Positions 1 through 64,000 of a stretch of 64,000 nucleotides of DNA are shown here, in pieces. Source of the stretch: Desulfonatronospira thiodismutans ASO3-1 (GTDB lineage Bacteria; Desulfobacterota; Desulfovibrionia; Desulfovibrionales; Desulfonatronovibrionaceae); the NCBI RefSeq assembly GCF_000174435.1, contig NZ_ACJN02000001.1:857658-921657 (forward strand), given 5' to 3'. A model generated the notes under the pieces. It made no database searches. It worked only from the letters and a program-made list of their open reading frames with translations, and was not told where the DNA came from. How positions within the stretch are numbered: position 1 is the stretch's first letter; each line of letters begins with the position of its first letter. Position numbers and translations under genes: made by a program.

Positions 1-1
1 G

Positions 2-2512
2 GAATGTCGCATAATAAGACCAGATGGCAGCATTGTTTGGATCAACGATACGTCAAAAATGATTTATGATGACAATCAGCAGCCAGCAAGGGTGGACGGA
101 GTAACCCGGGATGTCACGGAACTGGTAAAGGCACGACAGGATTTGATCCAGGCCAAGGAACATGCCGAGGAAGCCACCCGGGCCAAGAGCGATTTTCTAG
201 CCAACATGAGCCATGAAATCCGCACCCCCATGAACGGGGTCATCGGCATGACCGGGCTGCTTCTGGATACGGACCTGGACAGTGAGCAGCAGCATTATGC
301 CCGCACTGTGCGCTCCAGTGCCGAGTCCCTTTTGACCGTGATCAACGACATCCTGGATTTTTCCAAGATAGAGGCCGGACGCTTAGACATTGAAACCGTT
401 GATTTCGACCTGGAGGCCATGCTCAGGGATTTTTCGGGCATGATGGCTGTCAAGGCGGAAGAGAAAGGTCTGGAACTTATCTGTTCCATGGACCCGAACG
501 TACCCTCCATGGTCCGGGGAGATTCGGGCCGGTTGCGTCAGATTCTCATGAACCTGGTGGGCAATGCGGTCAAGTTTACCGAACATGGAGAGGTGGAGAT
601 CAGGGTGTCGAAATCAGAGGTCGTAGATCAGAGGTCAGAGGTCAGTGATCAACCGGCGAACCGCCTGTCCCATGAACAGACAGGTATTAAAGATCAATAT
701 GGTGACTCCAGGATTGTGGAACTTTGTTTCCAGATCCGGGACACCGGCATAGGCATTCCTCAAGACAAGCAAGACAGTCTTTTCGAAAGCTTTTCCCAGG
801 TTGATGCCTCCACTACCCGCAAATTCGGCGGTACCGGACTGGGACTGGCCATTTCCAGGCAACTGGCCGAGATGATGGGCGGTACAGCAGGCCTGGAAAG
901 TGTAGAGGACCAGGGAAGCACATTCTGGTTTACAGTGCGCCTGGGCGTTCAGGATGAACAGCAGCAGGAAAGGCCAGTTCCGGCCTGCCTGCAGGGGGTT
1001 CGCACTCTTATCGTGGACGACAATTCCACCAACCGGGAGATACTCAGGGTTCGCTTCGGCTCCTGGGGTATGCGGCCCGGGGAAGCTGCCAATGGTTCTG
1101 CAGCTCTGAGCATGCTGCATCAGGCCAAGGCAGAGAATGACCCCTTTGTGTTGGCTGTCTTAGACATGCAGATGCCGGACATGGACGGAGAAACCCTGGG
1201 ACGAAATATCAAGGAAGACGGGCAATTAAAGGACACCAGGCTGATCATGATGTCATCGGCAACCGGGCAGACAGGTGATTCCAGGCGTCTGCATGAAACA
1301 GGATTCGACAGCATCCTGAATAAACCTGTCCTGCCAAGTGAACTTTATGCCAGCCTGGAAAAGATCCTGGCAAGAACAGGCGCTGCGGACCTGCCTGCAG
1401 GGCATACGGAACCAGAGAAAATCCGGCAGGGATATCCGGACTTTTCCGGCACAAAAGCCCGTATCCTGGTAGCCGAAGACAACATGGTCAACCAGCAGGT
1501 AGCCCTGGGCATTCTCAAAAAAATGGGCCTGCGTGCCGATGCCGTGGCCAACGGCCAGGAAGCCCTCCACGCACTGGAAAACATTCCCTACGATCTGGTG
1601 CTCATGGATGTACAGATGCCGGAAATGGGCGGACTGGAAGCCACCCGGCGGATAAGAAGCATGGAGCATGGGACCCCAGTGAAACCCCTGTCTACGACAG
1701 GGAGCCCTTTGGGCTGTTTCACGGGGCAGGCAGGGGGCATGGAGCATGGAGCAGAGGATAAAGGGCAGAGATCAGAGGTCAGAGATCAGAGGCTGGAGAG
1801 CGAATCCCAAAATACCTCAGTTCCTGAATCCCTCAATCCCTCAATCCCCCAATTCCTCAATTCCTCAATCCCAGAATTCAGAATTCCAATTATCGCCATG
1901 ACCGCCGGAGCCATGCAGGAGGACCGGGAACGGTGCATTGAGGCCGGCATGGACGATTATACAGCCAAGCCGGTCAATCCGGATGAGCTGGCCCGGGTGC
2001 TGGAGAAGTGGCTTTCAAAAGAAAGAAACCAGAGGACAGAGGACAGGAGTCACAAGTCAGAGGTCAGTGATCAGGGAACAGGCGGCAGACATCAGGCAGA
2101 GGGCAGTGGTCAGGGGGAAGAAGAAGGTGATCTCGGGACCGGAGAGGCTGCGGAAACGAAACAGGAACCCTCGAAAGCTTTTGTCTGTACCAGGCCAGTG
2201 TTCGACCAGGAGGATTTCTTGACAAGAATTGGACATGATAGTGATATGGCTGAACACATACTGAATATTTACATGGAATCCTTACCTAAAAACATTAAAT
2301 TACTGAAAAACTTTATTGCACAGGGCCAGAACGAAGAAGCAACCAGACAGGCCCATTCAATAAAAGGCAATTCAGGCAATATCGGGGGGCTGGCCATGGC
2401 TGAGATTGCCGGAATGATGGAAGAAGCAGGTCATTGCGGTAAACTCGAGCAGATGAAAGAACTTATGCACGAACTGGAAAGGCAGTTTGATATATGTATG
2501 GCGGAAAATTAA
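2..2512 (+). CDS. Hybrid sensor histidine kinase, 5' end outside window
   Basis: The frame is open from base 2, and the residues before the first Met at 59 (RPDGSIVW..) read as the end of a PAS/PAC domain, so the gene starts upstream of the window. Counting from the Met at 59: PAC tail to about 22; HisKA with phospho-acceptor His near 52 in [10 protein letters not shown]; HATPase with DTGIGIP and [13 protein letters not shown]1 ([15 protein letters not shown]); REC2 ([18 protein letters not shown], later IIAMTAG and KP); and a C-terminal HPt domain with HSIKGNSG. It is therefore a complete phosphorelay protein of the BarA/multi-REC type. Three low-complexity segments made of dispersed DNA repeats interrupt the HATPase, the REC2 alpha3-beta4 loop and the REC2-HPt linker. 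The input and the partner regulator are unknown. Confidence 0.9.
611..652 (+). repeat. Family H GTCAGAG/ATCAGAG minisatellite, in coding sequence
   Basis: Degenerate units of AGATCAGAGGTC type lie in frame between two strands of the HATPase domain of the hybrid kinase. Related units occur at 1764-1794 and 2029-2120 in the same gene and between genes at 23804-23837. Confidence 0.7.
1674..1726 (+). repeat. Family D two-hairpin palindromic repeat, copy D1 (in coding sequence)
   Basis: Outer arms 1674-1685 and 1716-1726 pair perfectly apart from one bulged A. Inside are stem CCCTGTC/GACAGGG with loop TAC (1686-1702) and stem AGCCC/GGGCT with loop TTT (1703-1715). It lies in frame in the REC2 domain of the hybrid kinase. 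Confidence 0.85.
1764..1794 (+). repeat. Family H minisatellite, in coding sequence
   Basis: AGATCAGAGGTC-type units lie in the REC2 loop insertion of the hybrid kinase, downstream of the D1 repeat. Confidence 0.65.
1814..1886 (+). repeat. CCTCAATC/CCTCAATT simple repeat, in coding sequence
   Basis: Consecutive degenerate 8-9 base units (CCTCAATCC, CCTCAATTC) encode a Pro/Ser/Asn-rich stretch just before the IIAMTAG strand of REC2. With D1 and the H units it forms an insertion of about 70 residues in a loop that is normally only a few residues long. Confidence 0.65.
2029..2120 (+). repeat. Family H minisatellite, in coding sequence
   Basis: Degenerate CAGAGG-ACAG and GTCAGAGGTCAGTGATC units encode a polar linker between REC2 and HPt of the hybrid kinase. 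Confidence 0.6.
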
Positions 2513-2713
2513 AAAAACAATACCGACAAAGGATTAACACAGGCTGCGGGCATGGTCCGTACGTAAGCATTCAGGGGTTGCCAGCAACTCACGTTCAGCA
2601 CAAGTACTTCTTCCAGGAAAAACATCTAACCATGAAGGACATGTTGAGATGGTTCCTCGACGTTTGATGTGGATTAACTGCTCACAAATGAATATTATTT
2701 TATCTCTCGCCCG

Positions 2714-2761
2714 CCCCAGTTGAATACCTTTCAGGCTTGCTCTACGAGCAATTCAACGGGG
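2714..2761 (+). repeat. Family D repeat, copy D2
   Basis: Outer arms CCCCAGTTGAAT (2714-2725) and ATTCAACGGGG (2751-2761). The inner hairpins are CCT-TTC-AGG (2727-2735) and TGCTC-TAC-GAGCA (2738-2750). Confidence 0.85.
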
Positions 2762-2777
2762 TAAACTCGAAGACTTG

Positions 2778-2825
2778 CCCAGTTAAATACGGCGTAGCCG
2801 TAGACTGCAGGTCTATTTAACCGGG
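2778..2825 (+). repeat. Family D repeat, copy D3
   Basis: Outer arms CCCAGTTAAAT (2778-2788) and ATTTAACCGGG (2815-2825). The inner hairpins are ACGGC-GTA-GCCGT (2789-2801) and AGAC-TGCAG-GTCT (2802-2814). It lies 16 bases after D2. Confidence 0.85.
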
Positions 2826-3034
2826 CAGGCAGAGTCGCGGAGAAGAGATTTTTTTCATTCCCGCGAGTTGCGGTAATAAAAAAAGTCTTCCGCCCCGGGC
2901 GGGGAGCAACTTATCCATAGACCCCGGCTCGGGGGATATGAATATTTATCTCTTCCTCCTGCCTTGCTCCGTGGCTCTAGAGCCGCTTCCCTCCGGGGCG
3001 TAGGCCCTATGGGCCGGAGGCGGCCCGGGCGTGA

Positions 3035-3202
3035 GAAATTTCTTCCAGGATGATTTGCTTGTCACTATTGATGCCGAAAAAGCCGTTGGCAGCATTAAAT
3101 GCAGAAAATCCCATGAAAAACAAAGAGCAATTGCTGCAGCTGGCGGACGAGGCCCTGTACCAGGCCAAGGAAGCCGGCAGAAACCGGGTTCATTCACAAT
3201 GA
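3035..3202 (+). pseudogene. GGDEF domain C-terminal remnant
   Basis: The frame opened by the stop at 3032-3034 ends in ADEALYQAKEAGRNRV followed by TGA at 3200, the conserved final helix of diguanylate cyclase GGDEF domains. Nothing upstream in this frame contains the GGDEF signature, the metal-binding Asp or the substrate-binding segment, so only the last 25-30 residues are recognisable. There is no ribosome binding site. It is read as the decayed end of a lost gene. A second, larger GGDEF fragment lies at 15435-15869 on the other strand and is a different sequence. Confidence 0.7.
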
Positions 3203-3447
3203 ATATACACAAAAAATAGTAACCATTTAAACCTGGAGAATGACTTTTTGCAGGTAAATTATTGACTTGCAAAGCGGCGGGAAGAGAAAACAGGTGGACA
3301 TAAATACTGGTTCGAGGTAATATTAACCTTGTTTTGTAGACTGTCTTCAACCGTAACCATTCAGGGTGCCGCAATCACGCCTCTGGCGTGACTGGGGACA
3401 GTCCCCGCGACACCTTTCCTGCACAATTAAATTATGACAAACGCTAA

Positions 3448-3721
3448 GGGATTAGAAAAATACTGATATACCGCCATAGTGATGCTTTGCCCGCAACAAT
3501 GAAGAGAAGAGTTTTTTGACAGGATGAACAGGATTAAGAGATGGATTAAGAGAAAATTTTTTTGTCCTGGCCGGAAGCCAGGCCAAAAGGTAATCACTCC
3601 ATCTATGCCTGCCACGCGTCTTTAGCGTGGTTAATCCTGTCTAAAGATTCTTGTTTTTTGTAAAAGGCTTTCAACGGTTAAGTCACTGACAGTAACGGTA
3701 TATTGGTATTTTGAACATCCC
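3448..3721. mobile_element. MITE-like element with 26-bp imperfect TIRs and TAA target duplication
   Basis: Terminal inverted repeats 3448-3473 and 3696-3721 match at 20 of 26 positions (shared blocks GGGAT, AAAATAC and ATATACCG). TAA flanks both sides (3445-3447 and 3722-3724), and removing one TAA plus the element rejoins the two halves of the family E repeat. No transposase is encoded. The interior holds a shortened family A copy. Confidence 0.75.
3475..3690 (+). repeat. Family A element, internally deleted copy A4
   Basis: It shares with other family A copies the GCTTTGCCCGCAAC end, TTTTTGACAGGATGAACAGG, the GTCCTGGCCGGAAGCCAGG hairpin, GGTAATCACTCCA and TTCTTGTTTTTT. The central long-stem segment is replaced by a short CCACGC/GCGTGG hairpin. 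Its ends are degenerate (CTGA in place of CTAA on the right). Confidence 0.7.
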
Positions 3722-3866
3722 TAAGTTGTGTGAACCTTCAAAGATAGCACTTAGCGGGGACAGTCCCCAGACCTTGTGTTAACTTCGCGCCTTCAGGCTT
3801 CATGGTTAACAACTTTTCTCAATCATCAAAGCCAGTCCCCTGGCAACACAGTTAAAAGGATGATGT

Positions 3867-4727
3867 ATGGAAATAAGCGTAAGCCTTATAAGGCAACTGG
3901 ACCAGGTAGATCCTGATCTGCGCAATATACTTTTTGCCATACTGGAAGAATTTGAACGACAGAGCAAGGAACGGGTGACCAAGGACGAATTCAGGGAACT
4001 CAGGCAGACAGTGCACGAGCTTGCCCAGGCCCAGGCCAGGACCGAAGCCAGAATAGATGAACTTGCCCAGGCTCAAGCCAAGACTGAAGCAAGGCTGGAT
4101 TCACTCGTGCAGAGGGTGGATGAGCTTGCTCAGGCCCAGGCCAGGACCGAAGCCAGGCTGGACTCTCTGGTCCAACGAGTGGATGAGCTTGCTCAGGCCC
4201 AGGCCAAGACCGAAGCCAGAATAGATGAACTTGCCCAGGCCCAGGCCAAGACTGAAGCTGAAGTGCGAAAACTGGCCATGAGTCACCGGGAGTTGAAAAC
4301 CCAGGTGGCAGGATTGTCCGATTCAGTAGGCTACGGCCTGGAAGATCGCCTGATGCCCTATATCCCGGAATATGCCCGCCTGGAATTCGGCCTGGAAGTG
4401 GAGTCCCTGGATCGGAAAAACGTGATCTACCCCGATGGCAGGTACGATGAGGTTAATATTCTGGCCAGGGGAAGCTTGAACGGAGAAACCGCCTGTCTGG
4501 TGGGAGAATGCAAGGCCAAACCCGGCAAAAAGGATGCAGACCGTTTCGCATCCCTGCTTGAACGTTTGTCCACTGTGCTGGAGGGCAGGCTGATACCTGT
4601 ACTCATAGGCTATACCTTTGCCCCTGAAGTGGAGAGGCACGTGTCCAGGAAGCACCCCCACATACGCCTGGTCAAAACCTACGCCCTGGAAATGCGTGCC
4701 CGTGGCGACAGAAAAGCTTCGGTCTGA
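3867..4727 (+). CDS. Coiled-coil protein with C-terminal PD-(D/E)XK-like (DUF3782-type) domain
   Basis: 286 residues. Residues 1-45 are helical. Residues 50-131 are a repetitive coiled coil built from ELAQAQA(R/K)TEAR units joined by DSLVQRVD. The rest is alpha/beta with YDEVNI near 194 and VGECKAK near 214, matching the Asp...Glu-x-Lys pattern of PD-(D/E)XK nuclease folds, though here Cys lies between Glu and Lys. From family knowledge, such DUF3782-like proteins are often encoded in variable, repeat-rich loci; their substrate is not established. The start is supported by AAAAGGATGATGT before the ATG. The gene stands alone between repeat clusters and is followed by a strong hairpin. A nuclease role is inference. 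Confidence 0.75.
   Translation: MEISVSLIRQLDQVDPDLRNILFAILEEFERQSKERVTKDEFRELRQTVHELAQAQARTEARIDELAQAQAKTEARLDSLVQRVDELAQAQARTEARLDSLVQRVDELAQAQAKTEARIDELAQAQAKTEAEVRKLAMSHRELKTQVAGLSDSVGYGLEDRLMPYIPEYARLEFGLEVESLDRKNVIYPDGRYDEVNILARGSLNGETACLVGECKAKPGKKDADRFASLLERLSTVLEGRLIPVLIGYTFAPEVERHVSRKHPHIRLVKTYALEMRARGDRKASV
4017..4259 (+). repeat. In-frame tandem repeats encoding the coiled coil
   Basis: About five near-identical units containing GCCCAGGCCCAGGCCA and GACCGAAGCC encode ELAQAQA(R/K)TEAR. Two units carry an extra GATTCACTCGTGCAG-type spacer (DSLVQRV). Near-identity at DNA level suggests recent slippage or recombination and variable copy number. Confidence 0.85.
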
Positions 4728-4738
4728 ACCTTGTGGAT

Positions 4739-4779
4739 GCACTGCCCGGCATGGTCATCCGTACAATACCGGGCAGTGC
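4739..4779 (+). terminator. Perfect 11-bp hairpin after the coiled-coil gene
   Basis: GCACTGCCCGG (4739-4749) pairs with CCGGGCAGTGC (4769-4779) across a 19-base loop, 12 bases after the stop codon. Only a short T run follows, so termination is plausible but not certain. Confidence 0.5.
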
Positions 4780-4807
4780 GCCTTTAAGCAACTACAAAAT
4801 GAATGCC

Positions 4808-4992
4808 CCTGAAAGTTTACCATCTCGACGTTCCAGGGGAACCGGCCAGGGGACAGTCCCCGCGACACCTCTACTGCACAAAATAACCTGACAAACGCGA
4901 AATTGTGTGAACCTGCTCAGTTAGTGCTTAGCGGGGGACAGTCCCCAGGCCTGGTGCCAGGGACTAAAACTGAGTACCCCCTGAATGCTTAC
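4808..4992 (+). repeat. Family E element, intact copy E1, with family F termini
   Basis: Two GGGGACAGTCCCC palindromes (4849-4861 and 4934-4946) enclose GCGACACC...TTGTGTGAACC. The outer edges carry CCTGAAAGTTTAC (left) and CCCCCTGAATGCTTACG (right), the family F motif. The stretch 4728-5075 holds no gene apart from this and the hairpin at 4739. Confidence 0.8.
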
Positions 4993-5075
4993 GTGTTTGA
5001 GATCCCAGGGCAGATGATTATACAGTCTGTCACCGCAGGTTCATAAATTTTTTCGGCAGTCGTGACTGCTCCTCA

Positions 5076-5516
5076 CTACTGCGGCCTGATAGTCATTACT
5101 GGAACTTGTGAAGTCTTAACAACTTTTTCAGCTATTGATCCGAACAACAACCTGTCCACTCCCTTTCGCCCGTGGGTACCCATTACGATCAAGTCTACAT
5201 TTTCATCCTTGGCATACCTCAAAATCTCTTCATCTGCATGCCCGCTCAACACCTTTGCTGTCACCTTGTCCGTGCTGAATTGCTCCTGGACAAGAGCATC
5301 AATCTTCTTTTCTGCTTCTCCCAGAACTTCTCCGTGAATCTCCTGAAGAGAGGGAGGGGCTACATTAAAGCTGGCATAATGGTCCAGACGCTGGACCACA
5401 AAAATCACGTGAACATCAGCGTCCATTTTTTTGGCCAGAGTGTCTGCGTACTCAACAACTTTGGGGGTCATTTCTGAAAAATCAACAGCGCATAATATCT
5501 TCTTTATTTCAGCCAT
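5076..5516 (-). CDS. Universal stress protein, UspA family
   Basis: 146 residues, the usual length of a single-domain Usp. It opens with KKILCAVDFSE and ends with the ATP-binding signature GTHGRKGVDRLLFGS followed by VPVMTIRP, so it should belong to the nucleotide-binding subgroup. It is cytoplasmic and probably dimeric; such proteins accumulate under starvation or respiratory stress. The start is supported by CAGGAGGTAGTT directly before the ATG. It is monocistronic, with a long AT-rich upstream region (5517-6117) available for control. The downstream side is the family E/F repeat cluster. Confidence 0.95.
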   Translation of the reverse strand: MAEIKKILCAVDFSEMTPKVVEYADTLAKKMDADVHVIFVVQRLDHYASFNVAPPSLQEIHGEVLGEAEKKIDALVQEQFSTDKVTAKVLSGHADEEILRYAKDENVDLIVMGTHGRKGVDRLLFGSIAEKVVKTSQVPVMTIRPQ

Positions 5517-6117
5517 AACTACCTCCTGTTTTGAGTTTCATGTCACGAAACACCAATACCACCGGCACAATTATCCATATTTTTCAGATGCACATGCATA
5601 ACCAAAAAAATCAGCCTTTTAAACAGCTTTACAGCTCATGATTTTCCAGTTTTTTCCTTACATATTTCTTTTACGCGGGCCAAGCTGAATAAATTGCAGA
5701 ACGTGTAAAAAAGTCTTTTTTCACGCGCATCTGTTCATCTGCTATCAAAAAATAATGTTGTATTTGTTTGCTTTAACAGATAGATAATTTTATTTGCTAT
5801 CAAAATACCAATAAACATCTTTTATGCTGCGGCAAGGGCTGGTATTCTCCTGATTTCTTTTTTAAAAAAATCTCAAGAAATATGCCTGCACCGGAACTTT
5901 CCTGCCTTCTGTTTATAGTCAGGTTGAGGAAAGGGGGCAGAATACCGCGATGGAAAGTGTGGTCACTGAGCAGGCCGGAAATCTATTGTTGTGACTTGCG
6001 TCAAAATACAGTAACCTGGAGGCCTTGGCAAGCTTCCCGGATTTAAAAAAATCTGATGCTTAAGGACAAAGCAAAGCCTGACAACCTTTAAAAAATCTGA
6101 AAGGATGAACAGTTACC
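5517..6117. other. AT-rich intergenic region between divergent usp and small Cys-rich gene
   Basis: No gene-like frame was found. It contains two copies of TGCTATCAAAA (5740-5750 and 5795-5805) 55 bases apart and a TGAC-N4-GTCA site (5992-6003). It probably holds promoters for both divergent genes, but no convincing -35/-10 pair was picked out. Confidence 0.5.
5992..6003. promoter_or_regulatory. Possible FNR/HcpR-type half-palindrome
   Basis: TGAC-TTGC-GTCA lies within TTGTGACTTGCGTCAAAA, 115 bases upstream of the small Cys-rich gene at 6118. It resembles the better site at 19012-19025 but the left TTGAC is GTGAC. Confidence 0.35.
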
Positions 6118-6276
6118 ATGTGCTCAAATAAAAAACCCGACTTGAAAGACTTTCTGGACAACTTGAAAAAACCCATGCCCTTATCCCGGAAGGCCGGCCT
6201 CTACTTTCGCAATAACCTGCTGAAAATCAGAAAATTACAGTCCTGCTGCGGCAATCACGGAGAACCCGGGTGCTGA
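6118..6276 (+). CDS. Small Cys-rich protein with CCGNHGEPGC tail
   Basis: 52 residues starting MCSNKKPDLKDF. It has a basic amphipathic middle (LSRKAGLYFRNNLLKIRK) and the C-terminal motif CCGNHGEPGC. AAAGGATGAACAGTTACC precedes the ATG, a slightly long Shine-Dalgarno spacing. The CCGN-x-GEPGC ending looks like a family of short proteins I recall from other bacteria, without known function; this recollection was not checked. The three C-terminal Cys suggest metal or Fe-S binding (inference). It has no operon partner: usp is divergent and the next gene is 178 bases away behind a family B repeat. Confidence 0.65.
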   Translation: MCSNKKPDLKDFLDNLKKPMPLSRKAGLYFRNNLLKIRKLQSCCGNHGEPGC

Positions 6277-6375
6277 GCTGGAGACAAGCCAGCCGGTCCG
6301 GCTGAATAAGTGTAACCTCTTGAAAACTCTGTCTCATCCGCTATTAACAAAACAATGATCCTTATTATCGCTAAA

Positions 6376-6422
6376 GCGAAACTTATAAAATACACTATGG
6401 TATCTCAATAAATAAGTTTCGC
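6376..6422 (+). repeat. Family B palindromic element, copy B1
   Basis: GCGAAACTTAT (6376-6386) and ATAAGTTTCGC (6412-6422) form 11-bp perfect inverted ends around a short AT-rich centre. The same ends bound a larger element at 27482-27615. Confidence 0.75.
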
Positions 6423-6454
6423 TGCAGGGTTATTGACCTCCGGGGAAATACTCT

Positions 6455-6862
6455 ATGAACCTTTATTTTTATATCAAGCTCTACCTGATAACTGTACCTT
6501 TCTTTTTTGCTGTAGACCTGATCTGGCTTGGCCTGGTGGCCAGAAATTTTTACCAGAAACACCTGGGATTCATTCTCAGTCCGGAGGTCAACTGGGCTGC
6601 GGCTATTACCTTTTACCTCATCTACATAGCGGGCATCATTTTCTTTGCCGTGATCCCGGCCCTGGAGAGGGACTCCCTGGCAACCGCCCTGATCTGGGGA
6701 GGGCTTTTCGGATTCTTTACCTATGCCACCTACGACCTGACCAACATGGCCCTGATAAAAGGCTGGCCCCTCAGGGTTGTCGTGGTGGACATAGCCTGGG
6801 GGGCTGTTTTGTGCGCTGTTGTCGCTGCACTGAGCTTCAAGGCCGCTGGATGGATAAGTTAA
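6455..6862 (+). CDS. DUF2177 family membrane protein
   Basis: 135 residues with four predicted membrane segments (about 7-27, 48-66, 76-93 and 108-130). The short YDLTNMALIKGWP motif between the last two is typical of DUF2177. Members are often found beside DUF1295, flavoprotein and cyclopropane-synthase-like genes, as here, and are thought to belong to the same lipid-modification modules; the molecular role is unknown. GGGGAAATACTCT precedes the ATG. The gene converges on the UbiA-like gene and the two stop codons overlap in one GTTAAC palindrome. Confidence 0.85.
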   Translation: MNLYFYIKLYLITVPFFFAVDLIWLGLVARNFYQKHLGFILSPEVNWAAAITFYLIYIAGIIFFAVIPALERDSLATALIWGGLFGFFTYATYDLTNMALIKGWPLRVVVVDIAWGAVLCAVVAALSFKAAGWIS

Positions 6863-7842
6863 CTTATAAACAGGGCCATGGACACCCCGGCCATGGGCAA
6901 CAGACTGAAACTCACACTGGAAGCCACAAAAACCGAAAGTCCCAGGCTGCCCGGCTTTTGATCCAGCAGCAAGACTCCTGAAAACCACAAACCCAGGCAG
7001 AGCAAGGCAATCAGATACATGCCAGTGTAGCCAAGACCGTGAAGCATAAACAGGGCAAGAAGAAAAAAAGCACCGGCATTAAGGGCCAGAATAAGCCTCT
7101 GATTGAGCCGTCCCCCCAAAAGGACTGAACTGCTTTTTTTCAGGCTCAGTCGATCCGAAGGCTCATCTGGAAGAGAGGTGCTCATGGCACAGGACAGTGC
7201 CAGAAGAAGCATCAATCCCATGTAAGGCCAGTAGATCCCGCTCAGGCTTCCATGCTGCGCCAGATATCCGAGCATGGGCAGCACCCCGCCTACTCCAAGC
7301 ATCTGCAGCAATTCTCCCCCTCCACGGTAAGAAAGGCGAAAGGGTTTGAAACTGTAGGCCCATAAAAGAACCAGGCCTAGAAGAACCAGAAGCAGCGGTC
7401 CCCACCCTGACGAAAACCATGCAAGCAACACCCCTGCAAGTAGACAAAGCAGGGCGCTAACACCAGCTGCAGAAAAAAGGCTTCTGGAAGACAGGCAATC
7501 ATCTGCCAGGACCCTGGAACCCCCGGAAAAAATTGTATATGTCGAATTAAGCCTGTCTGTATCCTCATCAGCGACATCATTGGCAAAGACAATAAAAAGC
7601 TGCATGGCCAATCCGTACAGGTGGCAGAACAAAAAAACCGACCAGGAAAAAGCCCCCTGGGTGAAAGCCATAGCCTGCCCCATGAGCAGGGGCAGAAAAA
7701 TGTACACCTGTGAAGGCATCCTGGCCGCCTGAAACCATGCGGACCATGTACTGTTTCTTGAAAAATTAAAACAGCCTGCCTGCCCTTCTTTGACATGCTT
7801 AAATGAAGATTCCGGAAAAAACCTTTTGATTATAGATATCAT
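6859..7842 (-). CDS. UbiA-like prenyltransferase
   Basis: 327 residues from the ATG at 7842. This start is preferred because longer in-frame starts would run into the divergent gene. The protein is polytopic (about eight or nine segments). The first Asp-rich motif reads NDVADEDTDRLN near residue 90, and the second is reduced to SLPDEPSDRLS near 220. Both are expected in UbiA enzymes, which join a polyprenyl diphosphate to an acceptor through Mg-bound diphosphate. It could be MenA-like (naphthoquinone synthesis) or act on another ring; the acceptor cannot be told. It is divergent from the DUF1295 gene with about 150 bases between starts, so a shared control region is likely. Confidence 0.8.
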   Translation of the reverse strand: MISIIKRFFPESSFKHVKEGQAGCFNFSRNSTWSAWFQAARMPSQVYIFLPLLMGQAMAFTQGAFSWSVFLFCHLYGLAMQLFIVFANDVADEDTDRLNSTYTIFSGGSRVLADDCLSSRSLFSAAGVSALLCLLAGVLLAWFSSGWGPLLLVLLGLVLLWAYSFKPFRLSYRGGGELLQMLGVGGVLPMLGYLAQHGSLSGIYWPYMGLMLLLALSCAMSTSLPDEPSDRLSLKKSSSVLLGGRLNQRLILALNAGAFFLLALFMLHGLGYTGMYLIALLCLGLWFSGVLLLDQKPGSLGLSVFVASSVSFSLLPMAGVSMALFIS

Positions 7843-7993
7843 TCCGATATTGTAGGTGGTGCCGGCTGCATAATCAAGCAAAACGGTCCAGTCTTTTTTT
7901 GAGTTTTCAAAACCTGGAACACATTTCTTGACAATCAAAGCAATGTATAACAATTTTAATATTCGTATAAACACCTGTACTGACTTGAACACC

Positions 7994-8803
7994 ATGCCTT
8001 TACACACCATTATTCTGCTCAACCTGGCGGCTGTCATGCTGCTTATGCTGGCGGCCTGGATCTTATCCCTCGCCCGGGACAAGGCCTGTGTGGCTGATTC
8101 CTTCTGGGGGGCGGGCTTTGTGCTCATTGCCTGGCTGACCTGGTTCATGGGGCCGGAAACTTTCAGGAGTCTCCTTGTGGCCCTGCTCATCAGCATCTGG
8201 GGGATTCGACTCATTTTACATATTACCCGGCGTAACTGGGGACAGCCTGAAGACAGGCGATACCAGGCCATGCGGGATTACCACGGAGAAAGTTTCCGGT
8301 GGATAAGCCTGTTCAAGGTGTTCATGCTGCAGGGGAGCTTGTTGTGGATTATCGCCCTGGCTCCCCAGGTGGCCCAGGCGTCCCCACGCCCCGGTGAACT
8401 TGTCTGGCTGGACTTTCTGGGAATTTTCATCTGGGCCCTGGGCATGCTGTTCGAAGTTGTGGGTGATTACCAGATGTCACAGTTCAAAAAGGATCCCTCC
8501 AACAGGGGCAGGGTCATGGACAGGGGACTCTGGGGATGGACCCGCCACCCCAACTATTTCGGGGAGTGCCTGGTCTGGTGGGGCATATTCTGTATAGCCC
8601 TTTCGGTACCTGGAGGATGGATGACCATTATCAGCCCCTTACTCATAACCTTCCTCCTGGTCAGAGTTTCAGGGGTGGCCATGCTGGAGAAGGACATGGG
8701 TTCAAGACGCCCGGAATACGAAAACTACAAGAAAAGAGTCAGTGCATTCGTGCCCTGGTTTCCCCTTAAAAATAAAGAAGCAGGAGATCATGAACAGCCA
8801 TAA
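7994..8803 (+). CDS. DUF1295 / steroid 5-alpha-reductase-like membrane protein
   Basis: 269 residues from the ATG at 7994, where family similarity begins (MPLHTIILLNLAAV); an in-frame ATG at 7928 would add 22 unlike residues and neither has a clear Shine-Dalgarno. It has five or six membrane segments. The C-terminal part carries DRGLWGWTRHPNYFGE and the MLEKDMGSRRPEYENYKK tail, typical of the reductase/isoprenylcysteine-methyltransferase-like fold that binds NAD(P)H or SAM. Its stop overlaps the start of the flavoprotein gene by 14 bases, so it is the first gene of a three-gene operon. The likely substrate is a membrane lipid (inference). Confidence 0.85.
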   Translation: MPLHTIILLNLAAVMLLMLAAWILSLARDKACVADSFWGAGFVLIAWLTWFMGPETFRSLLVALLISIWGIRLILHITRRNWGQPEDRRYQAMRDYHGESFRWISLFKVFMLQGSLLWIIALAPQVAQASPRPGELVWLDFLGIFIWALGMLFEVVGDYQMSQFKKDPSNRGRVMDRGLWGWTRHPNYFGECLVWWGIFCIALSVPGGWMTIISPLLITFLLVRVSGVAMLEKDMGSRRPEYENYKKRVSAFVPWFPLKNKEAGDHEQP

Positions 8804-10076
8804 CCAACTTTCCGGTGCAGGCAGCCTCAAAATCGCCGTAATCGGGGGCGGAGCAGCCGGCATGGCGGCATCCTATTACCTGGGCCGCAGGCACAGGGTG
8901 GACCTCTTCGAGGCTGAGCAGATCCTGGGAGGCCACGTGCAGACGGTCATGGCCCCGGACGGTGATGAGCAAAAGATCCCGGTAGATATGGGCTTTATCG
9001 TCTTCAACGATACCAATTACCCCCGCTTTATCCGCTTTCTGCAGGACCTGCAGGTACAATCCGCACCCACGGACATGTCCTTTTCCTACAGTGAATCCCA
9101 TACAGGGTTCGCCTACAGCGGCAGCACACTGTCCGGTCTTTTTGCCCGCAGGGCCAATATCATTGACCCCCGTTTCTGGAGGATGCTTTTTGCAATACGC
9201 AGTTTCTGCAGAAATGTCACCAGGGACCTGCAGGAAGGAAAGCTCACAGGGGGCACCCTGGGCGGATATGTCCGCGACAACAGATACCCAGAAATCCTTA
9301 TGAGCCGCTACCTGGCCCCCATGGTCCGGGCCATCTGGTCCGCCGAGAGCAGCGGCCCCGAGGAATTTCCCCTGGAACGCTTCGCGCAGTTCTTTTTCAA
9401 TCACGGCCTGCTCAGCTTCAGCGGGGGACCTGTATGGCGATATATCCCCGGGGGCAGTCACACTTATGTCCAGGCCTTTGAAAAATCCTTTACCGGCTCC
9501 ATTTACACCTCCTCGCCCGTACAGGCTGTATTCCGGGAAAGCACAGGTCCGGTGCTGCAGGTGCAGGGGCAAAAAATGGAGTATGATGCACTTGTCCTGG
9601 CCTGTCACGCAGACACTGCACTGCAGCTTCTCCAGGACCCGGACCCTGGAGAAACAGCATGCCTGAGTCCCTGGAGATACGCTGCAAATGACGTATTCAT
9701 GCACACGGACGACTCTTTTTTGCCCCACAATACCAGGGCCTGGGCCTGCTGGAACGTCATTTCCCACTCCGGAGACACCCAGGAAAGGGTGAATGTGCAT
9801 TACTGGATGAACAGGCTGCAGCGCTTCCAGGCCCAGAAAAACCACGTGGTCACTCTGAACCCCCGCCGGCCGGTGCCAGCTGAAAAAACATCCAGGCACC
9901 TTAAAATGATGCACCCCCAGTTTACCCGGGACGCCTTAGATGCCCAGGCCCGTTTTGGCCAGCTGCAGGGTGTGCGGGGCACCTATTTTTGCGGCAGCTA
10001 CCATGGTAACGGTTTCCACGAAGATGCTGCCGCGTCCGGGATGCGGGTGGCTGAACTGCTGGGAGCCGAAGTATGA
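8790..10076 (+). CDS. FAD-dependent oxidoreductase of the lipid-modification operon
   Basis: 428 residues. The start at 8790 follows AGCAGGAGATC and sits directly before the FAD-binding Rossmann motif (AVIGGGAAGMAAS), with the ribose-binding Glu at DLFEAE and then GGH. MGFIVFNDTNYP, SFSYSESH and the C-terminal CGSYHGNGFHEDA are characteristic of flavoproteins encoded next to DUF1365 and cyclopropane-synthase-like methyltransferases. In alphaproteobacteria a comparable flavoprotein desaturates a methylated fatty acid on the way to furan fatty acids (Ufa proteins); equivalence here is inference. It overlaps the upstream gene by 14 bases and the downstream gene by ATGA. Confidence 0.88.
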   Translation: MNSHNQLSGAGSLKIAVIGGGAAGMAASYYLGRRHRVDLFEAEQILGGHVQTVMAPDGDEQKIPVDMGFIVFNDTNYPRFIRFLQDLQVQSAPTDMSFSYSESHTGFAYSGSTLSGLFARRANIIDPRFWRMLFAIRSFCRNVTRDLQEGKLTGGTLGGYVRDNRYPEILMSRYLAPMVRAIWSAESSGPEEFPLERFAQFFFNHGLLSFSGGPVWRYIPGGSHTYVQAFEKSFTGSIYTSSPVQAVFRESTGPVLQVQGQKMEYDALVLACHADTALQLLQDPDPGETACLSPWRYAANDVFMHTDDSFLPHNTRAWACWNVISHSGDTQERVNVHYWMNRLQRFQAQKNHVVTLNPRRPVPAEKTSRHLKMMHPQFTRDALDAQARFGQLQGVRGTYFCGSYHGNGFHEDAAASGMRVAELLGAEV

Positions 10077-12124
10077 ACTCCAGGGTTGTGCCTGTAAGCA
10101 TTTCCCATGAAAGGTTTGGGCACAAGAGCCACCGGTTTGAATACAGGTTTATGGTCCTGCTGCTGGACCTGGACGAACTCAAGAGATTAGACGAAAATAC
10201 AAGACTTTTCGGGTTCAACCGCTACAGACCGGCCTGTATATTCCAGAAGGACTACCTCACCCCCGGCCCAGAAAGCATCCGGGACAAACTTGGAAACCTT
10301 CTTCAGTCATATAAGTTCATGACCCTGGATCAAGACTCCAGGGTTCTGCTTCTCACCTGCCCCAGGATCTTCGGACGGGTTTTCAATCCGGTGAGCTTTT
10401 ACTTTATCTTCAGCCCGGCAGGGAAACTGCAGTTAACATTAGCGGAGGTCAACAACACATTCGGAGACAAACATGTATACATCCTGGAGAAATCAGGCCG
10501 GTCCCCGGGGTTTCCGGTACAATTCAAGACACCGAAAAAATTTCATGTATCGCCTTTTTTCGACATCTCGGGGCAGTACCTGTTCAGCTTCAGTGATGTC
10601 CGCAAAGAAATAGATATAGCCATCACCCTTGAAAAAAATCACCGGCCTGCCCTGGAGGCCAGGATGTGGCAGGCGGCCCGGCCAGGGGAACTGACCGACG
10701 GCAATCTTTTAAGCACCTGGATATTTCATCCCCTGGCTTCCAACATGACCTATCCCCGCATCCTGCGCCAGGCCGTCAGCCTTTATTACGGCAAAGGCCT
10801 GCCTGTATTCACCAGGCCAGAGCCGGAAAACCCCCTGACCATCAGGACCATGCAGCAAAAATCAACCATTTTAGACCTTATTGCCAGGAGACTTGTGCTG
10901 GCGAACCTGAAAAAATTCCGCAAGGGACGCCTTGAAATCCAGATGCCAGACAAAACTGTGCACGTATTCGGAGAGGTTGAGCCAGGTCCCTCGTGCCGCA
11001 TGAACATTCATGACCCCCGATTTTTCCGGAAAGTCATCAAAGGCGAGGACGTCGGCCTTGGTGAAGCCTATACCATGGGCATGTGGGATACCGACAACCT
11101 CACCAGGCTCATGGAACTGCTCATTATGAACATGGGCCACCTGTCCTACATGGAGAACTGGGGGGCCGCCGGGAGGATGCTGCACAAAATGCTGGTGCCG
11201 GCCAGAAAGATGATTCCTGACAATGACCCCCGGGGATGCAGACAAAATATCCAGGCCCACTACGACCTGTCCAACGATTTTTTTGCCGGTTTTCTGGACC
11301 CGGGCATGACCTATTCCTGCGCTGTATTCGAAAACCTGCAGGAACTGCGGCAAACAGGTCAACCAGTTTCCCAGAGCCGACTGCAGCAGGCCCAGGAGCG
11401 TAAGTACTCCATGGTGGCCCGGGCAGCCGGCATCAAGCCGGGACAGAGTATCGTGGAGATCGGGTGCGGCTGGGGTGGATTCGCCCTCTTTGCCGCCCGT
11501 GAATTCGACTGCCAGGTAAAGGCAGTGACCATATCCAGGGAACAGTACAATTATGTGCAGCAACAGGTTATCAACCAGGGACTGCAGGACAGAATAGAAG
11601 TAGCCATGGAGGATTACCGCCATATACAAGGGCGCTTTGACGCCCTGGTATCCATTGAAATGCTGGAGGCTGTGGGGCACAAATACCATCCCCGCTTCTT
11701 CCAAAGCGTGGACCGCCTGCTAAGACCCGGGGCAAAAGCCTGCATTCAGAGCATTACCATCCCGGATCAGCGCTATAACACCTACCGTAAAACCCAGGAC
11801 TGGATAAGCACCTATATCTTTCCCGGGGGACTGCTGCCGTCCCTGGACAGGATAAGCAGCGTCCTGGCCCGGCACACCACCCTGGTTATAGCCCAGGTTA
11901 CGGATATAGGTCCTCACTATGCACCCACCCTGGCTGCATGGAGGGAAAAGTTCCTGCAGAACTGGCAGGAAATCAAGAGCCTGTCCCAGTGCTTTGATGA
12001 AGATTTCCGCAGAACATGGGAATATTACTTCTGCATGTGCGAGGCATCATTTGAGCAGCGCCATATCCGCGATCTGCAGATCGTCCTGGACCGGCCCAGG
12101 TACTCACCCGGGAGAATGCGGTGA
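10073..12124 (+). CDS. Fused DUF1365 - cyclopropane-fatty-acid-synthase-like methyltransferase
   Basis: 683 residues joining two proteins that are usually separate. Residues 1-245 are DUF1365 (NRYRPACIF, RVFNPVSFYF, EVNNTFGDKH, TWIFHPLAS). Residues 265-683 are a CfaS/mycolic-acid-synthase-type methyltransferase with SAM loop VEIGCGWGGFALFAA near 463, SIEMLEAVGH near 525, IFPGGLLPS near 582, and YYFCMCEASFEQRHIRD near 655 carrying the Cys typical of the family. The catalytic half should transfer a methyl(ene) group to an unsaturated acyl chain of a phospholipid. The start overlaps the flavoprotein stop (ATGA), with no internal stop or frameshift at the joint. The DUF1365 function is unknown. 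Confidence 0.9.
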   Translation: MNSRVVPVSISHERFGHKSHRFEYRFMVLLLDLDELKRLDENTRLFGFNRYRPACIFQKDYLTPGPESIRDKLGNLLQSYKFMTLDQDSRVLLLTCPRIFGRVFNPVSFYFIFSPAGKLQLTLAEVNNTFGDKHVYILEKSGRSPGFPVQFKTPKKFHVSPFFDISGQYLFSFSDVRKEIDIAITLEKNHRPALEARMWQAARPGELTDGNLLSTWIFHPLASNMTYPRILRQAVSLYYGKGLPVFTRPEPENPLTIRTMQQKSTILDLIARRLVLANLKKFRKGRLEIQMPDKTVHVFGEVEPGPSCRMNIHDPRFFRKVIKGEDVGLGEAYTMGMWDTDNLTRLMELLIMNMGHLSYMENWGAAGRMLHKMLVPARKMIPDNDPRGCRQNIQAHYDLSNDFFAGFLDPGMTYSCAVFENLQELRQTGQPVSQSRLQQAQERKYSMVARAAGIKPGQSIVEIGCGWGGFALFAAREFDCQVKAVTISREQYNYVQQQVINQGLQDRIEVAMEDYRHIQGRFDALVSIEMLEAVGHKYHPRFFQSVDRLLRPGAKACIQSITIPDQRYNTYRKTQDWISTYIFPGGLLPSLDRISSVLARHTTLVIAQVTDIGPHYAPTLAAWREKFLQNWQEIKSLSQCFDEDFRRTWEYYFCMCEASFEQRHIRDLQIVLDRPRYSPGRMR

Positions 12125-12191
12125 TAAACCAGGAAAAATTGATGCAGACAGCTTTGCTTCCGTACTGGTGAAGATTCACCATAATACCGTG

Positions 12192-12353
12192 AGCGGCAAA
12201 GCCGCCCGCTCGCCCCGTGAAACAGACTTTTGTCTCCGCGTAGCGGGTTTCACCGGGGTGAGCAACGAAGTTGCCCGTGCCAAAAAAATCTTCTCCGGCA
12301 CGGGAAGCCTTCAGCTTCACACGGGTGCTCCGCACACACAGTTTTTAAGAATA
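12192..12353 (+). repeat. Family G element, copy G1, carrying D4
   Basis: It shares with 18251-18415 the blocks GCCGCCCGC, GCAACGAAGTTGCC, GTGCCAAAAAAATCTTC, CACGGGAAGCCTTCAG and TCCGCACACA. The family D palindrome lies before GCAACGAAGTTGCC here, but after it in the other copy. Confidence 0.75.
12213..12258 (+). repeat. Family D repeat, copy D4
   Basis: Outer arms CCCCGTGAAAC (12213-12223) and GTTTCACCGGGG (12247-12258). The inner hairpins are AGAC-TTTT-GTCT (12224-12235) and CCGC-GTA-GCGG (12236-12246). Confidence 0.85.
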
Positions 12354-12378
12354 AGTCCTGGAAGGGTTTGCCTGCCTG

Positions 12379-13161
12379 TCACTCAGGATGCTTTGCATGC
12401 TTCCTGCTCCCCTGAAGGACTACTTTCTTCCTGTCCTCTACAGCTTCAAACTCCCGGGAATCGGCCTGACTACAATCCATACAGGCCAGATAAGCCTGGA
12501 CAGCCTGATCCCAGGAGAGATAACTATTGGGTTCAACTCCCTGCTGACTCCGAAACAGTGCCCTGAAATCTTCCAGGGTATCCACGTCTCTTAATTCAGG
12601 CAGAATGTGCGGATTCAGCCCCAGATCCTTCAGCCTGTTCAGGGTGGTCTCCAGCACCCGGGAGGTACTCCAGGGAACATCGCTGAACACACCCGGGAAA
12701 AAAACATCCCTGTGCAGACCCAGGAGATAATATCCGCCGTCCAGAGCCGGACCAAGCACAGCTTTGCAGCTCTCAAGACCTTTTTGAGCCTGCTGTAGAG
12801 TCTCCCGAAACATTTGGGGCACATCAGTGCCGGCAAGTACTACCCGGTCAAAACCCAGTTCAAAGGACTGCTCAAAGGCAGCCCGCATTTTATCGCCGAT
12901 ATTTCCAGGCCCCTGGATAAAATAGTCATTTTCTTCACCCAGCCATGCCCGGTACTTATCAAGTGTACTGTCTGGGTGACAAAAGAGCAGAATGGGCCAG
13001 GACAGTGTCCTGCACGTGGCAAGGGTTGTCTGCACAAAAGAGCGGTAGAGCAAAGCAGCATTGACCTGGCCGATATCTTTGCCCAGCCTGGTCTTGACCC
13101 GCCCCGGAGAAGGGTATTTAAGCATAAGGGCCAGGCAGGCCCTGCTGGAATGCATATTCAA
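12379..13161 (-). CDS. TIGR04282-type glycosyltransferase (DUF2064)
   Basis: 260 residues. ALMLKYPSPGRVKTRLG at the N terminus, VLAGTDVPQM in the middle and GPALDGGYYLLGL followed by VPWST are the hallmark segments of the TIGR04282/DUF2064 family, a small GT-A-like fold often associated with radical-SAM/selenodomain gene sets. The nucleotide-sugar substrate is unknown. No radical SAM neighbour is seen here. The tail beyond about 215 is poorly conserved and basic. It converges on the lipid operon and is separated from it by the family G/D repeat at 12192-12353. Confidence 0.85.
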   Translation of the reverse strand: MNMHSSRACLALMLKYPSPGRVKTRLGKDIGQVNAALLYRSFVQTTLATCRTLSWPILLFCHPDSTLDKYRAWLGEENDYFIQGPGNIGDKMRAAFEQSFELGFDRVVLAGTDVPQMFRETLQQAQKGLESCKAVLGPALDGGYYLLGLHRDVFFPGVFSDVPWSTSRVLETTLNRLKDLGLNPHILPELRDVDTLEDFRALFRSQQGVEPNSYLSWDQAVQAYLACMDCSQADSREFEAVEDRKKVVLQGSRKHAKHPE

Positions 13162-13332
13162 GTCCGCCTATGTTTTGCCAATTAAAAAGCCTGTGCGCAT
13201 GGAAACAATTCCTGGAGACAAATCAAAGGGTTTTGGCAATATACTCCAGGGACTGGACAGCTTTGTGACCAGCCGTGGTTAAAAAGTAGTATTTTTTACG
13301 GTCCTGCTGCAATGTAAAGAGTTACAAATTCC

Positions 13333-14928
13333 TCAAGCAAACTCATTCAGGATATCCAGCTCAAATGGTGATAAAAGGCAAACATCTTTTGCTGAATAAT
13401 TATTGTAAGGATTGACAAGGTAAAGCCCCTGGCTTTGAGAGTAACTTTCTCTGAACTTGAAGAGCCCCTGAAAATCAGATTCTTTAAGCCGACTTTTATA
13501 CTTGATTTCTACAGGAACAGGACCGCGGTCGCAGTTCAGAATTAAATCAACTTCCTGTTGGTTTTTTGTTCGCCAGAATTTCAGCCTCTCCGGGTCGAAT
13601 CCATTTTTTATCAGCTCGGATATTATCACCCCCTCGAATAAAAAGGAGCTGTCCGGCCGCATTTCTGGCGGGTTGAAGTTATTCAGGAAAAAATTTCTTA
13701 CCCCATTGTCTGAAAAATAAATCTTGGGTGTTTTGACCAGCTCCTTGTTGCGATTGGTAAAAAATGCTGTATGCACTGTAATGACAAAGGTTTCCCGCAG
13801 GATTTCCAGATAGTTCTTGGCAGTCTTTTCGCTTATCGAGGCCACTTGAGCCAGTTGACTGTAAAAAATTTCCTGGCCGTGATTTACAGCCAGATGCTGA
13901 ATTAGTGTTTTGGCGTGTTTGATGCGCTCCCAGGCTAAAAAATCCACCAGATCCTTTTTTACATAAAGATCAAAAATTGAAGCAAGAGCTTCCTTTTTTT
14001 CCTGATCCTGAACCTGAGCGACTTCTGGGTAGCCGCCATAGATCATGAACTTTTCAAATTCAGTAAATATCTCAGGAATCAAAGTTTTCAGATTCTTACT
14101 TTTCACCCCTGAAATATTGCTGATTTTTTCCATCAGGTCAATTTGATCAGTAAATTCAAGGTATTCCGCAAAGGACAAAGGATATACTTTGACAATTCGC
14201 TTACGCCCGGCAAGGCTTTCCTGAACACGCTCGTTGATAGCCAGCGAAGATGAACCAGAAGCAAATACCTTTACATCTGGATTATGATCTGCAAGATTTT
14301 TAAGAATCAGGCTTATATCCGAGTACCTTTGAAATTCATCAAGAAAAAGATAAAAACGCTGGTTGTGCTTGGATTGATAACCGTTAAATTTTAGTGACTT
14401 ACTCTAGATATCCTGTCATAAAAAACAAGAAACTTAGACAGGATTAACAGGATGACAGGATAAGCAATCAGCGGCCGGAAGCCTCAGATTGCATTAACCA
14501 TCCAGCACTCACTTTCTTCTGGGATTCATGAGAGCCGGAAAAAAGTGAGTGCTGGAGTGATAACCTTTTGGCCTGGCTTCCGGCCAGGACAAAATAATTT
14601 TTTTCTTTATCCATCTCTTAATCCTGTTAATCCTGTCAAATAGCTCTTTTCTTTATTGGGTTGCGGGCAAAGCCCGGGTTAGAACATTTAAACAATTTTC
14701 ATAAGTACTCACTTTTTCATAGTTGGAGTACTCATCAAGGTCTAAAAACAGCTTGGGGCAATCCTGGGGCAGCCTATTGTAAACTTCCCGTAGCAAGGTT
14801 GTCTTTCCAACCTGCCTGGCTCCAATAAGCAGCGTGATTTTTCTGTTTTTAGTCTGTTCTTCTAAGCTGGCAAAGATTTTGCGTTTTCTATACATCCTTA
14901 CTTTTCCTTTTTTGGATTTATATTCCAA
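13333..14928 (-). pseudogene. AAA_14/DUF4143 ATPase gene split by a family A element
   Basis: The 5' part (14683-14928) encodes a basic start and Walker A LIGARQVGKTTLL, then stops inside the repeat. The 3' part (13333-14390) resumes with FYLFLDEFQRYSD (Walker B), VFASGSSSLAI, YPLSFAEYLEF and the DUF4143 domain, ending in a PVEIKYKS nuclease-like segment. Joining the two halves after removing 14391-14678 gives NCLNVLKFNGYQSKHNQRF without a break, so the gene was intact before insertion. The 3' part could still start at the Met at 14178 and give a 281-residue product lacking the ATPase core. Members of this family are of uncertain function; some have been proposed as antitoxin-like or restriction-linked. 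Confidence 0.9.
14391..14682 (-). mobile_element. Family A element, copy A1, with CTAA at both ends
   Basis: TTAG (CTAA on the minus strand) lies at 14391-14394 and 14679-14682, with 284 bases between. On the minus strand it begins CCCGGGCTTTGCCCGCAACCC (subterminal hairpin GGGCTTTGCCC) and ends AGTAAGTCA. The interior has TGACAGGATTAACAGG, a hairpin GGCCTGGCTTCCGGCCAGG, and an inverted pair built on CCAGCACTCACTTT. No open reading frame is present. Confidence 0.9.
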
Positions 14929-15112
14929 AAAAATTTAGACTATTCCGGAGCAAGCGTCAAGAAAGGTAAGCTATAAAGCAAAGGAACACCTCGCGCGGAG
15001 TAGGCAATAAACTTGGAATCTTACACTTGGTGGTGGTGACATCCCGTTCGGGAATATGGGCCAGATCCTGAAGTCTAAACAGGAAGTCTCTCTTGCTTGT
15101 ATTAAAATATGT

Positions 15113-15141
15113 TTGACAAGGGTTGAGATAGGGGATTATAT
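15113..15141 (+). promoter_or_regulatory. Sigma-70 promoter of the ribbon-helix-helix gene
   Basis: TTGACA (15113-15118), a 17-base spacer and TTATAT (15136-15141), 37 bases upstream of the ATG at 15178. Confidence 0.65.
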
Positions 15142-15177
15142 AGCTATTACTATCCATATTTAACATAGGGATGGAAT

Positions 15178-15408
15178 ATGAAGACAGTTCAAATAACCAT
15201 AGATAAAGAACTGGTCCAGGAAGTGGACCAGATAACCCAACAACTCCGGACAAGTCGCTCCGCCTTCACCAGGAAAGCCCTGCAGGAAGCCCTGGATCGA
15301 TATAAACGTGAACTTCTGGAACAAAAGCACAGACAGGGCTATGAAAAGCACCCGGTAAACTCTGAGGAATTTCCGGGTTGGGAAGAGGAACAGGTCTGGG
15401 TAGATTAG
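15178..15408 (+). CDS. Orphan ribbon-helix-helix (CopG/PemI-like) antitoxin
   Basis: 76 residues. The start MKTVQITIDKELVQEVDQI is the beta-strand and first helix of a ribbon-helix-helix DNA-binding fold, followed by SRSAFTRKALQEAL. The acidic C-terminal tail (EEFPGWEEEQVWVD) is typical of MazE/PemI-like antitoxins and binds a MazF/PemK toxin. AGGGATGGAAT precedes the ATG and a good promoter lies upstream. The toxin gene expected immediately downstream is absent: 26 bases after the stop begins a truncated GGDEF fragment on the other strand. It may still repress its own promoter. Confidence 0.8.
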   Translation: MKTVQITIDKELVQEVDQITQQLRTSRSAFTRKALQEALDRYKRELLEQKHRQGYEKHPVNSEEFPGWEEEQVWVD

Positions 15409-15434
15409 TGAATGTCGAACAATGACCATCCGAT

Positions 15435-15869
15435 TCATCGGTCTTCCGCCATCACCACCCGGTCCCGGCCGGCCTGCTTGCCCCGGTACATAGCCTCATC
15501 CGCATACCTGAGGGTTTCTTCGATTCCTCCTTCAACCTGGTACTGAGACACGCCGAAAGTAGCGGTGACCATGATCTGACAGTCCTGGTAACAGACCGAG
15601 GATCGGGCCATGATCCCGCGGATTTTTTCGCAGGCTGTAGCAGCGGCTTCAAGCCCGGTTTCGGGCAGCAGCAGGATAAATTCCTCTCCACCCCAACGGC
15701 CCACCGCATCAGTCTCCCGCACATTATCCTGCAGCACCTGGGCGAAGGACACCAGCACCTGGTCCCCGCAGTAGTGTCCATAGGTATCGTTGATCTGCTT
15801 AGAATTGTCGATATCGACGATGGCCAGGGAAAAACACCCCTTGTCAGGGTCTGGCCTCGCGTCTGACAT
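15435..15869 (-). pseudogene. Truncated GGDEF (diguanylate cyclase) domain
   Basis: 144 residues with SLAIVDIDNSKQINDTYGH (metal-binding Asp and substrate pocket), GRWGGEEFILLLPE (active-site GGEEF) and the final ADEAMYRGKQAGRDRV. The first strand and helix of the domain (normally D-x-LTGL-x-NRR) and any sensor domain are missing: the homology starts abruptly at residue 8, and upstream on the minus strand no continuation is seen. No Shine-Dalgarno precedes the ATG at 15869. It is read as a 5'-truncated fragment, possibly moved here during the rearrangement that removed the toxin gene next to 15178-15408. Translation as a short isolated domain cannot be excluded. Confidence 0.75.
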
Positions 15870-15956
15870 AATTCACCAAAAAAAGGCTGACAAACTGACT
15901 GAATTATCACTATTTCAGTCAGCATATTCATCCATACTTTATCAATCAGAGTCATC

Positions 15957-16167
15957 ATGTATATAGCACAAAGACAGCTGTCCAATTTCACATATGCGGA
16001 CAGACCGGGCAAAGTCGTGGTCGTCTAAGCCCCGCCAAGCCGGAAAGACAGTCCTTTTGAAAAAATTGCTCGAGTCCATAGAGGATGACATCCTCTTTGT
16101 GAACGGGGATGATGTCGTTGAGGACAAAGTCCGCGTTAGTCCGAAGTTATTTACGTTACTTTATTAA
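15957..16167 (+). pseudogene. AAA_14 ATPase N-terminal remnant with frameshift
   Basis: From the ATG at 15957 the product reads MYIAQRQLSNFTYADRPGKVVVV and then hits TAA near 16026. Shifting frame once continues as PRQAGKTVLLKKLLESIEDD followed by ILFVNGDDVVED to a stop at 16165. Together this is the Walker A region of an AAA_14 ATPase (expected VVVLGPRQAGKT), broken by a one-base frameshift and truncated after about 65 residues, before Walker B. It is a different sequence from the split ATPase gene at 13333-14928. Confidence 0.75.
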
Positions 16168-16301
16168 AAGACCCCCGGCTATGCCCCGGCAGTCCGGTTC
16201 AATAATTTTAAAGGCTGACAAAAGAAAGTTTGAATCGATCAATTCGTGTGCCACTTACATCGGTCATGTCATTTGCTCCTGACCTCTAATGACTTCAAAG
16301 G

Positions 16302-16330
16302 TTGACACATGTAACCAGTGCGGTTACATA
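16302..16330 (+). promoter_or_regulatory. higBA promoter
   Basis: TTGACA (16302-16307), a 17-base spacer and TACATA (16325-16330), 8 bases before the higB ATG at 16338. The transcript may be nearly leaderless or start just before the ATG. Confidence 0.55.
16309..16329. promoter_or_regulatory. Operator palindrome in the higBA promoter
   Basis: ATGTAACC-AGTGC-GGTTACAT is a perfect 8-bp inverted repeat placed between the -35 and -10 boxes. It is the expected kind of site for autorepression by HigA alone or with HigB. Confidence 0.7.
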
Positions 16331-16337
16331 GTCCTGT

Positions 16338-16616
16338 ATGATTAAATCCTTTAAGCACAAGGGACTTGAAGTTTTTTATTATTATGGATCAACAAGAGGC
16401 ATTAGCCCCGAGCATGCAGACAAAATATCCAGAATCCTGGATCGACTGAACGCTGCAAATGACATAATTGATATGAACTTCCCAGGGTCTAACCTGCATA
16501 AGCTTTCAGGAAAACTCAAGGGACAGTATTCCGTCCGGGTCTCGGGAAATTGGAGAATATTCTTTAAATTCATAGAGGGCGATGCTTATGTCGTTGACTA
16601 TGATGATTATCATTAA
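16338..16616 (+). CDS. higB: HigB-type toxin (RelE superfamily)
   Basis: 92 residues, the normal length. IKSFKHKGLEVFYYYGSTRGI, DMNFPGSNLHKLSGKLKGQYSVRVSGNWRIFF and VVDYDDYH match the HigB/plasmid-maintenance killer fold, an mRNA interferase acting on the ribosome. The toxin-first order with the antitoxin gene 12 bases downstream is typical of higBA and unlike relBE. The expected basic residues (Lys, Arg in KLKG-x-YSVRVSGNWR) are present, so it should be active. Confidence 0.92.
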   Translation: MIKSFKHKGLEVFYYYGSTRGISPEHADKISRILDRLNAANDIIDMNFPGSNLHKLSGKLKGQYSVRVSGNWRIFFKFIEGDAYVVDYDDYH

Positions 16617-16628
16617 AAGGTGACTATT

Positions 16629-16940
16629 ATGACGACAATGAAAAGACAGCCATCTCATCCCGGATATATTCTGAAGAAAGATTATCTGGAACCACTGAAC
16701 ATTTCTATAACCGGCATGTCTGAAACGCTGGGTGTATCCAGAAAAACCTTGTCAAAGATATTGAATGGGCGAGGTTCAGTGACTCCTGACATGGCCCTAA
16801 GGCTCTCACGAGCCCTCAACACGACACCAAGGTTGTGGCTCAACCTCCAGAATAGCTACGATCTTTGGCATGCAGAACATCTTTCCAGCGCCTGGAAGGA
16901 TGTACGCCCCTTGACATCACAAGCCCTGAATTCTGTCTGA
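16629..16940 (+). CDS. higA: HigA-type antitoxin, XRE family
   Basis: 103 residues from the ATG at 16629 (a GTG at 16620 would add three residues). AAAAGG lies 8 bases before this ATG. HPGYILKKDYLEPLNIS, the helix-turn-helix TGMSETLGVSRKTLSKILNGRGSV and MALRLSRALNTTPRLWLNLQ are standard for the VapI/HigA family. It neutralises HigB and very probably binds the 21-base operator palindrome at 16309-16329. Confidence 0.92.
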   Translation: MTTMKRQPSHPGYILKKDYLEPLNISITGMSETLGVSRKTLSKILNGRGSVTPDMALRLSRALNTTPRLWLNLQNSYDLWHAEHLSSAWKDVRPLTSQALNSV

Positions 16941-16966
16941 AAATTATGATGGTTGCCTCACTCTAA

Positions 16967-17207
16967 GGCGGGCTTTGCCCGCAACCCATTTTTTCTCACG
17001 CAAAGGCGTAAAGATCGCCAAGGAAGACAGGATAATTTTTTTTCATTTGTCACTCGTTTCTCGTGACAAATGAAAAGGCAGCCTTGTCCAAAACCGTGTC
17101 CCGGTTTTGGACAATACCTCTGCTTCGCCTCTTAAACTTTACGTACTTTGCGGCTTTGCGGTTCAATATTTTCTTGTTTTTCCTGACAGGGTTTCAGAAA
17201 TAAGTCT
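16967..17207 (+). mobile_element. Family A-like element with a different interior (A5)
   Basis: CTAA at 16963-16966 and 17208-17211 bounds a segment that starts GGCGGGCTTTGCCCGCAACCC and ends TTTCAGAAATAAGTCT, as in family A. The interior differs: it holds two long hairpins, TTTCATTTGTCAC/GTGACAAATGAAA and TTGTCCAAAACC/GGTTTTGGACAA. The stretch 16941-17372 contains no gene. Confidence 0.7.
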
Positions 17208-17372
17208 CTAATGACTGCTACCCAAGTCAACGGGTATTTTCTTAGGTTGTCCTTCCCAATTATTCTGAAGACCGGTGGAAAAAAACTTGTTTGTTATGGC
17301 GGCTTAAAACTCTCTCAGAGCATGTACGTTGCCTGCAATAATCAACACCGAGGACCCTCTGAATGGTTACGA

Positions 17373-18191
17373 TTAAACTACACCCAGGATGAGCAGGATG
17401 GAAACAAGCATGAGCATAATGCCTACAATAAGCTGTACTGTCCTGAAGGTGATTTTGGACAATACTCTGCGCCCGATAAAGGCTCCGGCAAAGGCTGCCA
17501 GCATGGCCGCAGCAATAAGAGGCAGGTTTTCACGGATTTCGGGACTGTGCACCATACCGGAATAAACGGTGATCCTGGAAACATCCACAAGCACCGCGAT
17601 AACCACACCGGTTCCCACAAAGGCCTCTTTGTCCAGTCCGGATTTGAGCAGAAAAGCACTGCGAAAAGCCCCCTGGTGTCCGGAAAGGCCCCCGAAAAAT
17701 CCACTGAGCACTCCTCCCAGGGGCAGATATACAGGAGATATCTGCAGCCGGTTCAGGGGTGAGTATAGCTCCAGCATGGCAAAAAACCCCATCAGGAGTC
17801 CAATGACCAGGTTTACCGGGTAAACCTCCATGTGCCTTCCCCAAAGCTCATAACTATAAACCGGCTCCAGGTCCGCCAGAGACAGAAGAAGCCAGGCCCC
17901 GGCAAAACCCGCTGCCAGGGCCGGCAGCCCAAAGCGCAGCAGTGTTGCGCTATCTGCTTTGTTGCCTATGAGAAAAAGCTTGAAAAGATTGTTGGCCAGG
18001 TGCACCACTGCAGTCATGGCTACAGCAGCCTGAACAGGAAAAAACAGGACAAAGGCCGGTAAAAGAAGGGTGCCCAGGCCGAATCCGGAAAAAAGGGTGA
18101 GTCCGGAAACACCCATGGCCACAATACAGATAAGCAGATAATCCAAAGCAGCACTTCCTGTCTGTTTACCAGATAAAAGGGCTGTAATCAT
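17373..18191 (-). CDS. TauE/SafE family sulfite/sulfonate exporter-like permease
   Basis: 272 residues with eight predicted membrane segments in two inverted halves. The first half contains VSGLTLFSGFGLGTLLLPAF and the second GGVLSGFFGGLSGHQGAFRS, the glycine-rich repeated motif of TauE/SafE (DUF81) permeases. Members export sulfite, sulfoacetate or other organosulfur anions or thiosulfate; the substrate here is unknown, though sulfur oxyanions fit a sulfate reducer. The ATG at 18191 lies inside a family F motif (GTAATCATTCAGGGGG), so the first few residues may come from a repeat insertion. No operon partner. Confidence 0.88.
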   Translation of the reverse strand: MITALLSGKQTGSAALDYLLICIVAMGVSGLTLFSGFGLGTLLLPAFVLFFPVQAAVAMTAVVHLANNLFKLFLIGNKADSATLLRFGLPALAAGFAGAWLLLSLADLEPVYSYELWGRHMEVYPVNLVIGLLMGFFAMLELYSPLNRLQISPVYLPLGGVLSGFFGGLSGHQGAFRSAFLLKSGLDKEAFVGTGVVIAVLVDVSRITVYSGMVHSPEIRENLPLIAAAMLAAFAGAFIGRRVLSKITFRTVQLIVGIMLMLVSILLILGVV

Positions 18192-18250
18192 TCAGGGGGA
18201 GCCAGCAATCGCTACCGAGAATAGACTTGAGGCGTACTCTCCAGCCGTGA

Positions 18251-18415
18251 ATGGCAGAGCCGCCCGCGTGCAACGAAGTTGCCAGCCTGCCCCGTTGAAT
18301 AGCTCAAAGAGCTAGCCCGCAGGGCATTCAACTGGGGTGCCAAAAAAATCTTCTTAGGCACGGGAAGCCTTCAGGCTTCACACAGGTACTCCGCACACAG
18401 GGTTTGGAAGAATAA
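18251..18415 (+). repeat. Family G element, copy G2, carrying D5
   Basis: Matches 12192-12353 in five separate blocks. The palindrome D5 sits between GCAACGAAGTTGCC and GTGCCAAAAAAATC. Confidence 0.75.
18290..18337 (+). repeat. Family D repeat, copy D5
   Basis: Outer arms CCCCGTTGAAT (18290-18300) and ATTCAACTGGGG (18326-18337). The inner hairpins are AGCTC-AAA-GAGCT (18301-18313) and GCCC-GCA-GGGC (18315-18325). Confidence 0.88.
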
Positions 18416-18587
18416 AGATCCCCAGAAGCATGCCCCGCCCATATCTTTAAACGCAGCCTTGATGTATTCGTTAGAGTTTCTTCAGGCTTTGTGTGCGCAG
18501 GTAGCAAATAGTTTTAAGGATATGTGCGGGGGCATTACCCGCGTGGCAGACAGGCAAATTGGCATACCCTGAAGGGTTACAAAGGGC

Positions 18588-18833
18588 TTATGTTTTCTGT
18601 TTTCCAGCATGCATGGCCTGCCAGCGTTCTTCACACACACATTCTTTGGCCGAAGGGCACCAGTCCACGCAGGAGGGCATACGGTCCCTGAAAACCATCT
18701 TTTTGCATCTGGGGCATCTTCTTTTAGTTTCGTCGGAGAACATCTCTACTTCATGGCCGCAATCCTGACAAGATATCAGGTCCACCTCCAGGTTGCGGGT
18801 ACTGCTGCCTGGGCACTGGATTGGATTAGACAT
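18588..18833 (-). CDS. Small zinc-ribbon-like Cys-rich protein
   Basis: 81 residues. Cys pairs CQDC and CPRC (about residues 22 and 40) are spaced like a zinc ribbon. The second half has SCVDWCPSAKECVCEE with further Cys. I recognise the general type (SCxDWC-x-SAxEC proteins of anaerobes, sometimes misannotated as phosphohydrolases) but not a function. The FNR/HcpR-like palindrome at 19012-19025 lies about 180 bases upstream of its start, in the region shared with the divergent Smr gene. Redox or metal sensing would be speculation. Confidence 0.7.
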   Translation of the reverse strand: MSNPIQCPGSSTRNLEVDLISCQDCGHEVEMFSDETKRRCPRCKKMVFRDRMPSCVDWCPSAKECVCEERWQAMHAGKQKT

Positions 18834-19011
18834 TTTCTTCCTCCACGTTTTGCCTGCAGGCTCAATAACTCCAGGAGGGGTTGCCCCGCAAGCTTGCCTA
18901 TGTTTTTTTCAGCTGCTCAACACAATAATTGCTTTTGCCGGGTTCAGAAGCGAGATGCTGATCTGAAAGTCAATTTCCGCTGATGGTTGCACAAGCCGGG
19001 CAAATCGTTCA

Positions 19012-19025
19012 TTGACTTAAGTCAA
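19012..19025. promoter_or_regulatory. Perfect FNR/HcpR-type palindrome
   Basis: TTGAC-TTAA-GTCAA, a 14-base perfect inverted repeat with the half-site and 4-base spacing used by CRP/FNR-family regulators, including HcpR of deltaproteobacteria. It is 77 bases upstream of the Smr gene and about 180 bases upstream of the divergent zinc-ribbon gene. Confidence 0.6.
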
Positions 19026-19101
19026 ATAATGAATGAATAATGCAGATAAAGCTGAACAGTTTTTCTGTTTTGACTCAACCAAAACAAAAGGTGATAACAA
19101 A

Positions 19102-19374
19102 ATGTCCAGCAGGCGTCTTAGCCTTGATTTGCACCCGATCTTCAACAAGGGTCGCGAGATCGATGCCGCCCTGGAAAACGCCTTTCAGGAAGCCAGGCAG
19201 AAAAAAGCCAAAGAACTGGAGATAATCTGCGGAAAAGGAACAGGACAGTTGAAAAAACGAGTCCTGCGCTTTCTGGACCGGGATGACATAAAAAGCACTT
19301 ACCACCGGATCAACAGGGATAAAGACAACTCGGGCAGGGTATTTGTCTATTTTCGCTGGCAAAGAGGCCAGTAA
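19102..19374 (+). CDS. Smr-domain protein
   Basis: 90 residues from the ATG at 19102, chosen because AAAAGGTGATAACAA precedes it and because the domain begins right after it; an upstream in-frame ATG at 19033 would add 23 unlike residues. LDLHPIFNKGREIDAAL and LEIICGKGTGQLKKRVLRFL are the LDLHG-like and G(K/R)G motifs of Smr domains; the usual HG of LDLHG is HP here. Stand-alone Smr domains can cleave nicked or branched DNA or rescue RNA. It lies just downstream of the FNR/HcpR-like site. Confidence 0.85.
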   Translation: MSSRRLSLDLHPIFNKGREIDAALENAFQEARQKKAKELEIICGKGTGQLKKRVLRFLDRDDIKSTYHRINRDKDNSGRVFVYFRWQRGQ

Positions 19375-19550
19375 CATGCCTGCAAAACCTGGAGGCATGA
19401 ATACATCCAGGGCCGGAAGATATCAAGCAGTGATTATCAAGCTATTGACTAAAGGTATTGCCAATAAAAAGATCTGGATTTAATGTATCTGGAGTTTTAA
19501 CGGCGAAAAAGATTTTCCAGCAACTCGAACAAGAACCAAAGGAGGGCTTT

Positions 19551-19820
19551 ATGGCTACACAGGCTTCTGACATCAAAAATAAACTTCAAGAGATTTATCC
19601 CGAGATCGCTCAATACGGAGTGGGGCTTCAGATTGACTACAATTCCGAAAAAAAGGCCTGGGAGGCCACTTTCGAAAAAGACGGCAACACACTTTCAACA
19701 CACCTGGAAGATACTGATGTAGACAACTGCCTTCTGGGTAAAAAGTGCTACAATTTCGGAATCCAGCTGGGGCAGTTCATCCGCAATTATTGCGAAGGCG
19801 GCGAGGCCTGCAAGCTGTAA
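19551..19820 (+). CDS. Conserved-looking hypothetical protein, 89 residues
   Basis: The start at 19551 is set by AAAGGAGGGCTTT, a strong Shine-Dalgarno; a longer frame from 19458 lacks one. The protein is mixed alpha/beta: ASDIKNKLQEIYPEIAQYG, a two-strand segment (YNSEKKAWEATFEKDGNTLSTHLE), then DNCLLGKKCYNFGIQLGQFI and a terminal CEGGEACKL. Four Cys in the last 35 residues suggest metal or disulfide chemistry. I do not recognise the family. It follows the Smr gene by 176 bases and may be separately transcribed. Confidence 0.75.
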   Translation: MATQASDIKNKLQEIYPEIAQYGVGLQIDYNSEKKAWEATFEKDGNTLSTHLEDTDVDNCLLGKKCYNFGIQLGQFIRNYCEGGEACKL

Positions 19821-19946
19821 GCAAACCTCAAAGCAAGGTTAGCTGCCAGGCAGCACAATAAAAAAATCAAATGATTACAGGATGCGCCTGCAACAGTGTT
19901 ACTTGCAGGCGCGTCTTCAATTAACCATGTTCAGGTTTTCAGCATA

Positions 19947-21761
19947 TCACCTGCTGCACTTTGCAGCCATTTCCTCAAGTTCCTCCCAGCGTGCGTAAAG
20001 CCGCATCAGGGCGGCTTCAGCCTGTTCCAGTTCACTGCAAAGCCTTTCCAGTTCCTTGGCGTCACTCATGACTTCCGGACGGTTCATCTTTTCCTTGAGG
20101 CCGGCCACTTCGTTTTCAGCCCTTTCAATATCGCCTTCAATGCTTTCATATTCCCGCTGGTCCTTGAATGACATCTTGTTCTGCTGCCTTGGTCTGGGCT
20201 TTGCTTTTTTCCCGGACTGAACTTTTTGTTCAGGCTTGTCCGTCTGGGCAGCTTCCCGTATATACTGGACATAATCGGCCACAAAAGTGGCCCTGCCCTG
20301 ACCGTCCAGGTAAAGAAGCCTGTCGCAGAGATTGTCCAGAAACATCCGGTCATGGGAAATAAGCACTATGGCCCCGGGAAATTCTTCCAGACTCTGCTCC
20401 AGAATTTCCAGGGTGGGGATGTCGATGTCGTTGGTGGGCTCATCCAGGAGCAGGACATCGGCAGGCTTGAGCATGAGCCTGGCAATAAGCAGCCTGGACT
20501 GTTCACCTCCCGACAGCCTGGACACCGGCAGGGGGAGCTGGTCCGGGTCAAAGCGCATGCGCCTGGCCCAGGACACCACGTGCAAAGCCCTGCCCTGGTA
20601 AACCACCTGGTCGCCGCTGGGGCACAGGGACTCCTGCAGGCTCTGTTCCTGGTTCAACTGCTCCCTGTTCTGGTCAAAATGTACCACCTTAAGTCCCTCA
20701 GCCCATTGTACCGTACCGGAGTGCGGCTCCATCTCCCCTGACAGGATCTCCAGCAGACTGCTTTTGCCGGTACCGTTTCGGCCCACTATGCCCAGGCGGT
20801 TTCCCGGAGAAAGAGTCAGGTCAAGGCCTTCCAGTAGTGTGCGGCCCTGGCGCTTGCAGGAAACATTTCTGCAGCGAAGAAGTTTTCTGGTCTTGCGGCC
20901 GGTACCGGAAAATTCAATTTCAGCCGCCCTGTTTCCGGCATTTCTGGATCTCACCTGGCTTAGCTCTTCCTGCAGAGCCAAGGCGGTTTCTTTTCTGTGT
21001 TTGGCCTTTGTGGTCCTGGCCTTGGGCCCCTGGCGCAGCCACTCGATTTCCCTGCGGGTCTTGCTGGCCAGTCTCTGCTCCAGCTTTTCCCGGGACTGAG
21101 TAAATTCCTGGCGCTTCTCCAGGAAGGTGGAGTAGCTGCCTTCCACACGCAGACACCCTTCCGGATATATCCTGCTCAATTCCACTATCCGGTTGGTAAC
21201 ATTTTCCAGGAAAGCCCGGTCATGGCTCACCAGGACAAAGGCGAAATCCGGATTTTTAAGGACATTTTCCAGCCAGAGTATTCCTTCCAGGTCCAGGTGG
21301 TTGGTAGGTTCGTCCAGAAGCAGCAGGTCAGGCTCCTGCAAAAGCGCCCTGGCCATGGACAGCCTTTTAAGCCATCCCCCGGACAATGTACAGACCATGG
21401 TGTCCAGGTGAAAAAAGCCCATCTGCCCGGCTGTTTTTTTCAGGCTGACATAGCTTTCCGGATCATGGTCTACACTCTCCATGACCTGCATAAGGGCCTG
21501 CTCAACCGTCTGGTCCCGGTCAAAATTTTCAGTCTGGGGAAGGTAAACCAGCCTTGTATCCCGCCTGACTGTAAGTTCACCCGAGTCCGGGGTTTCCATT
21601 CCGGCCAGGATCTTGAGCAGGGTAGACTTGCCCGATCCGTTGGGTCCTATGAGGCCGGTACGTTCCTGGGGGAAAAAACCCAGGCTGAGCTCTGAAAAGA
21701 GTTCCCTGCCGGAATAGGCCTTCTTTATACCATGACAACTTATAAGTGGAGTTGAAGACAT
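19947..21761 (-). CDS. uup: ABC-F ATPase, Uup type
   Basis: 604 residues with two ABC domains and no membrane part. Domain 1: Walker A GPNGSGKST near 42, signature LSGGWLKRL, Walker B LLLLDEPTNHLD. Domain 2: GRNGTGKSS near 332, LSGGEQSRL, LLLDEPTNDID. The linker (PKARTTKAKHRK) and a C-terminal Lys/Glu coiled coil (about 530-600) match Uup, which binds DNA or ribosomes and affects precise transposon excision and translation. It is single-gene and divergent from csaA. The link of Uup to transposon excision is notable beside so many mobile repeats but is not evidence of a joint role. Confidence 0.93.
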   Translation of the reverse strand: MSSTPLISCHGIKKAYSGRELFSELSLGFFPQERTGLIGPNGSGKSTLLKILAGMETPDSGELTVRRDTRLVYLPQTENFDRDQTVEQALMQVMESVDHDPESYVSLKKTAGQMGFFHLDTMVCTLSGGWLKRLSMARALLQEPDLLLLDEPTNHLDLEGILWLENVLKNPDFAFVLVSHDRAFLENVTNRIVELSRIYPEGCLRVEGSYSTFLEKRQEFTQSREKLEQRLASKTRREIEWLRQGPKARTTKAKHRKETALALQEELSQVRSRNAGNRAAEIEFSGTGRKTRKLLRCRNVSCKRQGRTLLEGLDLTLSPGNRLGIVGRNGTGKSSLLEILSGEMEPHSGTVQWAEGLKVVHFDQNREQLNQEQSLQESLCPSGDQVVYQGRALHVVSWARRMRFDPDQLPLPVSRLSGGEQSRLLIARLMLKPADVLLLDEPTNDIDIPTLEILEQSLEEFPGAIVLISHDRMFLDNLCDRLLYLDGQGRATFVADYVQYIREAAQTDKPEQKVQSGKKAKPRPRQQNKMSFKDQREYESIEGDIERAENEVAGLKEKMNRPEVMSDAKELERLCSELEQAEAALMRLYARWEELEEMAAKCSR

Positions 21762-21869
21762 GTAACTACCCTTTTCAAATACTTAAACAAGCATGAAACA
21801 ACTTGATTTTTTTATTAAAAACTTCCAGATTCAGCAGGTAACCATAAGCACCACAATTCAGGGGTATAT

Positions 21870-22208
21870 ATGAGCCAGATTGACTGGAATGACTTCCAGA
21901 AAGTAGACATCAGAGTCGGAACCATTACCGAAGTCCATGATTTTCCCAAAGCAAAAAAACCTGCTTTTAGACTGGTGGTGGATTTTGGTCAGGAAATCGG
22001 CACCCTCAAATCCAGCGCGCAGATCACTGACTTGTACGACAGGGACTCCCTGCCTGGCAAACAGGTAATAGCTGTGATCAACTTTCCCCCCAGGCAGATA
22101 GGCCCGGTCATGTCCCAGTGCCTGGTGACCGGATTTCATGACCAGAACGGAGCAGTGGTCCTGGCGGTGCCCGATGCCCATGTACCAGACGGAACCAGGC
22201 TCTGCTGA
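21870..22208 (+). CDS. csaA: CsaA, tRNA-binding chaperone-like protein
   Basis: 112 residues, full length. FQKVDIRVGTITEVHDFPKAKKPAFRLVVDFG and SSAQITDLY, then VINFPPRQIGPVMSQCLVTGF are the OB-fold tRNA-binding (TRBD/EMAP-II-like) domain of CsaA. CsaA acts as a dimer with export-chaperone-like activity in Bacillus and binds tRNA in vitro. ATTCAGGGGTATAT precedes the ATG; the AGGGG serves as Shine-Dalgarno and overlaps a family F-like motif. It lies 37 bases before glgA and may be co-transcribed with it. Confidence 0.92.
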   Translation: MSQIDWNDFQKVDIRVGTITEVHDFPKAKKPAFRLVVDFGQEIGTLKSSAQITDLYDRDSLPGKQVIAVINFPPRQIGPVMSQCLVTGFHDQNGAVVLAVPDAHVPDGTRLC

Positions 22209-22245
22209 AAACAGTCTTGCGTAAACCACACATAACAGGTGAAGA

Positions 22246-23781
22246 ATGAAAGTCCTTTATATCGCAGCAGAATGCAAGCCCTTGTCCAAAGTGGGCGGAG
22301 TGGGCGACGTGGCCGGAGAACTGCCCCCTGCCCTGAAAGAACAGGGAGTGGACTTAGAAATAGTCACTCCATGCTACGGGCAGACCCTGCAGAAAAACCC
22401 CGGGCTGAACTCTTTGACCCCGACCCATGAATACTCCCTGACATTTCACGGCGTAAGAGAGGACATAAGTATCCTGCACACTGAATTCCGTGGGGTTCCG
22501 GCAAACCTGCTAAAAAGCCCGGCCTATTTTGAGACTGATTACACCCTGGAACCGGACAAAGCTCCCTTCAACCATCCCCTGCTCTTCAAGAATGATTACT
22601 CCACACCTTATGTATACAGCCGGGAAATACCCTACTTTGACGACGCCCTGCGCTTTTCCTTTTTCTGCAGGGCCTGCCTGCCCCTGATCCAGGAAAAGGA
22701 CCCGGATATTGTACACATAAACGACTGGGTCATGGGATACCTGCCGGGCTGGATGAAGATCATGAACATGCCTCAGAAGACGGTGCTGACAATCCACAAT
22801 ATTGGCTATCAGGGCAATATTCACCGCCAGGCCATTCAGGACTGGGACATGCAGGAGATTGACCGGCATCAGGACACGATGGGCCTCTTCACCGATCCCC
22901 GAAGGGAATGGAACAGTGTCAACGCCTTGAGACTGGCCATGGAGATGTCCCATGCTATCAACACCGTCAGTCCCACATATAAAAAAGAAATAACCATGCC
23001 CCAGGACCAGTCCAGGTTTTTCCAGGGCGGCAACGGCCTTGATGAAGTTGCCGCGCGCCTGGATAGTCAGGGCAGGCTCCACGGCATATTAAACGGGTTC
23101 GAATACTCTTTTTCCCCGGATGATGCCGGGTTTGAAAGCATGATCCGGGAAAAATCACGCATGAAGGCCGCTCTGGGAAATAATTTTCCTGACCCGGAAG
23201 GTCTGCTTCTGGGTTTTGTGGGCCGGGCCGTGGAGCAGAAGTTCAGGCTATTGAGGGAAGAAGTACAGGGCAAAAGCGTTTTGGAGCACATCCTGGATAT
23301 GCCCGGAGTAAATGTGGCAGTGCTGGCCACTGGAGAGCCGGAATACGAAAGTTTCCTGCAAAGTCTCTCAGACAGACCCAACCTGTACGCTGTAATAGCT
23401 TTTGACGCCCAAAAAGCCGGACAGATCAGCCTGGGCAGCGATGTCTTCCTCATGCCCAGCCTGTTTGAGCCCTGCGGCATCACCCAGATGCAGTCCATGA
23501 GCCATGCCACCCCGCCCCTGGTGCGCTGGACCGGCGGCCTGGCGGACACTGTCAGGCCGCACAACGATCCCGCGGGTACAGGCTTTGGATTTGACGGCTC
23601 GTCACGCAGGGAAATCCTCACCAACCAGCTGGAAGCAGTAAACCAGGCCCGACAGGTGTACACACAAAACCCGCTGCATTTTCGCGCCCTGCAGTATACA
23701 GGATATTATGAAAGGTTTCTCTGGGCAAACTCCGCACTGGAATACATTGAAAAGCTCTACCAGCCGGTTATGAAGATGTGA
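22246..23781 (+). CDS. glgA: Glycogen/starch synthase (GT5)
   Basis: 511 residues, slightly longer than the usual 475-490. The ADP-glucose-binding motif SKVGGVGDVAGELP is near residue 15. HINDWVMGYLPGWMK and LTIHNIGYQGN belong to the N-terminal Rossmann domain. The C-terminal domain has FVGRAVEQKFRL and the GT5 signature MPSLFEPCGITQMQSMSHATPPLVRWTGGL. It adds glucose from ADP-glucose (or GDP-glucose) to glycogen. No glgB or glgC is in the window. The variant GRAVEQKFRL, where GRLVxQKG is usual, could affect donor binding. A 12-bp hairpin overlaps its stop codon. Confidence 0.93.
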   Translation: MKVLYIAAECKPLSKVGGVGDVAGELPPALKEQGVDLEIVTPCYGQTLQKNPGLNSLTPTHEYSLTFHGVREDISILHTEFRGVPANLLKSPAYFETDYTLEPDKAPFNHPLLFKNDYSTPYVYSREIPYFDDALRFSFFCRACLPLIQEKDPDIVHINDWVMGYLPGWMKIMNMPQKTVLTIHNIGYQGNIHRQAIQDWDMQEIDRHQDTMGLFTDPRREWNSVNALRLAMEMSHAINTVSPTYKKEITMPQDQSRFFQGGNGLDEVAARLDSQGRLHGILNGFEYSFSPDDAGFESMIREKSRMKAALGNNFPDPEGLLLGFVGRAVEQKFRLLREEVQGKSVLEHILDMPGVNVAVLATGEPEYESFLQSLSDRPNLYAVIAFDAQKAGQISLGSDVFLMPSLFEPCGITQMQSMSHATPPLVRWTGGLADTVRPHNDPAGTGFGFDGSSRREILTNQLEAVNQARQVYTQNPLHFRALQYTGYYERFLWANSALEYIEKLYQPVMKM

Positions 23782-23807
23782 CTGCAAAAGGTCATTTTTG
23801 CAGTCAC
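23778..23807 (+). terminator. 12-bp hairpin overlapping the glgA stop
   Basis: GTGACTGCAAAA (23778-23789) pairs perfectly with TTTTGCAGTCAC (23796-23807). The stem includes the TGA stop codon, and no T run follows on the plus strand. It could act as an attenuated terminator or be part of a repeat. Confidence 0.45.
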
Positions 23808-23837
23808 AGAGGTCAGAGATCAGACGTCAGAGATCTG
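23804..23837 (+). repeat. Family H minisatellite, intergenic copy
   Basis: CAGAGGTCAGAGATCAGA and GTCAGAGATC units follow the glgA hairpin, matching the units found inside the hybrid kinase gene at 611-652, 1764-1794 and 2029-2120. Confidence 0.7.
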
Positions 23838-23909
23838 TAAAAACAAAGAGTTATGTCGCGCGAAAACGCGTGATTGATTTCTCGACTTTTTGCAGGTGCA
23901 TCATCATAC

Positions 23910-25547
23910 TCATCCTGTAAACCCGGGAGGTAGATCATCTGGTTCCTCTGTGTCCGGCATGATCTCTTCGGGGGGTTCGCGTTCGCGGTCCGGATCCGGA
24001 TCCAGGACCATGCCCTGGGCCCGGCCCTCCTCGATATACGAACCTTTGTTCATTCGCAGGGAATTCATGGGTTCCACCACTATGGCCGACTGGGCCTGCA
24101 CCGGGCAGTGAAACTCGCAGGCCCCGCATCCGGAACATTTTTCCAGGACCACGAAGGGCACCGGGATATCTATGCCCGGTACCCGGCGCAGTTCCAGGGC
24201 CGCATAAGGGCAGACCTCGAAACAGACCAGGCATTTCCTGTCCCAGGCCCAGGCCAGGCATTTGCCCCGCACCACCCTGGCCGTGCCCATCCTGGCCCAG
24301 ACCCTCTCGTTTATAGGCAGGTCCCTGATGGCCCCTGTAGGACACACCCGGCCACAGACATTGCATGTGGGATCACACGGTCCCCGCCTAGGCAGGGCTT
24401 TGGGGCTGAAAAGTCCCAGCACCCCGGCCTCAAACCAGACGGGCTGCAGGGTATTGGTGGGGCAGGCCTTCATGCACTGCCCGCACCGGATGCACCGGCC
24501 CAGAAAATCCTCCTCTTCCAGGGCCCCGGGAGGGCGGATCAGAAACTGCGGAGTAACATTGCCCGGGACGGTATCGCTGCGCACCTCTCTTATGCCTGTC
24601 TGTAAAAGAAGGGCCGATCCCACACCCCCCAGGACCGAAGCCATTACCTTACGCCTCTGGGGCAGAAAACCGGAATCAGCCGCTTCTTTACTCCTGCCCG
24701 TTTGAAAGGACACAGCCTTTTCCGGGCAGACCCGCACGCACTCCAGGCAGACAATACATTCCTGGTGGCTGGTTCTGTGCGGGTCTTCCTCGATGGCCTG
24801 CATGGGACATCTTCTCTGACAGAGACCGCACTCGGTACAGGAGGTAGAGACTTTCCTGCGCAAAAGAGGCTTTCTGGAAAAAATGGCCAGAAGCGCCCCT
24901 GCCGGACAAAGACTGCGGCACCAGAAGCGCGGGGCCAGGACCACCAGGGAAAAAACCAGGATGAAAAAGGCCAGGATAAATATCTGGGTGGCAAAACGGT
25001 AGCTCTGGGGCTCGAAGTAGGCCAGGCTCTGCAGCCCCAGACCGGAGTAGACCATGTACAGGTTGTCCAGGCCCAGGTCGAGAACATGCACAGCAAAGGG
25101 GTAAATCACCAGCCCGTAAAAGCGGGTGACAAGGGACAGGGGTGAAGCAATAAATACAGAGGACACTCCCACAATGGCTGTACCCAGGATGAAAAACAGC
25201 ACCAGGTACTTGACCCGGCGAAGGGTCAGGAGTGACTGGACTGACAGGTTTCTGCCGGAATCTCTTGGCCTGAAAATCCGGTCGCTTATATCCAGGGTGA
25301 CACCCATGGGACAGATACAGGAGCAGAAAAAACGCCCCAGAAACAAAGTAGCCAGGATGATCAGAAGCCCGGGCAGCAGTGCTCCTGCCCACTCCCTGGC
25401 CCCCAGCACAGTGCCTGCAAAGACAAGCGGGTCCAGACGCAGGAAAAAATCAGTGGGGAACCAGGTCCTGAGAGGAAAGGCCGCCAGCAGAAGCAGGGTG
25501 ATAAAAGCAAAAAGACTTAGAGCCTGCAGGGTCCTCTTGAAATTCAT
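23910..25547 (-). CDS. NapH/CcoG-like membrane polyferredoxin
   Basis: 545 residues. Residues 1-215 form about five membrane segments with FCSCICPMGVTLD after the second, the NapH/NosR-type loop, and WCRSLCPAGALLA at the end. Residues 230-285 hold two 4Fe-4S motifs (CTECGLCQRRCP, CIVCLECVRVCP). A Tat- or anchor-like segment follows (VLGGVGSALLLQTG). The C-terminal half carries CIRCGQCMKACP, CNVCGRVCP, CLVCFEVCP and CSGCGACEFHCP. It probably moves electrons across or along the membrane to a periplasmic partner. Its start overlaps the stop of the DUF362 gene by one base (TGATG). The acidic tail after 510 is low complexity. Confidence 0.88.
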   Translation of the reverse strand: MNFKRTLQALSLFAFITLLLLAAFPLRTWFPTDFFLRLDPLVFAGTVLGAREWAGALLPGLLIILATLFLGRFFCSCICPMGVTLDISDRIFRPRDSGRNLSVQSLLTLRRVKYLVLFFILGTAIVGVSSVFIASPLSLVTRFYGLVIYPFAVHVLDLGLDNLYMVYSGLGLQSLAYFEPQSYRFATQIFILAFFILVFSLVVLAPRFWCRSLCPAGALLAIFSRKPLLRRKVSTSCTECGLCQRRCPMQAIEEDPHRTSHQECIVCLECVRVCPEKAVSFQTGRSKEAADSGFLPQRRKVMASVLGGVGSALLLQTGIREVRSDTVPGNVTPQFLIRPPGALEEEDFLGRCIRCGQCMKACPTNTLQPVWFEAGVLGLFSPKALPRRGPCDPTCNVCGRVCPTGAIRDLPINERVWARMGTARVVRGKCLAWAWDRKCLVCFEVCPYAALELRRVPGIDIPVPFVVLEKCSGCGACEFHCPVQAQSAIVVEPMNSLRMNKGSYIEEGRAQGMVLDPDPDREREPPEEIMPDTEEPDDLPPGFTG

Positions 25548-26518
25548 CAGGCATCAACCGTCTGGATCTCCAGGTTGTCCAGGTCCATCCTGCCCAGACC
25601 CCGCTCATGGGCCATTTTTATATGCTCCACCTGGTCCGGCCGGATCTTTCGTCCATACCAGGGAAACAACTCCACTGTCTTGGCGTCTGCAGCCACCATA
25701 TCCCTTGAGGCCAGCACAAGCTCACCCTCAATGACGTCTCCCGGCCCCTGCGGACCGTGGCTGGACAACACCCTGGTCGCGTCCACTACGGTGAGATCCG
25801 CCTTGAGCAGGGTGCACAGGTCCACAATGGCCTGGTTCAGATTGTAACGGCTGTGCATCACACCCCGGTTGCGGATGAGTCCCATCATGCCCTTCATGGA
25901 AACACTGACCCCGGTGGCTGAATGTGACTTGGCCACGGGAGCGGCAATCAAAACATCCGCATCCAGAACATCGCGCATGACCTCGGTGCTTCGAAAACTT
26001 TCACCTTCAGAAATGGACACCTCCTGGAAGAATCGGCGGGCATCCAGGGTCTCTACCCGGGTATTGGGGATATCTGCACAGGCATCCCGGATGCCTGAAA
26101 GCTCCATGCATCTCTGGGCCGACTGCAGGGTGTTGTCCAGGACCATGACCCTGGATGCCCCTGCCTCCACACACATCTCAGCCAGGGTCCTGACCACCCG
26201 GGGATGTGTATTGGTGGCCCGGTCCGGGGTATGGGCAAAGCTCATATTCGGCTTTATCACCACCTTGTCCCCGGAACTGACAAATGAAGACATGCCGCCC
26301 ATGAGATCCACACATGCTCTGGCAGCCTCTGCCGGGCCGCCCCTGGCTACGCCGATATCCGGGCTGTTTCCTGCACTGGAAACAGACGCCTGACCCAGAA
26401 CTCCAAGGCCGGAAAAAGCCACTGCAGCCGCCAGACCCGCCTGACTTTTCAAAAAATCCCTGCGTGACAAGGAATTCTCCGGCATCAACCTCTTCAACAC
26501 CCTGTATTTTTTATTCAT
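25547..26518 (-). CDS. Tat-exported DUF362 protein
   Basis: 323 residues. The N terminus has a twin-arginine signal, NSLSRRDFLKSQAGLAAAVAFSG, so it is exported folded. The body is a DUF362 domain (VVIKPNMSFAH, NTHPRVVRTLAEMCVEAGA, LIAAPVAKSH, MKGMMGLI). GAGGAGCT before the ATG is a good Shine-Dalgarno. DUF362 proteins often accompany Fe-S proteins; the biochemical role is unknown. Overlap with the downstream polyferredoxin gene indicates an operon in which the exported protein is the likely periplasmic partner of the membrane electron carrier (inference). Confidence 0.88.
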   Translation of the reverse strand: MNKKYRVLKRLMPENSLSRRDFLKSQAGLAAAVAFSGLGVLGQASVSSAGNSPDIGVARGGPAEAARACVDLMGGMSSFVSSGDKVVIKPNMSFAHTPDRATNTHPRVVRTLAEMCVEAGASRVMVLDNTLQSAQRCMELSGIRDACADIPNTRVETLDARRFFQEVSISEGESFRSTEVMRDVLDADVLIAAPVAKSHSATGVSVSMKGMMGLIRNRGVMHSRYNLNQAIVDLCTLLKADLTVVDATRVLSSHGPQGPGDVIEGELVLASRDMVAADAKTVELFPWYGRKIRPDQVEHIKMAHERGLGRMDLDNLEIQTVDA

Positions 26519-26725
26519 AGCTCCTCCGGCAATCTGAAAAAATGCGGTTCAAGATGAAAAACCGATAAAAAATGTTCAGATTGTTTTATAATCATAGAGC
26601 TACATCTAAGCAAGAACTATTATCAATCAAAGAAGTTAAAGTCCAGCTGGTGAGGCACACTGTCTTCAGATACATGGACTATTGCGGCCTGGCTAAAGGG
26701 AAAAAGAACCGTTTCCGGATGAAAA

Positions 26726-27250
26726 CTAAATGTATCGTCTTGTTGCGATCACGCTTCTGAAAACTTTTCTGCGCATGAAGTCAGCTTTTCCGGGGGCATG
26801 GTAAAGAAGGTGGGTCCTGAAGCACAGGCAGGAATATGTTTCCGCGAAATCCTCCCGGGCATCCTTGCGCGCTCTTTTTGAGACAAAGCCTTTTTCAGCC
26901 CTGCGCAGGGCGAACCATTCATCCCGCAGACCCTGGTCCAGGACCCGGAAAAACACATGGTGCCCTATCTCATGGTACAGGGTATGAAAAAAACCATCCC
27001 TTGTCTTGAAGGGATAAATAACCACCACCGAGTCCGAACTGTCCCAGTCATGCAGGTATGTGCCCCTGGCCCGCAGGGACTCGGGATTGTTGTTGATATA
27101 GGCCATTTCCAGGGCCAGGCTGCGCTCGGGATCGTATCGGATTATCTTTATTTTGGCGTAGTGCTCCCGGGGCAGGCGCTCTACAGCTGCCCTTATCTCA
27201 TGGGGCGAAACCAGGCTTTGCCGGGAAAAATTGACTATTGCCACACGCAT
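26726..27250 (-). CDS. Putative zinc metallopeptidase (HExxH)
   Basis: 174 residues. TLYHEIGHHVFF near residue 91 is an HExxH zinc motif, and the downstream AREDFAETYSC near 131 offers a third ligand, a layout seen in small zincin-like proteins. The N-terminal third (RVAIVNFSRQSLVSPHEIRAA) is unassigned. No signal peptide, so it is likely cytoplasmic. Its substrate is unknown. The gene is single; downstream is a 200-base gap before the DUF362 gene with no gene seen in it. Confidence 0.75.
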   Translation of the reverse strand: MRVAIVNFSRQSLVSPHEIRAAVERLPREHYAKIKIIRYDPERSLALEMAYINNNPESLRARGTYLHDWDSSDSVVVIYPFKTRDGFFHTLYHEIGHHVFFRVLDQGLRDEWFALRRAEKGFVSKRARKDAREDFAETYSCLCFRTHLLYHAPGKADFMRRKVFRSVIATRRYI

Positions 27251-27354
27251 TGCTGTTCATCCGGAAATTTTGTACTCGACTTTTTATCCATGATAAATTT
27301 ATGCAAATAGCGTGCGCAAAGCAGGACAATGATACTCCACAGGAACCGAAACTT

Positions 27355-27392
27355 AAAAAGCCCGGCCTCAAATTAGATTTGCGGCCGGGCTT
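27355..27392 (-). terminator. Intrinsic terminator on the minus strand
   Basis: On the minus strand AAGCCCGGCC pairs with GGCCGGGCTT across 15 bases and runs into TTTTTAAG. It is placed to stop transcripts coming from serA through the repeat composite. Confidence 0.6.
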
Positions 27393-27481
27393 GAACACTG
27401 GCAACCATTCAAAATGCTGTACCCCTGTTCTTGCTCTCTGATATTGGGTAAATTGATAAGAGTGACTTACTCCTAACACTA

Positions 27482-27615
27482 CAGCGAAACTTATAAAATT
27501 TTTCAATTTGTCTAAACTGGGGACAGGCACTTTTGCCGGTAGCAAATTTGCAAATGCTTCGAAAATTCGGCGGCAAAAGAGCCAGTCCCCGGAGGTCAAT
27601 AAATAAGTTTCGCTG
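27482..27615 (+). repeat. Family B element, copy B2
   Basis: CAGCGAAACTTAT (27482-27494) and ATAAGTTTCGCTG (27603-27615) are 13-bp perfect inverted ends flanked by TA at 27480-27481 and 27616-27617. Confidence 0.8.
27519..27590 (+). repeat. Family C REP-like element, copy C1
   Basis: GGGGACAGGCAC at the left and GAGCCAGTCCCC at the right enclose a TTTTGCCG/CGGCAAAA pair. The same end motifs bound 40284-40362. Such ends resemble the REP sequences used by RAYT (Y1) transposases. Confidence 0.7.
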
Positions 27616-27804
27616 TAGTGCTAAAACCCTGTCATAAAAAACAAGAAACTTAGACAGGATTAACAGGATTGGCAGGATAAGCAATCAGCGGCCGGAAGCC
27701 GCAGATTGCATTAGCCATCCAGCACTCACTTTCTTCCGGCACTCATGAATGCAGGAAAAAAGTGAGTGCTGGAGTGATTACCTTTTGGCCTGGCTTCCGC
27801 CTGT

Positions 27805-27850
27805 CCCGTTTAATTGCTCGCAGAGCAAGCCCGAAGGGCATTAAACTGGG
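27805..27850 (+). repeat. Family D repeat, copy D6
   Basis: Outer arms CCCGTTTAAT (27805-27814) and ATTAAACTGGG (27840-27850). The inner hairpins are TGCTC-GCA-GAGCA and GCCC-GAA-GGGC. It is the exact reverse complement of D7 at 53745-53790. Confidence 0.9.
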
Positions 27851-27939
27851 AGCCAGGACAAAAATGTTTTTCTCTTAATCAATCTCTTAATCCTGTCAAA
27901 AAAGCTCTTTTCTTTATTGGGTTGCGGGCATGGCCCGCG

Positions 27940-29124
27940 TTAGTAAACCACCCTTCTGACCCCGTCAATTTCCAGGAGTTTCTCCTGCATCTCGGAAGTA
28001 GGTTTTTCCTGGATGGTATATATGGTCTGGGCCAGCCCGTCCAGGCGTCTGGAATTATTTTCCTGAATGTTCACCCCCAGATCGCCGAAGGCTGTGCCGA
28101 ACTTGCCGAACATACCCGGCTTGTCCTCATGGGTAATGAAAATGGTATAAAGATCAATGCCTTCGTCGATTACAGTCTGGCCCACATTGACTGACTGCCT
28201 GAAGTCCCCATATTTTAAATACTTGGAGACCACATCGGCGATTTCCATCCCTGTCTTGCGGGCGGCATTGGCTGTGGAAGCCCCCAGGTGAGCGCTAAGG
28301 ACAATATTGTCCAGTTCGGCCAGCTTGCTGGTAAAAGGCTCGCCTTCGCGCTTGGGTTCCTTTTCGTAGCAGTCCAGGGCCGCTCCGGCGATCCTGCCGT
28401 TTTTAAGGGCATAATAAAGGGCGTCTTCCTCCACATTCACCCCTCTGGAAGCATTTATCAGGAAGGCGCTGGATTTCATACGTTCAAGCTCTGGCTCTCT
28501 TATCAGGGTGTGCGCCCCTCCGGTGTTGATGCTTACAAAGTCGGCATGATCCAGCACCTCTTCCATGGAATCCATATAGTCCACTTCCGAATCCATCCAG
28601 CGCTGCATGTCGAAGCCGATGACCTTCATGTCCAGGTCCTTGGCCTTGTTGGCCACGGCCTGCCCTATACGCCCACATCCGATGAGGCCCAGGGTCTTGC
28701 CCTGCAGTTCCACACCTTTAAAACGGGCCTTGTGCCAGATGCCCGATTTCAGTGTATGGTGGGCAAAGGGCACTTTGCGGGCAATGGCGAACATGAGCCC
28801 GATTACATGCTCCGCTGTGGCATTGATGTTGCCGTGTGGGGCGAATTTGACCACAACACCGCATTCCTTGGCGGCCTGCAGATCGATGTTGTCCGTGCCT
28901 ACTCCTCCGCGGCCGATTATCTTCAGCTTGCCCCGCTTAGTGGTGGCTGCCTCGATGAGCTCCCTGTTTACCTTGGTGGCGCTGCGCACCAGAAGGGCGT
29001 CGAAATCAGGAAGGTCTCCAAGCAGATCTTCATAATCACGCTTTTCCGTGTCCACGCTGAAACCTTCCCGGCGCAGAAAGTTGACAGCTTCATCCACCAG
29101 GCCGTCATTTGCCAGAATTCTCAT
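27940..29124 (-). CDS. serA: D-3-phosphoglycerate dehydrogenase
   Basis: 394 residues. The NAD-binding motif LGLIGCGRIGQAVANKA is near 149, the substrate/catalytic Arg lies in INASRGVNVEEDAL near 230, the catalytic His in LSAHLGASTANA, and a C-terminal ACT-like domain (FITHEDKPGMFGKFG) runs from about 320. It oxidises 3-phosphoglycerate in the first step of serine synthesis. The length equals the short SerA form without the intervening domain. TTTGCAAAGGAGGTCAAAG upstream is a strong Shine-Dalgarno. The class V aminotransferase gene ends 45 bases upstream, so the two form an operon. The TAA stop lies in the CTAA bounding a family A element. Confidence 0.93.
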   Translation of the reverse strand: MRILANDGLVDEAVNFLRREGFSVDTEKRDYEDLLGDLPDFDALLVRSATKVNRELIEAATTKRGKLKIIGRGGVGTDNIDLQAAKECGVVVKFAPHGNINATAEHVIGLMFAIARKVPFAHHTLKSGIWHKARFKGVELQGKTLGLIGCGRIGQAVANKAKDLDMKVIGFDMQRWMDSEVDYMDSMEEVLDHADFVSINTGGAHTLIREPELERMKSSAFLINASRGVNVEEDALYYALKNGRIAGAALDCYEKEPKREGEPFTSKLAELDNIVLSAHLGASTANAARKTGMEIADVVSKYLKYGDFRQSVNVGQTVIDEGIDLYTIFITHEDKPGMFGKFGTAFGDLGVNIQENNSRRLDGLAQTIYTIQEKPTSEMQEKLLEIDGVRRVVY

Positions 29125-29169
29125 AAACTTTGACCTCCTTTGCCAGACCCTGTGAAGGGCACCTGTTTT

Positions 29170-30300
29170 TTAAGCCTGCAGTATGCCTTTCAGTGTCTGC
29201 AAGTATTCCTCCAGCATATCCATATTCATATCGCCCATATGCCCGATACGGAAAACCGCTCTTTTTCCGGCCTGCTCCAGGGCGTCATTGAGTTTGCCGT
29301 AACCCGGGTCAAAAAGGTATCCTTTCTCCCGGAGGGTTTCCTTGATTTCCTTCAGCCTGGCCGCTGTCATACTTTCAGGCACGCGTACGCAGGTCACTGT
29401 TGGAGAACGGTAGCCTTCTGGAGCAAAAAGTTCGAAGCCTTCAAGTCCAGAGACAAATTCATGCACTGCATCACGCATCTGTAAATGTCTTTTGAAGCGG
29501 CTTTCCACACCCTCCTCATTTACAATATACTCCATCTGCAGATACATCTGATTGGCCAGGGTGCAGTTGGGAGTGGTCAGAGTCTGAAATTTTCTGGCCC
29601 TGGGCAGTTGGGCCAGAATGTCGGAAACAAAGCCACGGTTGGAAACCTTTTCCGCCTTGGCCAAGGCTTCCGGACTCACAAAGGCGATCCCGAAACCGGC
29701 CGGAAGTCCCAGGCTCTTCTGGGTGGAAGTTATGTACATGGCACATCTGGTATCCTCGATATGGCTGGGGGAACCTCCGAATATGCTGATTCCATCCACC
29801 AGGGCCAGGGCCCCGGACCTGCGGATGACCTCGCAGGCAGCCTTGATATCATTGGTAACACCTGTGGATGTCTCGTTGTGGGTCAGGGAAACCACCGCCG
29901 GCCTGTGCTCATCCAGGGCTTGCTGCAGCCTGGCTGTATCTATGCATGAGCCGGGGTCAAACTTCAGCTGAACAGCATCCTTGCCGTTCACTGTGGCGAT
30001 CTTGTGGTAAAGGTCTCCGAAGGCCCCTACGGACACATTGAGCACCTTTTCACCGTCAGCCACCAGGGACCTGATGGAGGCCTCCATGGCATTGGTGCCG
30101 CTGCCGTTGAAAATTATCACCTCGTAATCGTCCGGTGCACCGGCCAGAATCTTGAGGTTTTTCATTATGGGTTCAAAACGCTTGCGGTTTTCTGCGTCCC
30201 TGTGGCCGAATTCCGGCCAGAGCCCCGCCTGACGTACCTCCGGGCGGACATAGATAGGACCGGTTATAAAAAGCTGCAACTCGGGAAACGGACTTTGCAT
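29170..30300 (-). CDS. Class V aminotransferase, probable phosphoserine or serine-glyoxylate type
   Basis: 376 residues; AGGAGGAG precedes the ATG at 30300. TGPIYVRPEVRQA, FNGSGTNAMEASIRSL, LTHNETSTGVTND and the PLP Lys in STQKSLGLPAGFGIAF identify the alanine-glyoxylate/serine-pyruvate branch of fold-type I. Placement immediately before serA points to 3-phosphoserine aminotransferase activity, as a class V replacement for SerC, but alanine-glyoxylate activity cannot be excluded. It would supply the second step of serine synthesis in this operon. Confidence 0.88.
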   Translation of the reverse strand: MQSPFPELQLFITGPIYVRPEVRQAGLWPEFGHRDAENRKRFEPIMKNLKILAGAPDDYEVIIFNGSGTNAMEASIRSLVADGEKVLNVSVGAFGDLYHKIATVNGKDAVQLKFDPGSCIDTARLQQALDEHRPAVVSLTHNETSTGVTNDIKAACEVIRRSGALALVDGISIFGGSPSHIEDTRCAMYITSTQKSLGLPAGFGIAFVSPEALAKAEKVSNRGFVSDILAQLPRARKFQTLTTPNCTLANQMYLQMEYIVNEEGVESRFKRHLQMRDAVHEFVSGLEGFELFAPEGYRSPTVTCVRVPESMTAARLKEIKETLREKGYLFDPGYGKLNDALEQAGKRAVFRIGHMGDMNMDMLEEYLQTLKGILQA

Positions 30301-30784
30301 CAATCTCTCCTCCTGATAAAATTCAAATCCTGGTTTTAGCCCAAAAAAACCGCCCGATTCTCACGGAAACGGCTCAGCCCGGAAAGACGGGCATACAGAC
30401 CGGGCGCGCTCTGGAAACATAGAAGCATCAAGGTTAATGCAACTTGAAAAGACTCTTCAGGTGGGTATTGCAGGCGAGCAATGGCGTGTTAAAAATCCAA
30501 TGCTCCTTATAAAACCTCTTATTTGAAGAGAATTAGACTGGATGGATAAAAATGTCAAATTATATCTCAAGCTGTCTGACACTGAAACAGCAAGAATTAT
30601 TACTGCTTGCTGCGAGTTACTCCCTGCTTGGTTTCTTGCGGAAAATTACATGGATCACTCTGTTTTTCCTGTGGCCAGCCACCATGAAGATTGACCTGTA
30701 AAAAAAACGGATGCCCGTTAATTCATCTTTTTTACTGTTTGATTTTTTGCACTCTGCCTAACAGGGGCAAGCAGCTCACACTGA
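30301..30784. other. Intergenic region with one doubtful small frame
   Basis: A 49-codon frame (30552-30701, plus strand) starts MSNYISSCLTLKQQ and ends with a hydrophobic stretch, with GGATGG 6 bases before its ATG. It has no known relatives that I recognise. Otherwise there are only short GC-rich inverted repeats near 30360-30410. Confidence 0.3.
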
Positions 30785-33349
30785 CTACTGCCCATCCTGG
30801 ACAGGCCGGTCGATTGCTTCCCGCACTCTGGACAAAAGTTCCGGCACCCGGTAAGGCTTGGCCATAAAGCCTACGCGCCCGGACTTGAGGTACTGCCTGA
30901 GTCTTTCTTCAGGAGAATATCCGCTCACCACAAGTATGTTCACCTCTAAATCCAGTTTAAGAAGCCGCTGTATACACTCGTACCCACCCATGCCGGGCAT
31001 ATTAATGTCCATTATAATCAAGGCGATACTGTCTTGATTCTTTTGATACATTTCCAGGGCCTGCTCTCCGCTTTCTGCACAGCTTGCCCTGTACCCTGCT
31101 TCCTCCAGGGCCTCCCGGGTAAGTTCCCTTAGAACCGGCTCATCGTCCACCACCAGAATATGCTCATAGCTGTCTGCTTTTTTTTCTTCCCTGTCTGAAA
31201 AGCAGGCTTCCTCTTCTGGGGCTACAGGCAGATAAATCCTGAATTTTGCCCCCTGCCCCAGACTGCTCCTGCACTCTATATATCCCTGATGATTTTCCAC
31301 TATCCCGAACACTGAGGCCAGGCCGAGCCCGGTTCCTTTGCCCGGCTCCTTAGTGGTAAAAAAGGGATCAAAGATTTTCTGCCTGATATCCTCGTCAATG
31401 CCCTCACCGGTATCACTGATGCTAAGCACTACATAACTGCCGGGTTCCACCCTGAAATGCTCCAGAAGCTGAGGCTCCTGGAAATGTGCCATGGAGGTCT
31501 CGATGGTTAACCTCCCTCCCTCGGGCATGGCATCCAGGGCGTTGTTGCACAGGTTCAGCAAAACCTGCTCCAGTTGCGCAGGATCTCCCTGAACAGGCTT
31601 AATACCGTCATCCAGTCTGAGTTCCAGGGCAATTTGGTCCGGAAAAGACTTTTTAAGCAACGAGGCCGTTTCGGCAGCCTCCCGGTTGAGATCAACCGGC
31701 CTGAACTGGCCTTCTATTTCCCGGCTGAAGGTCAGAAGCTGTCTCACTAACTTTGCAGCCCTCTCCCCGGCCTGCTGTATCTGCACTATCCTTTTTATAT
31801 CCGGATCGTCCTGGGCCTTTTTTTCCAGCAGCATCCTGACGTGGCCGCTTATGACCTGCAGAATATTGTTGAAATCATGAGCTATTCCCCCGGCCAGAGT
31901 ACCTACAGCCTGCATCTTGTGCGCCTGATGCAGACGTGCTTCCATATCCCTGCGTTCGGTTATATCCGTGGATATTACAATACGCACCATTCGACCGTCG
32001 CTCCAGGGTATGGCCATGGCCCTGCAGTCATAAGAACTTCCGGTTTCCTGGTCCTGATATTCCCACCTGGCCGGTTCAGGAGTCCCGGACTGATTTTTAA
32101 GCTCATCTTTTCTGCAAAAAGAACACGGACCCTGCTGAGCATTCTGAAACACTTCCCAGCACTTGCGGCCGATCACCTCTCCCCTTTTCTCCCGGATATA
32201 GCTGTTTATAAAAAGGATCTCGTCAGAATGCATATCCGCCACGTACACTGCAGCGTCCAGGCTGTCCAGGATGCCGGCCAGACGCTGTTCACTGCGTCGC
32301 AGGGTCTCCTCTCTGCGCACGACGGTTTCAGCCATATCCTGAAAGCTGCTGCTTAATGCCTGCAGTTCGTAAAATGAAGATACATAGTTCTGTACACCCA
32401 TATCAAAAGCGCCCCGGGGCAGTTTTTCCACCTCCCCGGTAAAGCTGACCAGGGGGTCAATCACGTCCTGGCGCACTCTCCAGGTCACATTCCAGACAAG
32501 CAGGCCAAGAAACCCAAAAAGCAGGAACCCGGCAAACCCAATGGGCATAAGAACCGGCAGCAGCTGTCCCTTGACAGACCAGGCTGTAAAGACTGTCCAC
32601 TCCGCTTCCGGAACCTTTTCCGCACTGAAAAGATAAAGCTCACCGTATTTTCTGCCCATTCCCAGGAAACCTGTCTGTCCCTGCAGAGCTCTGGCCACGG
32701 GCCTGAGATGCCCGAGATTATACTGCCCGGCCACCACGCTGGATTCAGGGTGGGCCAGAACATTACCATAGCCGTCCAGGACAAAGACCCGGTCATCTTT
32801 TTGCATCCGGGTTATCCTGGTTATAAACTCCTGCAGGGAGTCCAGGTCCAGCTCAGCAACCAGAATTTTACTGAAGTGGCCTGTATAAGACAGACTTACT
32901 GTAACAGTATATTCGTCCGGCTTCATGTAGGGAGTGGAAAAGTAAAACTCTCCTGAAGTCTCAAGTCTTTCTGTTGCCGGAATCATGCGGGAATAATCCT
33001 GGAAAGCCTCCATCTCGGGCAGAACCTGCCTGATGCGTCCGGATTCATCCAGAACCAGAAAACGCTTGAAAAGCCCGGCATGAGCCTTGTAGTGACTGGC
33101 AATGGCCTCAAATTCCGGGTAAAGTACCATCCTGGACAAAAATCTGATGGTCTGCATCTGGGACTTGATATGAGACTGCACGTAGGAGGAAATGCTGGCC
33201 GCCTGCAGGCGCTGCTCGCTCCTGATCTCCTGATAACGGAAATATCCCAGCAGAACTGCGATCCCAAGGATTATCAGCATGGAGATGAGCAGAAGACGCC
33301 AGCCCAGAAGGCGCTGCAGGATATTGGTCAGAGTGGGTGCCGGCTTCAT
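30785..33349 (-). CDS. Membrane-bound hybrid histidine kinase coupled to a binding protein
   Basis: 854 residues. Membrane segments at about 17-36 and 263-290 enclose a dCache-like periplasmic sensor ([29 protein letters not shown]). A PAS domain (345-465) contains GRKCWEV and GPCSFC; HisKA has His 491 in [12 protein letters not shown]; HATPase has DTGEGI and [12 protein letters not shown]; a REC domain (about 730-845) has VVDDEP and DINMPGMGG. The start overlaps the stop of the LivK-like gene by four bases, so the binding protein is very probably its ligand-presenting partner. No DNA-binding regulator lies nearby; the REC may pass phosphate to a distant one. Confidence 0.92.
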
Positions 33350-34488
33350 TCGAAATCCTCTGCCTTGAAGCTGTACACCTCCTCAAATTCACCCTCTCTG
33401 ACCTGGACTATGGTTACCGGGCTTGTTACATCTCCATATTCGTCTATGGTTATGGGCCAGTAAAGTCCTGGATAATCGCGGATTTCAGTGAGGGCCTGCT
33501 CCAGTCCCCTGTCTCCGGAAGACTCTTCCAGGGCCAGGGCCAGAATATGTGCGGCATCATAGGCCATAGCAGCTGCAAATGATGGCTCGCTGCCGAATCT
33601 TGATCTATAGTTCTTTGCAAACTCGTAATAATCAGTTCCCAGATTTTCCTGGGATGTTGTCGTGACAAAGGTCATATTTTCCACTGTCCTGCCGCCCGCC
33701 CGCAGAAGCTCCCTGGTCATTGCCCAGCCCGAACTGAAAATATCTGGACTTAAGCCAGTGTTATCAATGGCCTGTACGAGGTTGACCGCATCCCTTCCGG
33801 ACACGGCCAGAAACAGGCCCTGCTCTGAACATAGCTGCAGGTCATCTGCAATCTGCAGCCAGTCCTGACTGCGGCTGGCATAAAGCTTTTTTCTATTTGT
33901 TACCTCGCCGCCGGCTGACTTGAATTCCTGCACAAAATGTTTTTCAAAAGAATCTGCATATATTTCGTTGTCCATATCCCTCAGGGTACACAAGGTATCT
34001 ATTTCCTTTTCATGAAACACATACCGGGCCAGGGCGATTGCGTGCTGATCGGTGCTGGGCTGGATACGGAAAAAATTGTCCTTGATGCCGCTCAGCTTCG
34101 GAGTAGAGGTTGTGGGGCTTAAAAGCACAACATCTTCTTTTGCCGCCACCGGCAGAGCGCTTATAGTCTGTTGGCTGGTCATATGCCCTATGATGGCCTG
34201 AGCTCCGGAATCAATAAGTTCTGCTGTAGCCTGGGCAGCCTCGTCGCATAAGCCTTTGTCGTTGCGCACCAGAAGTTCCATCTTCCTGCCGTCAATTCCG
34301 CCCCGGGCGTTAATTTCTTCCACGGCCAGCCTGGCTCCGTTTCGCCCATTCACCCCAAGGTCGGAATAAGGCCCTGTTAGAGGACCTGCAAAACCAACTA
34401 CCACCGGTGAACGGTTCAAGATTATTACAGCTGAGGCCAAACTAACCAGCAAAAAGGCAAGCGCCAGATACTTCAATATCCTGGGCAT
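33346..34488 (-). CDS. LivK-like periplasmic binding protein (ABC/receptor family)
   Basis: 380 residues. An N-terminal hydrophobic segment (ILKYLALAFLLVSLASAVIIL) is a signal or anchor. The body is a type I periplasmic-binding fold (VGFAGPLTGPYSDLGVNGRNGA, LLVRNDKGLCDEAAQATAELI, AIIGHMTSQQTISALPVA, LLSPTTSTPKLSG). These proteins bind branched amino acids, amides or related small molecules. No ABC permease or ATPase genes are adjacent; it is instead translationally coupled to the hybrid kinase at 30785-33349. It is therefore likely a sensory receptor subunit and not a transporter component. Confidence 0.9.
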   Translation of the reverse strand: MPRILKYLALAFLLVSLASAVIILNRSPVVVGFAGPLTGPYSDLGVNGRNGARLAVEEINARGGIDGRKMELLVRNDKGLCDEAAQATAELIDSGAQAIIGHMTSQQTISALPVAAKEDVVLLSPTTSTPKLSGIKDNFFRIQPSTDQHAIALARYVFHEKEIDTLCTLRDMDNEIYADSFEKHFVQEFKSAGGEVTNRKKLYASRSQDWLQIADDLQLCSEQGLFLAVSGRDAVNLVQAIDNTGLSPDIFSSGWAMTRELLRAGGRTVENMTFVTTTSQENLGTDYYEFAKNYRSRFGSEPSFAAAMAYDAAHILALALEESSGDRGLEQALTEIRDYPGLYWPITIDEYGDVTSPVTIVQVREGEFEEVYSFKAEDFE

Positions 34489-34532
34489 ATTCTATTCCTT
34501 GTGATTTGTTGGTGAACAATATATATTTATCA

Positions 34533-34712
34533 CGTAAGCATTCAGGGGGGCTTCAGTGGTAGTTTCTGGCACTCAAGCCTGGGGACTGTCCCCGCTATGT
34601 AATATCTGTGCAGGTTCACATAACTTCGCGTCTGTAATTTTTTTGTATTTGTACGGAAAAGGTGTCGCGGGGACTGTCCCCGGGCAGATTGCGGTACCAC
34701 CTGAAAGTTTAC
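34533..34712 (-). repeat. Family E element, copy E2, with family F termini
   Basis: Two GGGGACTGTCCCC palindromes enclose GGTTCACATAACTTCGCG and GGTGTCGCG, the reverse complement of the copy at 4849-4946. The edges carry CGTAAGCATTCAGGGGGG (34533-34550) and CCTGAAAGTTTAC. The stretch 34489-34809 has no gene besides this. Confidence 0.8.
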
Positions 34713-34809
34713 TTTATCACCATATTCACCGGGATTCAAGAACTGTGGTGCACAAGCAGTCACTTTTATCCAAAGCAGCAAACAGCAAATATTCGACAAG
34801 GAGCAGACC

Positions 34810-35013
34810 ATGAGCGGTTTTTCCGGGGAAAAACTCGTAAACAGCATCAAGACGGCTGTCCTGGACAGGCAGAAGAAGCTGCAGGAAAACATGCCTGAAA
34901 TTGAAAGAAATCTTTATCATTATGCCGGGAAAATGGGTATCAAACCGGAAGATATCCAGAGAACCAGGGACAGGATAAAGGACAGAATCCACAAGGCCCG
35001 CAAAAAAGATTAG
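34810..35013 (+). CDS. Small basic helical protein of unknown function
   Basis: 67 residues, almost entirely helical and highly charged: VNSIKTAVLDRQKKLQENMP, IERNLYHYAGKMGIKPEDI and a Lys/Arg-rich end (DRIKDRIHKARKKD). Upstream, AAGGAGCAGACC gives a Shine-Dalgarno. No family recognised. It precedes the ATP-grasp gene by 38 bases on the same strand, so it may be co-transcribed with it; by composition it could bind nucleic acid or serve as an ATP-grasp substrate, but that is speculation. Confidence 0.65.
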   Translation: MSGFSGEKLVNSIKTAVLDRQKKLQENMPEIERNLYHYAGKMGIKPEDIQRTRDRIKDRIHKARKKD

Positions 35014-35051
35014 GGCTGTTTGCAACCCCCTGCCGTCATACGTGGAACACT

Positions 35052-35801
35052 ATGATAATTTATTCCTCCAGAGAGCTAAGAGAAAATTTTCACCAGCTCG
35101 GCCCTGGTGATGCCTGTGTTGGACATTTGAGTTTTTCACCCGGTGAGGAGTACAAGGTCGTGGACCTGATGCACCGGGGGATAAATTTTTATCCTTCTTT
35201 ACTGTCGGCTTTTCTCAGCCGTTCCAAAGTACTGCAGGCCGAAGTTCTGTCTCAGTTCATGCTGCCGGACACTTTCGTAGCTTATCGCAGCATTGACCTC
35301 TGCCGCAACCAGGCCGCATATACCCGGTACGGATCTGTAGTCAGCAAGAGAGACCGCAAGCACCTCGGCATGGGAGTCGGGCGCTGGTCATCCCTGGAAG
35401 AACTGCAGCGGTTAGACTCTCTGGGCGCTCTGCCCTTTCCCCTGGTTATCCAGCCTTTTCTGGAAGAAGCCAGGGATTTCAGAGTAGTCATCATCGATGA
35501 CCATGCCGAGGCCTATGAACGTATAAATCCTTACAGCTACCGCAAAAACCTGGCTCAGTGCGGTACTGCAAGTCCGGTGCACATGGATTCAACACTGCTG
35601 GCATTTTGCACCAACGTCATGCAGCGCGGCGATTTTCCATATGCCCTGCTGGACATTCTGCAAAGCCCTGCAGGAGATCTTTATCTGGCGGAAATAAGCC
35701 TCATGGGAGGACTGTCAGGTTCCTCCATCGGACACGAAGGTTTCCTCCAGCGAAAAAAGCTTTTGCAGGAAAAATTCTGCCGCCGGTTTGAAGGGCAGTA
35801 A
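35052..35801 (+). CDS. ATP-grasp (RimK-like) protein
   Basis: 249 residues. The central part (LPFPLVIQPFLEEARDFRVVIIDDHAEAYERINP) and the C-terminal YALLDILQSPAGDLYLAEISLMGG match the Mg-ATP-binding strands of RimK/GSHase-type ATP-grasp ligases; the ISLMGG segment replaces the usual EVN-x-xP. The N-terminal pre-ATP-grasp part is short. The product would join a carboxylate to an amine, thiol or peptide; the substrate is unknown. Upstream is a small helical protein, downstream (89 bases) hisH. The weak fit of the metal site leaves catalytic activity open. Confidence 0.75.
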   Translation: MIIYSSRELRENFHQLGPGDACVGHLSFSPGEEYKVVDLMHRGINFYPSLLSAFLSRSKVLQAEVLSQFMLPDTFVAYRSIDLCRNQAAYTRYGSVVSKRDRKHLGMGVGRWSSLEELQRLDSLGALPFPLVIQPFLEEARDFRVVIIDDHAEAYERINPYSYRKNLAQCGTASPVHMDSTLLAFCTNVMQRGDFPYALLDILQSPAGDLYLAEISLMGGLSGSSIGHEGFLQRKKLLQEKFCRRFEGQ

Positions 35802-35826
35802 TTCTTTCTTGCGCATCCAGGGTTTT

Positions 35827-35847
35827 AAGGTTTAAACACCTTTTTTT
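35827..35847 (+). terminator. Weak intrinsic terminator
   Basis: AAGGT (35827-35831) and ACCTT (35838-35842) form a short stem followed by five T, between the ATP-grasp gene and hisH. Confidence 0.4.
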
Positions 35848-35890
35848 ATTGTATGACGAACCCTAACCATATACCCCGTGTGAGAACTCC

Positions 35891-36520
35891 ATGATTGCAA
35901 TACTCAACTACAGGGCCGGCAACCTGACCAGTGTAAAAAGAGCTCTGGACCATGAGGGCATCCCCTGCCGTATTACCGACGATGCCCAGACTCTTGCCCA
36001 GTCCCAGGGAATAATCTTTCCTGGAGTGGGTGCAGCAGGATCAGCCATGAACAACCTGCGCGAAACCGGTCTGGACAACACCCTGAAAGATCTCATATCC
36101 ATGGGAAAGCCCATGCTGGGCATCTGTCTGGGCTGCCAGATCATCCTGGATAAAAGCATGGAAAACAGCGCTACCACTCTGTCCATACTGGAAGGCAGCT
36201 GCCTGCGCTTTGATAATGAACTCATAGATGAACACGGCGACCCCATAAACATTCCCCATATGGGCTGGAACAGCGTTAACCTTGTCCAGGAGTGCGAACT
36301 TTTCCGGGATGTCCCGCAGGAAGCTGAGTTTTACTTCGTGCACAGTTACTACCCTACGCCCAGAAAGGACCTGGTAATAGGCCTTACCAACTACGGCCTT
36401 GATTTCTGTTCTGTTTTCGGGAGGCCGGGACTCTGGGCCATGCAGTTCCACCCGGAAAAAAGCGGCCGGCCCGGACTGAAAATCCTGAACAATTTTTACA
36501 GGTACTGCAGAACCACTTGA
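35891..36520 (+). CDS. hisH: Imidazole glycerol phosphate synthase, glutaminase subunit
   Basis: 209 residues. The nucleophile Cys is in LGICLGCQI near 80, and the His-Glu dyad in QFHPEKSG near 187. It releases ammonia from glutamine for HisF in histidine synthesis. The sequence is of the Desulfovibrio type ([17 protein letters not shown]). It partly overlaps the nearest long frame of hisF, whose proper start is 50 bases downstream. Confidence 0.95.
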
Positions 36521-36570
36521 AAAAAAAGCTGTTCTCTAAAGCAGCTGACGCATACAATTTGAGGAAAACC

Positions 36571-37350
36571 ATGCTTAGCAAAAGAATCATTCCCTGCCTG
36601 GACGTCCGCGACGGCAAGCTCACCAAGGGCATAAAATTCAAGGGCAATGTGGAGATCGGCGACCCGGTGGAAACGGCAAGACTTTATTATGAACAGGGTG
36701 CCGACGAGATAGTTTTTTATGACATAACCGCTTCTGCCGAAGCCAGGGGCATCATGCTGCAGGTGGTGGAAAAAGTGGCTGAAACCATTTTCATACCTTT
36801 TTCCGTGGGAGGCGGCATTTCCAGCCTGGAGGACATGCGGGCCGCCCTGCTGGCCGGAGCCGAAAAGGTCTCTGTAAATTCCGCTGCCATAAAAAATCCT
36901 GCAATCATCTCCGAGGGTGCAGAAGCCTTTGGTTCCCAGTGCATAGTGGTGGGCATGGATGTCCTGCGGGTGGAAAAAAGCACGGATTGCCCCTCCGGGT
37001 ACGAAATGGTTATCCACGGGGGGCGCAAGCGCATGAACATAGATGCCCTGTGGTGGGCCAGAGAAGTGGAAAGACTAGGTGCGGGAGAGATATGCCTGAA
37101 CTCCATAGACGCCGACGGCACCAAGGACGGCTACGAACTGGACCTGACCAGGCTCATAGCCCGGAACGTGCGCATTCCTGTAATCGCCTCAGGCGGAGCG
37201 GGCAACCCGGAGCATATGACCCGGGCAGTGACCGAAGGCAGGGCGTCTGCTGCGCTCATCGCCTCCATAGTACATTACGGGGAATATACCATCCCCGGTA
37301 TAAAAGACTCAATGTATCAGGCAGGGGTAAAGGTCCGCAGGACCTGGTAA
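36571..37350 (+). CDS. hisF: Imidazole glycerol phosphate synthase, cyclase subunit
   Basis: 259 residues from the ATG at 36571, set by TTTGAGGAAAACC and by the universal start [11 protein letters not shown] with the catalytic Asp. [29 protein letters not shown] (second catalytic Asp) and [11 protein letters not shown] form the phosphate-binding barrel loops. [12 protein letters not shown] in place of the common FLDITAS is a variant also seen in Desulfovibrio HisF. Together with hisH it makes IGP and AICAR. No other his genes are present, so the pathway is split over the chromosome. Confidence 0.95.
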
Positions 37351-37369
37351 GCCCGGGGACAGGTGTTTA

Positions 37370-37846
37370 TCAGGCCTGGTAGGTTCCGCTGCGGCCGCCG
37401 CTTTTGTGCACTAAGCGGCAGTCCTCGATGACTATGTCCCGCTGCACCGCCTTGCACATGTCGTATATGGTCATGCAGGCGGTCTGGGCGGCCACCAGGG
37501 CCTCCATTTCCACCCCGGTAGCAGCTGTGGTGCGGGCTTCCGCCTCCACCACTATCCGGTTTTCATCCTGCTGTACGTCAAAGCGCACATCTACATAACT
37601 GAGAAAAAGGGGATGGCAGAGGGGGATCAGTTCTCCGGTTTTCTTGGCTGCCATAATGCCGGCCAGCTTGGCCGTAACCAGCACGTCCCCCTTGGGCAGT
37701 GCCTGTTTCATTAGCATATGCATGGTTGAAGAGGCCAGTCTGACCACGCTTCTGACTACAGCCTTTCTGCCGGTCTCCTGCTTGGAGCCCACATCAACCA
37801 TTCCTACATGGCCCTGTTTGTCCACGTGCGTAAGTTCATCACCCAT
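37370..37846 (-). CDS. moaC: Cyclic pyranopterin monophosphate synthase
   Basis: 158 residues, full length. MVDVGSKQETGRKAVV, KGDVLVTAKLAGIMAAKKT, LIPLCHPLFLSYVDV, and EMEALVAAQTACMTIYDMCKA are the conserved blocks, with catalytic Lys and Asp in MCKAVQRD. It converts the radical-SAM product of MoaA to cPMP in molybdopterin synthesis. The gene follows dnaJ by 8 bases on the same strand and converges on hisF 19 bases away. No other moa genes are nearby. Confidence 0.95.
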   Translation of the reverse strand: MGDELTHVDKQGHVGMVDVGSKQETGRKAVVRSVVRLASSTMHMLMKQALPKGDVLVTAKLAGIMAAKKTGELIPLCHPLFLSYVDVRFDVQQDENRIVVEAEARTTAATGVEMEALVAAQTACMTIYDMCKAVQRDIVIEDCRLVHKSGGRSGTYQA

Positions 37847-37854
37847 AACCTGCC

Positions 37855-38958
37855 CTACTCACCCATTACTTTTTTAAAGAATCGCTTGACCTTGTGCCCG
37901 GCCTTTTCCTTTTCCAGATTTTCAAACTCCTGCAGCAGCTCTTCCTGTCTTTTGCTCAGCTTGGTAGGAGTCTTGACCTGGACCTGGACCAGAAGGTCGC
38001 CGCGCTGGGTTCCGCCGGGATACGGCAGACCCATCCCGCTTAGTTGAAAAACCTTTCCGCTCTGGGTACCTTTGGGGATCTCCATGGAAATGGGCTCATC
38101 CAGGGTCGGCACTTCCACCTTGCCCCCAAGGGCAGCCTGGACAAAGGTGATGTCCACCTGGGTGACCAGGTCCTGGCCCTGCCTCTTGAAAGTGTCGTCC
38201 TCTTCCACAAAAATGACTACATACAGATCTCCGGCAGGACCTCCGTGCTCGCCGGGCTCGCCTTCGCCGCGCAGCCTCAGGCGGCTGCCGTTATCCACTC
38301 CTGCGGGCACCCGGACCTTGATATGTTTGTTGACCTGGATGACCCCCAGACCTTTGCATTTTTTACAGGGGTTGGTAATGAGCATTCCCTGGCCCTGACA
38401 AACCGCGCAGGGCATGGCCACCCGGAAAAATCCCTGGGTGCGGTGTACCTGGCCGCTGCCTCCGCAATGCTTGCATGTCTCGGCGGAATGCCCCGGCTCA
38501 GAACCCTGGCCGGTGCAGCGATCGCACTTTTCTCTCTTGGGCAGTTCCAGGTCCACTTCAGTGCCCTTGGCTGCCTCGCGGAAAGAGACAGTCAGGTTGT
38601 AACGAAGATCAGCACCTGCTCTGGCCCTTGGACCGGAACGGCGTCCACCGAAACCGAAAAAATCCCCGAATATATCGGAAAAGGAATCAAAAATGTCGTC
38701 AGTGCTCCTGAACCCATGAAAACCGTTGCCTTCCATGCCGGCATGACCCAGGTGGTCATATCTCTGACGCTTTTCCGGGTCGCTTAATACCTCGTAGGCT
38801 TCAGATGCGTCCTTGAACATGGTTTCAGCCTCAGGATCATCCGGGTTGCGGTCAGGATGGTACTTGAAAGCCATCTTGCGGTAAGCCTTTTTAATCTCTT
38901 CCTGACTTGCTTCCCGGGAGACCCCCAGCACCTCGTAATAATCCCTCTTTTCAGCCAT
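37855..38958 (-). CDS. dnaJ: Chaperone DnaJ
   Basis: 367 residues. The J domain has the HPD motif in KYHPDRNPD near 33; a Gly/Phe segment ([19 protein letters not shown]) follows. The zinc domain has four C-x2-C-x-G-x-G repeats ([32 protein letters not shown]), then two substrate-binding domains. It is a type I Hsp40 that stimulates DnaK. No dnaK or grpE is adjacent; it sits downstream of rpoZ by two bases and upstream of moaC. Confidence 0.96.
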
Positions 38959-38960
38959 GC

Positions 38961-39176
38961 CTAATCCACCTTGATTCCGGCTTTATGAATGGATTTGGAT
39001 GGGATGACCTTGCCGGCAGCAATCTCCCTCAAGCTGGTGACCACATCCTTGTTTTTGCTTTCCACGAGAGGTTTATACCCCTCCCGGTACTGCTGAATCC
39101 TTCTGACCGACATCTGCACCAGCAAAAAACGGTTGTTAACCTTTTCCAGACAATCTTCTACAGTTATTCTGGCCAT
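38961..39176 (-). CDS. rpoZ: RNA polymerase omega subunit
   Basis: 71 residues. [30 protein letters not shown] is the conserved RpoZ N terminus. It helps assemble RNA polymerase beta-prime and is part of the ppGpp site in other bacteria. GAGAGGTAGGCT lies before the ATG. It is the first gene of the rpoZ-dnaJ-moaC run. Confidence 0.92.
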
Positions 39177-39425
39177 AGCCTACCTCTCAATTTATATAAA
39201 AAACTAAAAATACCGTTGTAGACCTGATTCCTTGAAAACAAGCCTCTTCAGGACCCAGAAAAAATAACCCGGCCCCATCGACAAAAACGAATATAAGTAA
39301 CTGCAAAAGGGCTCCCGGGTCAAGAACAAAATCTCGCATTTTGTGCATTGCCCGCATGCAGACTTTATATTATTAGGCCCGGAATTGAAGCTGTCAATTG
39401 TTTCCGCTGGAACAAAACGCTGTCT

Positions 39426-40172
39426 ATGGGAATTAAAAAAAATCTCAACCATGCACAGAAAATATGCCTGGGCCGCTGCGGCAAACTCATGCAGCAGACA
39501 GGCATGCTGTGGCCCGGGGCCCGGGTGGGCATCGCTGTCTCCGGCGGCGTGGACAGCTGGGTTCTGGCCAGAGTTTTGATGATACGCCAGAAAATAGTGC
39601 CCTTTTATTTCGAGATCATCCTTCTGCACGTCAACCCCGGATTCGATCCTGGCAACCACCAGCCCCTGGTGGACTGGCTGGGCGCAAACCCCCTTCCCGG
39701 GCATATCCAGTCCACGGACATAGGACCCAGGGCTCACAATCCCGGCAACACCAAGTCTCCCTGCTTCCTGTGCTCGTGGAGCAGGCGCAAGGTCCTTTTT
39801 GATCTCTGCAGAAAATACAGCCTGACCCACCTGGCCCTTGGACACAATGCCGAAGACCTGGCTGCTACCTTTTTCATGAACCTTATACAGACCTCCAGAG
39901 TGGACGGACTTTCCGCCAGAGAAGAGTTTTTCCAGGGCAGTTTGACCCTGATCCGGCCTCTGCTGCTGGTGGAGAAGAAATATATCCGCAATGCAGCCCG
40001 CAGGTGGGAACTGCCTGTCTGGGAAAACCCGTGCCCCTCAGCCGGAGCCAGCAAGAGAACGGAGATGGAGGGAATGCTGGATGTGTTGTCCGGAGGAAAC
40101 AAAAAGACAAGACAGAATATATTGAATGCTTTTAAGCGCTGGCAGCTTGACTTGGCCTGTAACTTAAAATAG
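39426..40172 (+). CDS. TtcA/TilS-like tRNA-modifying ATPase
   Basis: 248 residues from the ATG at 39426; no strong Shine-Dalgarno helps to fix the start. The PP-loop SGGVDSWVLARVL near residue 38 binds ATP; the CFLCSWSRRKVLF segment supplies the paired Cys of TtcA-type Fe-S enzymes; LALGHNAEDLAATFFMNLI is the second conserved block; and ENPCPSAGASKR the third Cys region. The combination favours TtcA (2-thiocytidine at position 32) or a related thiolase over TilS. It is divergent from rpoZ with a 249-base gap. Confidence 0.82.
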   Translation: MGIKKNLNHAQKICLGRCGKLMQQTGMLWPGARVGIAVSGGVDSWVLARVLMIRQKIVPFYFEIILLHVNPGFDPGNHQPLVDWLGANPLPGHIQSTDIGPRAHNPGNTKSPCFLCSWSRRKVLFDLCRKYSLTHLALGHNAEDLAATFFMNLIQTSRVDGLSAREEFFQGSLTLIRPLLLVEKKYIRNAARRWELPVWENPCPSAGASKRTEMEGMLDVLSGGNKKTRQNILNAFKRWQLDLACNLK

Positions 40173-40283
40173 GAATTCATGAATTGTTTATCAGAATTTA
40201 CTGCTGCAAACCTTTGAAGCACATTTACAAAGGGGTAACAGTTTAGCCCTTTTTAAGGAAAGCAGGGGACATTAAGGAAAGCA

Positions 40284-40362
40284 GGGGACAGGCACCCCCG
40301 CACTTATTTTTCTAAAGGAAGATTGACAGGTTTTAAAATAAGTGCGGGGAGAGCCAGTCCCC
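40284..40362 (+). repeat. Family C REP-like element, copy C2
   Basis: Ends GGGGACAGGCAC and GAGCCAGTCCCC enclose a perfect 15-bp stem (40296-40310 with 40335-40349). A 17-base direct repeat AAGGAAAGCAGGGGACA precedes it. Confidence 0.8.
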
Positions 40363-40406
40363 ATTCCAAATGCAAATGGCTAAACTTTTACACAAAGGGA
40401 ATCAAC

Positions 40407-41309
40407 ATGCTTTTTAAAAAATACCAGTTGGTTATATTTAAAGACAAACATGGATCGTGCTCCAGTATTACATTAAGAGGCTGGGTTTTCATGTTTGCCC
40501 TTTTGCTGATCCTGGCCGTAGCCGGAACCAACGTTTACCTCTGGAAGCATTACCAGGAGTACAGGACCGTCAGTCAGCAGTTGAACCGTTCCCAGGACAC
40601 GGTCCAGTCCCAGAAAATTCAACTCACCACCCTGTTTCACAAGTTTCATGACCTTGAACAGAACCTGGAGCGGGTCCAGGAGTTCGACGACAAGCTCCGG
40701 GTCATGCTGAACCTTGAGCCTCCCAGAGAACTTAACCCCAATCCAATAGGCGGGACCAGTGAAAACACCTCCCCTTCATCGTTTCCCTTCTACCGCCAGG
40801 AGATGCTCACCAGACAGATGCACAACTTTCTGGACCAACTGAGCAAAGAAGCCCGCCTGGAAGAAATAAAACAGCAGGAGATCCTGCAGGCCCTGCATCA
40901 GCAAAAAGATCTCCTTTCCAGTACTCCTTCCATCTGGCCTGCCCAGGGATGGGTATCCTCGGATTTCGGGTATCGTTCCTCACCCTTTACCGGCCAGCGG
41001 GAATTTCATAAGGGCCTGGACATTTCAGCTCCAGAAGGTACGCCCATTTATGCTCCGGCATCAGGTAAAGTCACTTTTACCGGCAGGGACGGTGGATACG
41101 GCATAACCATGGTCATTGATCACGGCAGGGGAATTACAACCAGGTATGCCCACCTGCAGCGCTACGTAGCTGATGAAGAAACCAAGGTATCCCGGGGAGA
41201 GCTTATTGGCTACGTGGGCAACACCGGCAGAAGCACCGGCCCACACCTGCACTACGAAGTACGCCTCAACAACATGCCGGTAAACCCCAAAAGATACATT
41301 CTGAACTGA
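40407..41309 (+). CDS. Membrane-anchored M23 peptidase
   Basis: 300 residues from the ATG at 40407 (ACAAAGGGAATCAAC upstream). One membrane segment (about 29-48), a coiled coil (50-115), then a lysostaphin-type M23 domain: DFGYRSSPFTGQREFHKGLDISAPEGTPIYAP with the zinc His and Asp, and GPHLHYEVR with the second His pair. It should cut or regulate peptidoglycan cross-links in the periplasm, or be an EnvC/NlpD-like activator. All zinc ligands are present, so it is probably an active endopeptidase. It precedes the flagellar block but a 280-base repeat-containing gap separates them. Confidence 0.9.
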   Translation: MLFKKYQLVIFKDKHGSCSSITLRGWVFMFALLLILAVAGTNVYLWKHYQEYRTVSQQLNRSQDTVQSQKIQLTTLFHKFHDLEQNLERVQEFDDKLRVMLNLEPPRELNPNPIGGTSENTSPSSFPFYRQEMLTRQMHNFLDQLSKEARLEEIKQQEILQALHQQKDLLSSTPSIWPAQGWVSSDFGYRSSPFTGQREFHKGLDISAPEGTPIYAPASGKVTFTGRDGGYGITMVIDHGRGITTRYAHLQRYVADEETKVSRGELIGYVGNTGRSTGPHLHYEVRLNNMPVNPKRYILN

Positions 41310-41371
41310 CCTGATAAGTGCCCGCAATCCAGTTATCTGTTATCAGTTAATTGTTATTCAGTTTATTATGA

Positions 41372-41422
41372 CCCCAGTGAAACCCTGCTATGCAGGAAAT
41401 CCTTCGGATTTGTTTCACCTGG
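41372..41422 (+). repeat. Family D repeat, copy D8
   Basis: Outer arms CCCCAGTGAAAC (41372-41383) and GTTTCACCTGG (41412-41422), the outer G run being degraded. The inner hairpins are CCTGC-TAT-GCAGG and AAATCC-TTC-GGATTT. Confidence 0.85.
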
Positions 41423-41589
41423 CAGGCCCAGTGTATTGGAAGAATATACACGGGGATAGTCTCCTTCAATTCCGCCATTCAATTCCGCTCGCCCCTTCGC
41501 CAAGTCGCTGAAATCGCTCAAGTCGCCCCTTCGCTCCCTCGCTTCTTCCCGCTCCCCCAATCTGGCCCGTCTCTTGCTAATCAGCGGGC

Positions 41590-42378
41590 ATGGACATATT
41601 CAATTTCAACCCTGAAACCGTATTCAGCTTCTGGCTGACCTTCTTCAGAGTAAGCCTGGTGGTGTTCCTGCTGCCCTTTTTCGGGGGTGAGGCTATGCCC
41701 GTACCCATCAAGGCCGCCCTGTGCATTGTTCTATCCCTGGCCCTCTGGCCGCATCTTTCCTTTGATGCGCAATACTTCCCTGAACATCCGGCCCAGATTG
41801 CGGTCATGATTATGGGCGAACTGGTTCTGGGGCTTATCCTGGGATTGATCGTGCATTTTCTCTTCGCCGCCATCCAGACAGGGGGAGACCTCATTGCCTT
41901 TCAGATGGGCTTTAAAATGATGAACGTGGTGGACCCCCTTACCGGCCTGCAGGAGTCAATAACCACACAGTTTCTGTATATGTGCTCCATGCTGGTGTTT
42001 CTAAGCATCAACGGCCACCTGTATATGCTCATGGGCCTGACCCAGAGCTTTGACCTGATACCTCCGGGGGGGCTGTTCATCACCCCGGAGCTTATTAACC
42101 AGATCATATATTATTCCAGTCAAATTTTTGTCCTGGCCTTTAAAATTGCTTCTCCAATTATCGCCACGGTCTTCCTGGTCAACCTGGGCCTGGCGTTTAT
42201 GGCCAGAACCGCTCCCCAGATGAATGTTCTGCTTTTGGGTTTCCCCATAAAGATTGCAGTGGGACTGCTTTTTCTGAGCCTGGTTTTCCAGCTCATCAGC
42301 CTGTATGTATCCGGCTTCATCTCCGATCTGGGGGGCACCATGTATAACCTGCTGCGGGCGGCTGCCGGTCCTTCGTGA
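41590..42378 (+). CDS. fliR: Flagellar export gate protein FliR
   Basis: 262 residues with six predicted membrane segments. FNPETVFSFWLTFFRVSLVVF, GELVLGLILGLIVHFLFAAIQTGGDLIAFQMGF and IKIAVGLLFLSLVFQ are FliR/SctT landmarks. It forms the FliPQR export gate; fliP and fliQ are not in the window. A CTCG-rich simple repeat and D8 precede it, and no promoter was identified. The gene begins the run fliR-flhB-flhA-flhF-fleN-fliA. Confidence 0.92.
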   Translation: MDIFNFNPETVFSFWLTFFRVSLVVFLLPFFGGEAMPVPIKAALCIVLSLALWPHLSFDAQYFPEHPAQIAVMIMGELVLGLILGLIVHFLFAAIQTGGDLIAFQMGFKMMNVVDPLTGLQESITTQFLYMCSMLVFLSINGHLYMLMGLTQSFDLIPPGGLFITPELINQIIYYSSQIFVLAFKIASPIIATVFLVNLGLAFMARTAPQMNVLLLGFPIKIAVGLLFLSLVFQLISLYVSGFISDLGGTMYNLLRAAAGPS

Positions 42379-42475
42379 AGTAACAAGGCGGAATACATCT
42401 AATCTTCTGGTAAGTTGAAAGTTATCAGTTAATTGTTGATAGTCCAAAAAAATATTTATTATTGCAGAGTGTTAG

Positions 42476-43555
42476 ATGCCTCAGAAAGACCCCAGTAAAA
42501 CAGAAGACGCAACCCCGAAACGGCGGAAAAAGGCCCGGGAACAGGGGAATGTACCCAAAAGCCAGGAGATGCCCAAGATCATCAGCCTCATCGCCGGCAT
42601 TCTTGCTCTGCGCCTGTTTTTCCCCCATATCAGGGATACGTACATGGAGATGACCGAATGGTTCATGGACCAGGCCTTTCATTATCAGCTCAACCCGGAA
42701 AGCCTCTATCACCTGGCTGTTTTCAGCATCCAGAATATTGCCAGTATGCTTCTGCCTTTTATGCTCATAGTATTTTTCGTGACTATCGTAGCAATTTATC
42801 TGCAAGTAGGTTTTTTGTGGACCTTTAAGCCACTCAAGCCCAAAATGAAAATATTTAACGTAGTTGAAGGGCTCAAGAAAAAATTCCTGGACCTGAACAC
42901 CCTGGTGCGTCTGGTGAAAAACGTAGGCATCGCCTCAGCCGTTGCTACCGCTCCATACATTATCATCACATCGGAATTTGAAAACTTTCTGCCCCTTTTT
43001 TACGAAGACCCTCCTTTTATCGTGGCCTACATCCTGAATACAGCCTTCAAGATGGCTATGCTGGCCATGATCCCCCTGCTTATCATAGCCATCGCCGACG
43101 TAGCCTACACCAGGTGGGACTACGAGCAGAACCTGAAAATGACCAAGGACGAGGTCAAGGACGAAAGAAAGCAGGCCGAGGGAAATCCAGAGGTAAAAAA
43201 GGAGCAGAGAAAGAAGATGCAGTCCACCACCCAGCAGAGAATGCGCCAGGAAGTACCCAAGGCGGACGTGGTCATTACCAACCCCACCCACCTCGCAGTA
43301 GCCATAAAGTACGATCCCGTTCTGGCTCCCGCCCCCATGGTCCTGGCCAAGGGGGCCAACTTCAGGGCCGAAAAGATCAAGGAGATAGCCAGGGAAAACA
43401 ACATCCCCATCAGGGAAAACAAGCCATTGGCACAAGCCTTGTATAAGAACGTCCAGGAAGGCGAAACAATACCCGAAGACATGTACAAGGCAGTGGCTTC
43501 AATACTGGCTCAACTCTACAAATTCAAAAAACAGGGATCGCCTGGAGGACAATAA
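42476..43555 (+). CDS. flhB: Flagellar export switch protein FlhB
   Basis: 359 residues. Opens with SKTEDATPKRRKKAREQGNV, then four membrane segments and a cytosolic domain containing the autocleavage motif NPTHLAVAIKY near 265. Autocleavage between Asn and Pro switches export from rod/hook to filament substrates. Length and domains are complete. It lies 97 bases after fliR; a short GTTATCAGTTAATTGTT repeat (also at 41340) falls in that gap. Confidence 0.95.
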   Translation: MPQKDPSKTEDATPKRRKKAREQGNVPKSQEMPKIISLIAGILALRLFFPHIRDTYMEMTEWFMDQAFHYQLNPESLYHLAVFSIQNIASMLLPFMLIVFFVTIVAIYLQVGFLWTFKPLKPKMKIFNVVEGLKKKFLDLNTLVRLVKNVGIASAVATAPYIIITSEFENFLPLFYEDPPFIVAYILNTAFKMAMLAMIPLLIIAIADVAYTRWDYEQNLKMTKDEVKDERKQAEGNPEVKKEQRKKMQSTTQQRMRQEVPKADVVITNPTHLAVAIKYDPVLAPAPMVLAKGANFRAEKIKEIARENNIPIRENKPLAQALYKNVQEGETIPEDMYKAVASILAQLYKFKKQGSPGGQ

Positions 43556-43600
43556 AAATGCCTGCAGCAAAAACCGATTCAAATACAGGGCGTCAATAAT

Positions 43601-45706
43601 ATGGCAGTTAAATCTTCTGTTCTGGGCAATATCAACTATGCCAGGTTCACTAAGCAGGGAGACATACTACTGGCCGGCGGAGTGGTGGTCATTCTTTTTG
43701 TCATGCTGGTCCCCATGCCGCCCGTGCTCCTGGATCTGCTGCTGACTTTCAATCTGTCCTTTGCCTTTGTCATCCTGGTCACATCCATGTTCATGCGCAG
43801 CCCCCTGGAATTTTCCATATTCCCTTCGCTTCTTCTGATAGCCACCCTGTTCAGGCTGGCCCTGAACGTGGCCACCACCAGGCTTATTCTGCTGCACGGA
43901 GATCAGGGCACCCATGCCGCGGGCCGGGTCATCGAGTCCTTCGGCACCTTTGTGGTGGGAGGCAACTACTTCATCGGCATAGTGATCTTTCTCATTCTTT
44001 TCGCCCTGACCAAGATGGTCATAGCCAATGGAACAACCCGCATAGCCGAAGTGGCGGCGCGCTTTACACTGGACTCCATGCCGGGCAAACAGATGTCCAT
44101 TGAGGCCGATCTCAACTCCGGACTCATAGACGAGCAGGAAGCCAAAAGGCAGCGCGAAGCCCTGCGCAAGGAATCGGACTTCTACGGAGCCATGGACGGC
44201 TCGGGCAAGTTCGTCTCCGGCGACGTCAACGCCGGCATACTCATTACTGTCATAAACATCGTTGGCGGGCTGATAATAGGTATCGTGCAGCATGGCATGA
44301 GCTGGGGCGAGGCCGCCCAGACCTATACCCTGCTGACCATCGGCGACGGCCTGGTGGCCATAATTCCCTCCATCATCATTTCCACTTCAGCAGGCATAAT
44401 TGTCAGCCGTGCCGCTGCCGAAGCCCAGATGGGTCAGGAATTCCTGGGTCAGCTCACCAACCATCCCAGGGCCCTGCGCTTAGTCAGCGGTGTGCTGCTG
44501 CTTTTCGGCCTTGTTCCGGGAATGCCCACTTTTGTCTTCCTGCTCATGTCCGGCGCCCTTTTTACCCTGTCCATTCTTTCAGCCAGAAACAAAACCGAGA
44601 TCGAAGAACAGGCAGCTGAAAAGAAAGAAGACAGCCAGGCCGCCCTGGAAACCCCGGCTGAAGTCCACTCCCTGCTGCCTCTGGACACTCTGGAACTGGA
44701 AGTGGGATACGGCCTTATACCCCTGGTGGACGAAGACCAGGACGGCAATCTCCTGGCCAGGATCAGGTCCATCCGCAGGCAGTTCGCCCTGGATATGGGC
44801 GTGGTCATTCCCTCCCTGCACTTGAGGGACAACCTGCAGCTCAAGCCCGGCGAATACGCGGTTCTCATAAAGGGCAACCAGGTGGCCAGATCGGAAATTA
44901 TGATAGACCATTACCTGGCCATGGACCCTGGAGATGCCAAGCACCGGATAAAAGGCATTGAAACACTGGAACCGGCCTTCAACCTCCCGGCGTTGTGGAT
45001 ACCCGAAAACAAGAAGGAAGAGGCGGTCATGGCCGGTTATACAGTGGTGGACCCCTCCACTGTCATTGCCACGCACATCACGGAAGTCTTCAAACACAAT
45101 CTGCATGAATTCCTGGGTCGTCAGGAAACCCAGAATCTGCTGGACAACCTGGCCCAGAGGGCGCCCAAGGCTGTTGAGGACCTGGTACCCAATATCCTTA
45201 CCCTGGGAACTGTGCAGAAAGTTCTTCAGAATCTGGTCAAGGAAAAAGTATCCATCCGGGACCTGTTGACAATTGTAGAGACTCTGTCGGATTATGGACA
45301 GCAGACCAGGGACCCGGAACAGCTGACAGAATACGTACGCCAGAAAATGGGCCGGACCATTGTAAGGCCGTATCTCAGCGAAGACGGAACCCTGCCCATT
45401 ATAACCCTGGATGAGTCCATAGAAAAATCTTTCCAGGAAGGACTGCGGCAGACCGATCACGGCACGTACCTGGCAATGGAGCCCAATCTGGCCCAGAAGA
45501 TCATCAACTCAATAAACAAGACCCTGGAAAAAACCACCGTGGCCGATGGACAGCCTGTACTGCTTACATCGCCACTGATCAGGCCGCACCTGGCCCAGTT
45601 GCTCCTGAGGTTCGTGCCCAATCTGCCGGTGATCGCCCAGACCGAAATACCGACCAATATCCGGCTGGAATCAGTAAACACTGTGAGCATGAAGAATGCA
45701 GGTTAA
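43601..45706 (+). CDS. flhA: Flagellar export apparatus protein FlhA
   Basis: 701 residues. An N-terminal half with eight membrane segments includes the FHIPEP signature region (FRLALNVATTRLIL, then AEVAARFTLDSMPGKQMSIEADL). The cytosolic half from about 340 binds chaperone-substrate complexes. It forms the nonameric ring of the export gate and couples export to the proton gradient. Its 3' end overlaps flhF by 11 bases, indicating translational coupling. Confidence 0.96.
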   Translation: MAVKSSVLGNINYARFTKQGDILLAGGVVVILFVMLVPMPPVLLDLLLTFNLSFAFVILVTSMFMRSPLEFSIFPSLLLIATLFRLALNVATTRLILLHGDQGTHAAGRVIESFGTFVVGGNYFIGIVIFLILFALTKMVIANGTTRIAEVAARFTLDSMPGKQMSIEADLNSGLIDEQEAKRQREALRKESDFYGAMDGSGKFVSGDVNAGILITVINIVGGLIIGIVQHGMSWGEAAQTYTLLTIGDGLVAIIPSIIISTSAGIIVSRAAAEAQMGQEFLGQLTNHPRALRLVSGVLLLFGLVPGMPTFVFLLMSGALFTLSILSARNKTEIEEQAAEKKEDSQAALETPAEVHSLLPLDTLELEVGYGLIPLVDEDQDGNLLARIRSIRRQFALDMGVVIPSLHLRDNLQLKPGEYAVLIKGNQVARSEIMIDHYLAMDPGDAKHRIKGIETLEPAFNLPALWIPENKKEEAVMAGYTVVDPSTVIATHITEVFKHNLHEFLGRQETQNLLDNLAQRAPKAVEDLVPNILTLGTVQKVLQNLVKEKVSIRDLLTIVETLSDYGQQTRDPEQLTEYVRQKMGRTIVRPYLSEDGTLPIITLDESIEKSFQEGLRQTDHGTYLAMEPNLAQKIINSINKTLEKTTVADGQPVLLTSPLIRPHLAQLLLRFVPNLPVIAQTEIPTNIRLESVNTVSMKNAG

Positions 45707-46799
45707 AACCTTTCGTGGACAATCATACTCAGCTCTCCTGCAGCAGGTGAAAAGCGAGCTGGGGCCGGACGCAGTGATACTGAGCAGTGACTGCATCTCT
45801 TCCAACGGCAAAAAAGCCTTCGAGCTGACTGCCGCCCTGGAAGTGCCAGCAGCAGACCAGGAACAGGCTTACGATAAAAAGCAGGAAAAAAGCGGAAGCG
45901 AGGATCTGATTCCGGATACTGAACCGGGCCTGCAGGGTGAGCAGTGGCGTCAGGAGTGGGCGGAATTCAAAAAAAGCATCTTCCAGATGATCAAGCCCCA
46001 GCTCCAGGGCCCCAGGATCAGCTCCAGGCAGAAGCAGGCCTTGGAATTCCTCGAAAAACAGGGGGTTTACCCGGAAGTAATCATGGATCTCTGGTCCAGG
46101 CTGGGGAAAAACTCTCACCTGCCAACCCTGGATGTTCTTTCCAGAGCCGTGCCTGTCTCCTCCTGGAAAAAACAGATGCGCCAGGGAACAATCCACTGCC
46201 TCATGGGGCCCAGCGGTGTAGGCAAGACCACCACTGTTCTAAGACTGGCCCTGGAGAGCAGGAACATTAAGCCAGGCATGAAGATCTGCCTGGTGAACAA
46301 CGACACCCAGCATGCCGGAGGCAGGCTCTTTTTGAAGCATTATGCCGACCTGTCGGGCTTTTCCTTTATGGAGATCAAGTCCGCCCAGGACCTCAAAAGC
46401 CTCAAACAGGCCCGGGAAAAATTCGACCTGGTATTTATGGATACTCCGGGACTTGGTCCACATGACAACGTACAGGACAGCTTATGGATGAAACACATGA
46501 AAAACATTCAGAGACACCTGGTATTAAGTCCGGTTTACGCCCATGAACAGCTGGATAATTATCTGCAGAAATATTCAAGGGATGATTTGAACAGTCTTAT
46601 ATGGACCAAGCTTGATGAAGCCTGCAGCTACGGAACACTGGTCAATGCATCCTGGAAAAGCGCCCTGCCCGCTTCATATCTGGGCTTCGGAAAAGGGCTC
46701 AGACACTGTTCCACCAGCGCTTCCAGGGACAATTTCTGGAAACTGATCTTTAAAAAGAAACTGCCGCAGGCAACCCAGCAGGAAGACAATAATTTTTAA
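45696..46799 (+). CDS. flhF: SRP-like GTPase FlhF
   Basis: 367 residues. B domain MQVKTFRGQSYSALLQQVKSELG; N domain; G domain with P-loop MGPSGVGKTTTV near 170, VNNDTQHAGG and MDTPGLGPHD. The NDTQHAGG segment differs from the usual DTYRIGA. FlhF places the flagellum at the pole in polarly flagellated bacteria and works with FleN. The start overlaps flhA. Confidence 0.93.
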   Translation: MQVKTFRGQSYSALLQQVKSELGPDAVILSSDCISSNGKKAFELTAALEVPAADQEQAYDKKQEKSGSEDLIPDTEPGLQGEQWRQEWAEFKKSIFQMIKPQLQGPRISSRQKQALEFLEKQGVYPEVIMDLWSRLGKNSHLPTLDVLSRAVPVSSWKKQMRQGTIHCLMGPSGVGKTTTVLRLALESRNIKPGMKICLVNNDTQHAGGRLFLKHYADLSGFSFMEIKSAQDLKSLKQAREKFDLVFMDTPGLGPHDNVQDSLWMKHMKNIQRHLVLSPVYAHEQLDNYLQKYSRDDLNSLIWTKLDEACSYGTLVNASWKSALPASYLGFGKGLRHCSTSASRDNFWKLIFKKKLPQATQQEDNNF

Positions 46800-46837
46800 C
46801 CAGCTTCCATATCAACGCAAATAAACAGGGACAGAAT

Positions 46838-47659
46838 ATGCCGAAACAGACCAAGCTGCCCATAGTACTCTCGCTTACCTCCGGCAAGGGTGGTGTGGGT
46901 AAAACCAACATGTCCGTCAACCTTGCCTACTGCCTGAGCAGGCTGGGGAAAAAGACTCTACTGCTGGATGCCGATCTGGGTCTGGCCAACGTGGATGTCA
47001 TCCTGGGCCTAAATCCCAGATTCAACCTTTTCCATCTTTTCCATGAAAATATGGATCTGCAAAAAATAATCTTGCCTACAGACTACGGCTTTGACATACT
47101 GCCTTCCGCCTCTGGTGTTACTGAAATGCTGTCTCTTAGCACTGGCCAGAAGCTTGAGCTCCTTGAAGTAATGGACACCCTGGAGAATGAGCTGGACTAC
47201 CTGATCGTGGACACAGGTGCAGGAATCAACGAAAACGTCATTTACTTCAACCTGGCGGTACAGGAAAGGATCATTATCCTCACCCCTGAACCGACATCGC
47301 TGACGGATGCATACGCCCTGATCAAGGTGCTGAAAATACAGCACGGCATTGAGCGCTTCCGGGTGGTGGTCAATATGGCCAAAAGCCAGGAAGAGGCCAG
47401 AGAAGTTTTCAAGAAGCTCTACAATGCCTGCGATCACTTTTTAAGCGGAATATCCCTGGACCTGTCAGGCATTGTCCCCATGGATCTAAACGTCAGAAAA
47501 GGGGTTGCCAGTCAACAGCCCTTTTGCCATTATGCCCCCAACTCCAAGGCGTCCAAGGCATTGATGCACACAGCCGAAAGCATGACCAAATGGAAACCTG
47601 CTGAAAATCTTGATGGCAATATCAAATTCTTTTGGAAAAAACTCCTCTTCCAGGAATAA
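46838..47659 (+). CDS. fleN: MinD-like ATPase FleN/FlhG
   Basis: 273 residues. Deviant Walker A SGKGGVGKTNMSVNLA near 15, DADLGLANVDVILGL near 47 and LDYLIVDTGAGIN near 125. It limits flagellar number with FlhF and, in some species, represses the master regulator. The last 47 bases overlap the start of fliA in another frame. Confidence 0.93.
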   Translation: MPKQTKLPIVLSLTSGKGGVGKTNMSVNLAYCLSRLGKKTLLLDADLGLANVDVILGLNPRFNLFHLFHENMDLQKIILPTDYGFDILPSASGVTEMLSLSTGQKLELLEVMDTLENELDYLIVDTGAGINENVIYFNLAVQERIIILTPEPTSLTDAYALIKVLKIQHGIERFRVVVNMAKSQEEAREVFKKLYNACDHFLSGISLDLSGIVPMDLNVRKGVASQQPFCHYAPNSKASKALMHTAESMTKWKPAENLDGNIKFFWKKLLFQE

Positions 47660-48398
47660 TCCCTGGGAAGTACTGGAACAAAACGGGGTTGCCTTTGATC
47701 AGTTGTCCGCTGCTGACAAAAATGAAATAGTCAGGGCTTACGGCCAGAAGATACGCATTACTGCCGCCCGGTTAAAGCATAAGCTGCCGGCGCACGTGGA
47801 CGTTAACGATCTTATAAGTGCAGGTTCTCTGGGGCTTATCGAGGCCCTGGGCAATTTTGATCCGACCCAGGGTATCAAGCTCGAGACCTTTGCCGACAAC
47901 CGCATCAAAGGCGCAATGCTTGACGAATTGCGCAGAATGGACTGGTTTTCCAGGGGGCTTCGCAAAAAAGTGAAAAAACTCGAACAGTCCATGCGGGAAT
48001 TTGAGCAGAATACTGGGCACAGCCCCAGCCACAGTGAGCTCAAAGAAATCACCGGCTACTCACGCGAAGAAGTTGAAGAGGGCCTGCTGGCGCTGCAGAA
48101 TCAGATCTGCCTGAGCCTGGAAGCCATTCAGGAAAACTTTTCCGCGACAGGGACCCAGGACAGCGACGAACCGCAGTTAAGCGTTGTCTTTCACGACCTT
48201 GTAGACAAGGTGGCCGCCATCATTGAAAAACTGTCCAACAAGGAACAGCTGGTGCTGTCCCTTTATTACACCGAGGAATTAACCATGAAGGAAGTGGCCC
48301 AGGTACTCGATGTTACCGAGGGAAGAGTATCCCAGCTGCATTCCCAGGCCATAAAAAAAGTCAAGGACAACTTTGCTCAGGAGCACGACGTGTTTTAA
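47613..48398 (+). CDS. fliA: Flagellar sigma factor FliA (sigma-28)
   Basis: 261 residues from the ATG at 47613, inside the fleN 3' end. Region 2 (DVNDLISAGSLGLIEALGNFDPTQGIKLETFADNRIKGAMLDELR), region 3 (SHSELKEITGYSREEVEE) and region 4 (LVLSLYYTEELTMKEVAQVLDVTEGRVSQLHSQA) are all present. It directs late flagellar and chemotaxis genes and is normally held by FlgM; flgM is not in the window. A start further in, beyond the overlap, would still leave regions 2-4 intact. Confidence 0.93.
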   Translation: MAISNSFGKNSSSRNNPWEVLEQNGVAFDQLSAADKNEIVRAYGQKIRITAARLKHKLPAHVDVNDLISAGSLGLIEALGNFDPTQGIKLETFADNRIKGAMLDELRRMDWFSRGLRKKVKKLEQSMREFEQNTGHSPSHSELKEITGYSREEVEEGLLALQNQICLSLEAIQENFSATGTQDSDEPQLSVVFHDLVDKVAAIIEKLSNKEQLVLSLYYTEELTMKEVAQVLDVTEGRVSQLHSQAIKKVKDNFAQEHDVF

Positions 48399-48532
48399 GA
48401 GGTGTTTACACAAAGTCATTCTGGTTTACTGTTTTTTATCTTAAATAGTTAAAAGTTTTGCAACTGTCACATGATAAGCATAAGTGTAAGAAGCTGCTCC
48501 GGGAACCTGGCCAAAAATTTGAGGAGGTATTA

Positions 48533-48916
48533 ATGTCCAGCAACAAAAATATTCGGATTTTAGTCGTTGACGACTTTTCAACCATGCGCAGAATAATTAA
48601 GAATATTTTAAGGCAACTGGGCTACAACAACATAGTTGAAGCCGATGACGGCACTACTGCCTGGGAGATCCTGAACAAGGACAAGATAGATTTTATAGTC
48701 AGCGACTGGAATATGCCCAAAATGACTGGAATAGAACTTCTGCGCAAGGTAAGGTCCAGCGAGGAATTCTCCGACCTGCCCTTTCTAATGGTCACTGCTG
48801 AGGCCCAGCAGGAAAATATCATCGAGGCTGTCCAGGCCAAAGTATCCAACTATATCGTCAAGCCTTTCACTGCGGATACCATGAGTCAGAAAATTGAAAA
48901 AATTTTTGAGAAATAA
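48533..48916 (+). CDS. cheY: Chemotaxis response regulator CheY
   Basis: 127 residues from the ATG at 48533, set by GAGGAGGTATTA. RILVVDDFSTMRRIIKNIL holds the acidic pocket, SDWNMPKMTG the phospho-acceptor Asp, MVTAEAQ the Thr and VKPFTA the Lys. It has no output domain and should bind the flagellar switch. It follows fliA by 134 bases and may have its own promoter. Confidence 0.94.
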   Translation: MSSNKNIRILVVDDFSTMRRIIKNILRQLGYNNIVEADDGTTAWEILNKDKIDFIVSDWNMPKMTGIELLRKVRSSEEFSDLPFLMVTAEAQQENIIEAVQAKVSNYIVKPFTADTMSQKIEKIFEK

Positions 48917-49031
48917 TTACTGCTGCTCACCATGGTAATGCTTTTGCCCATTACCAGAGCAACAAAAGTCACAAACTTCGCCGAATAATCAACCACTAAT
49001 CCTGACAATAATTAACAGGATTGAAAAAGCC

Positions 49032-49718
49032 ATGGCGAACAAAGAAAAAGATCAATCCACTGACCAGGACCTTTCCCTGGACCAGGATGAACTGGACACC
49101 GACAGAGGCCGGGAAAAGGTCGAACTGGACCTGGACGATGCTCCTTTTCTGGAGGAAGAAGAGGAGGAGTTAGAGGCCGGTGAAGACCATCAAGGCAGCC
49201 GGGATCAGGGCGACGATACGCATGATGAGGACCAGAAGGCCCCGGTGCCATGGTGGAAGCAGAAAAAGACCTTTGCAGCCGGAGCAGCGGCCCTCTTGAT
49301 CCTTTTGCTTGTGACCGGATATTTTCTTGTATCCCCGGAAGACGAACCTCCGCCTCCTGATCCCGCTCCCCGGGAAGTGGTTGACGATCCCATAGAAGAG
49401 CCGGAGAAAGATCTTTCCGAAATAATTGTTGATATGGAACCATTCATGGTGGAATTTGAAGCTGACAACAATATACGTTTCCTCAAGGCCAGGTTTTCCC
49501 TGTCTGTTCTTGGGGACGACATGGCCCGGGAAGTCCAGGACAAAAAGCTGGTTTTGCGCGATTCAATATATTACTTCCTGCGCAACAAGGACGGATCCTT
49601 TTTGCAGAACAGTGCCAACACTGATGAGATCACCAGGGACCTCATGTCGGTGCTTGAGCAGTACCTGGGCCGGGACCAGTTGAACAACATAGTAATTGAG
49701 GACTATTCGGTGATGTAA
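49032..49718 (+). CDS. fliL: Flagellar basal body protein FliL
   Basis: 228 residues. A long acidic cytosolic N-terminal region (to about 72) precedes a membrane segment (FAAGAAALLILLLVTGYFLV), then a Pro-rich linker and a periplasmic FliL domain (FMVEFEADNNIRFLKARFSLSV..RDSIYYFL..). It associates with MotAB stators. The N-terminal acidic extension is longer than in enterobacterial FliL but common in deltaproteobacteria. The next gene starts two bases after its stop. Confidence 0.88.
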   Translation: MANKEKDQSTDQDLSLDQDELDTDRGREKVELDLDDAPFLEEEEEELEAGEDHQGSRDQGDDTHDEDQKAPVPWWKQKKTFAAGAAALLILLLVTGYFLVSPEDEPPPPDPAPREVVDDPIEEPEKDLSEIIVDMEPFMVEFEADNNIRFLKARFSLSVLGDDMAREVQDKKLVLRDSIYYFLRNKDGSFLQNSANTDEITRDLMSVLEQYLGRDQLNNIVIEDYSVM

Positions 49719-49719
49719 T

Positions 49720-50025
49720 ATGGTCAGTCCCTTAAGCCTGCCGGTGGTGATGGCTCAATCCTACATAGCCCAGCACTTCCAGGTGGCTGCCCACAACTCG
49801 CCAGCCAGGCACCAGGCGGTTTTAAGCGATATAGCCGTCAGGAAATTCGCCCATGAAAAAGGGCAGGTATCTGCTACGGACTCCATTTCCCAGCTTGCTG
49901 CGCAGAAGGAACACCAGGGAAGTAAACACCTGGGACCTGAAAAGACATCCCCCAGGCGGAAAAAATCCGGGGACCAGGAAAAACCTGATCCTTTCTCGGA
50001 TAACATTGTAGATATAAAGGTGTAG
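49720..50025 (+). CDS. Small hypothetical protein in the flagellar block
   Basis: 101 residues. Hydrophobic-helical N terminus (SPLSLPVVMAQSYIAQHFQVAAH), then a polar, charged, probably disordered C-terminal half rich in Lys, Ser and Pro ending DPFSDNIVDIKV. I recognise no domain. It begins one base after the fliL stop and precedes the DUF2802-like gene, so it is co-expressed with flagellar genes; the position suggests a motility accessory role but nothing more specific. Confidence 0.7.
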   Translation: MVSPLSLPVVMAQSYIAQHFQVAAHNSPARHQAVLSDIAVRKFAHEKGQVSATDSISQLAAQKEHQGSKHLGPEKTSPRRKKSGDQEKPDPFSDNIVDIKV

Positions 50026-50063
50026 CCCGAAAATATCATCAGGCCATGGAAAATAAGTGATAA

Positions 50064-50486
50064 ATGAGTTCTTTTCACTGGATATTGCTGGTGGTCAGCG
50101 CTGTAGAGATTCTTCTGCTGGCACTGGTTTTCATATTTTTTTTCCGTCTGCGGCGTTCAGAAAATATCCTGACCCACCTGCAGGACAACCAGGAAAGATT
50201 CATCGAGCGCCTGAACTTTAATGCCCAGCTTGAAAATGAACTGGTTTCCACTTTTGAAAAGCGCCAGAAGGAACTTAAAGACCTGGAACACAAGCTGGAC
50301 CTGCGCATAAAGGAACTGAACAAGCTTATACGCCAGGCCGAAAAATTCACCAAATCACCTCAGTTCATGAAACAGGTCATTATAACCGGATACCAGAACG
50401 GCCGCTCCGTGGAAGAGCTGGCCAAAGCAACCGGCATGTCCGTAGATGAAGTAGAACTTATTGTCGAAGGTCATCGCGGCGGGTGA
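50064..50486 (+). CDS. DUF2802-like membrane coiled-coil protein
   Basis: 140 residues. One N-terminal membrane segment (ILLVVSAVEILLLALVFIFFF), a central coiled coil (about 30-95) and a C-terminal small helical domain resembling a degenerate helix-turn-helix (GYQNGRSVEELAKATGMSVDEVELI). DUF2802 proteins of this layout lie in motility and chemotaxis operons of many proteobacteria; function unknown. It follows the hypothetical gene by 38 bases. Confidence 0.78.
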   Translation: MSSFHWILLVVSAVEILLLALVFIFFFRLRRSENILTHLQDNQERFIERLNFNAQLENELVSTFEKRQKELKDLEHKLDLRIKELNKLIRQAEKFTKSPQFMKQVIITGYQNGRSVEELAKATGMSVDEVELIVEGHRGG

Positions 50487-50498
50487 TTATTCAATAAA

Positions 50499-50804
50499 AT
50501 GCGCATCTTTGGTCCAGGGTACAGGCAAAGCCAGGAAGACAGTCCAGGCGAAAACCCCAGAGTCAGACGCTTCAGACGCAAATACAGCCAGGGAGACGTC
50601 ATAGAGGGTACAGTCCTGGAGTACGACTCTTCGCAGCTGGCCTGGGTCCTGGTGGATGATCTGCGTATCCTGGCCTGGACCAGGAACAATCACTTCCGGG
50701 GCCGGCTTCTCCACCTCCAGGTGGAAAGCATGCACCCTGAAATAGTGCTCAAGGAAGTTGAGTACGACCCGGAAGGCAAAAAAAGAATAAGCATAATGGT
50801 ATAA
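50499..50804 (+). CDS. Small hypothetical protein with beta-barrel-like core
   Basis: 101 residues. Basic N terminus (RVRRFRRKYSQGD) and a run of short strands (VIEGTVLEYDSSQLAWVLVDDLRILAWT and LLHLQVESMHPEIVLKEVEY) suggesting a small beta-barrel, possibly OB-like. No family recognised. It lies 12 bases after the DUF2802-like gene and 4 bases before dus, so it is in the same transcript. Confidence 0.72.
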   Translation: MRIFGPGYRQSQEDSPGENPRVRRFRRKYSQGDVIEGTVLEYDSSQLAWVLVDDLRILAWTRNNHFRGRLLHLQVESMHPEIVLKEVEYDPEGKKRISIMV

Positions 50805-50808
50805 ACCT

Positions 50809-51795
50809 GTGCCCGCCAGCAAAACCTTAACCTCCAGCCCGCCACTGACCCCGGACTCCCCCTGGCTTGCCCCCCTGGCCGGATATTCAGACCTGTCTTT
50901 CAGGCTTTTGTGCCGCAACCTGGGCTGCAGGGCCGCCTGTACTGAAATGATCAGCGCCAAGGGACTTTTCTTTTCCACTGCCAACACTATGCGTCTTTTA
51001 GAGACCTGTGACCAGGACCTTCCCTTAGTAGTTCAGCTTTACGGATCTGATCCGGACATCATGGGCCGGGCCGTCAGCACGCTCAGCAGCAAGGGGTTCA
51101 GGTATTTCGACCTCAACTGCGGGTGCTCGGTAAAAAAAGTGGTCAAGACAGGAGCCGGGGCTGCCCTGCTTAAAGACACTGGTCTTTTGCTGCAAATGGT
51201 TGCCGCCATGGCCGATATGGCCGGGCCGGGCCGGGTGGGGGTAAAATTACGCCTGGGCTGGAGCAGTGAACAAAAGGTATACCTGGATCTGGCAGCGCCC
51301 CTGGCCGACGCTGGAGCGGGATGGATCACCCTGCACCCCAGGACCGCGGTGCAGCAGTTTACCGGCAAGGCAGACTGGCAGGCCCTGAAAAATCTCAAGG
51401 AGATCTCCCCGGTTCCGGTTGTGGCCAGCGGCGACCTATTTACCGCCCGGGACGCACTGGACTGCGTCCGGCAGACCGGGGTGGATACCGTAATGTTCGC
51501 CAGGGGAGCACTCATGGACCCGGCAATAGGCATGCGTTATAAGAACCTGCTGCAGGGCCTGGAGGACCTGCCCCGGGACCAGGAGTTTACTCTGCGCCTG
51601 TGCATGGAGACCATAGATACTTATCGCAGGCATGCTTCCTCCCGGGCGGTGCTCAAACTAAGGACCCTGCTGCCCAGAATGATCCGGGGACTTCCCGGAG
51701 CAAAGGATTTGCGCAAAAAAATAATCTTATGTAGACAGTGGGCCGAACTGGAGGAAGTAATGAATTCAGCCCGGAAACACCTGGAGCAAGCATGA
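50809..51795 (+). CDS. dus: tRNA-dihydrouridine synthase
   Basis: 328 residues from a GTG start at 50809, consistent with APLAGYSDLSFRLLCRNLGCRAACTEM as the conserved start of the family. DLNCGCSVKKVVKTGAGAALL contains the catalytic Cys region, KLRLGW and HPRTAVQQFTGKADW bind FMN and RNA, VVASGDLF and FARGALMDP complete the FMN barrel. It reduces uridines in tRNA. Its stop overlaps the ispH start (ATGA). Confidence 0.93.
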   Translation: MPASKTLTSSPPLTPDSPWLAPLAGYSDLSFRLLCRNLGCRAACTEMISAKGLFFSTANTMRLLETCDQDLPLVVQLYGSDPDIMGRAVSTLSSKGFRYFDLNCGCSVKKVVKTGAGAALLKDTGLLLQMVAAMADMAGPGRVGVKLRLGWSSEQKVYLDLAAPLADAGAGWITLHPRTAVQQFTGKADWQALKNLKEISPVPVVASGDLFTARDALDCVRQTGVDTVMFARGALMDPAIGMRYKNLLQGLEDLPRDQEFTLRLCMETIDTYRRHASSRAVLKLRTLLPRMIRGLPGAKDLRKKIILCRQWAELEEVMNSARKHLEQA

Positions 51796-52685
51796 GCACA
51801 CAGGTTCTGCTGGCGGAAAGCGCCGGATTCTGCATGGGGGTGAGCCTGGCCCTGGGCAAGCTGGACAAGGCCCTGGAAAACCAGACCAGTCAGCGCATAT
51901 TCACCTATGGTCCCATCATCCACAACCCCCAGGTACTGGAGTATTACCACGGCAAAGGAGTCAAGATAATCGACAACTGGGATGAGCCCCGGCCCGGAGA
52001 CATGGTCCTCATCAGGGCCCACGGTGTACCTTTGCAGGTTGAGGAAAAGCTCAGGGAAAAAAACATTGATATACTCGATGCCACCTGCCCCAAGGTGAAA
52101 AAGGCCCAGCTGCTGATATACAAAAACAGCGCCGTGTCGGACCGTCTGCTCATCTACGGAGAACTGGACCACCCCGAAGTAAAGGGACTATTAAGCTATG
52201 CCCAGTGCGAGGCTTTTCTTTTTGAAAATATGCAGGAATTCAAAAAGATCGCCCTGGCTCCTAAAGACCGCTACTGCCTGGTATCCCAGACCACCCAGGA
52301 CCGACAGGAATTTCTCAGCATAGCCAGTGAACTAAAACACAGCCAGGGCAATGAAATCATTACCCTGGATACCATCTGCGACGCCACCAAGGACAGGCAG
52401 AACGAAACCATTAAAATCGCCGGACAGGTGGAGTGCATGTTTGTGGTGGGCGGCAGGAACAGCGGCAACACCAGACGTCTGTACCAGGTAGCCCGGAAAT
52501 ACTGCCCCAGATGTCTGCACATTGAAACAAAAGAGGAAATCGACCCGGAAATGGTTAAAGGCTGCAGCAAAGTGGGGCTCACAGCCGGTGCATCCACGCC
52601 CAACAGCACCATACAATCCATTTATCAGTATCTGCACCGGATAATAAACAGCCAGGACCCCTCTTTAACAACCCGGAGATCTTAA
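51792..52685 (+). CDS. ispH: 4-hydroxy-3-methylbut-2-enyl diphosphate reductase
   Basis: 297 residues from the ATG at 51792. The three cluster Cys lie in AGFCMGVS, DATCPKVKK and DTICDATKDRQ; VVGGRNSGNT and GASTPNSTIQ bind the substrate. It is the last step of the MEP isoprenoid pathway, which also supplies precursors for the UbiA-like enzyme. The stop shares one base with the start of cheV. Confidence 0.95.
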   Translation: MSTQVLLAESAGFCMGVSLALGKLDKALENQTSQRIFTYGPIIHNPQVLEYYHGKGVKIIDNWDEPRPGDMVLIRAHGVPLQVEEKLREKNIDILDATCPKVKKAQLLIYKNSAVSDRLLIYGELDHPEVKGLLSYAQCEAFLFENMQEFKKIALAPKDRYCLVSQTTQDRQEFLSIASELKHSQGNEIITLDTICDATKDRQNETIKIAGQVECMFVVGGRNSGNTRRLYQVARKYCPRCLHIETKEEIDPEMVKGCSKVGLTAGASTPNSTIQSIYQYLHRIINSQDPSLTTRRS

Positions 52686-53647
52686 TGACCAATTCGGACA
52701 TACTTCTTGAAGCAGGAACCAATGAGCTTGAAATTGTTGAATTTTTTCTGGATGAGGATCTGGACGGTGAAAGCTACCAGGGCTTTTACGGGGTAAACGT
52801 AGCCAAGGTTCTGAGGATAATAAACAAGCCGGAAGTGACTGAAATGCCCAGCACACCCCACTCGTGCGTCCTGGGGGCATTCAATCAGCGTTCCCGGATA
52901 ATCCCCCTGGTGGACCTGGGGCTCTGGCTGGATAAGCAGGCTGTGGAGTCCGGGTCTTCAAAAGTGATTATCACCGAGTTCAACAGGGTGGTCACAGGTT
53001 TTCTGGCCTCCGGAGTAACCAGGATTCACCGGCTGAGCTGGGATGAAGTGGAGCCTCCGGATGCTTATGTGGACAGCTTCAGTGCCGGCAGCATAACCGG
53101 GGTGGTCAAAATTGAGGACAGGATAGTCTTTATCCTGGATCTGGAAAAGATACTGGCTGAACTGAGCCCGGGCATGGGAATGAACCTGGATCAGGAACTG
53201 CAATCAGACAGTGAAAGCGGGTACACCGCCCTTGTTGCCGATGACTCCACCCTGATCCGGAACATGATCTCGGATCTGCTGGAAAAGGCCGGGTTCAGGG
53301 TTATTAAATTCAAAAACGGCCAGGAAGCATGGAATGAACTGGAAAAAATCAAAAACACCTGTTCAAGTGAAGATAAATCTCTTGATTCCCTTGTTCACAT
53401 TGTGGTCTCGGACATAGAAATGCCGGCCATGGATGGTCTGACCCTGACCAGAAAAATAAAAAACGACTCCGTACTTGGGAACCTTCCTGTCATACTCTTT
53501 TCCTCCCTCATAAGCGACAGGCTGCGCCACAAGGGTGTCTCTGTTGGAGCCGACGACCAGGTATCCAAGCCGGAAGTATCGCTTTTGACCCAGAAAGCCA
53601 TGAAACTCATCCGGGACAGGGAACAAAGTTTCAAGAGTAAGTTCTAA
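52685..53647 (+). CDS. cheV: Chemotaxis scaffold/response protein CheV
   Basis: 320 residues: a CheW-like domain (about 15-170) with KVLRIINKPEVTEMP and FNQRSRIIPLVDLGLWL, then a REC domain (about 180-310) with ALVADDSTLIRN, VSDIEMPAMDG, LFSS and SKPE. It couples receptors to CheA and is tuned by phosphorylation. Its start overlaps the ispH stop. The stop TAA lies within the CTAA that bounds a family A element, and before insertion it would have overlapped the stop codon of convergent proB. Confidence 0.93.
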   Translation: MTNSDILLEAGTNELEIVEFFLDEDLDGESYQGFYGVNVAKVLRIINKPEVTEMPSTPHSCVLGAFNQRSRIIPLVDLGLWLDKQAVESGSSKVIITEFNRVVTGFLASGVTRIHRLSWDEVEPPDAYVDSFSAGSITGVVKIEDRIVFILDLEKILAELSPGMGMNLDQELQSDSESGYTALVADDSTLIRNMISDLLEKAGFRVIKFKNGQEAWNELEKIKNTCSSEDKSLDSLVHIVVSDIEMPAMDGLTLTRKIKNDSVLGNLPVILFSSLISDRLRHKGVSVGADDQVSKPEVSLLTQKAMKLIRDREQSFKSKF

Positions 53648-53984
53648 CCCGGGCTTTGCCCGCAACCCAATAAAGAAAAGAGCTATTTGACAGGATTAAC
53701 AGGATTAAGAGATGGATAAAGAAAAAAATCATTTTGTCCTGGCTCCCAGTTTAATGCCCTTCGGGCTTGCTCTGCGAGCAATTAAACGGGACAGGCGGAA
53801 GCCAGGCCAAAAGGTAATCACTCCAGCACTCACTTTTTTCCTGCATTCATGAGTGCCGGAAGAAAGTGAGTGCTGGATGGCTAATGCAATCTGCGGCTTC
53901 CGGCCGCAGATTGCTTATCCTGCCAATCCTGTTAATCCTGTCCAAGTTTCTTGTTTTTTATGACAAGATTTCAGCAGTAAGCCA
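53648..53984 (+). mobile_element. Family A element, copy A3, carrying D7
   Basis: CTAA at 53644-53647 and 53985-53988 bounds the element. It starts CCCGGGCTTTGCCCGCAACCC, ends CAGTAAGCCA, and contains CCAGCACTCACTTTTTTC, GCAATCTGCGGC and the D7 palindrome in its GTCCTGGC...GCCAGG hairpin. No gene lies in 53648-53984. Confidence 0.9.
53745..53790 (-). repeat. Family D repeat, copy D7
   Basis: Base-for-base reverse complement of D6 (27805-27850), and at the same place within the family A element. Confidence 0.92.
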
Positions 53985-55139
53985 CTAAAGCACTGCCTCC
54001 AGCAGCATATTGTCCCTGTGAATTGCTTCAGGGTAGAGACACTGTCCAAGCACTCCCTCAATTTCCCCGGATTTCTTGCCCATAATCTGGCGCAGATCTG
54101 AAGCTTTGTAGTTGGTAAGGCCCACTGCAGGACGTCTGCAGCTGTCCTGCTCCACAATTTTCACTAAAGCCCCCTTGCCGAAATTGCCCCGTATTTCCAC
54201 GATACCCGCAGGCAGGAGGCTTTTGCCCTTTTCAAAAACAGCAAAAGCCGCTCCCCTGTCCACCACTATTTCCCCTGCGGGCTCCTGGTTGTAGGCAAAC
54301 CAGAACTTGCGGCTGGAAATACTTTTGTCCCGGGGCAGAATCCAGGTGCCAAGATCCTCGCCGTCAAAGGCTTTTTCCAGGGAGAACCTGTCCCTGCCGG
54401 AAAGTATAAGGGTGGGCACACCCAGTTGGGCCGCCTTGCGTGCGGACAGGAGCTTACTGTACATTCCTCCGCTGCCTTGCTGGGTTTTCCCCTGACACAT
54501 CCTTTCCAGGGGCTCGGAATGGATGTCCTCAATACAGGCTATCTTTTGCGCATCCGGGTTTTCCCTGGGATTTTCCCGGTATACGCCGTCTGATGAGGTC
54601 AGGTTTATAAACAGGTCCGCCTCCACCAGGTTCAGTATCATCACCCCCAAAGCGTCGTTGTCCCCGAAGCGAAGTTCCTGCACCGCCACGGTATCGTTTT
54701 CGTTTATTACCGGTATGGCCCGCCACTCCAGGAGCTGAAGCATGGTATTGCGGGCATTGATGAAGCGCTCCCTGCTTTTGAGGTCGTTTCTGGTAAGCAG
54801 GATCTGGGCGGTAATCTTTCCATAACGCCCGAAGATCTCGTCATAGGCATGCATAAGCCTGCTCTGGCCCACAGCTGATGTAGCCTGCTTGAATACCAGG
54901 TCGCTTTTGCTCCGGCATGAGGAAAGCACCTTGCAGCCAGCGGCCACTGCCCCGGAAGAGACCAGGATAATATCCATTCCCCGGTCGTGCAGAAGGCAGA
55001 TCTGGTCCACCAGCCTGCTGACCACACGCAGGTCCAGGCCCTCCCGGCCCGTAAGCACGGCACTGCCTATCTTGATAACTACGCGGCCGGCTCCGGCCAG
55101 GATTTTTCCGGTTTCTTCACGATGATTTTTCATGGCCAA
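53985..55139 (-). CDS. proB: Glutamate 5-kinase with PUA domain
   Basis: 384 residues. Amino-acid-kinase domain (VVIKIGSAVLTGREGLD, ILVSSGAVAAGCKVL, INENDTVAVQELRFGDNDALGVMI, GTGGMYSKL-like GSGGMYSKLLSARKAA) to about 260, then a PUA domain from about 290. It phosphorylates glutamate in proline synthesis and is usually feedback-inhibited by proline; proline is also an osmolyte. The stop TAG lies in the family A boundary. It follows obgE by 9 bases on the same strand. Confidence 0.94.
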   Translation of the reverse strand: MAMKNHREETGKILAGAGRVVIKIGSAVLTGREGLDLRVVSRLVDQICLLHDRGMDIILVSSGAVAAGCKVLSSCRSKSDLVFKQATSAVGQSRLMHAYDEIFGRYGKITAQILLTRNDLKSRERFINARNTMLQLLEWRAIPVINENDTVAVQELRFGDNDALGVMILNLVEADLFINLTSSDGVYRENPRENPDAQKIACIEDIHSEPLERMCQGKTQQGSGGMYSKLLSARKAAQLGVPTLILSGRDRFSLEKAFDGEDLGTWILPRDKSISSRKFWFAYNQEPAGEIVVDRGAAFAVFEKGKSLLPAGIVEIRGNFGKGALVKIVEQDSCRRPAVGLTNYKASDLRQIMGKKSGEIEGVLGQCLYPEAIHRDNMLLEAVL

Positions 55140-55148
55140 GCATTTATA

Positions 55149-56168
55149 TCATTTTACATCAACGGACAACCGGTAAAACCTCTCCCACATATCCTGCACC
55201 AGTTTTTCAACGCCGGTTCCTTCCAGGGCCGAAATCAGGTACACTCTGTATTCATAGGCCTCAACAGCCCTGCCGAGCTTATCCAGTTCATCTCTGCTTA
55301 AAAGATCTGTTTTGTTCAGGACCAGGACCTGCTCTCTCGAGGCCAGTTCCGGTGAATATTTTTCCAGCTCCTGGTTCAGGATCTCGAAACCCTGCCAGGG
55401 GCTGTCCAGGTCGATATCCTCAACACTTAAAATATGCACCAGAAACCTGGTGCGCTCCACGTGCTTCAAAAACCTGTCCCCCAGTCCCCTGCCCTGATGG
55501 GCCCCGGATATGAGCCCCGGAATATCCGCCACCACCATCTGTGTATCGCGCTGGTCCCGCAGCACTCCGAGATTGGGGTTGATTGTGGTGAAGGGGTAGG
55601 AACCGATCTTGGGCCTGGCAGCCGAGATCCTGGAAAGAAGAGTTGACTTGCCTGCATTGGGCAGGCCCAGAAGGCCTGCATCAGCCAGGACCTTCAACCT
55701 GAGTTTCAGGCGCAGCTCCACTCCTTCCTCTCCAGGCTGAGCAAACCTTGGAGCGCGCATGGTGGAAGACTTGAAGTGAGTGTTGCCTTTGCCCCCCCTG
55801 CCCCCTTGGGCCAGAAGAACCCTCTGGCCGGGATGCACCAGATCTGCAAGCAAAGATTCACCGTCCTCCTGCATGGAATAAACCTGGGTGCCCACAGGCA
55901 GATAAATCACCAGGTCATCACCGGACCTGCCGAACCTCTGCCTGCCCATGCCGGGACGACCGTTCTGGGCTGCAAACAAGCGCTTACGCTTAAAATCGTA
56001 AAGAGTAAGCAGCCCAGGATCAGCCTCCACGTAAAGGCTCCCGCCTTCTCCCCCGTCCCCTCCATCGGGACCGCCCCTGGGAATAAACCTCTCCCTGCGG
56101 AAGGATACGCACCCGTCTCCGCCTTTCCCGGAACGGGCTGTTATTTCGGCTTCATCCACAAAGCGCAT
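55149..56168 (-). CDS. obgE: GTPase ObgE/CgtA
   Basis: 339 residues. The glycine-rich Obg fold (GKGGDGCVSFRRERFIPRGGPDGGDGG..) covers 1-158; the G domain has LLGLPNAGKSTLLS, ADIPGLISGAHQGRGLG and VLNKTDLL. The C-terminal OCT domain is absent, as in many proteobacterial short forms. It acts in 50S maturation and stress signalling. The order rplU-rpmA-obgE-proB is conserved in many bacteria. An intrinsic terminator lies between rpmA and obgE. Confidence 0.95.
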   Translation of the reverse strand: MRFVDEAEITARSGKGGDGCVSFRRERFIPRGGPDGGDGGEGGSLYVEADPGLLTLYDFKRKRLFAAQNGRPGMGRQRFGRSGDDLVIYLPVGTQVYSMQEDGESLLADLVHPGQRVLLAQGGRGGKGNTHFKSSTMRAPRFAQPGEEGVELRLKLRLKVLADAGLLGLPNAGKSTLLSRISAARPKIGSYPFTTINPNLGVLRDQRDTQMVVADIPGLISGAHQGRGLGDRFLKHVERTRFLVHILSVEDIDLDSPWQGFEILNQELEKYSPELASREQVLVLNKTDLLSRDELDKLGRAVEAYEYRVYLISALEGTGVEKLVQDMWERFYRLSVDVK

Positions 56169-56180
56169 GCAGTAGACCTC

Positions 56181-56219
56181 AAAAAAAAGGCCGCCCGGAG
56201 ATGCTCTCCCGGCGGCCCG
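56181..56219 (-). terminator. Strong intrinsic terminator between rpmA and obgE
   Basis: On the minus strand GGGCCGCCGGGAGA pairs with TCTCCGGGCGGCC and is followed by eight T. It should separate ribosomal protein output from obgE-proB or act as an attenuator. Confidence 0.85.
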
Positions 56220-56245
56220 CCATAAAAATTTTCAAACGCTAAGAA

Positions 56246-56515
56246 TTAGACCGCTGCAGGCACAATACTGACCCTGGTGCGGACTTTTTTCTTGCGGGTA
56301 AATTTGTCATACTTGACCTCGCCGTCGGAGAGGGCGAAAAGAGTGTAATCCTTGCCCACGCCGACATTGGCTCCGGGATGGATTTTGGTCCCCAGTTGAC
56401 GGACCAGTATATTGCCAGCCCGGACCTTCTGTCCGCCGTACCTTTTCACCCCTCTTCTCTGTCCGTGACTGTCGCGTCCATTCCTGGAACTTCCGCCTGC
56501 TTTTTTATGTGCCAT
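56246..56515 (-). CDS. rpmA: 50S ribosomal protein L27
   Basis: 89 residues. [28 protein letters not shown] and [27 protein letters not shown] are conserved. It contacts the peptidyl transferase centre. It follows rplU by 18 bases with GGGAGGAT before the ATG. Confidence 0.97.
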
Positions 56516-56533
56516 TCTTTTATCCTCCCGGGA

Positions 56534-56845
56534 CTATGCCTGGATGCTCTTGACCTTAACCGCGGTAAAATCCTGGCGATGTCCCTGCTTTTTGCTGTAT
56601 CCCTTGCGTCTTTTCTTTTTGAAGACGATCACCTTCTTGTCCCGGTCGTGTTCCAGGATATCGCAGACAACCCTGGCCTGATCCAGGTAGGGCTTGCCGA
56701 ATTGAACATCATCATCCTGTCCCACTGCCAGGACCGAATCCAGAACAACTTCTTCCCCGGGCTCCTGGTCCATCCTGGCCACTTTCAGCCTTTGACCTTC
56801 CCTTACCCGGTATTGCTTTCCACCGCTTTCAACTATAGCAAACAT
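56534..56845 (-). CDS. rplU: 50S ribosomal protein L21
   Basis: 103 residues from the ATG at 56845, set by TTGGGAGGTAAAA and the family start MFAIVESGGKQYRV. KVIVFKKKRRKGYSKKQGHRQ is the rRNA-binding segment. It is the first gene of rplU-rpmA. A longer in-frame start at 56893 lacks support. Confidence 0.96.
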   Translation of the reverse strand: MFAIVESGGKQYRVREGQRLKVARMDQEPGEEVVLDSVLAVGQDDDVQFGKPYLDQARVVCDILEHDRDKKVIVFKKKRRKGYSKKQGHRQDFTAVKVKSIQA

Positions 56846-56974
56846 TTTTACCTCCCAATAAAGAAGAAGACTTTTTAACCTGAACTGTATCAAACGTCAA
56901 GCAATATCTTGAAGATTGTCAAAAAAAGGCGAAAATATTCATCATGATAATGCTTTTGTCAGGGGCGGTACCAG

Positions 56975-57763
56975 CTACATCACCCCTCTGGCCAGAAAAA
57001 GCACCTGCACCCGGGAAGCACCTGCCTTGATAAGTGTCCTGGTGCATTCTTCCAGGGTGGACCCAGTGGTGTAGATATCATCAACCAGGAGGATGGATTG
57101 CCCCCTGACCACCCCGGCATGGGCTTCAAAAGCCCCTTTTAATTCCTTCATCCGGTCCTTGCGGTTCAGGGAGCTCTGGGCTGCAGTAGGCCTCTTTTTT
57201 ACCATGGCCCGGTGCTGCAGCTGAAACCCCGTGCTTGCGGAAAATATTCTGGCCAGCTCCAGGCTCTGGTTGAAGCCCCGCATTTTAAGCTTGGATTCGT
57301 GCATGGGCACGGGTACTACCATGTCCGCCTTGACTCCGCCATGATATTGGCCGGCCTGAACCAGCATGCCCCCGAGAACCCTGCCCAGCCCCAGATCCCC
57401 TTTGAACTTGAAGCACAGAATAAGCTCTCTCAGGCGGTCCTGGTAAGGCCCGAAAAAACCCAGCCCGGACCAGGGAAAAGGCCTGGTGCGGCAGTCCAGG
57501 CAGTAATAAGGACTGGCTTCTTCAAGGGTGTAGATTTTGGCGCAGCCCGGGCAGAATCCGCGCCGCCTTATTTTAATCTTCTCCAGACACGCAGGACACA
57601 TTGTGTCCGGGCCAGTCTCTTTATCCCTGACCATCCCGCATATCAGGCACCTTCTTCCCAGAAATTCCCGCCTGAGAACCCGGGTGAGTTTCCAGGGATG
57701 AAAACTGTAAAGACCATAAACGCGAAGCTGCTCTTTTAACACGTTTTTAAACGCATACATCAT
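56975..57763 (-). CDS. ComF family phosphoribosyltransferase-like protein
   Basis: 262 residues from the ATG at 57763; a longer frame would overlap the upstream gene. Zinc-ribbon Cys CLIC, CPAC, CPGC and CLDC in the first 110 residues, then a PRTase domain with the PRPP loop ILLVDDIYTTGST near 225 and KMRGFNQSLELARIF. ComF proteins take part in DNA uptake in competent bacteria; in others the role is unclear. It lies between the flavoprotein and rplU on the same strand. Confidence 0.9.
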   Translation of the reverse strand: MMYAFKNVLKEQLRVYGLYSFHPWKLTRVLRREFLGRRCLICGMVRDKETGPDTMCPACLEKIKIRRRGFCPGCAKIYTLEEASPYYCLDCRTRPFPWSGLGFFGPYQDRLRELILCFKFKGDLGLGRVLGGMLVQAGQYHGGVKADMVVPVPMHESKLKMRGFNQSLELARIFSASTGFQLQHRAMVKKRPTAAQSSLNRKDRMKELKGAFEAHAGVVRGQSILLVDDIYTTGSTLEECTRTLIKAGASRVQVLFLARGVM

Positions 57764-57791
57764 TGCAGCCCTGCTTCCCGCCCTTGAAGCC

Positions 57792-58379
57792 TCAAGAATG
57801 CCCTGCAGCGCTGCGGGCAAACTCCCTGATCTTTTCCCTGGAATCCTGATCCCCGGCCAGGTCCTCCCTGAGATCAATCCCCCTCAGGCACAGATCCTTC
57901 AGGGCAAATCCCAGAGGGTACAAAAAATACTTCAGGCTCAGCAGACTGCCTTCAAAAAGGCGTTCTCCCTTCTTTCTCCCGGCAATGAGGACGCAGTAAG
58001 CCTGTTTCAATTCAAGGCCCGGCTCCCCCTTTGCCGCCCAGGCCTCGTACACGCTCTGCCCCCGGTCTATAAGGGCCTTAAAGGTGGACGGAACATGGTA
58101 ATAGTATATCGGGCAACTGAAAAACACCAGGTCCGACTCCTGCATTTTATCCAGGATCTCCTGGACATCATCTTTGCCCGCCAGGATACAGCGGTTGTTT
58201 TTAGTGGTCTCGCACTTGCGGCAGCCCATGCAGGGCAGGATCTTTTTGTCCCTGAGAAAGATACTTTCCACCCGGCATCCCCGGCCCTCTAAGGTATCTG
58301 CTATTTCCCCGGCCGCCTTGTCGCTGTTACCCTCTTTTCTGGGACTGCACCCCAGCACCATGACCCTTGAATCAGCCAC
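57792..58379 (-). CDS. Iron-sulfur-flavoprotein-like NADPH-dependent FMN reductase
   Basis: 195 residues from a GTG start at 58379. Flavodoxin-like fold with VLGCSPRKEGNSDKAA binding FMN phosphate and SCPIYYYHVPSTFKALIDR. The segment CMGCRKCETTKNNRC has the C-x2-C-x2-C-x7-C spacing of archaeal/anaerobe Isf proteins, so a 4Fe-4S cluster is possible. These proteins move electrons or remove oxygen or peroxide in anaerobes. The GTG overlaps the stop of the 56-residue frame upstream. Confidence 0.85.
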   Translation of the reverse strand: MADSRVMVLGCSPRKEGNSDKAAGEIADTLEGRGCRVESIFLRDKKILPCMGCRKCETTKNNRCILAGKDDVQEILDKMQESDLVFFSCPIYYYHVPSTFKALIDRGQSVYEAWAAKGEPGLELKQAYCVLIAGRKKGERLFEGSLLSLKYFLYPLGFALKDLCLRGIDLREDLAGDQDSREKIREFARSAAGHS

Positions 58380-58542
58380 TTTGCTTACTCCTGCGTTGAA
58401 AGTCCGCCCTGACGAAAGAAGCTTTGGCAGCCTTGTCCATACTCCATTCCGGATGCATCAGGGCCAGGGAATCCAGAACCTGCACCCTTTGTGTATGCAC
58501 AAGGACGCGAACAGTATCCGCCCTGGTTTGCCGGAGGTGCAT
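58372..58542 (-). CDS. Small protein translationally coupled to the flavoprotein gene
   Basis: 56 residues, starting MHLRQTRADTVRVLVHTQ and ending RSKQSG. GGGAGG lies five bases before the ATG, one of the best ribosome binding sites in the window. The TGA stop overlaps the GTG start of the flavoprotein gene, so the two are probably coupled. The product is basic with a hydrophobic first half and no motif I recognise. Another overlapping frame (58385-58570) has no such signal and looks spurious. Confidence 0.6.
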   Translation of the reverse strand: MHLRQTRADTVRVLVHTQRVQVLDSLALMHPEWSMDKAAKASFVRADFQRRSKQSG

Positions 58543-58622
58543 ACCCACCTCCCGCTCCAGTCCTCAGCACATGTTGCGCAGATCAAGCCAGAGCATATCT
58601 TTCTATATCTCCACTGCCGTCA

Positions 58623-59255
58623 TTACATAAACGATGAATTCTGAAAAAACGGATTGTTCTGTTTTTCGTCCATCACCGTGCTCTGAGGTCCGTGCCCGGA
58701 GTATATCACCGTATCGCCGGGCAGGGTGAATATTTTCTCCCTTGCTGACTTCTTGAGCACTTCCATGCTCCCCCCGGGAAAGTCGGTGCGTCCCACAGCA
58801 CGCTGAAAAAGAAGATCACCAACGAATACAGCCTTCAAGTCTGGAAAATAAAAGGAAAGACTGCCCGGAGTATGCCCTGGTGTGGACAGGACTGTGCATT
58901 CATGACCCAGAAGCTCTTGCTTTCCCTCTTTGAGGTCCTCAAAGTCAAACCCCGGAGTCTCGGGAAAATCCATGAAACCGCCGCCGCCCACTTCCGTGTC
59001 CAGAAGAAACCTGTCTTCTTCAGGGGCGAAGATTTTGGCCCCGGAGGACTCTGCCAGGGCGGCGTTGCCCTGGATATGATCAAAATGCAGATGAGTATTG
59101 AGAATCATGGCCAGGGAAAGACCGTTGTCTCTTAAATAATCAACTATGCGCTGCGGATCACCCCCGGGATCCATTACCAGTGCCTCCTGCTGCGAATGCA
59201 GCACATAACAGTTGGTCTGCAGAACACCCAGGGGAAAAGTCTTTATCTCAAGCAT
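58623..59255 (-). CDS. Metallo-beta-lactamase-fold hydrolase, glyoxalase II-like
   Basis: 210 residues from the ATG at 59255, chosen because AATGGAGTTTCGC precedes it. Zinc motif NTHLHFDHIQGN near 56, then STPGHTPGS, FVGDLLFQRAVGRTDFPGG and IYSGHGPQSTV give all expected His and Asp ligands. Typical of cytoplasmic thioester hydrolases or persulfide dioxygenase-like proteins of the same fold. Substrate not fixed by sequence. Last residues NPFFQNSSFM are the usual tail of this subgroup. Confidence 0.88.
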   Translation of the reverse strand: MLEIKTFPLGVLQTNCYVLHSQQEALVMDPGGDPQRIVDYLRDNGLSLAMILNTHLHFDHIQGNAALAESSGAKIFAPEEDRFLLDTEVGGGGFMDFPETPGFDFEDLKEGKQELLGHECTVLSTPGHTPGSLSFYFPDLKAVFVGDLLFQRAVGRTDFPGGSMEVLKKSAREKIFTLPGDTVIYSGHGPQSTVMDEKQNNPFFQNSSFM

Positions 59256-59320
59256 GCGAAACTCCATTGTTTATTGTATTTATAAAAATCAACTGGACGG
59301 ACAGGCTGAAAAAGCCTCCA

Positions 59321-59827
59321 TCAAAATTCTTCCAGCATCAATTCCTTGAGATCTCTTCGCTGGGAGGAACCCTTCTGGTCCGGATGGCCCAGGGCCACTA
59401 CAGCCATAAGTTCCAGCTGCTCCGGGTCGGTGCAAAGCACCCGGTGCACCTGGGATTCCTGGTTGATGATCTCCCCCAGCCAGACCGCCCCCAGACCCAG
59501 GGCATGAGCCGCCAGAAGCATGTTCTGCACACAGGCCCCTGCGCCCTGGCAATCCTTTTCATGGTGATACTTGGCTTGTCTGTCCAGAAATACTGTTATC
59601 AACACATTGGCCGCCCGGACAATATGGCTGTACTTGGTACACTCCTCCAGTCCGTTTTTTCTTTCATCCCCCCGGGCAAGCACCAGGAATCGCCACGGCT
59701 GATTGTTCAGACCGCTGGGTGCCCATCTGCCGGCATCCAGAATACGCCGGACATCCTCTTTGCTCACGTCTTCCTGGGTAAACTTGCGTATGCTGCGGCG
59801 ATTATAAATGGTCTCCAGGACCTGCAT
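59321..59827 (-). CDS. Nitroreductase family protein
   Basis: 168 residues from the ATG at 59827, set by GCAGGAGAATTT. ETIYNRRSIRKFTQEDV, RWAPSGLNNQPWRFLV and LGLGAVWLGEIINQ are FMN-binding parts of the nitroreductase fold; it would act as a dimer with NAD(P)H. Length is typical of the short subgroup. Natural substrate unknown. It lies 66 bases upstream of the MBL-hydrolase start on the same strand. Confidence 0.88.
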   Translation of the reverse strand: MQVLETIYNRRSIRKFTQEDVSKEDVRRILDAGRWAPSGLNNQPWRFLVLARGDERKNGLEECTKYSHIVRAANVLITVFLDRQAKYHHEKDCQGAGACVQNMLLAAHALGLGAVWLGEIINQESQVHRVLCTDPEQLELMAVVALGHPDQKGSSQRRDLKELMLEEF

Positions 59828-60391
59828 AAATTCTCCTGCATATTTAAAACTGACAATAAACCCTATAACAACAATAACGGACTTGGTAACCGTAAAAGGA
59901 GTTTTTTTCAACCCTTGAACTTAAAGCCTGCCGGGCCTGCAAACATGCAGCTGCAAAAAATCTAAAGCGGGCTTTGCCCGCAAACCATTTTTTCTTACGC
60001 AAAACGCCCATTTAAATCCTCTTCGGGGTGCTTACGCATTGAATTACGCCAAAGCGTGACAAGCAAAGATCGCAAAGCAAGAAATTTATCTTTGCGCCAT
60101 GCACGGCAACGTTCAGCCGGGCCTGCTCCTCAGTATAGATCAAGGGCACGGCGTAAACTCCCCTCCTTAGCCAAGGAGGGGCCGGGGGTGGTTGTAACCG
60201 ATCCCTTCATTATCTCTCCCCTCCTTAGTCAAGGAGGGGCCGGGGGTGGTTGTATGAGATCCCTTCCTTTACGCAGGACTGGACAGTAATTCCCGGTTAA
60301 GTTAATTAAGCCCGGTCAGCCATAGCTTACCGTTTTTTGCAGCATCAGTGTTTTAAGTCTTATTCTTATAAAGCTTGACCAAAGAGGTCCA
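59828..60391. other. Repeat-rich region before the GGDEF-TPR gene
   Basis: It holds a family A left end at 59962-59990 (CTAA followed by AGCGGGCTTTGCCCGCAAACC) with no recognisable right end, then two tandem copies of a CTCCTTAG-hairpin repeat (60158-60270). No gene was found. Confidence 0.6.
60158..60270 (+). repeat. Tandem pair of CCTCCTTAGYCAAGGAGG hairpin repeats
   Basis: CCCCTCCTTAGCCAAGGAGG, then GGCCGGGGGTGGTTGTA and GATCCCTTC, occurs at about 60158-60207 and again at 60219-60270 with one C to T change. The first part is a near-perfect hairpin with GCC or GTC at its tip. Confidence 0.75.
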
Positions 60392-62779
60392 ATGAAGCCC
60401 CGTCTGGACAAAAGCGATCTCATACTTTTTGAATCCGTGCTCAAGGATTCACTGAGTACCGTCATTTCCTTTTCGGCATACAGCCTGTATTTTCCACAGG
60501 AAATCCCTTCTATCATGTACCATGACCGGGACATAGTTCCGGTAGTGGAAAAAGACCGGGTTCTCTTACCCCTGATGTATGATGGCAGATTCCTGGGGAT
60601 CTTCATGGCCCGGGGCACTGATCCGGAGCGCATGCAGGCCCTGGCCCTGGACCTTCCGGGCATAATTTCCCTCTGCCTGGACAAGGTCCTGCTGCAGAAG
60701 CAGTGCATTACCGACTCCATTACCGGACTTTACAACCAGGAAAAATTCCACCAGCTGCTGGAAAAGGCCGTAGAAGACATTCAGGCCAGCCTGACCCTGG
60801 GTCCGGCCGCTTCCATGGATTCAGGGCTGGACCGATACAGCGCCACTTTCTGCGTGATGCTCATAAATCCTGACCGCTTCAAGAGGATCAATGAGACATT
60901 TGGTTACGCCTTCGGCGACCAGGTCCTTTACGAACTGGCTGAACATGTTAGAAAGGAGCTGCCTGAGCAGGCAGTTTCAGCCAGGCTTTGCAACGATACC
61001 CTGGCCGTGTTCTGGCCTCAGGCCCCGGCAGCCAGGTGCAGGGAACTGTCTGAAAACCTGAGAAGCAGAATCTCTTCCCAAGTATTTGAATACCCGGTTT
61101 CCGGGGAGAAGATATCCCTGAGCGCCGGTATCGGCTGGAGCCTTTTTCCCCAGGACATCAAGGGACCGCAGTTTCAAAAATCCCCCTTCGAGCTGGCCCA
61201 CCTTGTCTGTCGCAAGGCAGGGGAGGCTTTAAAGGTGTCCAAAGAAAACCACAACAGCAAGGCCTTTGCCTTCAGCCAGATTCTGCAGCATGGCGGAGTA
61301 GTTCTGGAAGTACTGCCCATGAACCGCCTTGTGCTGAACCTCGGCAAAAACATGGATGCCCTTGAAGGCCAGAAATTCATGGTCTGGTCCCAGAAGTTCA
61401 ACGGACAGTCCCAGTCCATAAAAAAGGCCGGGCATTCTTCCGGGACCTACCCGGCCATACACAAAGGTGAAATCGCCATCCAGGAAGTACAGGAGGAGGT
61501 TTCCATCGCAGAAATACTCTATCTGAACGACCCGGCCTGGAAAATCGAGTCCGGGGACAAACTGAGCCTCCTGGCAGAAAAGGAAAGCCTCCTGGAAAAA
61601 CAGGATATGCTGAATAAGGATATTCAACCCCGGGACCTGTTTACCGGGCTTTATTCCTACCGGGACTTTCTCTCCCTGTGGACCCGGGCCAGAATTCAGG
61701 ACGAATACTTCTGTATGGCCATGCTCAAGCTGGAATACCCGGGCAAGGACACCCAGAGCAAAGGCATTGACCTGGAGAACCTGGTTCAGGAAATCATAAG
61801 GATTGTGGACAGAAAATTTTCCCGGCAACCCTTAAGCGGCAGATACAGTTCCACCTGCATGGTATTTTATTTTTCCGGCCAGAATGCCCAAAGCCTCAAA
61901 GAGCCCTGGTTTTATTTGCTGGAGGAGATCAAATCCTCGCTGCACATCCCGGCAAGCCTGGCCCTGGCCGATTACCCCTGCCTGAGCTATTCCAAAACAG
62001 ACACCCTGGAAAACTGTCGCAAGGCCCTGGAACACGCCAGGCTTACCACTCCCCCCAGGATGGCCTGCTTTGACTCCCTGACCCTGACCGTGAGCGCGGA
62101 CTCCCTGTTCAGCCAGGGGGACACCTTTGCCGCACTGGAGGAATACAAGCAGGCCCTGGCCGCAGATGAAAACAATCTTCTGGCCCGCAACTCCCTGGCC
62201 ATATGCTATGCCCGCCTGGGCAGGCTGGAGCTGGCCAGGCAGCATTTTCAGGAAATCACTGACAAAGACAGCGAAAACCTCATGGCCTGGTACAATTTGG
62301 GCTGCGTCTGTCTCAAGCAGGGTGATTCCCTTGAGGCTGCAAACCTTTTTGCAAAGTGCCTTGAAATCGATTCCTCCCACGCATTCAGCCTGCTAAGACT
62401 TGGCCAGCTGGCTGAAAACAGCGCGGATTTTGAAAAGGCAGCCCGGTGCTACCAGGAGGCGGGACAAACCAGGGATGGAGCCGGCCTTGCCCCCAGGCAC
62501 CTGGCCAGGCTTGCCTGGAAGCAGGACCAGAAGGAACAGAGCAGGGAATTTCTGCACCAGGCCCTGCTGCAGGATCCCAGGGACGCTTTTTCCCTGAACC
62601 TCATGGCCAGGATGTACCTGCAAAGCGGGGATGATCCGGAAATAGCCGAATCCCTGGCCAGGCAGAGCGTGGCCCTTAGACCCGATGTGAGTGAATTCTG
62701 GCTGGATCTGGCTGATATTTTCAAGGCCAGAGACAAGTCAGAGCAGGAGGCCCAAGCCAGGGCCAGGGCTCATGGATGA
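60392..62779 (+). CDS. Degenerate double-GGDEF and TPR protein
   Basis: 795 residues. Region 1-100: GAF-like or unassigned. Residues 105-270: GGDEF-like fold (SITGLYNQEKFHQLLEKA, INPDRFKRINETFGYAFGD), but the active-site GGDEF is replaced by LCNDTLAVF. Residues 290-400: unassigned strand-rich part. Residues 405-570: a second GGDEF-like domain (FTGLYSYRDFLSLW) also lacking the signature. Residues 575-795: five or six TPR units (NLLARNSLAICYARLGRLELA, LMAWYNLGCVCLKQGDSLEA). It is thus unlikely to make c-di-GMP and more likely a scaffold or nucleotide sensor. AAAGAGGTCC precedes the ATG. Confidence 0.8.
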   Translation: MKPRLDKSDLILFESVLKDSLSTVISFSAYSLYFPQEIPSIMYHDRDIVPVVEKDRVLLPLMYDGRFLGIFMARGTDPERMQALALDLPGIISLCLDKVLLQKQCITDSITGLYNQEKFHQLLEKAVEDIQASLTLGPAASMDSGLDRYSATFCVMLINPDRFKRINETFGYAFGDQVLYELAEHVRKELPEQAVSARLCNDTLAVFWPQAPAARCRELSENLRSRISSQVFEYPVSGEKISLSAGIGWSLFPQDIKGPQFQKSPFELAHLVCRKAGEALKVSKENHNSKAFAFSQILQHGGVVLEVLPMNRLVLNLGKNMDALEGQKFMVWSQKFNGQSQSIKKAGHSSGTYPAIHKGEIAIQEVQEEVSIAEILYLNDPAWKIESGDKLSLLAEKESLLEKQDMLNKDIQPRDLFTGLYSYRDFLSLWTRARIQDEYFCMAMLKLEYPGKDTQSKGIDLENLVQEIIRIVDRKFSRQPLSGRYSSTCMVFYFSGQNAQSLKEPWFYLLEEIKSSLHIPASLALADYPCLSYSKTDTLENCRKALEHARLTTPPRMACFDSLTLTVSADSLFSQGDTFAALEEYKQALAADENNLLARNSLAICYARLGRLELARQHFQEITDKDSENLMAWYNLGCVCLKQGDSLEAANLFAKCLEIDSSHAFSLLRLGQLAENSADFEKAARCYQEAGQTRDGAGLAPRHLARLAWKQDQKEQSREFLHQALLQDPRDAFSLNLMARMYLQSGDDPEIAESLARQSVALRPDVSEFWLDLADIFKARDKSEQEAQARARAHG

Positions 62780-62787
62780 GTGATATT

Positions 62788-63948
62788 TCAGGTGCCTTTG
62801 TCCTGATGCAGCGCCTTTAAAATACAGGCCGCAGTGAGAGCGCATCTCTGGGTCAGGCTGTTTTTTAAAATGTATTCCGAGGGGCTGTGATCATGATCCC
62901 CCAACGGCCCCAGGCCGTCCAGCACCGGCAGTCCCATGGCGGCGATAAAATTGGCATCGGACACTCCTCCGCGCACCTCCTGGCCAATGGCGATCCCGAG
63001 TTCCTCTGCAGCCTCCCGGGCAAGACCATACAGTGCTTCACCCTGTTTTCCCCGGGGCATTGGGGGACGTGAAGAAACCACTTCCCAGGTACAGCTTGTT
63101 CCCGGGACTTGAGAAGTCTTTAGTATACTTTGTATTCTGTCCTGCAGCACTTTTTCCTCTCCTGTGTCCTGGTATCGAATATCCACTTCCAGCAATGCTT
63201 TTTCCGGGATGCAGTTGGGCCTTGTTCCGCCCTGGACCCTGCCCACATTGACCTGGATGCGTGGTGGACTGTTCAACTCTTCCAGGGACAGCACCTTGTG
63301 CGCGGCCTCCACAACAGCACTTGGCTTAGAACTTCCGGAAAAATTCCCTGCATGGCCTCCCTGTCCCCATACCTGCACCTGCAGGCCGATTTTTCCTTTG
63401 CGGCCCACGACAAGCTCCCCGTCAAGACCGCCTCCTTCCAGGACCAGGGCCATTTTGTTCTTTTGGCTTAATTCTCCTATCAATCCCCGGGAATAAGGCG
63501 AGCCCACCTCCTCGTCGGAGTTGCACAAAAAAGTCACTGCCAGATCCTGGAGCATGCCGAACCTGGCCAGGGCCTTGAGGGCAAACACCCCCACAACCAG
63601 ACCGCCCTTCATGTCCAGGACCCCGGGGCCGTAGGCGCATGTCTCGTCCTCCTGGAACCAGTCGAATGAAGTATCTGCAGCAAATACCGTGTCCATGTGC
63701 CCCACCAGGAGCAGGCCCTTTTGTTCCCCGGCTTTGGGGGTCCGGGCAATGACCATGTTGCCGCAGTGAGTAAAAGGAACAACCCGGCTGTCCATCCCTG
63801 TACCGGCCAGAATTCCGGCCATGGTTTCAGCCATGCGGTCCAGGCCCTCTTTGTTGTGACTGCCGCTCTGGATGAGCACCAGCTGCCTCAAAAGGTCCAG
63901 CATTTCCTGCTGCCTGGAATATATATCCTCTGCAATTTTTTGTATCAT
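62788..63948 (-). CDS. M20 family metallopeptidase (glutamate carboxypeptidase-like)
   Basis: 386 residues from the ATG at 63948; a GTG at 63981 would add residues encoded by a repeat end. LLVGHMDTVFAAD, GVLDMKGGLVVGVF and CNSDEEVGSPYSRG carry the zinc ligands and general base, and a dimerisation domain lies at about 190-300. It hydrolyses an acyl-amino acid, peptide or folate-type substrate with two zinc ions. It converges on the GGDEF-TPR gene with 8 bases between stops. The Shine-Dalgarno at the chosen start is poor. Confidence 0.88.
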   Translation of the reverse strand: MIQKIAEDIYSRQQEMLDLLRQLVLIQSGSHNKEGLDRMAETMAGILAGTGMDSRVVPFTHCGNMVIARTPKAGEQKGLLLVGHMDTVFAADTSFDWFQEDETCAYGPGVLDMKGGLVVGVFALKALARFGMLQDLAVTFLCNSDEEVGSPYSRGLIGELSQKNKMALVLEGGGLDGELVVGRKGKIGLQVQVWGQGGHAGNFSGSSKPSAVVEAAHKVLSLEELNSPPRIQVNVGRVQGGTRPNCIPEKALLEVDIRYQDTGEEKVLQDRIQSILKTSQVPGTSCTWEVVSSRPPMPRGKQGEALYGLAREAAEELGIAIGQEVRGGVSDANFIAAMGLPVLDGLGPLGDHDHSPSEYILKNSLTQRCALTAACILKALHQDKGT

Positions 63949-63963
63949 GGGCTTGGTTTTTTT

Positions 63964-64000
63964 ATTGTGTTGCGGGTGCACTTCGCTTTAGCGACTTACT
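63964..64000 (-). repeat. Head-to-tail junction of two family A ends
   Basis: On the minus strand AGTAAGTCG (a family A right end) is followed by CTAA and then AGCGAAGTGCACCCGCAAC, a decayed family A left end. One CTAA appears shared; the first element continues beyond the window. Confidence 0.55.

What the first reader, a model, noticed from the sequence alone, without database searches (positions are those of the whole stretch)
3394..3768. Second nested composite: a TIR element with TAA duplication interrupts family E and carries a shortened A
Element 3448-3721 has 26-bp imperfect inverted ends and TAA on both sides; deleting it rejoins family E as in the intact copy at 4849-4946. Its 3-bp TAA target duplication is of the type made by some IS5-group transposases, and inside it lies a deleted family A copy.
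Basis: seen in the sequence. Interest (0 to 1): 0.55.

Follow-up and report, generated by a model that had tools for sequence, protein, structure and literature searches.

The report
ISAzo13-type MITE carrying another repeat
A short gene-less jumping element, whose ends match a little-studied bacterial transposon family (ISAzo13), has landed inside one repeat while carrying a piece of another; a related bacterium still has the same site without the insertion.

Summary
Window 3448-3721 (274 bp) has 26-bp inverted ends (20 of 26 identical) and TAA on both sides. It sits inside a family E repeat and holds a truncated family A copy. A relative (Desulfonatronospira sp. CSSed11_143, G006) has the same upstream flank and the same E copy without the element and with a single TAA: 258 bp, 95.7%, gap-free across the junction. 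A third genome (G002) lacks both E and the element.

The IS5 attribution is not supported. The closest ends on a transposase-bearing element are those of a 1,315-bp ISAzo13-family IS in a Chlorobiota MAG: one end is 24/26 identical, the TSD is TTA, and the transposase matches PF07592/NF033519. An ISAzo13 IS in another Desulfobacterota genome and a decayed one in G006 carry related ends. The window's own genome has no PF07592 match.

Best reading: a non-autonomous ISAzo13-type element (MITE), moved in trans by a transposase now absent from this genome. Seven of seven complete copies (four in G000, three in G006) share the same junction with A, so A was captured once and then spread as cargo. 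Known kind of thing; the tie of a MITE to ISAzo13 was not found in print in my searches.

The parts
3448..3721 (+). Non-autonomous ISAzo13-type element (MITE), 274 bp, with no transposase of its own
3448..3473 (+). Left terminal inverted repeat
   Evidence: 24 of 26 identical to one end of the L077 ISAzo13 IS
3696..3721 (-). Right terminal inverted repeat
   Evidence: 20 of 26 identical to the left end
3445..3447 (.). TAA target-site duplication, left copy
   Evidence: single TAA at the empty site in G006
3722..3724 (.). TAA target-site duplication, right copy
3484..3691 (+). Passenger: family A copy without its first 9 bases and with an internal deletion
3394..3447 (+). Left part of the interrupted family E copy (GGGGACAGTCCCC palindrome 3394-3406)
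3725..3768 (+). Right part of the interrupted family E copy (palindrome 3756-3768)
4849..4946 (+). Intact family E copy used for comparison

Best explanation
3448-3721 is a non-autonomous miniature element of the ISAzo13 type. An ISAzo13-family DDE transposase acting in trans bound its GGGAT...TACCG ends, excised or copied the DNA between them, and joined it to a T(A/T)A target inside a family E repeat, duplicating the 3 bp. An ancestor of the element had earlier received a family A repeat; deletion fused its remainder to the left end, and the composite then spread as one unit. Shown: TIRs, TSD, empty site, multiple copies, shared A junction, ISAzo13 ISs with related ends. Inferred: transposase recognition in trans, how A got in, and loss of the transposase source from this lineage.
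For: Empty site in G006: flanks joined with one TAA match 258 bp at 95.7% without a gap. Four complete copies in G000, all with matching TAA or TTA duplications, and three in G006, two with matching TSDs. L077 (Chlorobiota MAG): a 1,315-bp IS with TTA TSD, one end 24/26 identical to the window's left end, transposase PF07592 E 3.2e-56 and NF033519 E 2e-48 (165 bits, below that model's whole-protein cut-off of 200, the gene being split in two frames). G345:C171: an IS whose transposase is 64% identical to that one, PF07592, end GGGATAAAGAAATTACAAATTTACCG, TAA on both sides. G006:C90: decayed ISAzo13 with ends 20/26 and 21/26 to the left end. PMC10045372 (passages) says ISAzo13 and eukaryotic Zator both give 3-bp TSDs; three IS-length ISAzo13 loci from Desulfobacterota and three from named cyanobacterial plasmids show TAA or TTA.
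Against: No ISAzo13 transposase in the window's genome (0 PF07592 matches), so no active partner is shown. The other end of the L077 IS is only 16/26 to either MITE end. Two elements in G006 lack a matching TSD: the C428 copy reads TAA/TTA, and the decayed C90 IS has TTA on one side and TAA on the other (read). G189 and G350 have similar ends but no PF07592 match. No TWA-flanked GG-ended pair of IS length was found for most ISAzo13 loci tested: 3 of 31 phylum loci and 3 of 9 plasmid loci gave one; many are fragments. The L077 end pattern alone would be expected by chance several times in that collection (my estimate).
Confidence: 0.88

Rival explanations
1. An IS5-group element (ISL2/IS1031-like, TNA targets, recalled) supplied the transposase and the ends.
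For: A 3-bp T(A/T)A duplication also fits that group (recalled).
Against: None of the 13 PF01609 places in the own genome has ends within 5 mismatches of the MITE ends or a TWA/GG end pair; PF13586 has no match. ISs with related ends carry ISAzo13 transposases. Other IS5-type families such as PF13359 were not searched.
Confidence: 0.05
2. The structure arose by recombination or stepwise insertion and deletion between repeats, not by transposition; the TIRs and TAA are coincidental.
For: The region and genome are rich in repeats.
Against: 0 of 1000 shuffles reach the observed TIR score (best 17 against 20); four independent G000 loci share the same two ends with 3-bp duplications; exact empty site.
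Confidence: 0.02
3. Family A, not the TIR unit, is the mobile part, and the TIR sequences are merely its target.
For: A has about 40 places elsewhere without these ends.
Against: The TSD, the empty site and the repeated unit all coincide with the TIRs, not with A; A inside lacks its first 9 bases in the complete elements.
Confidence: 0.04

Closest known systems
ISAzo13 family insertion sequences (PF07592, NF033519)
   Same: GG-starting ends, TACCG at the inner side of the TIR in the nearest subgroup, T(A/T)A 3-bp duplications (3-bp TSD also in PMC10045372)
   Different: No transposase gene; 274 bp instead of about 1.3 kb; interior comes from family A
Bacterial MITEs and mosaic non-autonomous transposons such as TIMEs (PMC4133298, seen only in the search listing)
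   Same: Short, non-coding, TIR-bounded, thought to move in trans, able to carry foreign DNA
   Different: TIMEs are Tn3-derived; here the ends are ISAzo13-type and the cargo is another dispersed repeat
Zator, the eukaryotic counterpart of ISAzo13 (PMC10045372 and PMC5718144, passages)
   Same: Related transposase family and 3-bp TSD according to those papers
   Different: Eukaryotic; no sequence comparison made here

Membership tests
MITE | Short element with TIRs and TSD | tested here: met
   274 bp, 20/26 TIR, TAA TSD
MITE | No transposase gene | tested here: met
   274 bp can encode at most about 90 aa; no ORF of 100 aa or more overlaps 3448-3721
MITE | Several dispersed copies | tested here: met
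   4 complete copies plus one solo end in G000; 24 end-pattern hits in G006, 2 in its reversed control
MITE | Insertion shown by an empty site | tested here: met
   G006:C428
ISAzo13-type (non-autonomous derivative) | Ends match those of a transposase-bearing ISAzo13 element | tested here: met
   24/26 with one end of the L077 IS; 19-21/26 with G345 and G006:C90 ends; the other L077 end only 16/26
ISAzo13-type (non-autonomous derivative) | 3-bp target duplication | tested here: met
   4 of 4 complete copies in G000, 2 of 3 in G006
ISAzo13-type (non-autonomous derivative) | Transposase source in the same genome (not strictly defining) | tested here: not met
   0 PF07592 matches in G000; a decayed copy exists in the related G006
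ISAzo13-type (non-autonomous derivative) | Ends bound and cut by an ISAzo13 transposase | not testable with these tools
   Needs an experiment
IS5 group | Matching ends on an IS5-group element | tested here: not met
   0 of 13 PF01609 loci in G000; PF13586 absent; limited to these two families and this genome

The most novel reading that the evidence does not exclude
ISAzo13-type ends act as a carrier for unrelated dispersed repeats: a founder captured a family A fragment, and descendants keep collecting other hairpin repeats between the ends (complete copies run from 239 to 594 bp), so one transposase family spreads repeats that belong to another mobility system.
Probability: 0.45. Interest if true: 0.4.

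Novelty: new member of a known kind. Interest (0 to 1): 0.3.

Why it matters
It ties an orphan repeat to a specific, little-studied transposase family, the bacterial counterpart of eukaryotic Zator, and gives a relative order of events: no E, then E, then E plus the element. It also offers a small natural substrate for testing ISAzo13 transposition, and shows how dispersed repeats can hitch-hike on a second mobile system.

Tried and rejected
IS5-group origin: rejected for PF01609 and PF13586 in the own genome. Chance TIR: rejected. Viral contigs: no hit for the end pattern. The inverted-repeat finder on 3394-3768 gave nothing, because the TIRs differ in the middle. The pair scan also gave L196 (begins inside the transposase gene) and L127 (269 bp, not IS length); I left both out of the count of ISAzo13 ends. 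A link of families E and A to the own genome's Y1 transposases was looked at (10 loci of 31 matches): scattered motifs only, not pursued.

Literature: 'ISAzo13' alone gave 10 papers, 'ISAzo13' with 'MITE' one, whose passages do not link the two. I read passages only of PMC9208149, PMC10045372 and PMC5718144, nothing in full. That no MITE has been tied to ISAzo13 in print rests, open-licence PMC only.

Full report
Observation. The window is G000:C1:857658-921657 of a 4.1-Mb genome in five contigs; its genus includes Desulfonatronospira sp. CSSed11_143, whose contigs carry the same matches as G006. At 3448-3721 lie 26-bp inverted ends, 20 of 26 identical, with TAA on each side. In 1000 dinucleotide shuffles of 3394-3768 the best comparable end pair scored 17 of 26. 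The end pattern occurs twice in the window and never in 100 shuffles.

Insertion. Flanks joined with one TAA match G006:C428 over 258 bp at 95.7% without a gap through the junction, so G006 keeps the empty site within the same E copy and the same upstream flank. The G006 contig ends inside E, and a match to the gene that follows in the window lies elsewhere on that contig, so orthology rests on the upstream side. In G002:C195 the two flanks of E are contiguous, with about 30 bp in place of 424: neither E nor the element is there. The inferred order is no E, then E, then E plus element.

Copies. G000 holds nine end matches with up to 3 mismatches and none for the reversed control: four complete elements, of 274, 239, 516 and 594 bp, and one solo end. 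The four are flanked by TAA/TAA, TTA/TTA, TAA/TAA and TAA/TAA. G006 gives 24 end hits against 2 in its control; three complete elements were read, with TSDs TAA/TTA (mismatch), TAA/TAA and TTA/TTA. Of the 17 ends listed for G006 loci, 15 are next to TAA or TTA; I left the decayed IS end of L098 out of that count. Single or partial ends occur in G010 (same family) and G025 (same order) with a different interior.

Cargo. In six of the seven complete elements a match to A starts at element position 37 or 38, corresponding to position 10 or 11 of A. For the seventh, G006_C428, the four matches printed start further in, but its first 70 bases are nearly identical to the window's and show the same junction. 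The A set used had 24 extracted copies. This points to one founder. Family A itself has about 40 other places in G000, and E has 42 matching pieces.

Partner. A genome-contig scan for the end pattern returned 23 stretches, 15 of them from the CSSed11_143 MAG. One of the other eight, L077 (Chlorobiota MAG), is the end of a 1,315-bp element with TTA on both sides whose two overlapping frames match PF07592 and NF033519. One end is 24/26 identical to the window's left end, the other only 16/26. I estimate that the pattern alone should hit a collection of that size several times by chance, so the case rests on the whole element and on two further finds: G345:C171, an ISAzo13 IS (64% identical transposase; PF07592) with a 19/26 end and TAA on both sides, one terminal base changed; and a decayed ISAzo13 in G006:C90, about 3 kb from a MITE copy. 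In one search, 5 of 395 Desulfobacterota genomes had ends with up to 2 mismatches, G000 included; of the other four only G345 has a PF07592 match. In one search, 33 of 395 genomes have a PF07592 match; G000 has none.

Family comparison. Six IS-length ISAzo13 loci gave TAA or TTA duplications with GG-starting ends: L100, L106 and L111 of 31 loci from this phylum and its relatives, and L197, L198 and L199 of 9 plasmid loci, besides L077. PMC10045372 states that ISAzo13 and Zator make 3-bp duplications (passage). None of the 13 PF01609 places in G000 has such ends. The element is therefore filed as a non-autonomous ISAzo13-type MITE. Movement in trans is inferred.

Noticed in passing
L077 6986-7130 and L171 around 2208: The ISAzo13 transposase of this subgroup is split into two frames in both a Chlorobiota and a Desulfobacterota genome, with a run of eight A followed by C near the junction in both: a candidate programmed frameshift.
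   Followed up: partly
G000 genome: 31 matches to the Y1 (IS200/RAYT) transposase family, alongside about 40 copies each of families A and E; which enzyme moves A or E is not settled.
   Followed up: partly
L041 (G000:C1:321400-322900): This MITE copy sits between sequences that look like the two ends of another A-type repeat, so the nesting may also occur the other way round.
   Followed up: no
L084 (G006:C428) 259-751: A second, larger MITE composite lies directly beside the flank that holds the empty site.
   Followed up: partly
L182 1370-1526 and L187 1370-1526 (G350): 157-bp elements with similar ends and TAA duplications in a genome without a PF07592 match: possibly another ISAzo13-type MITE family.
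   Followed up: no
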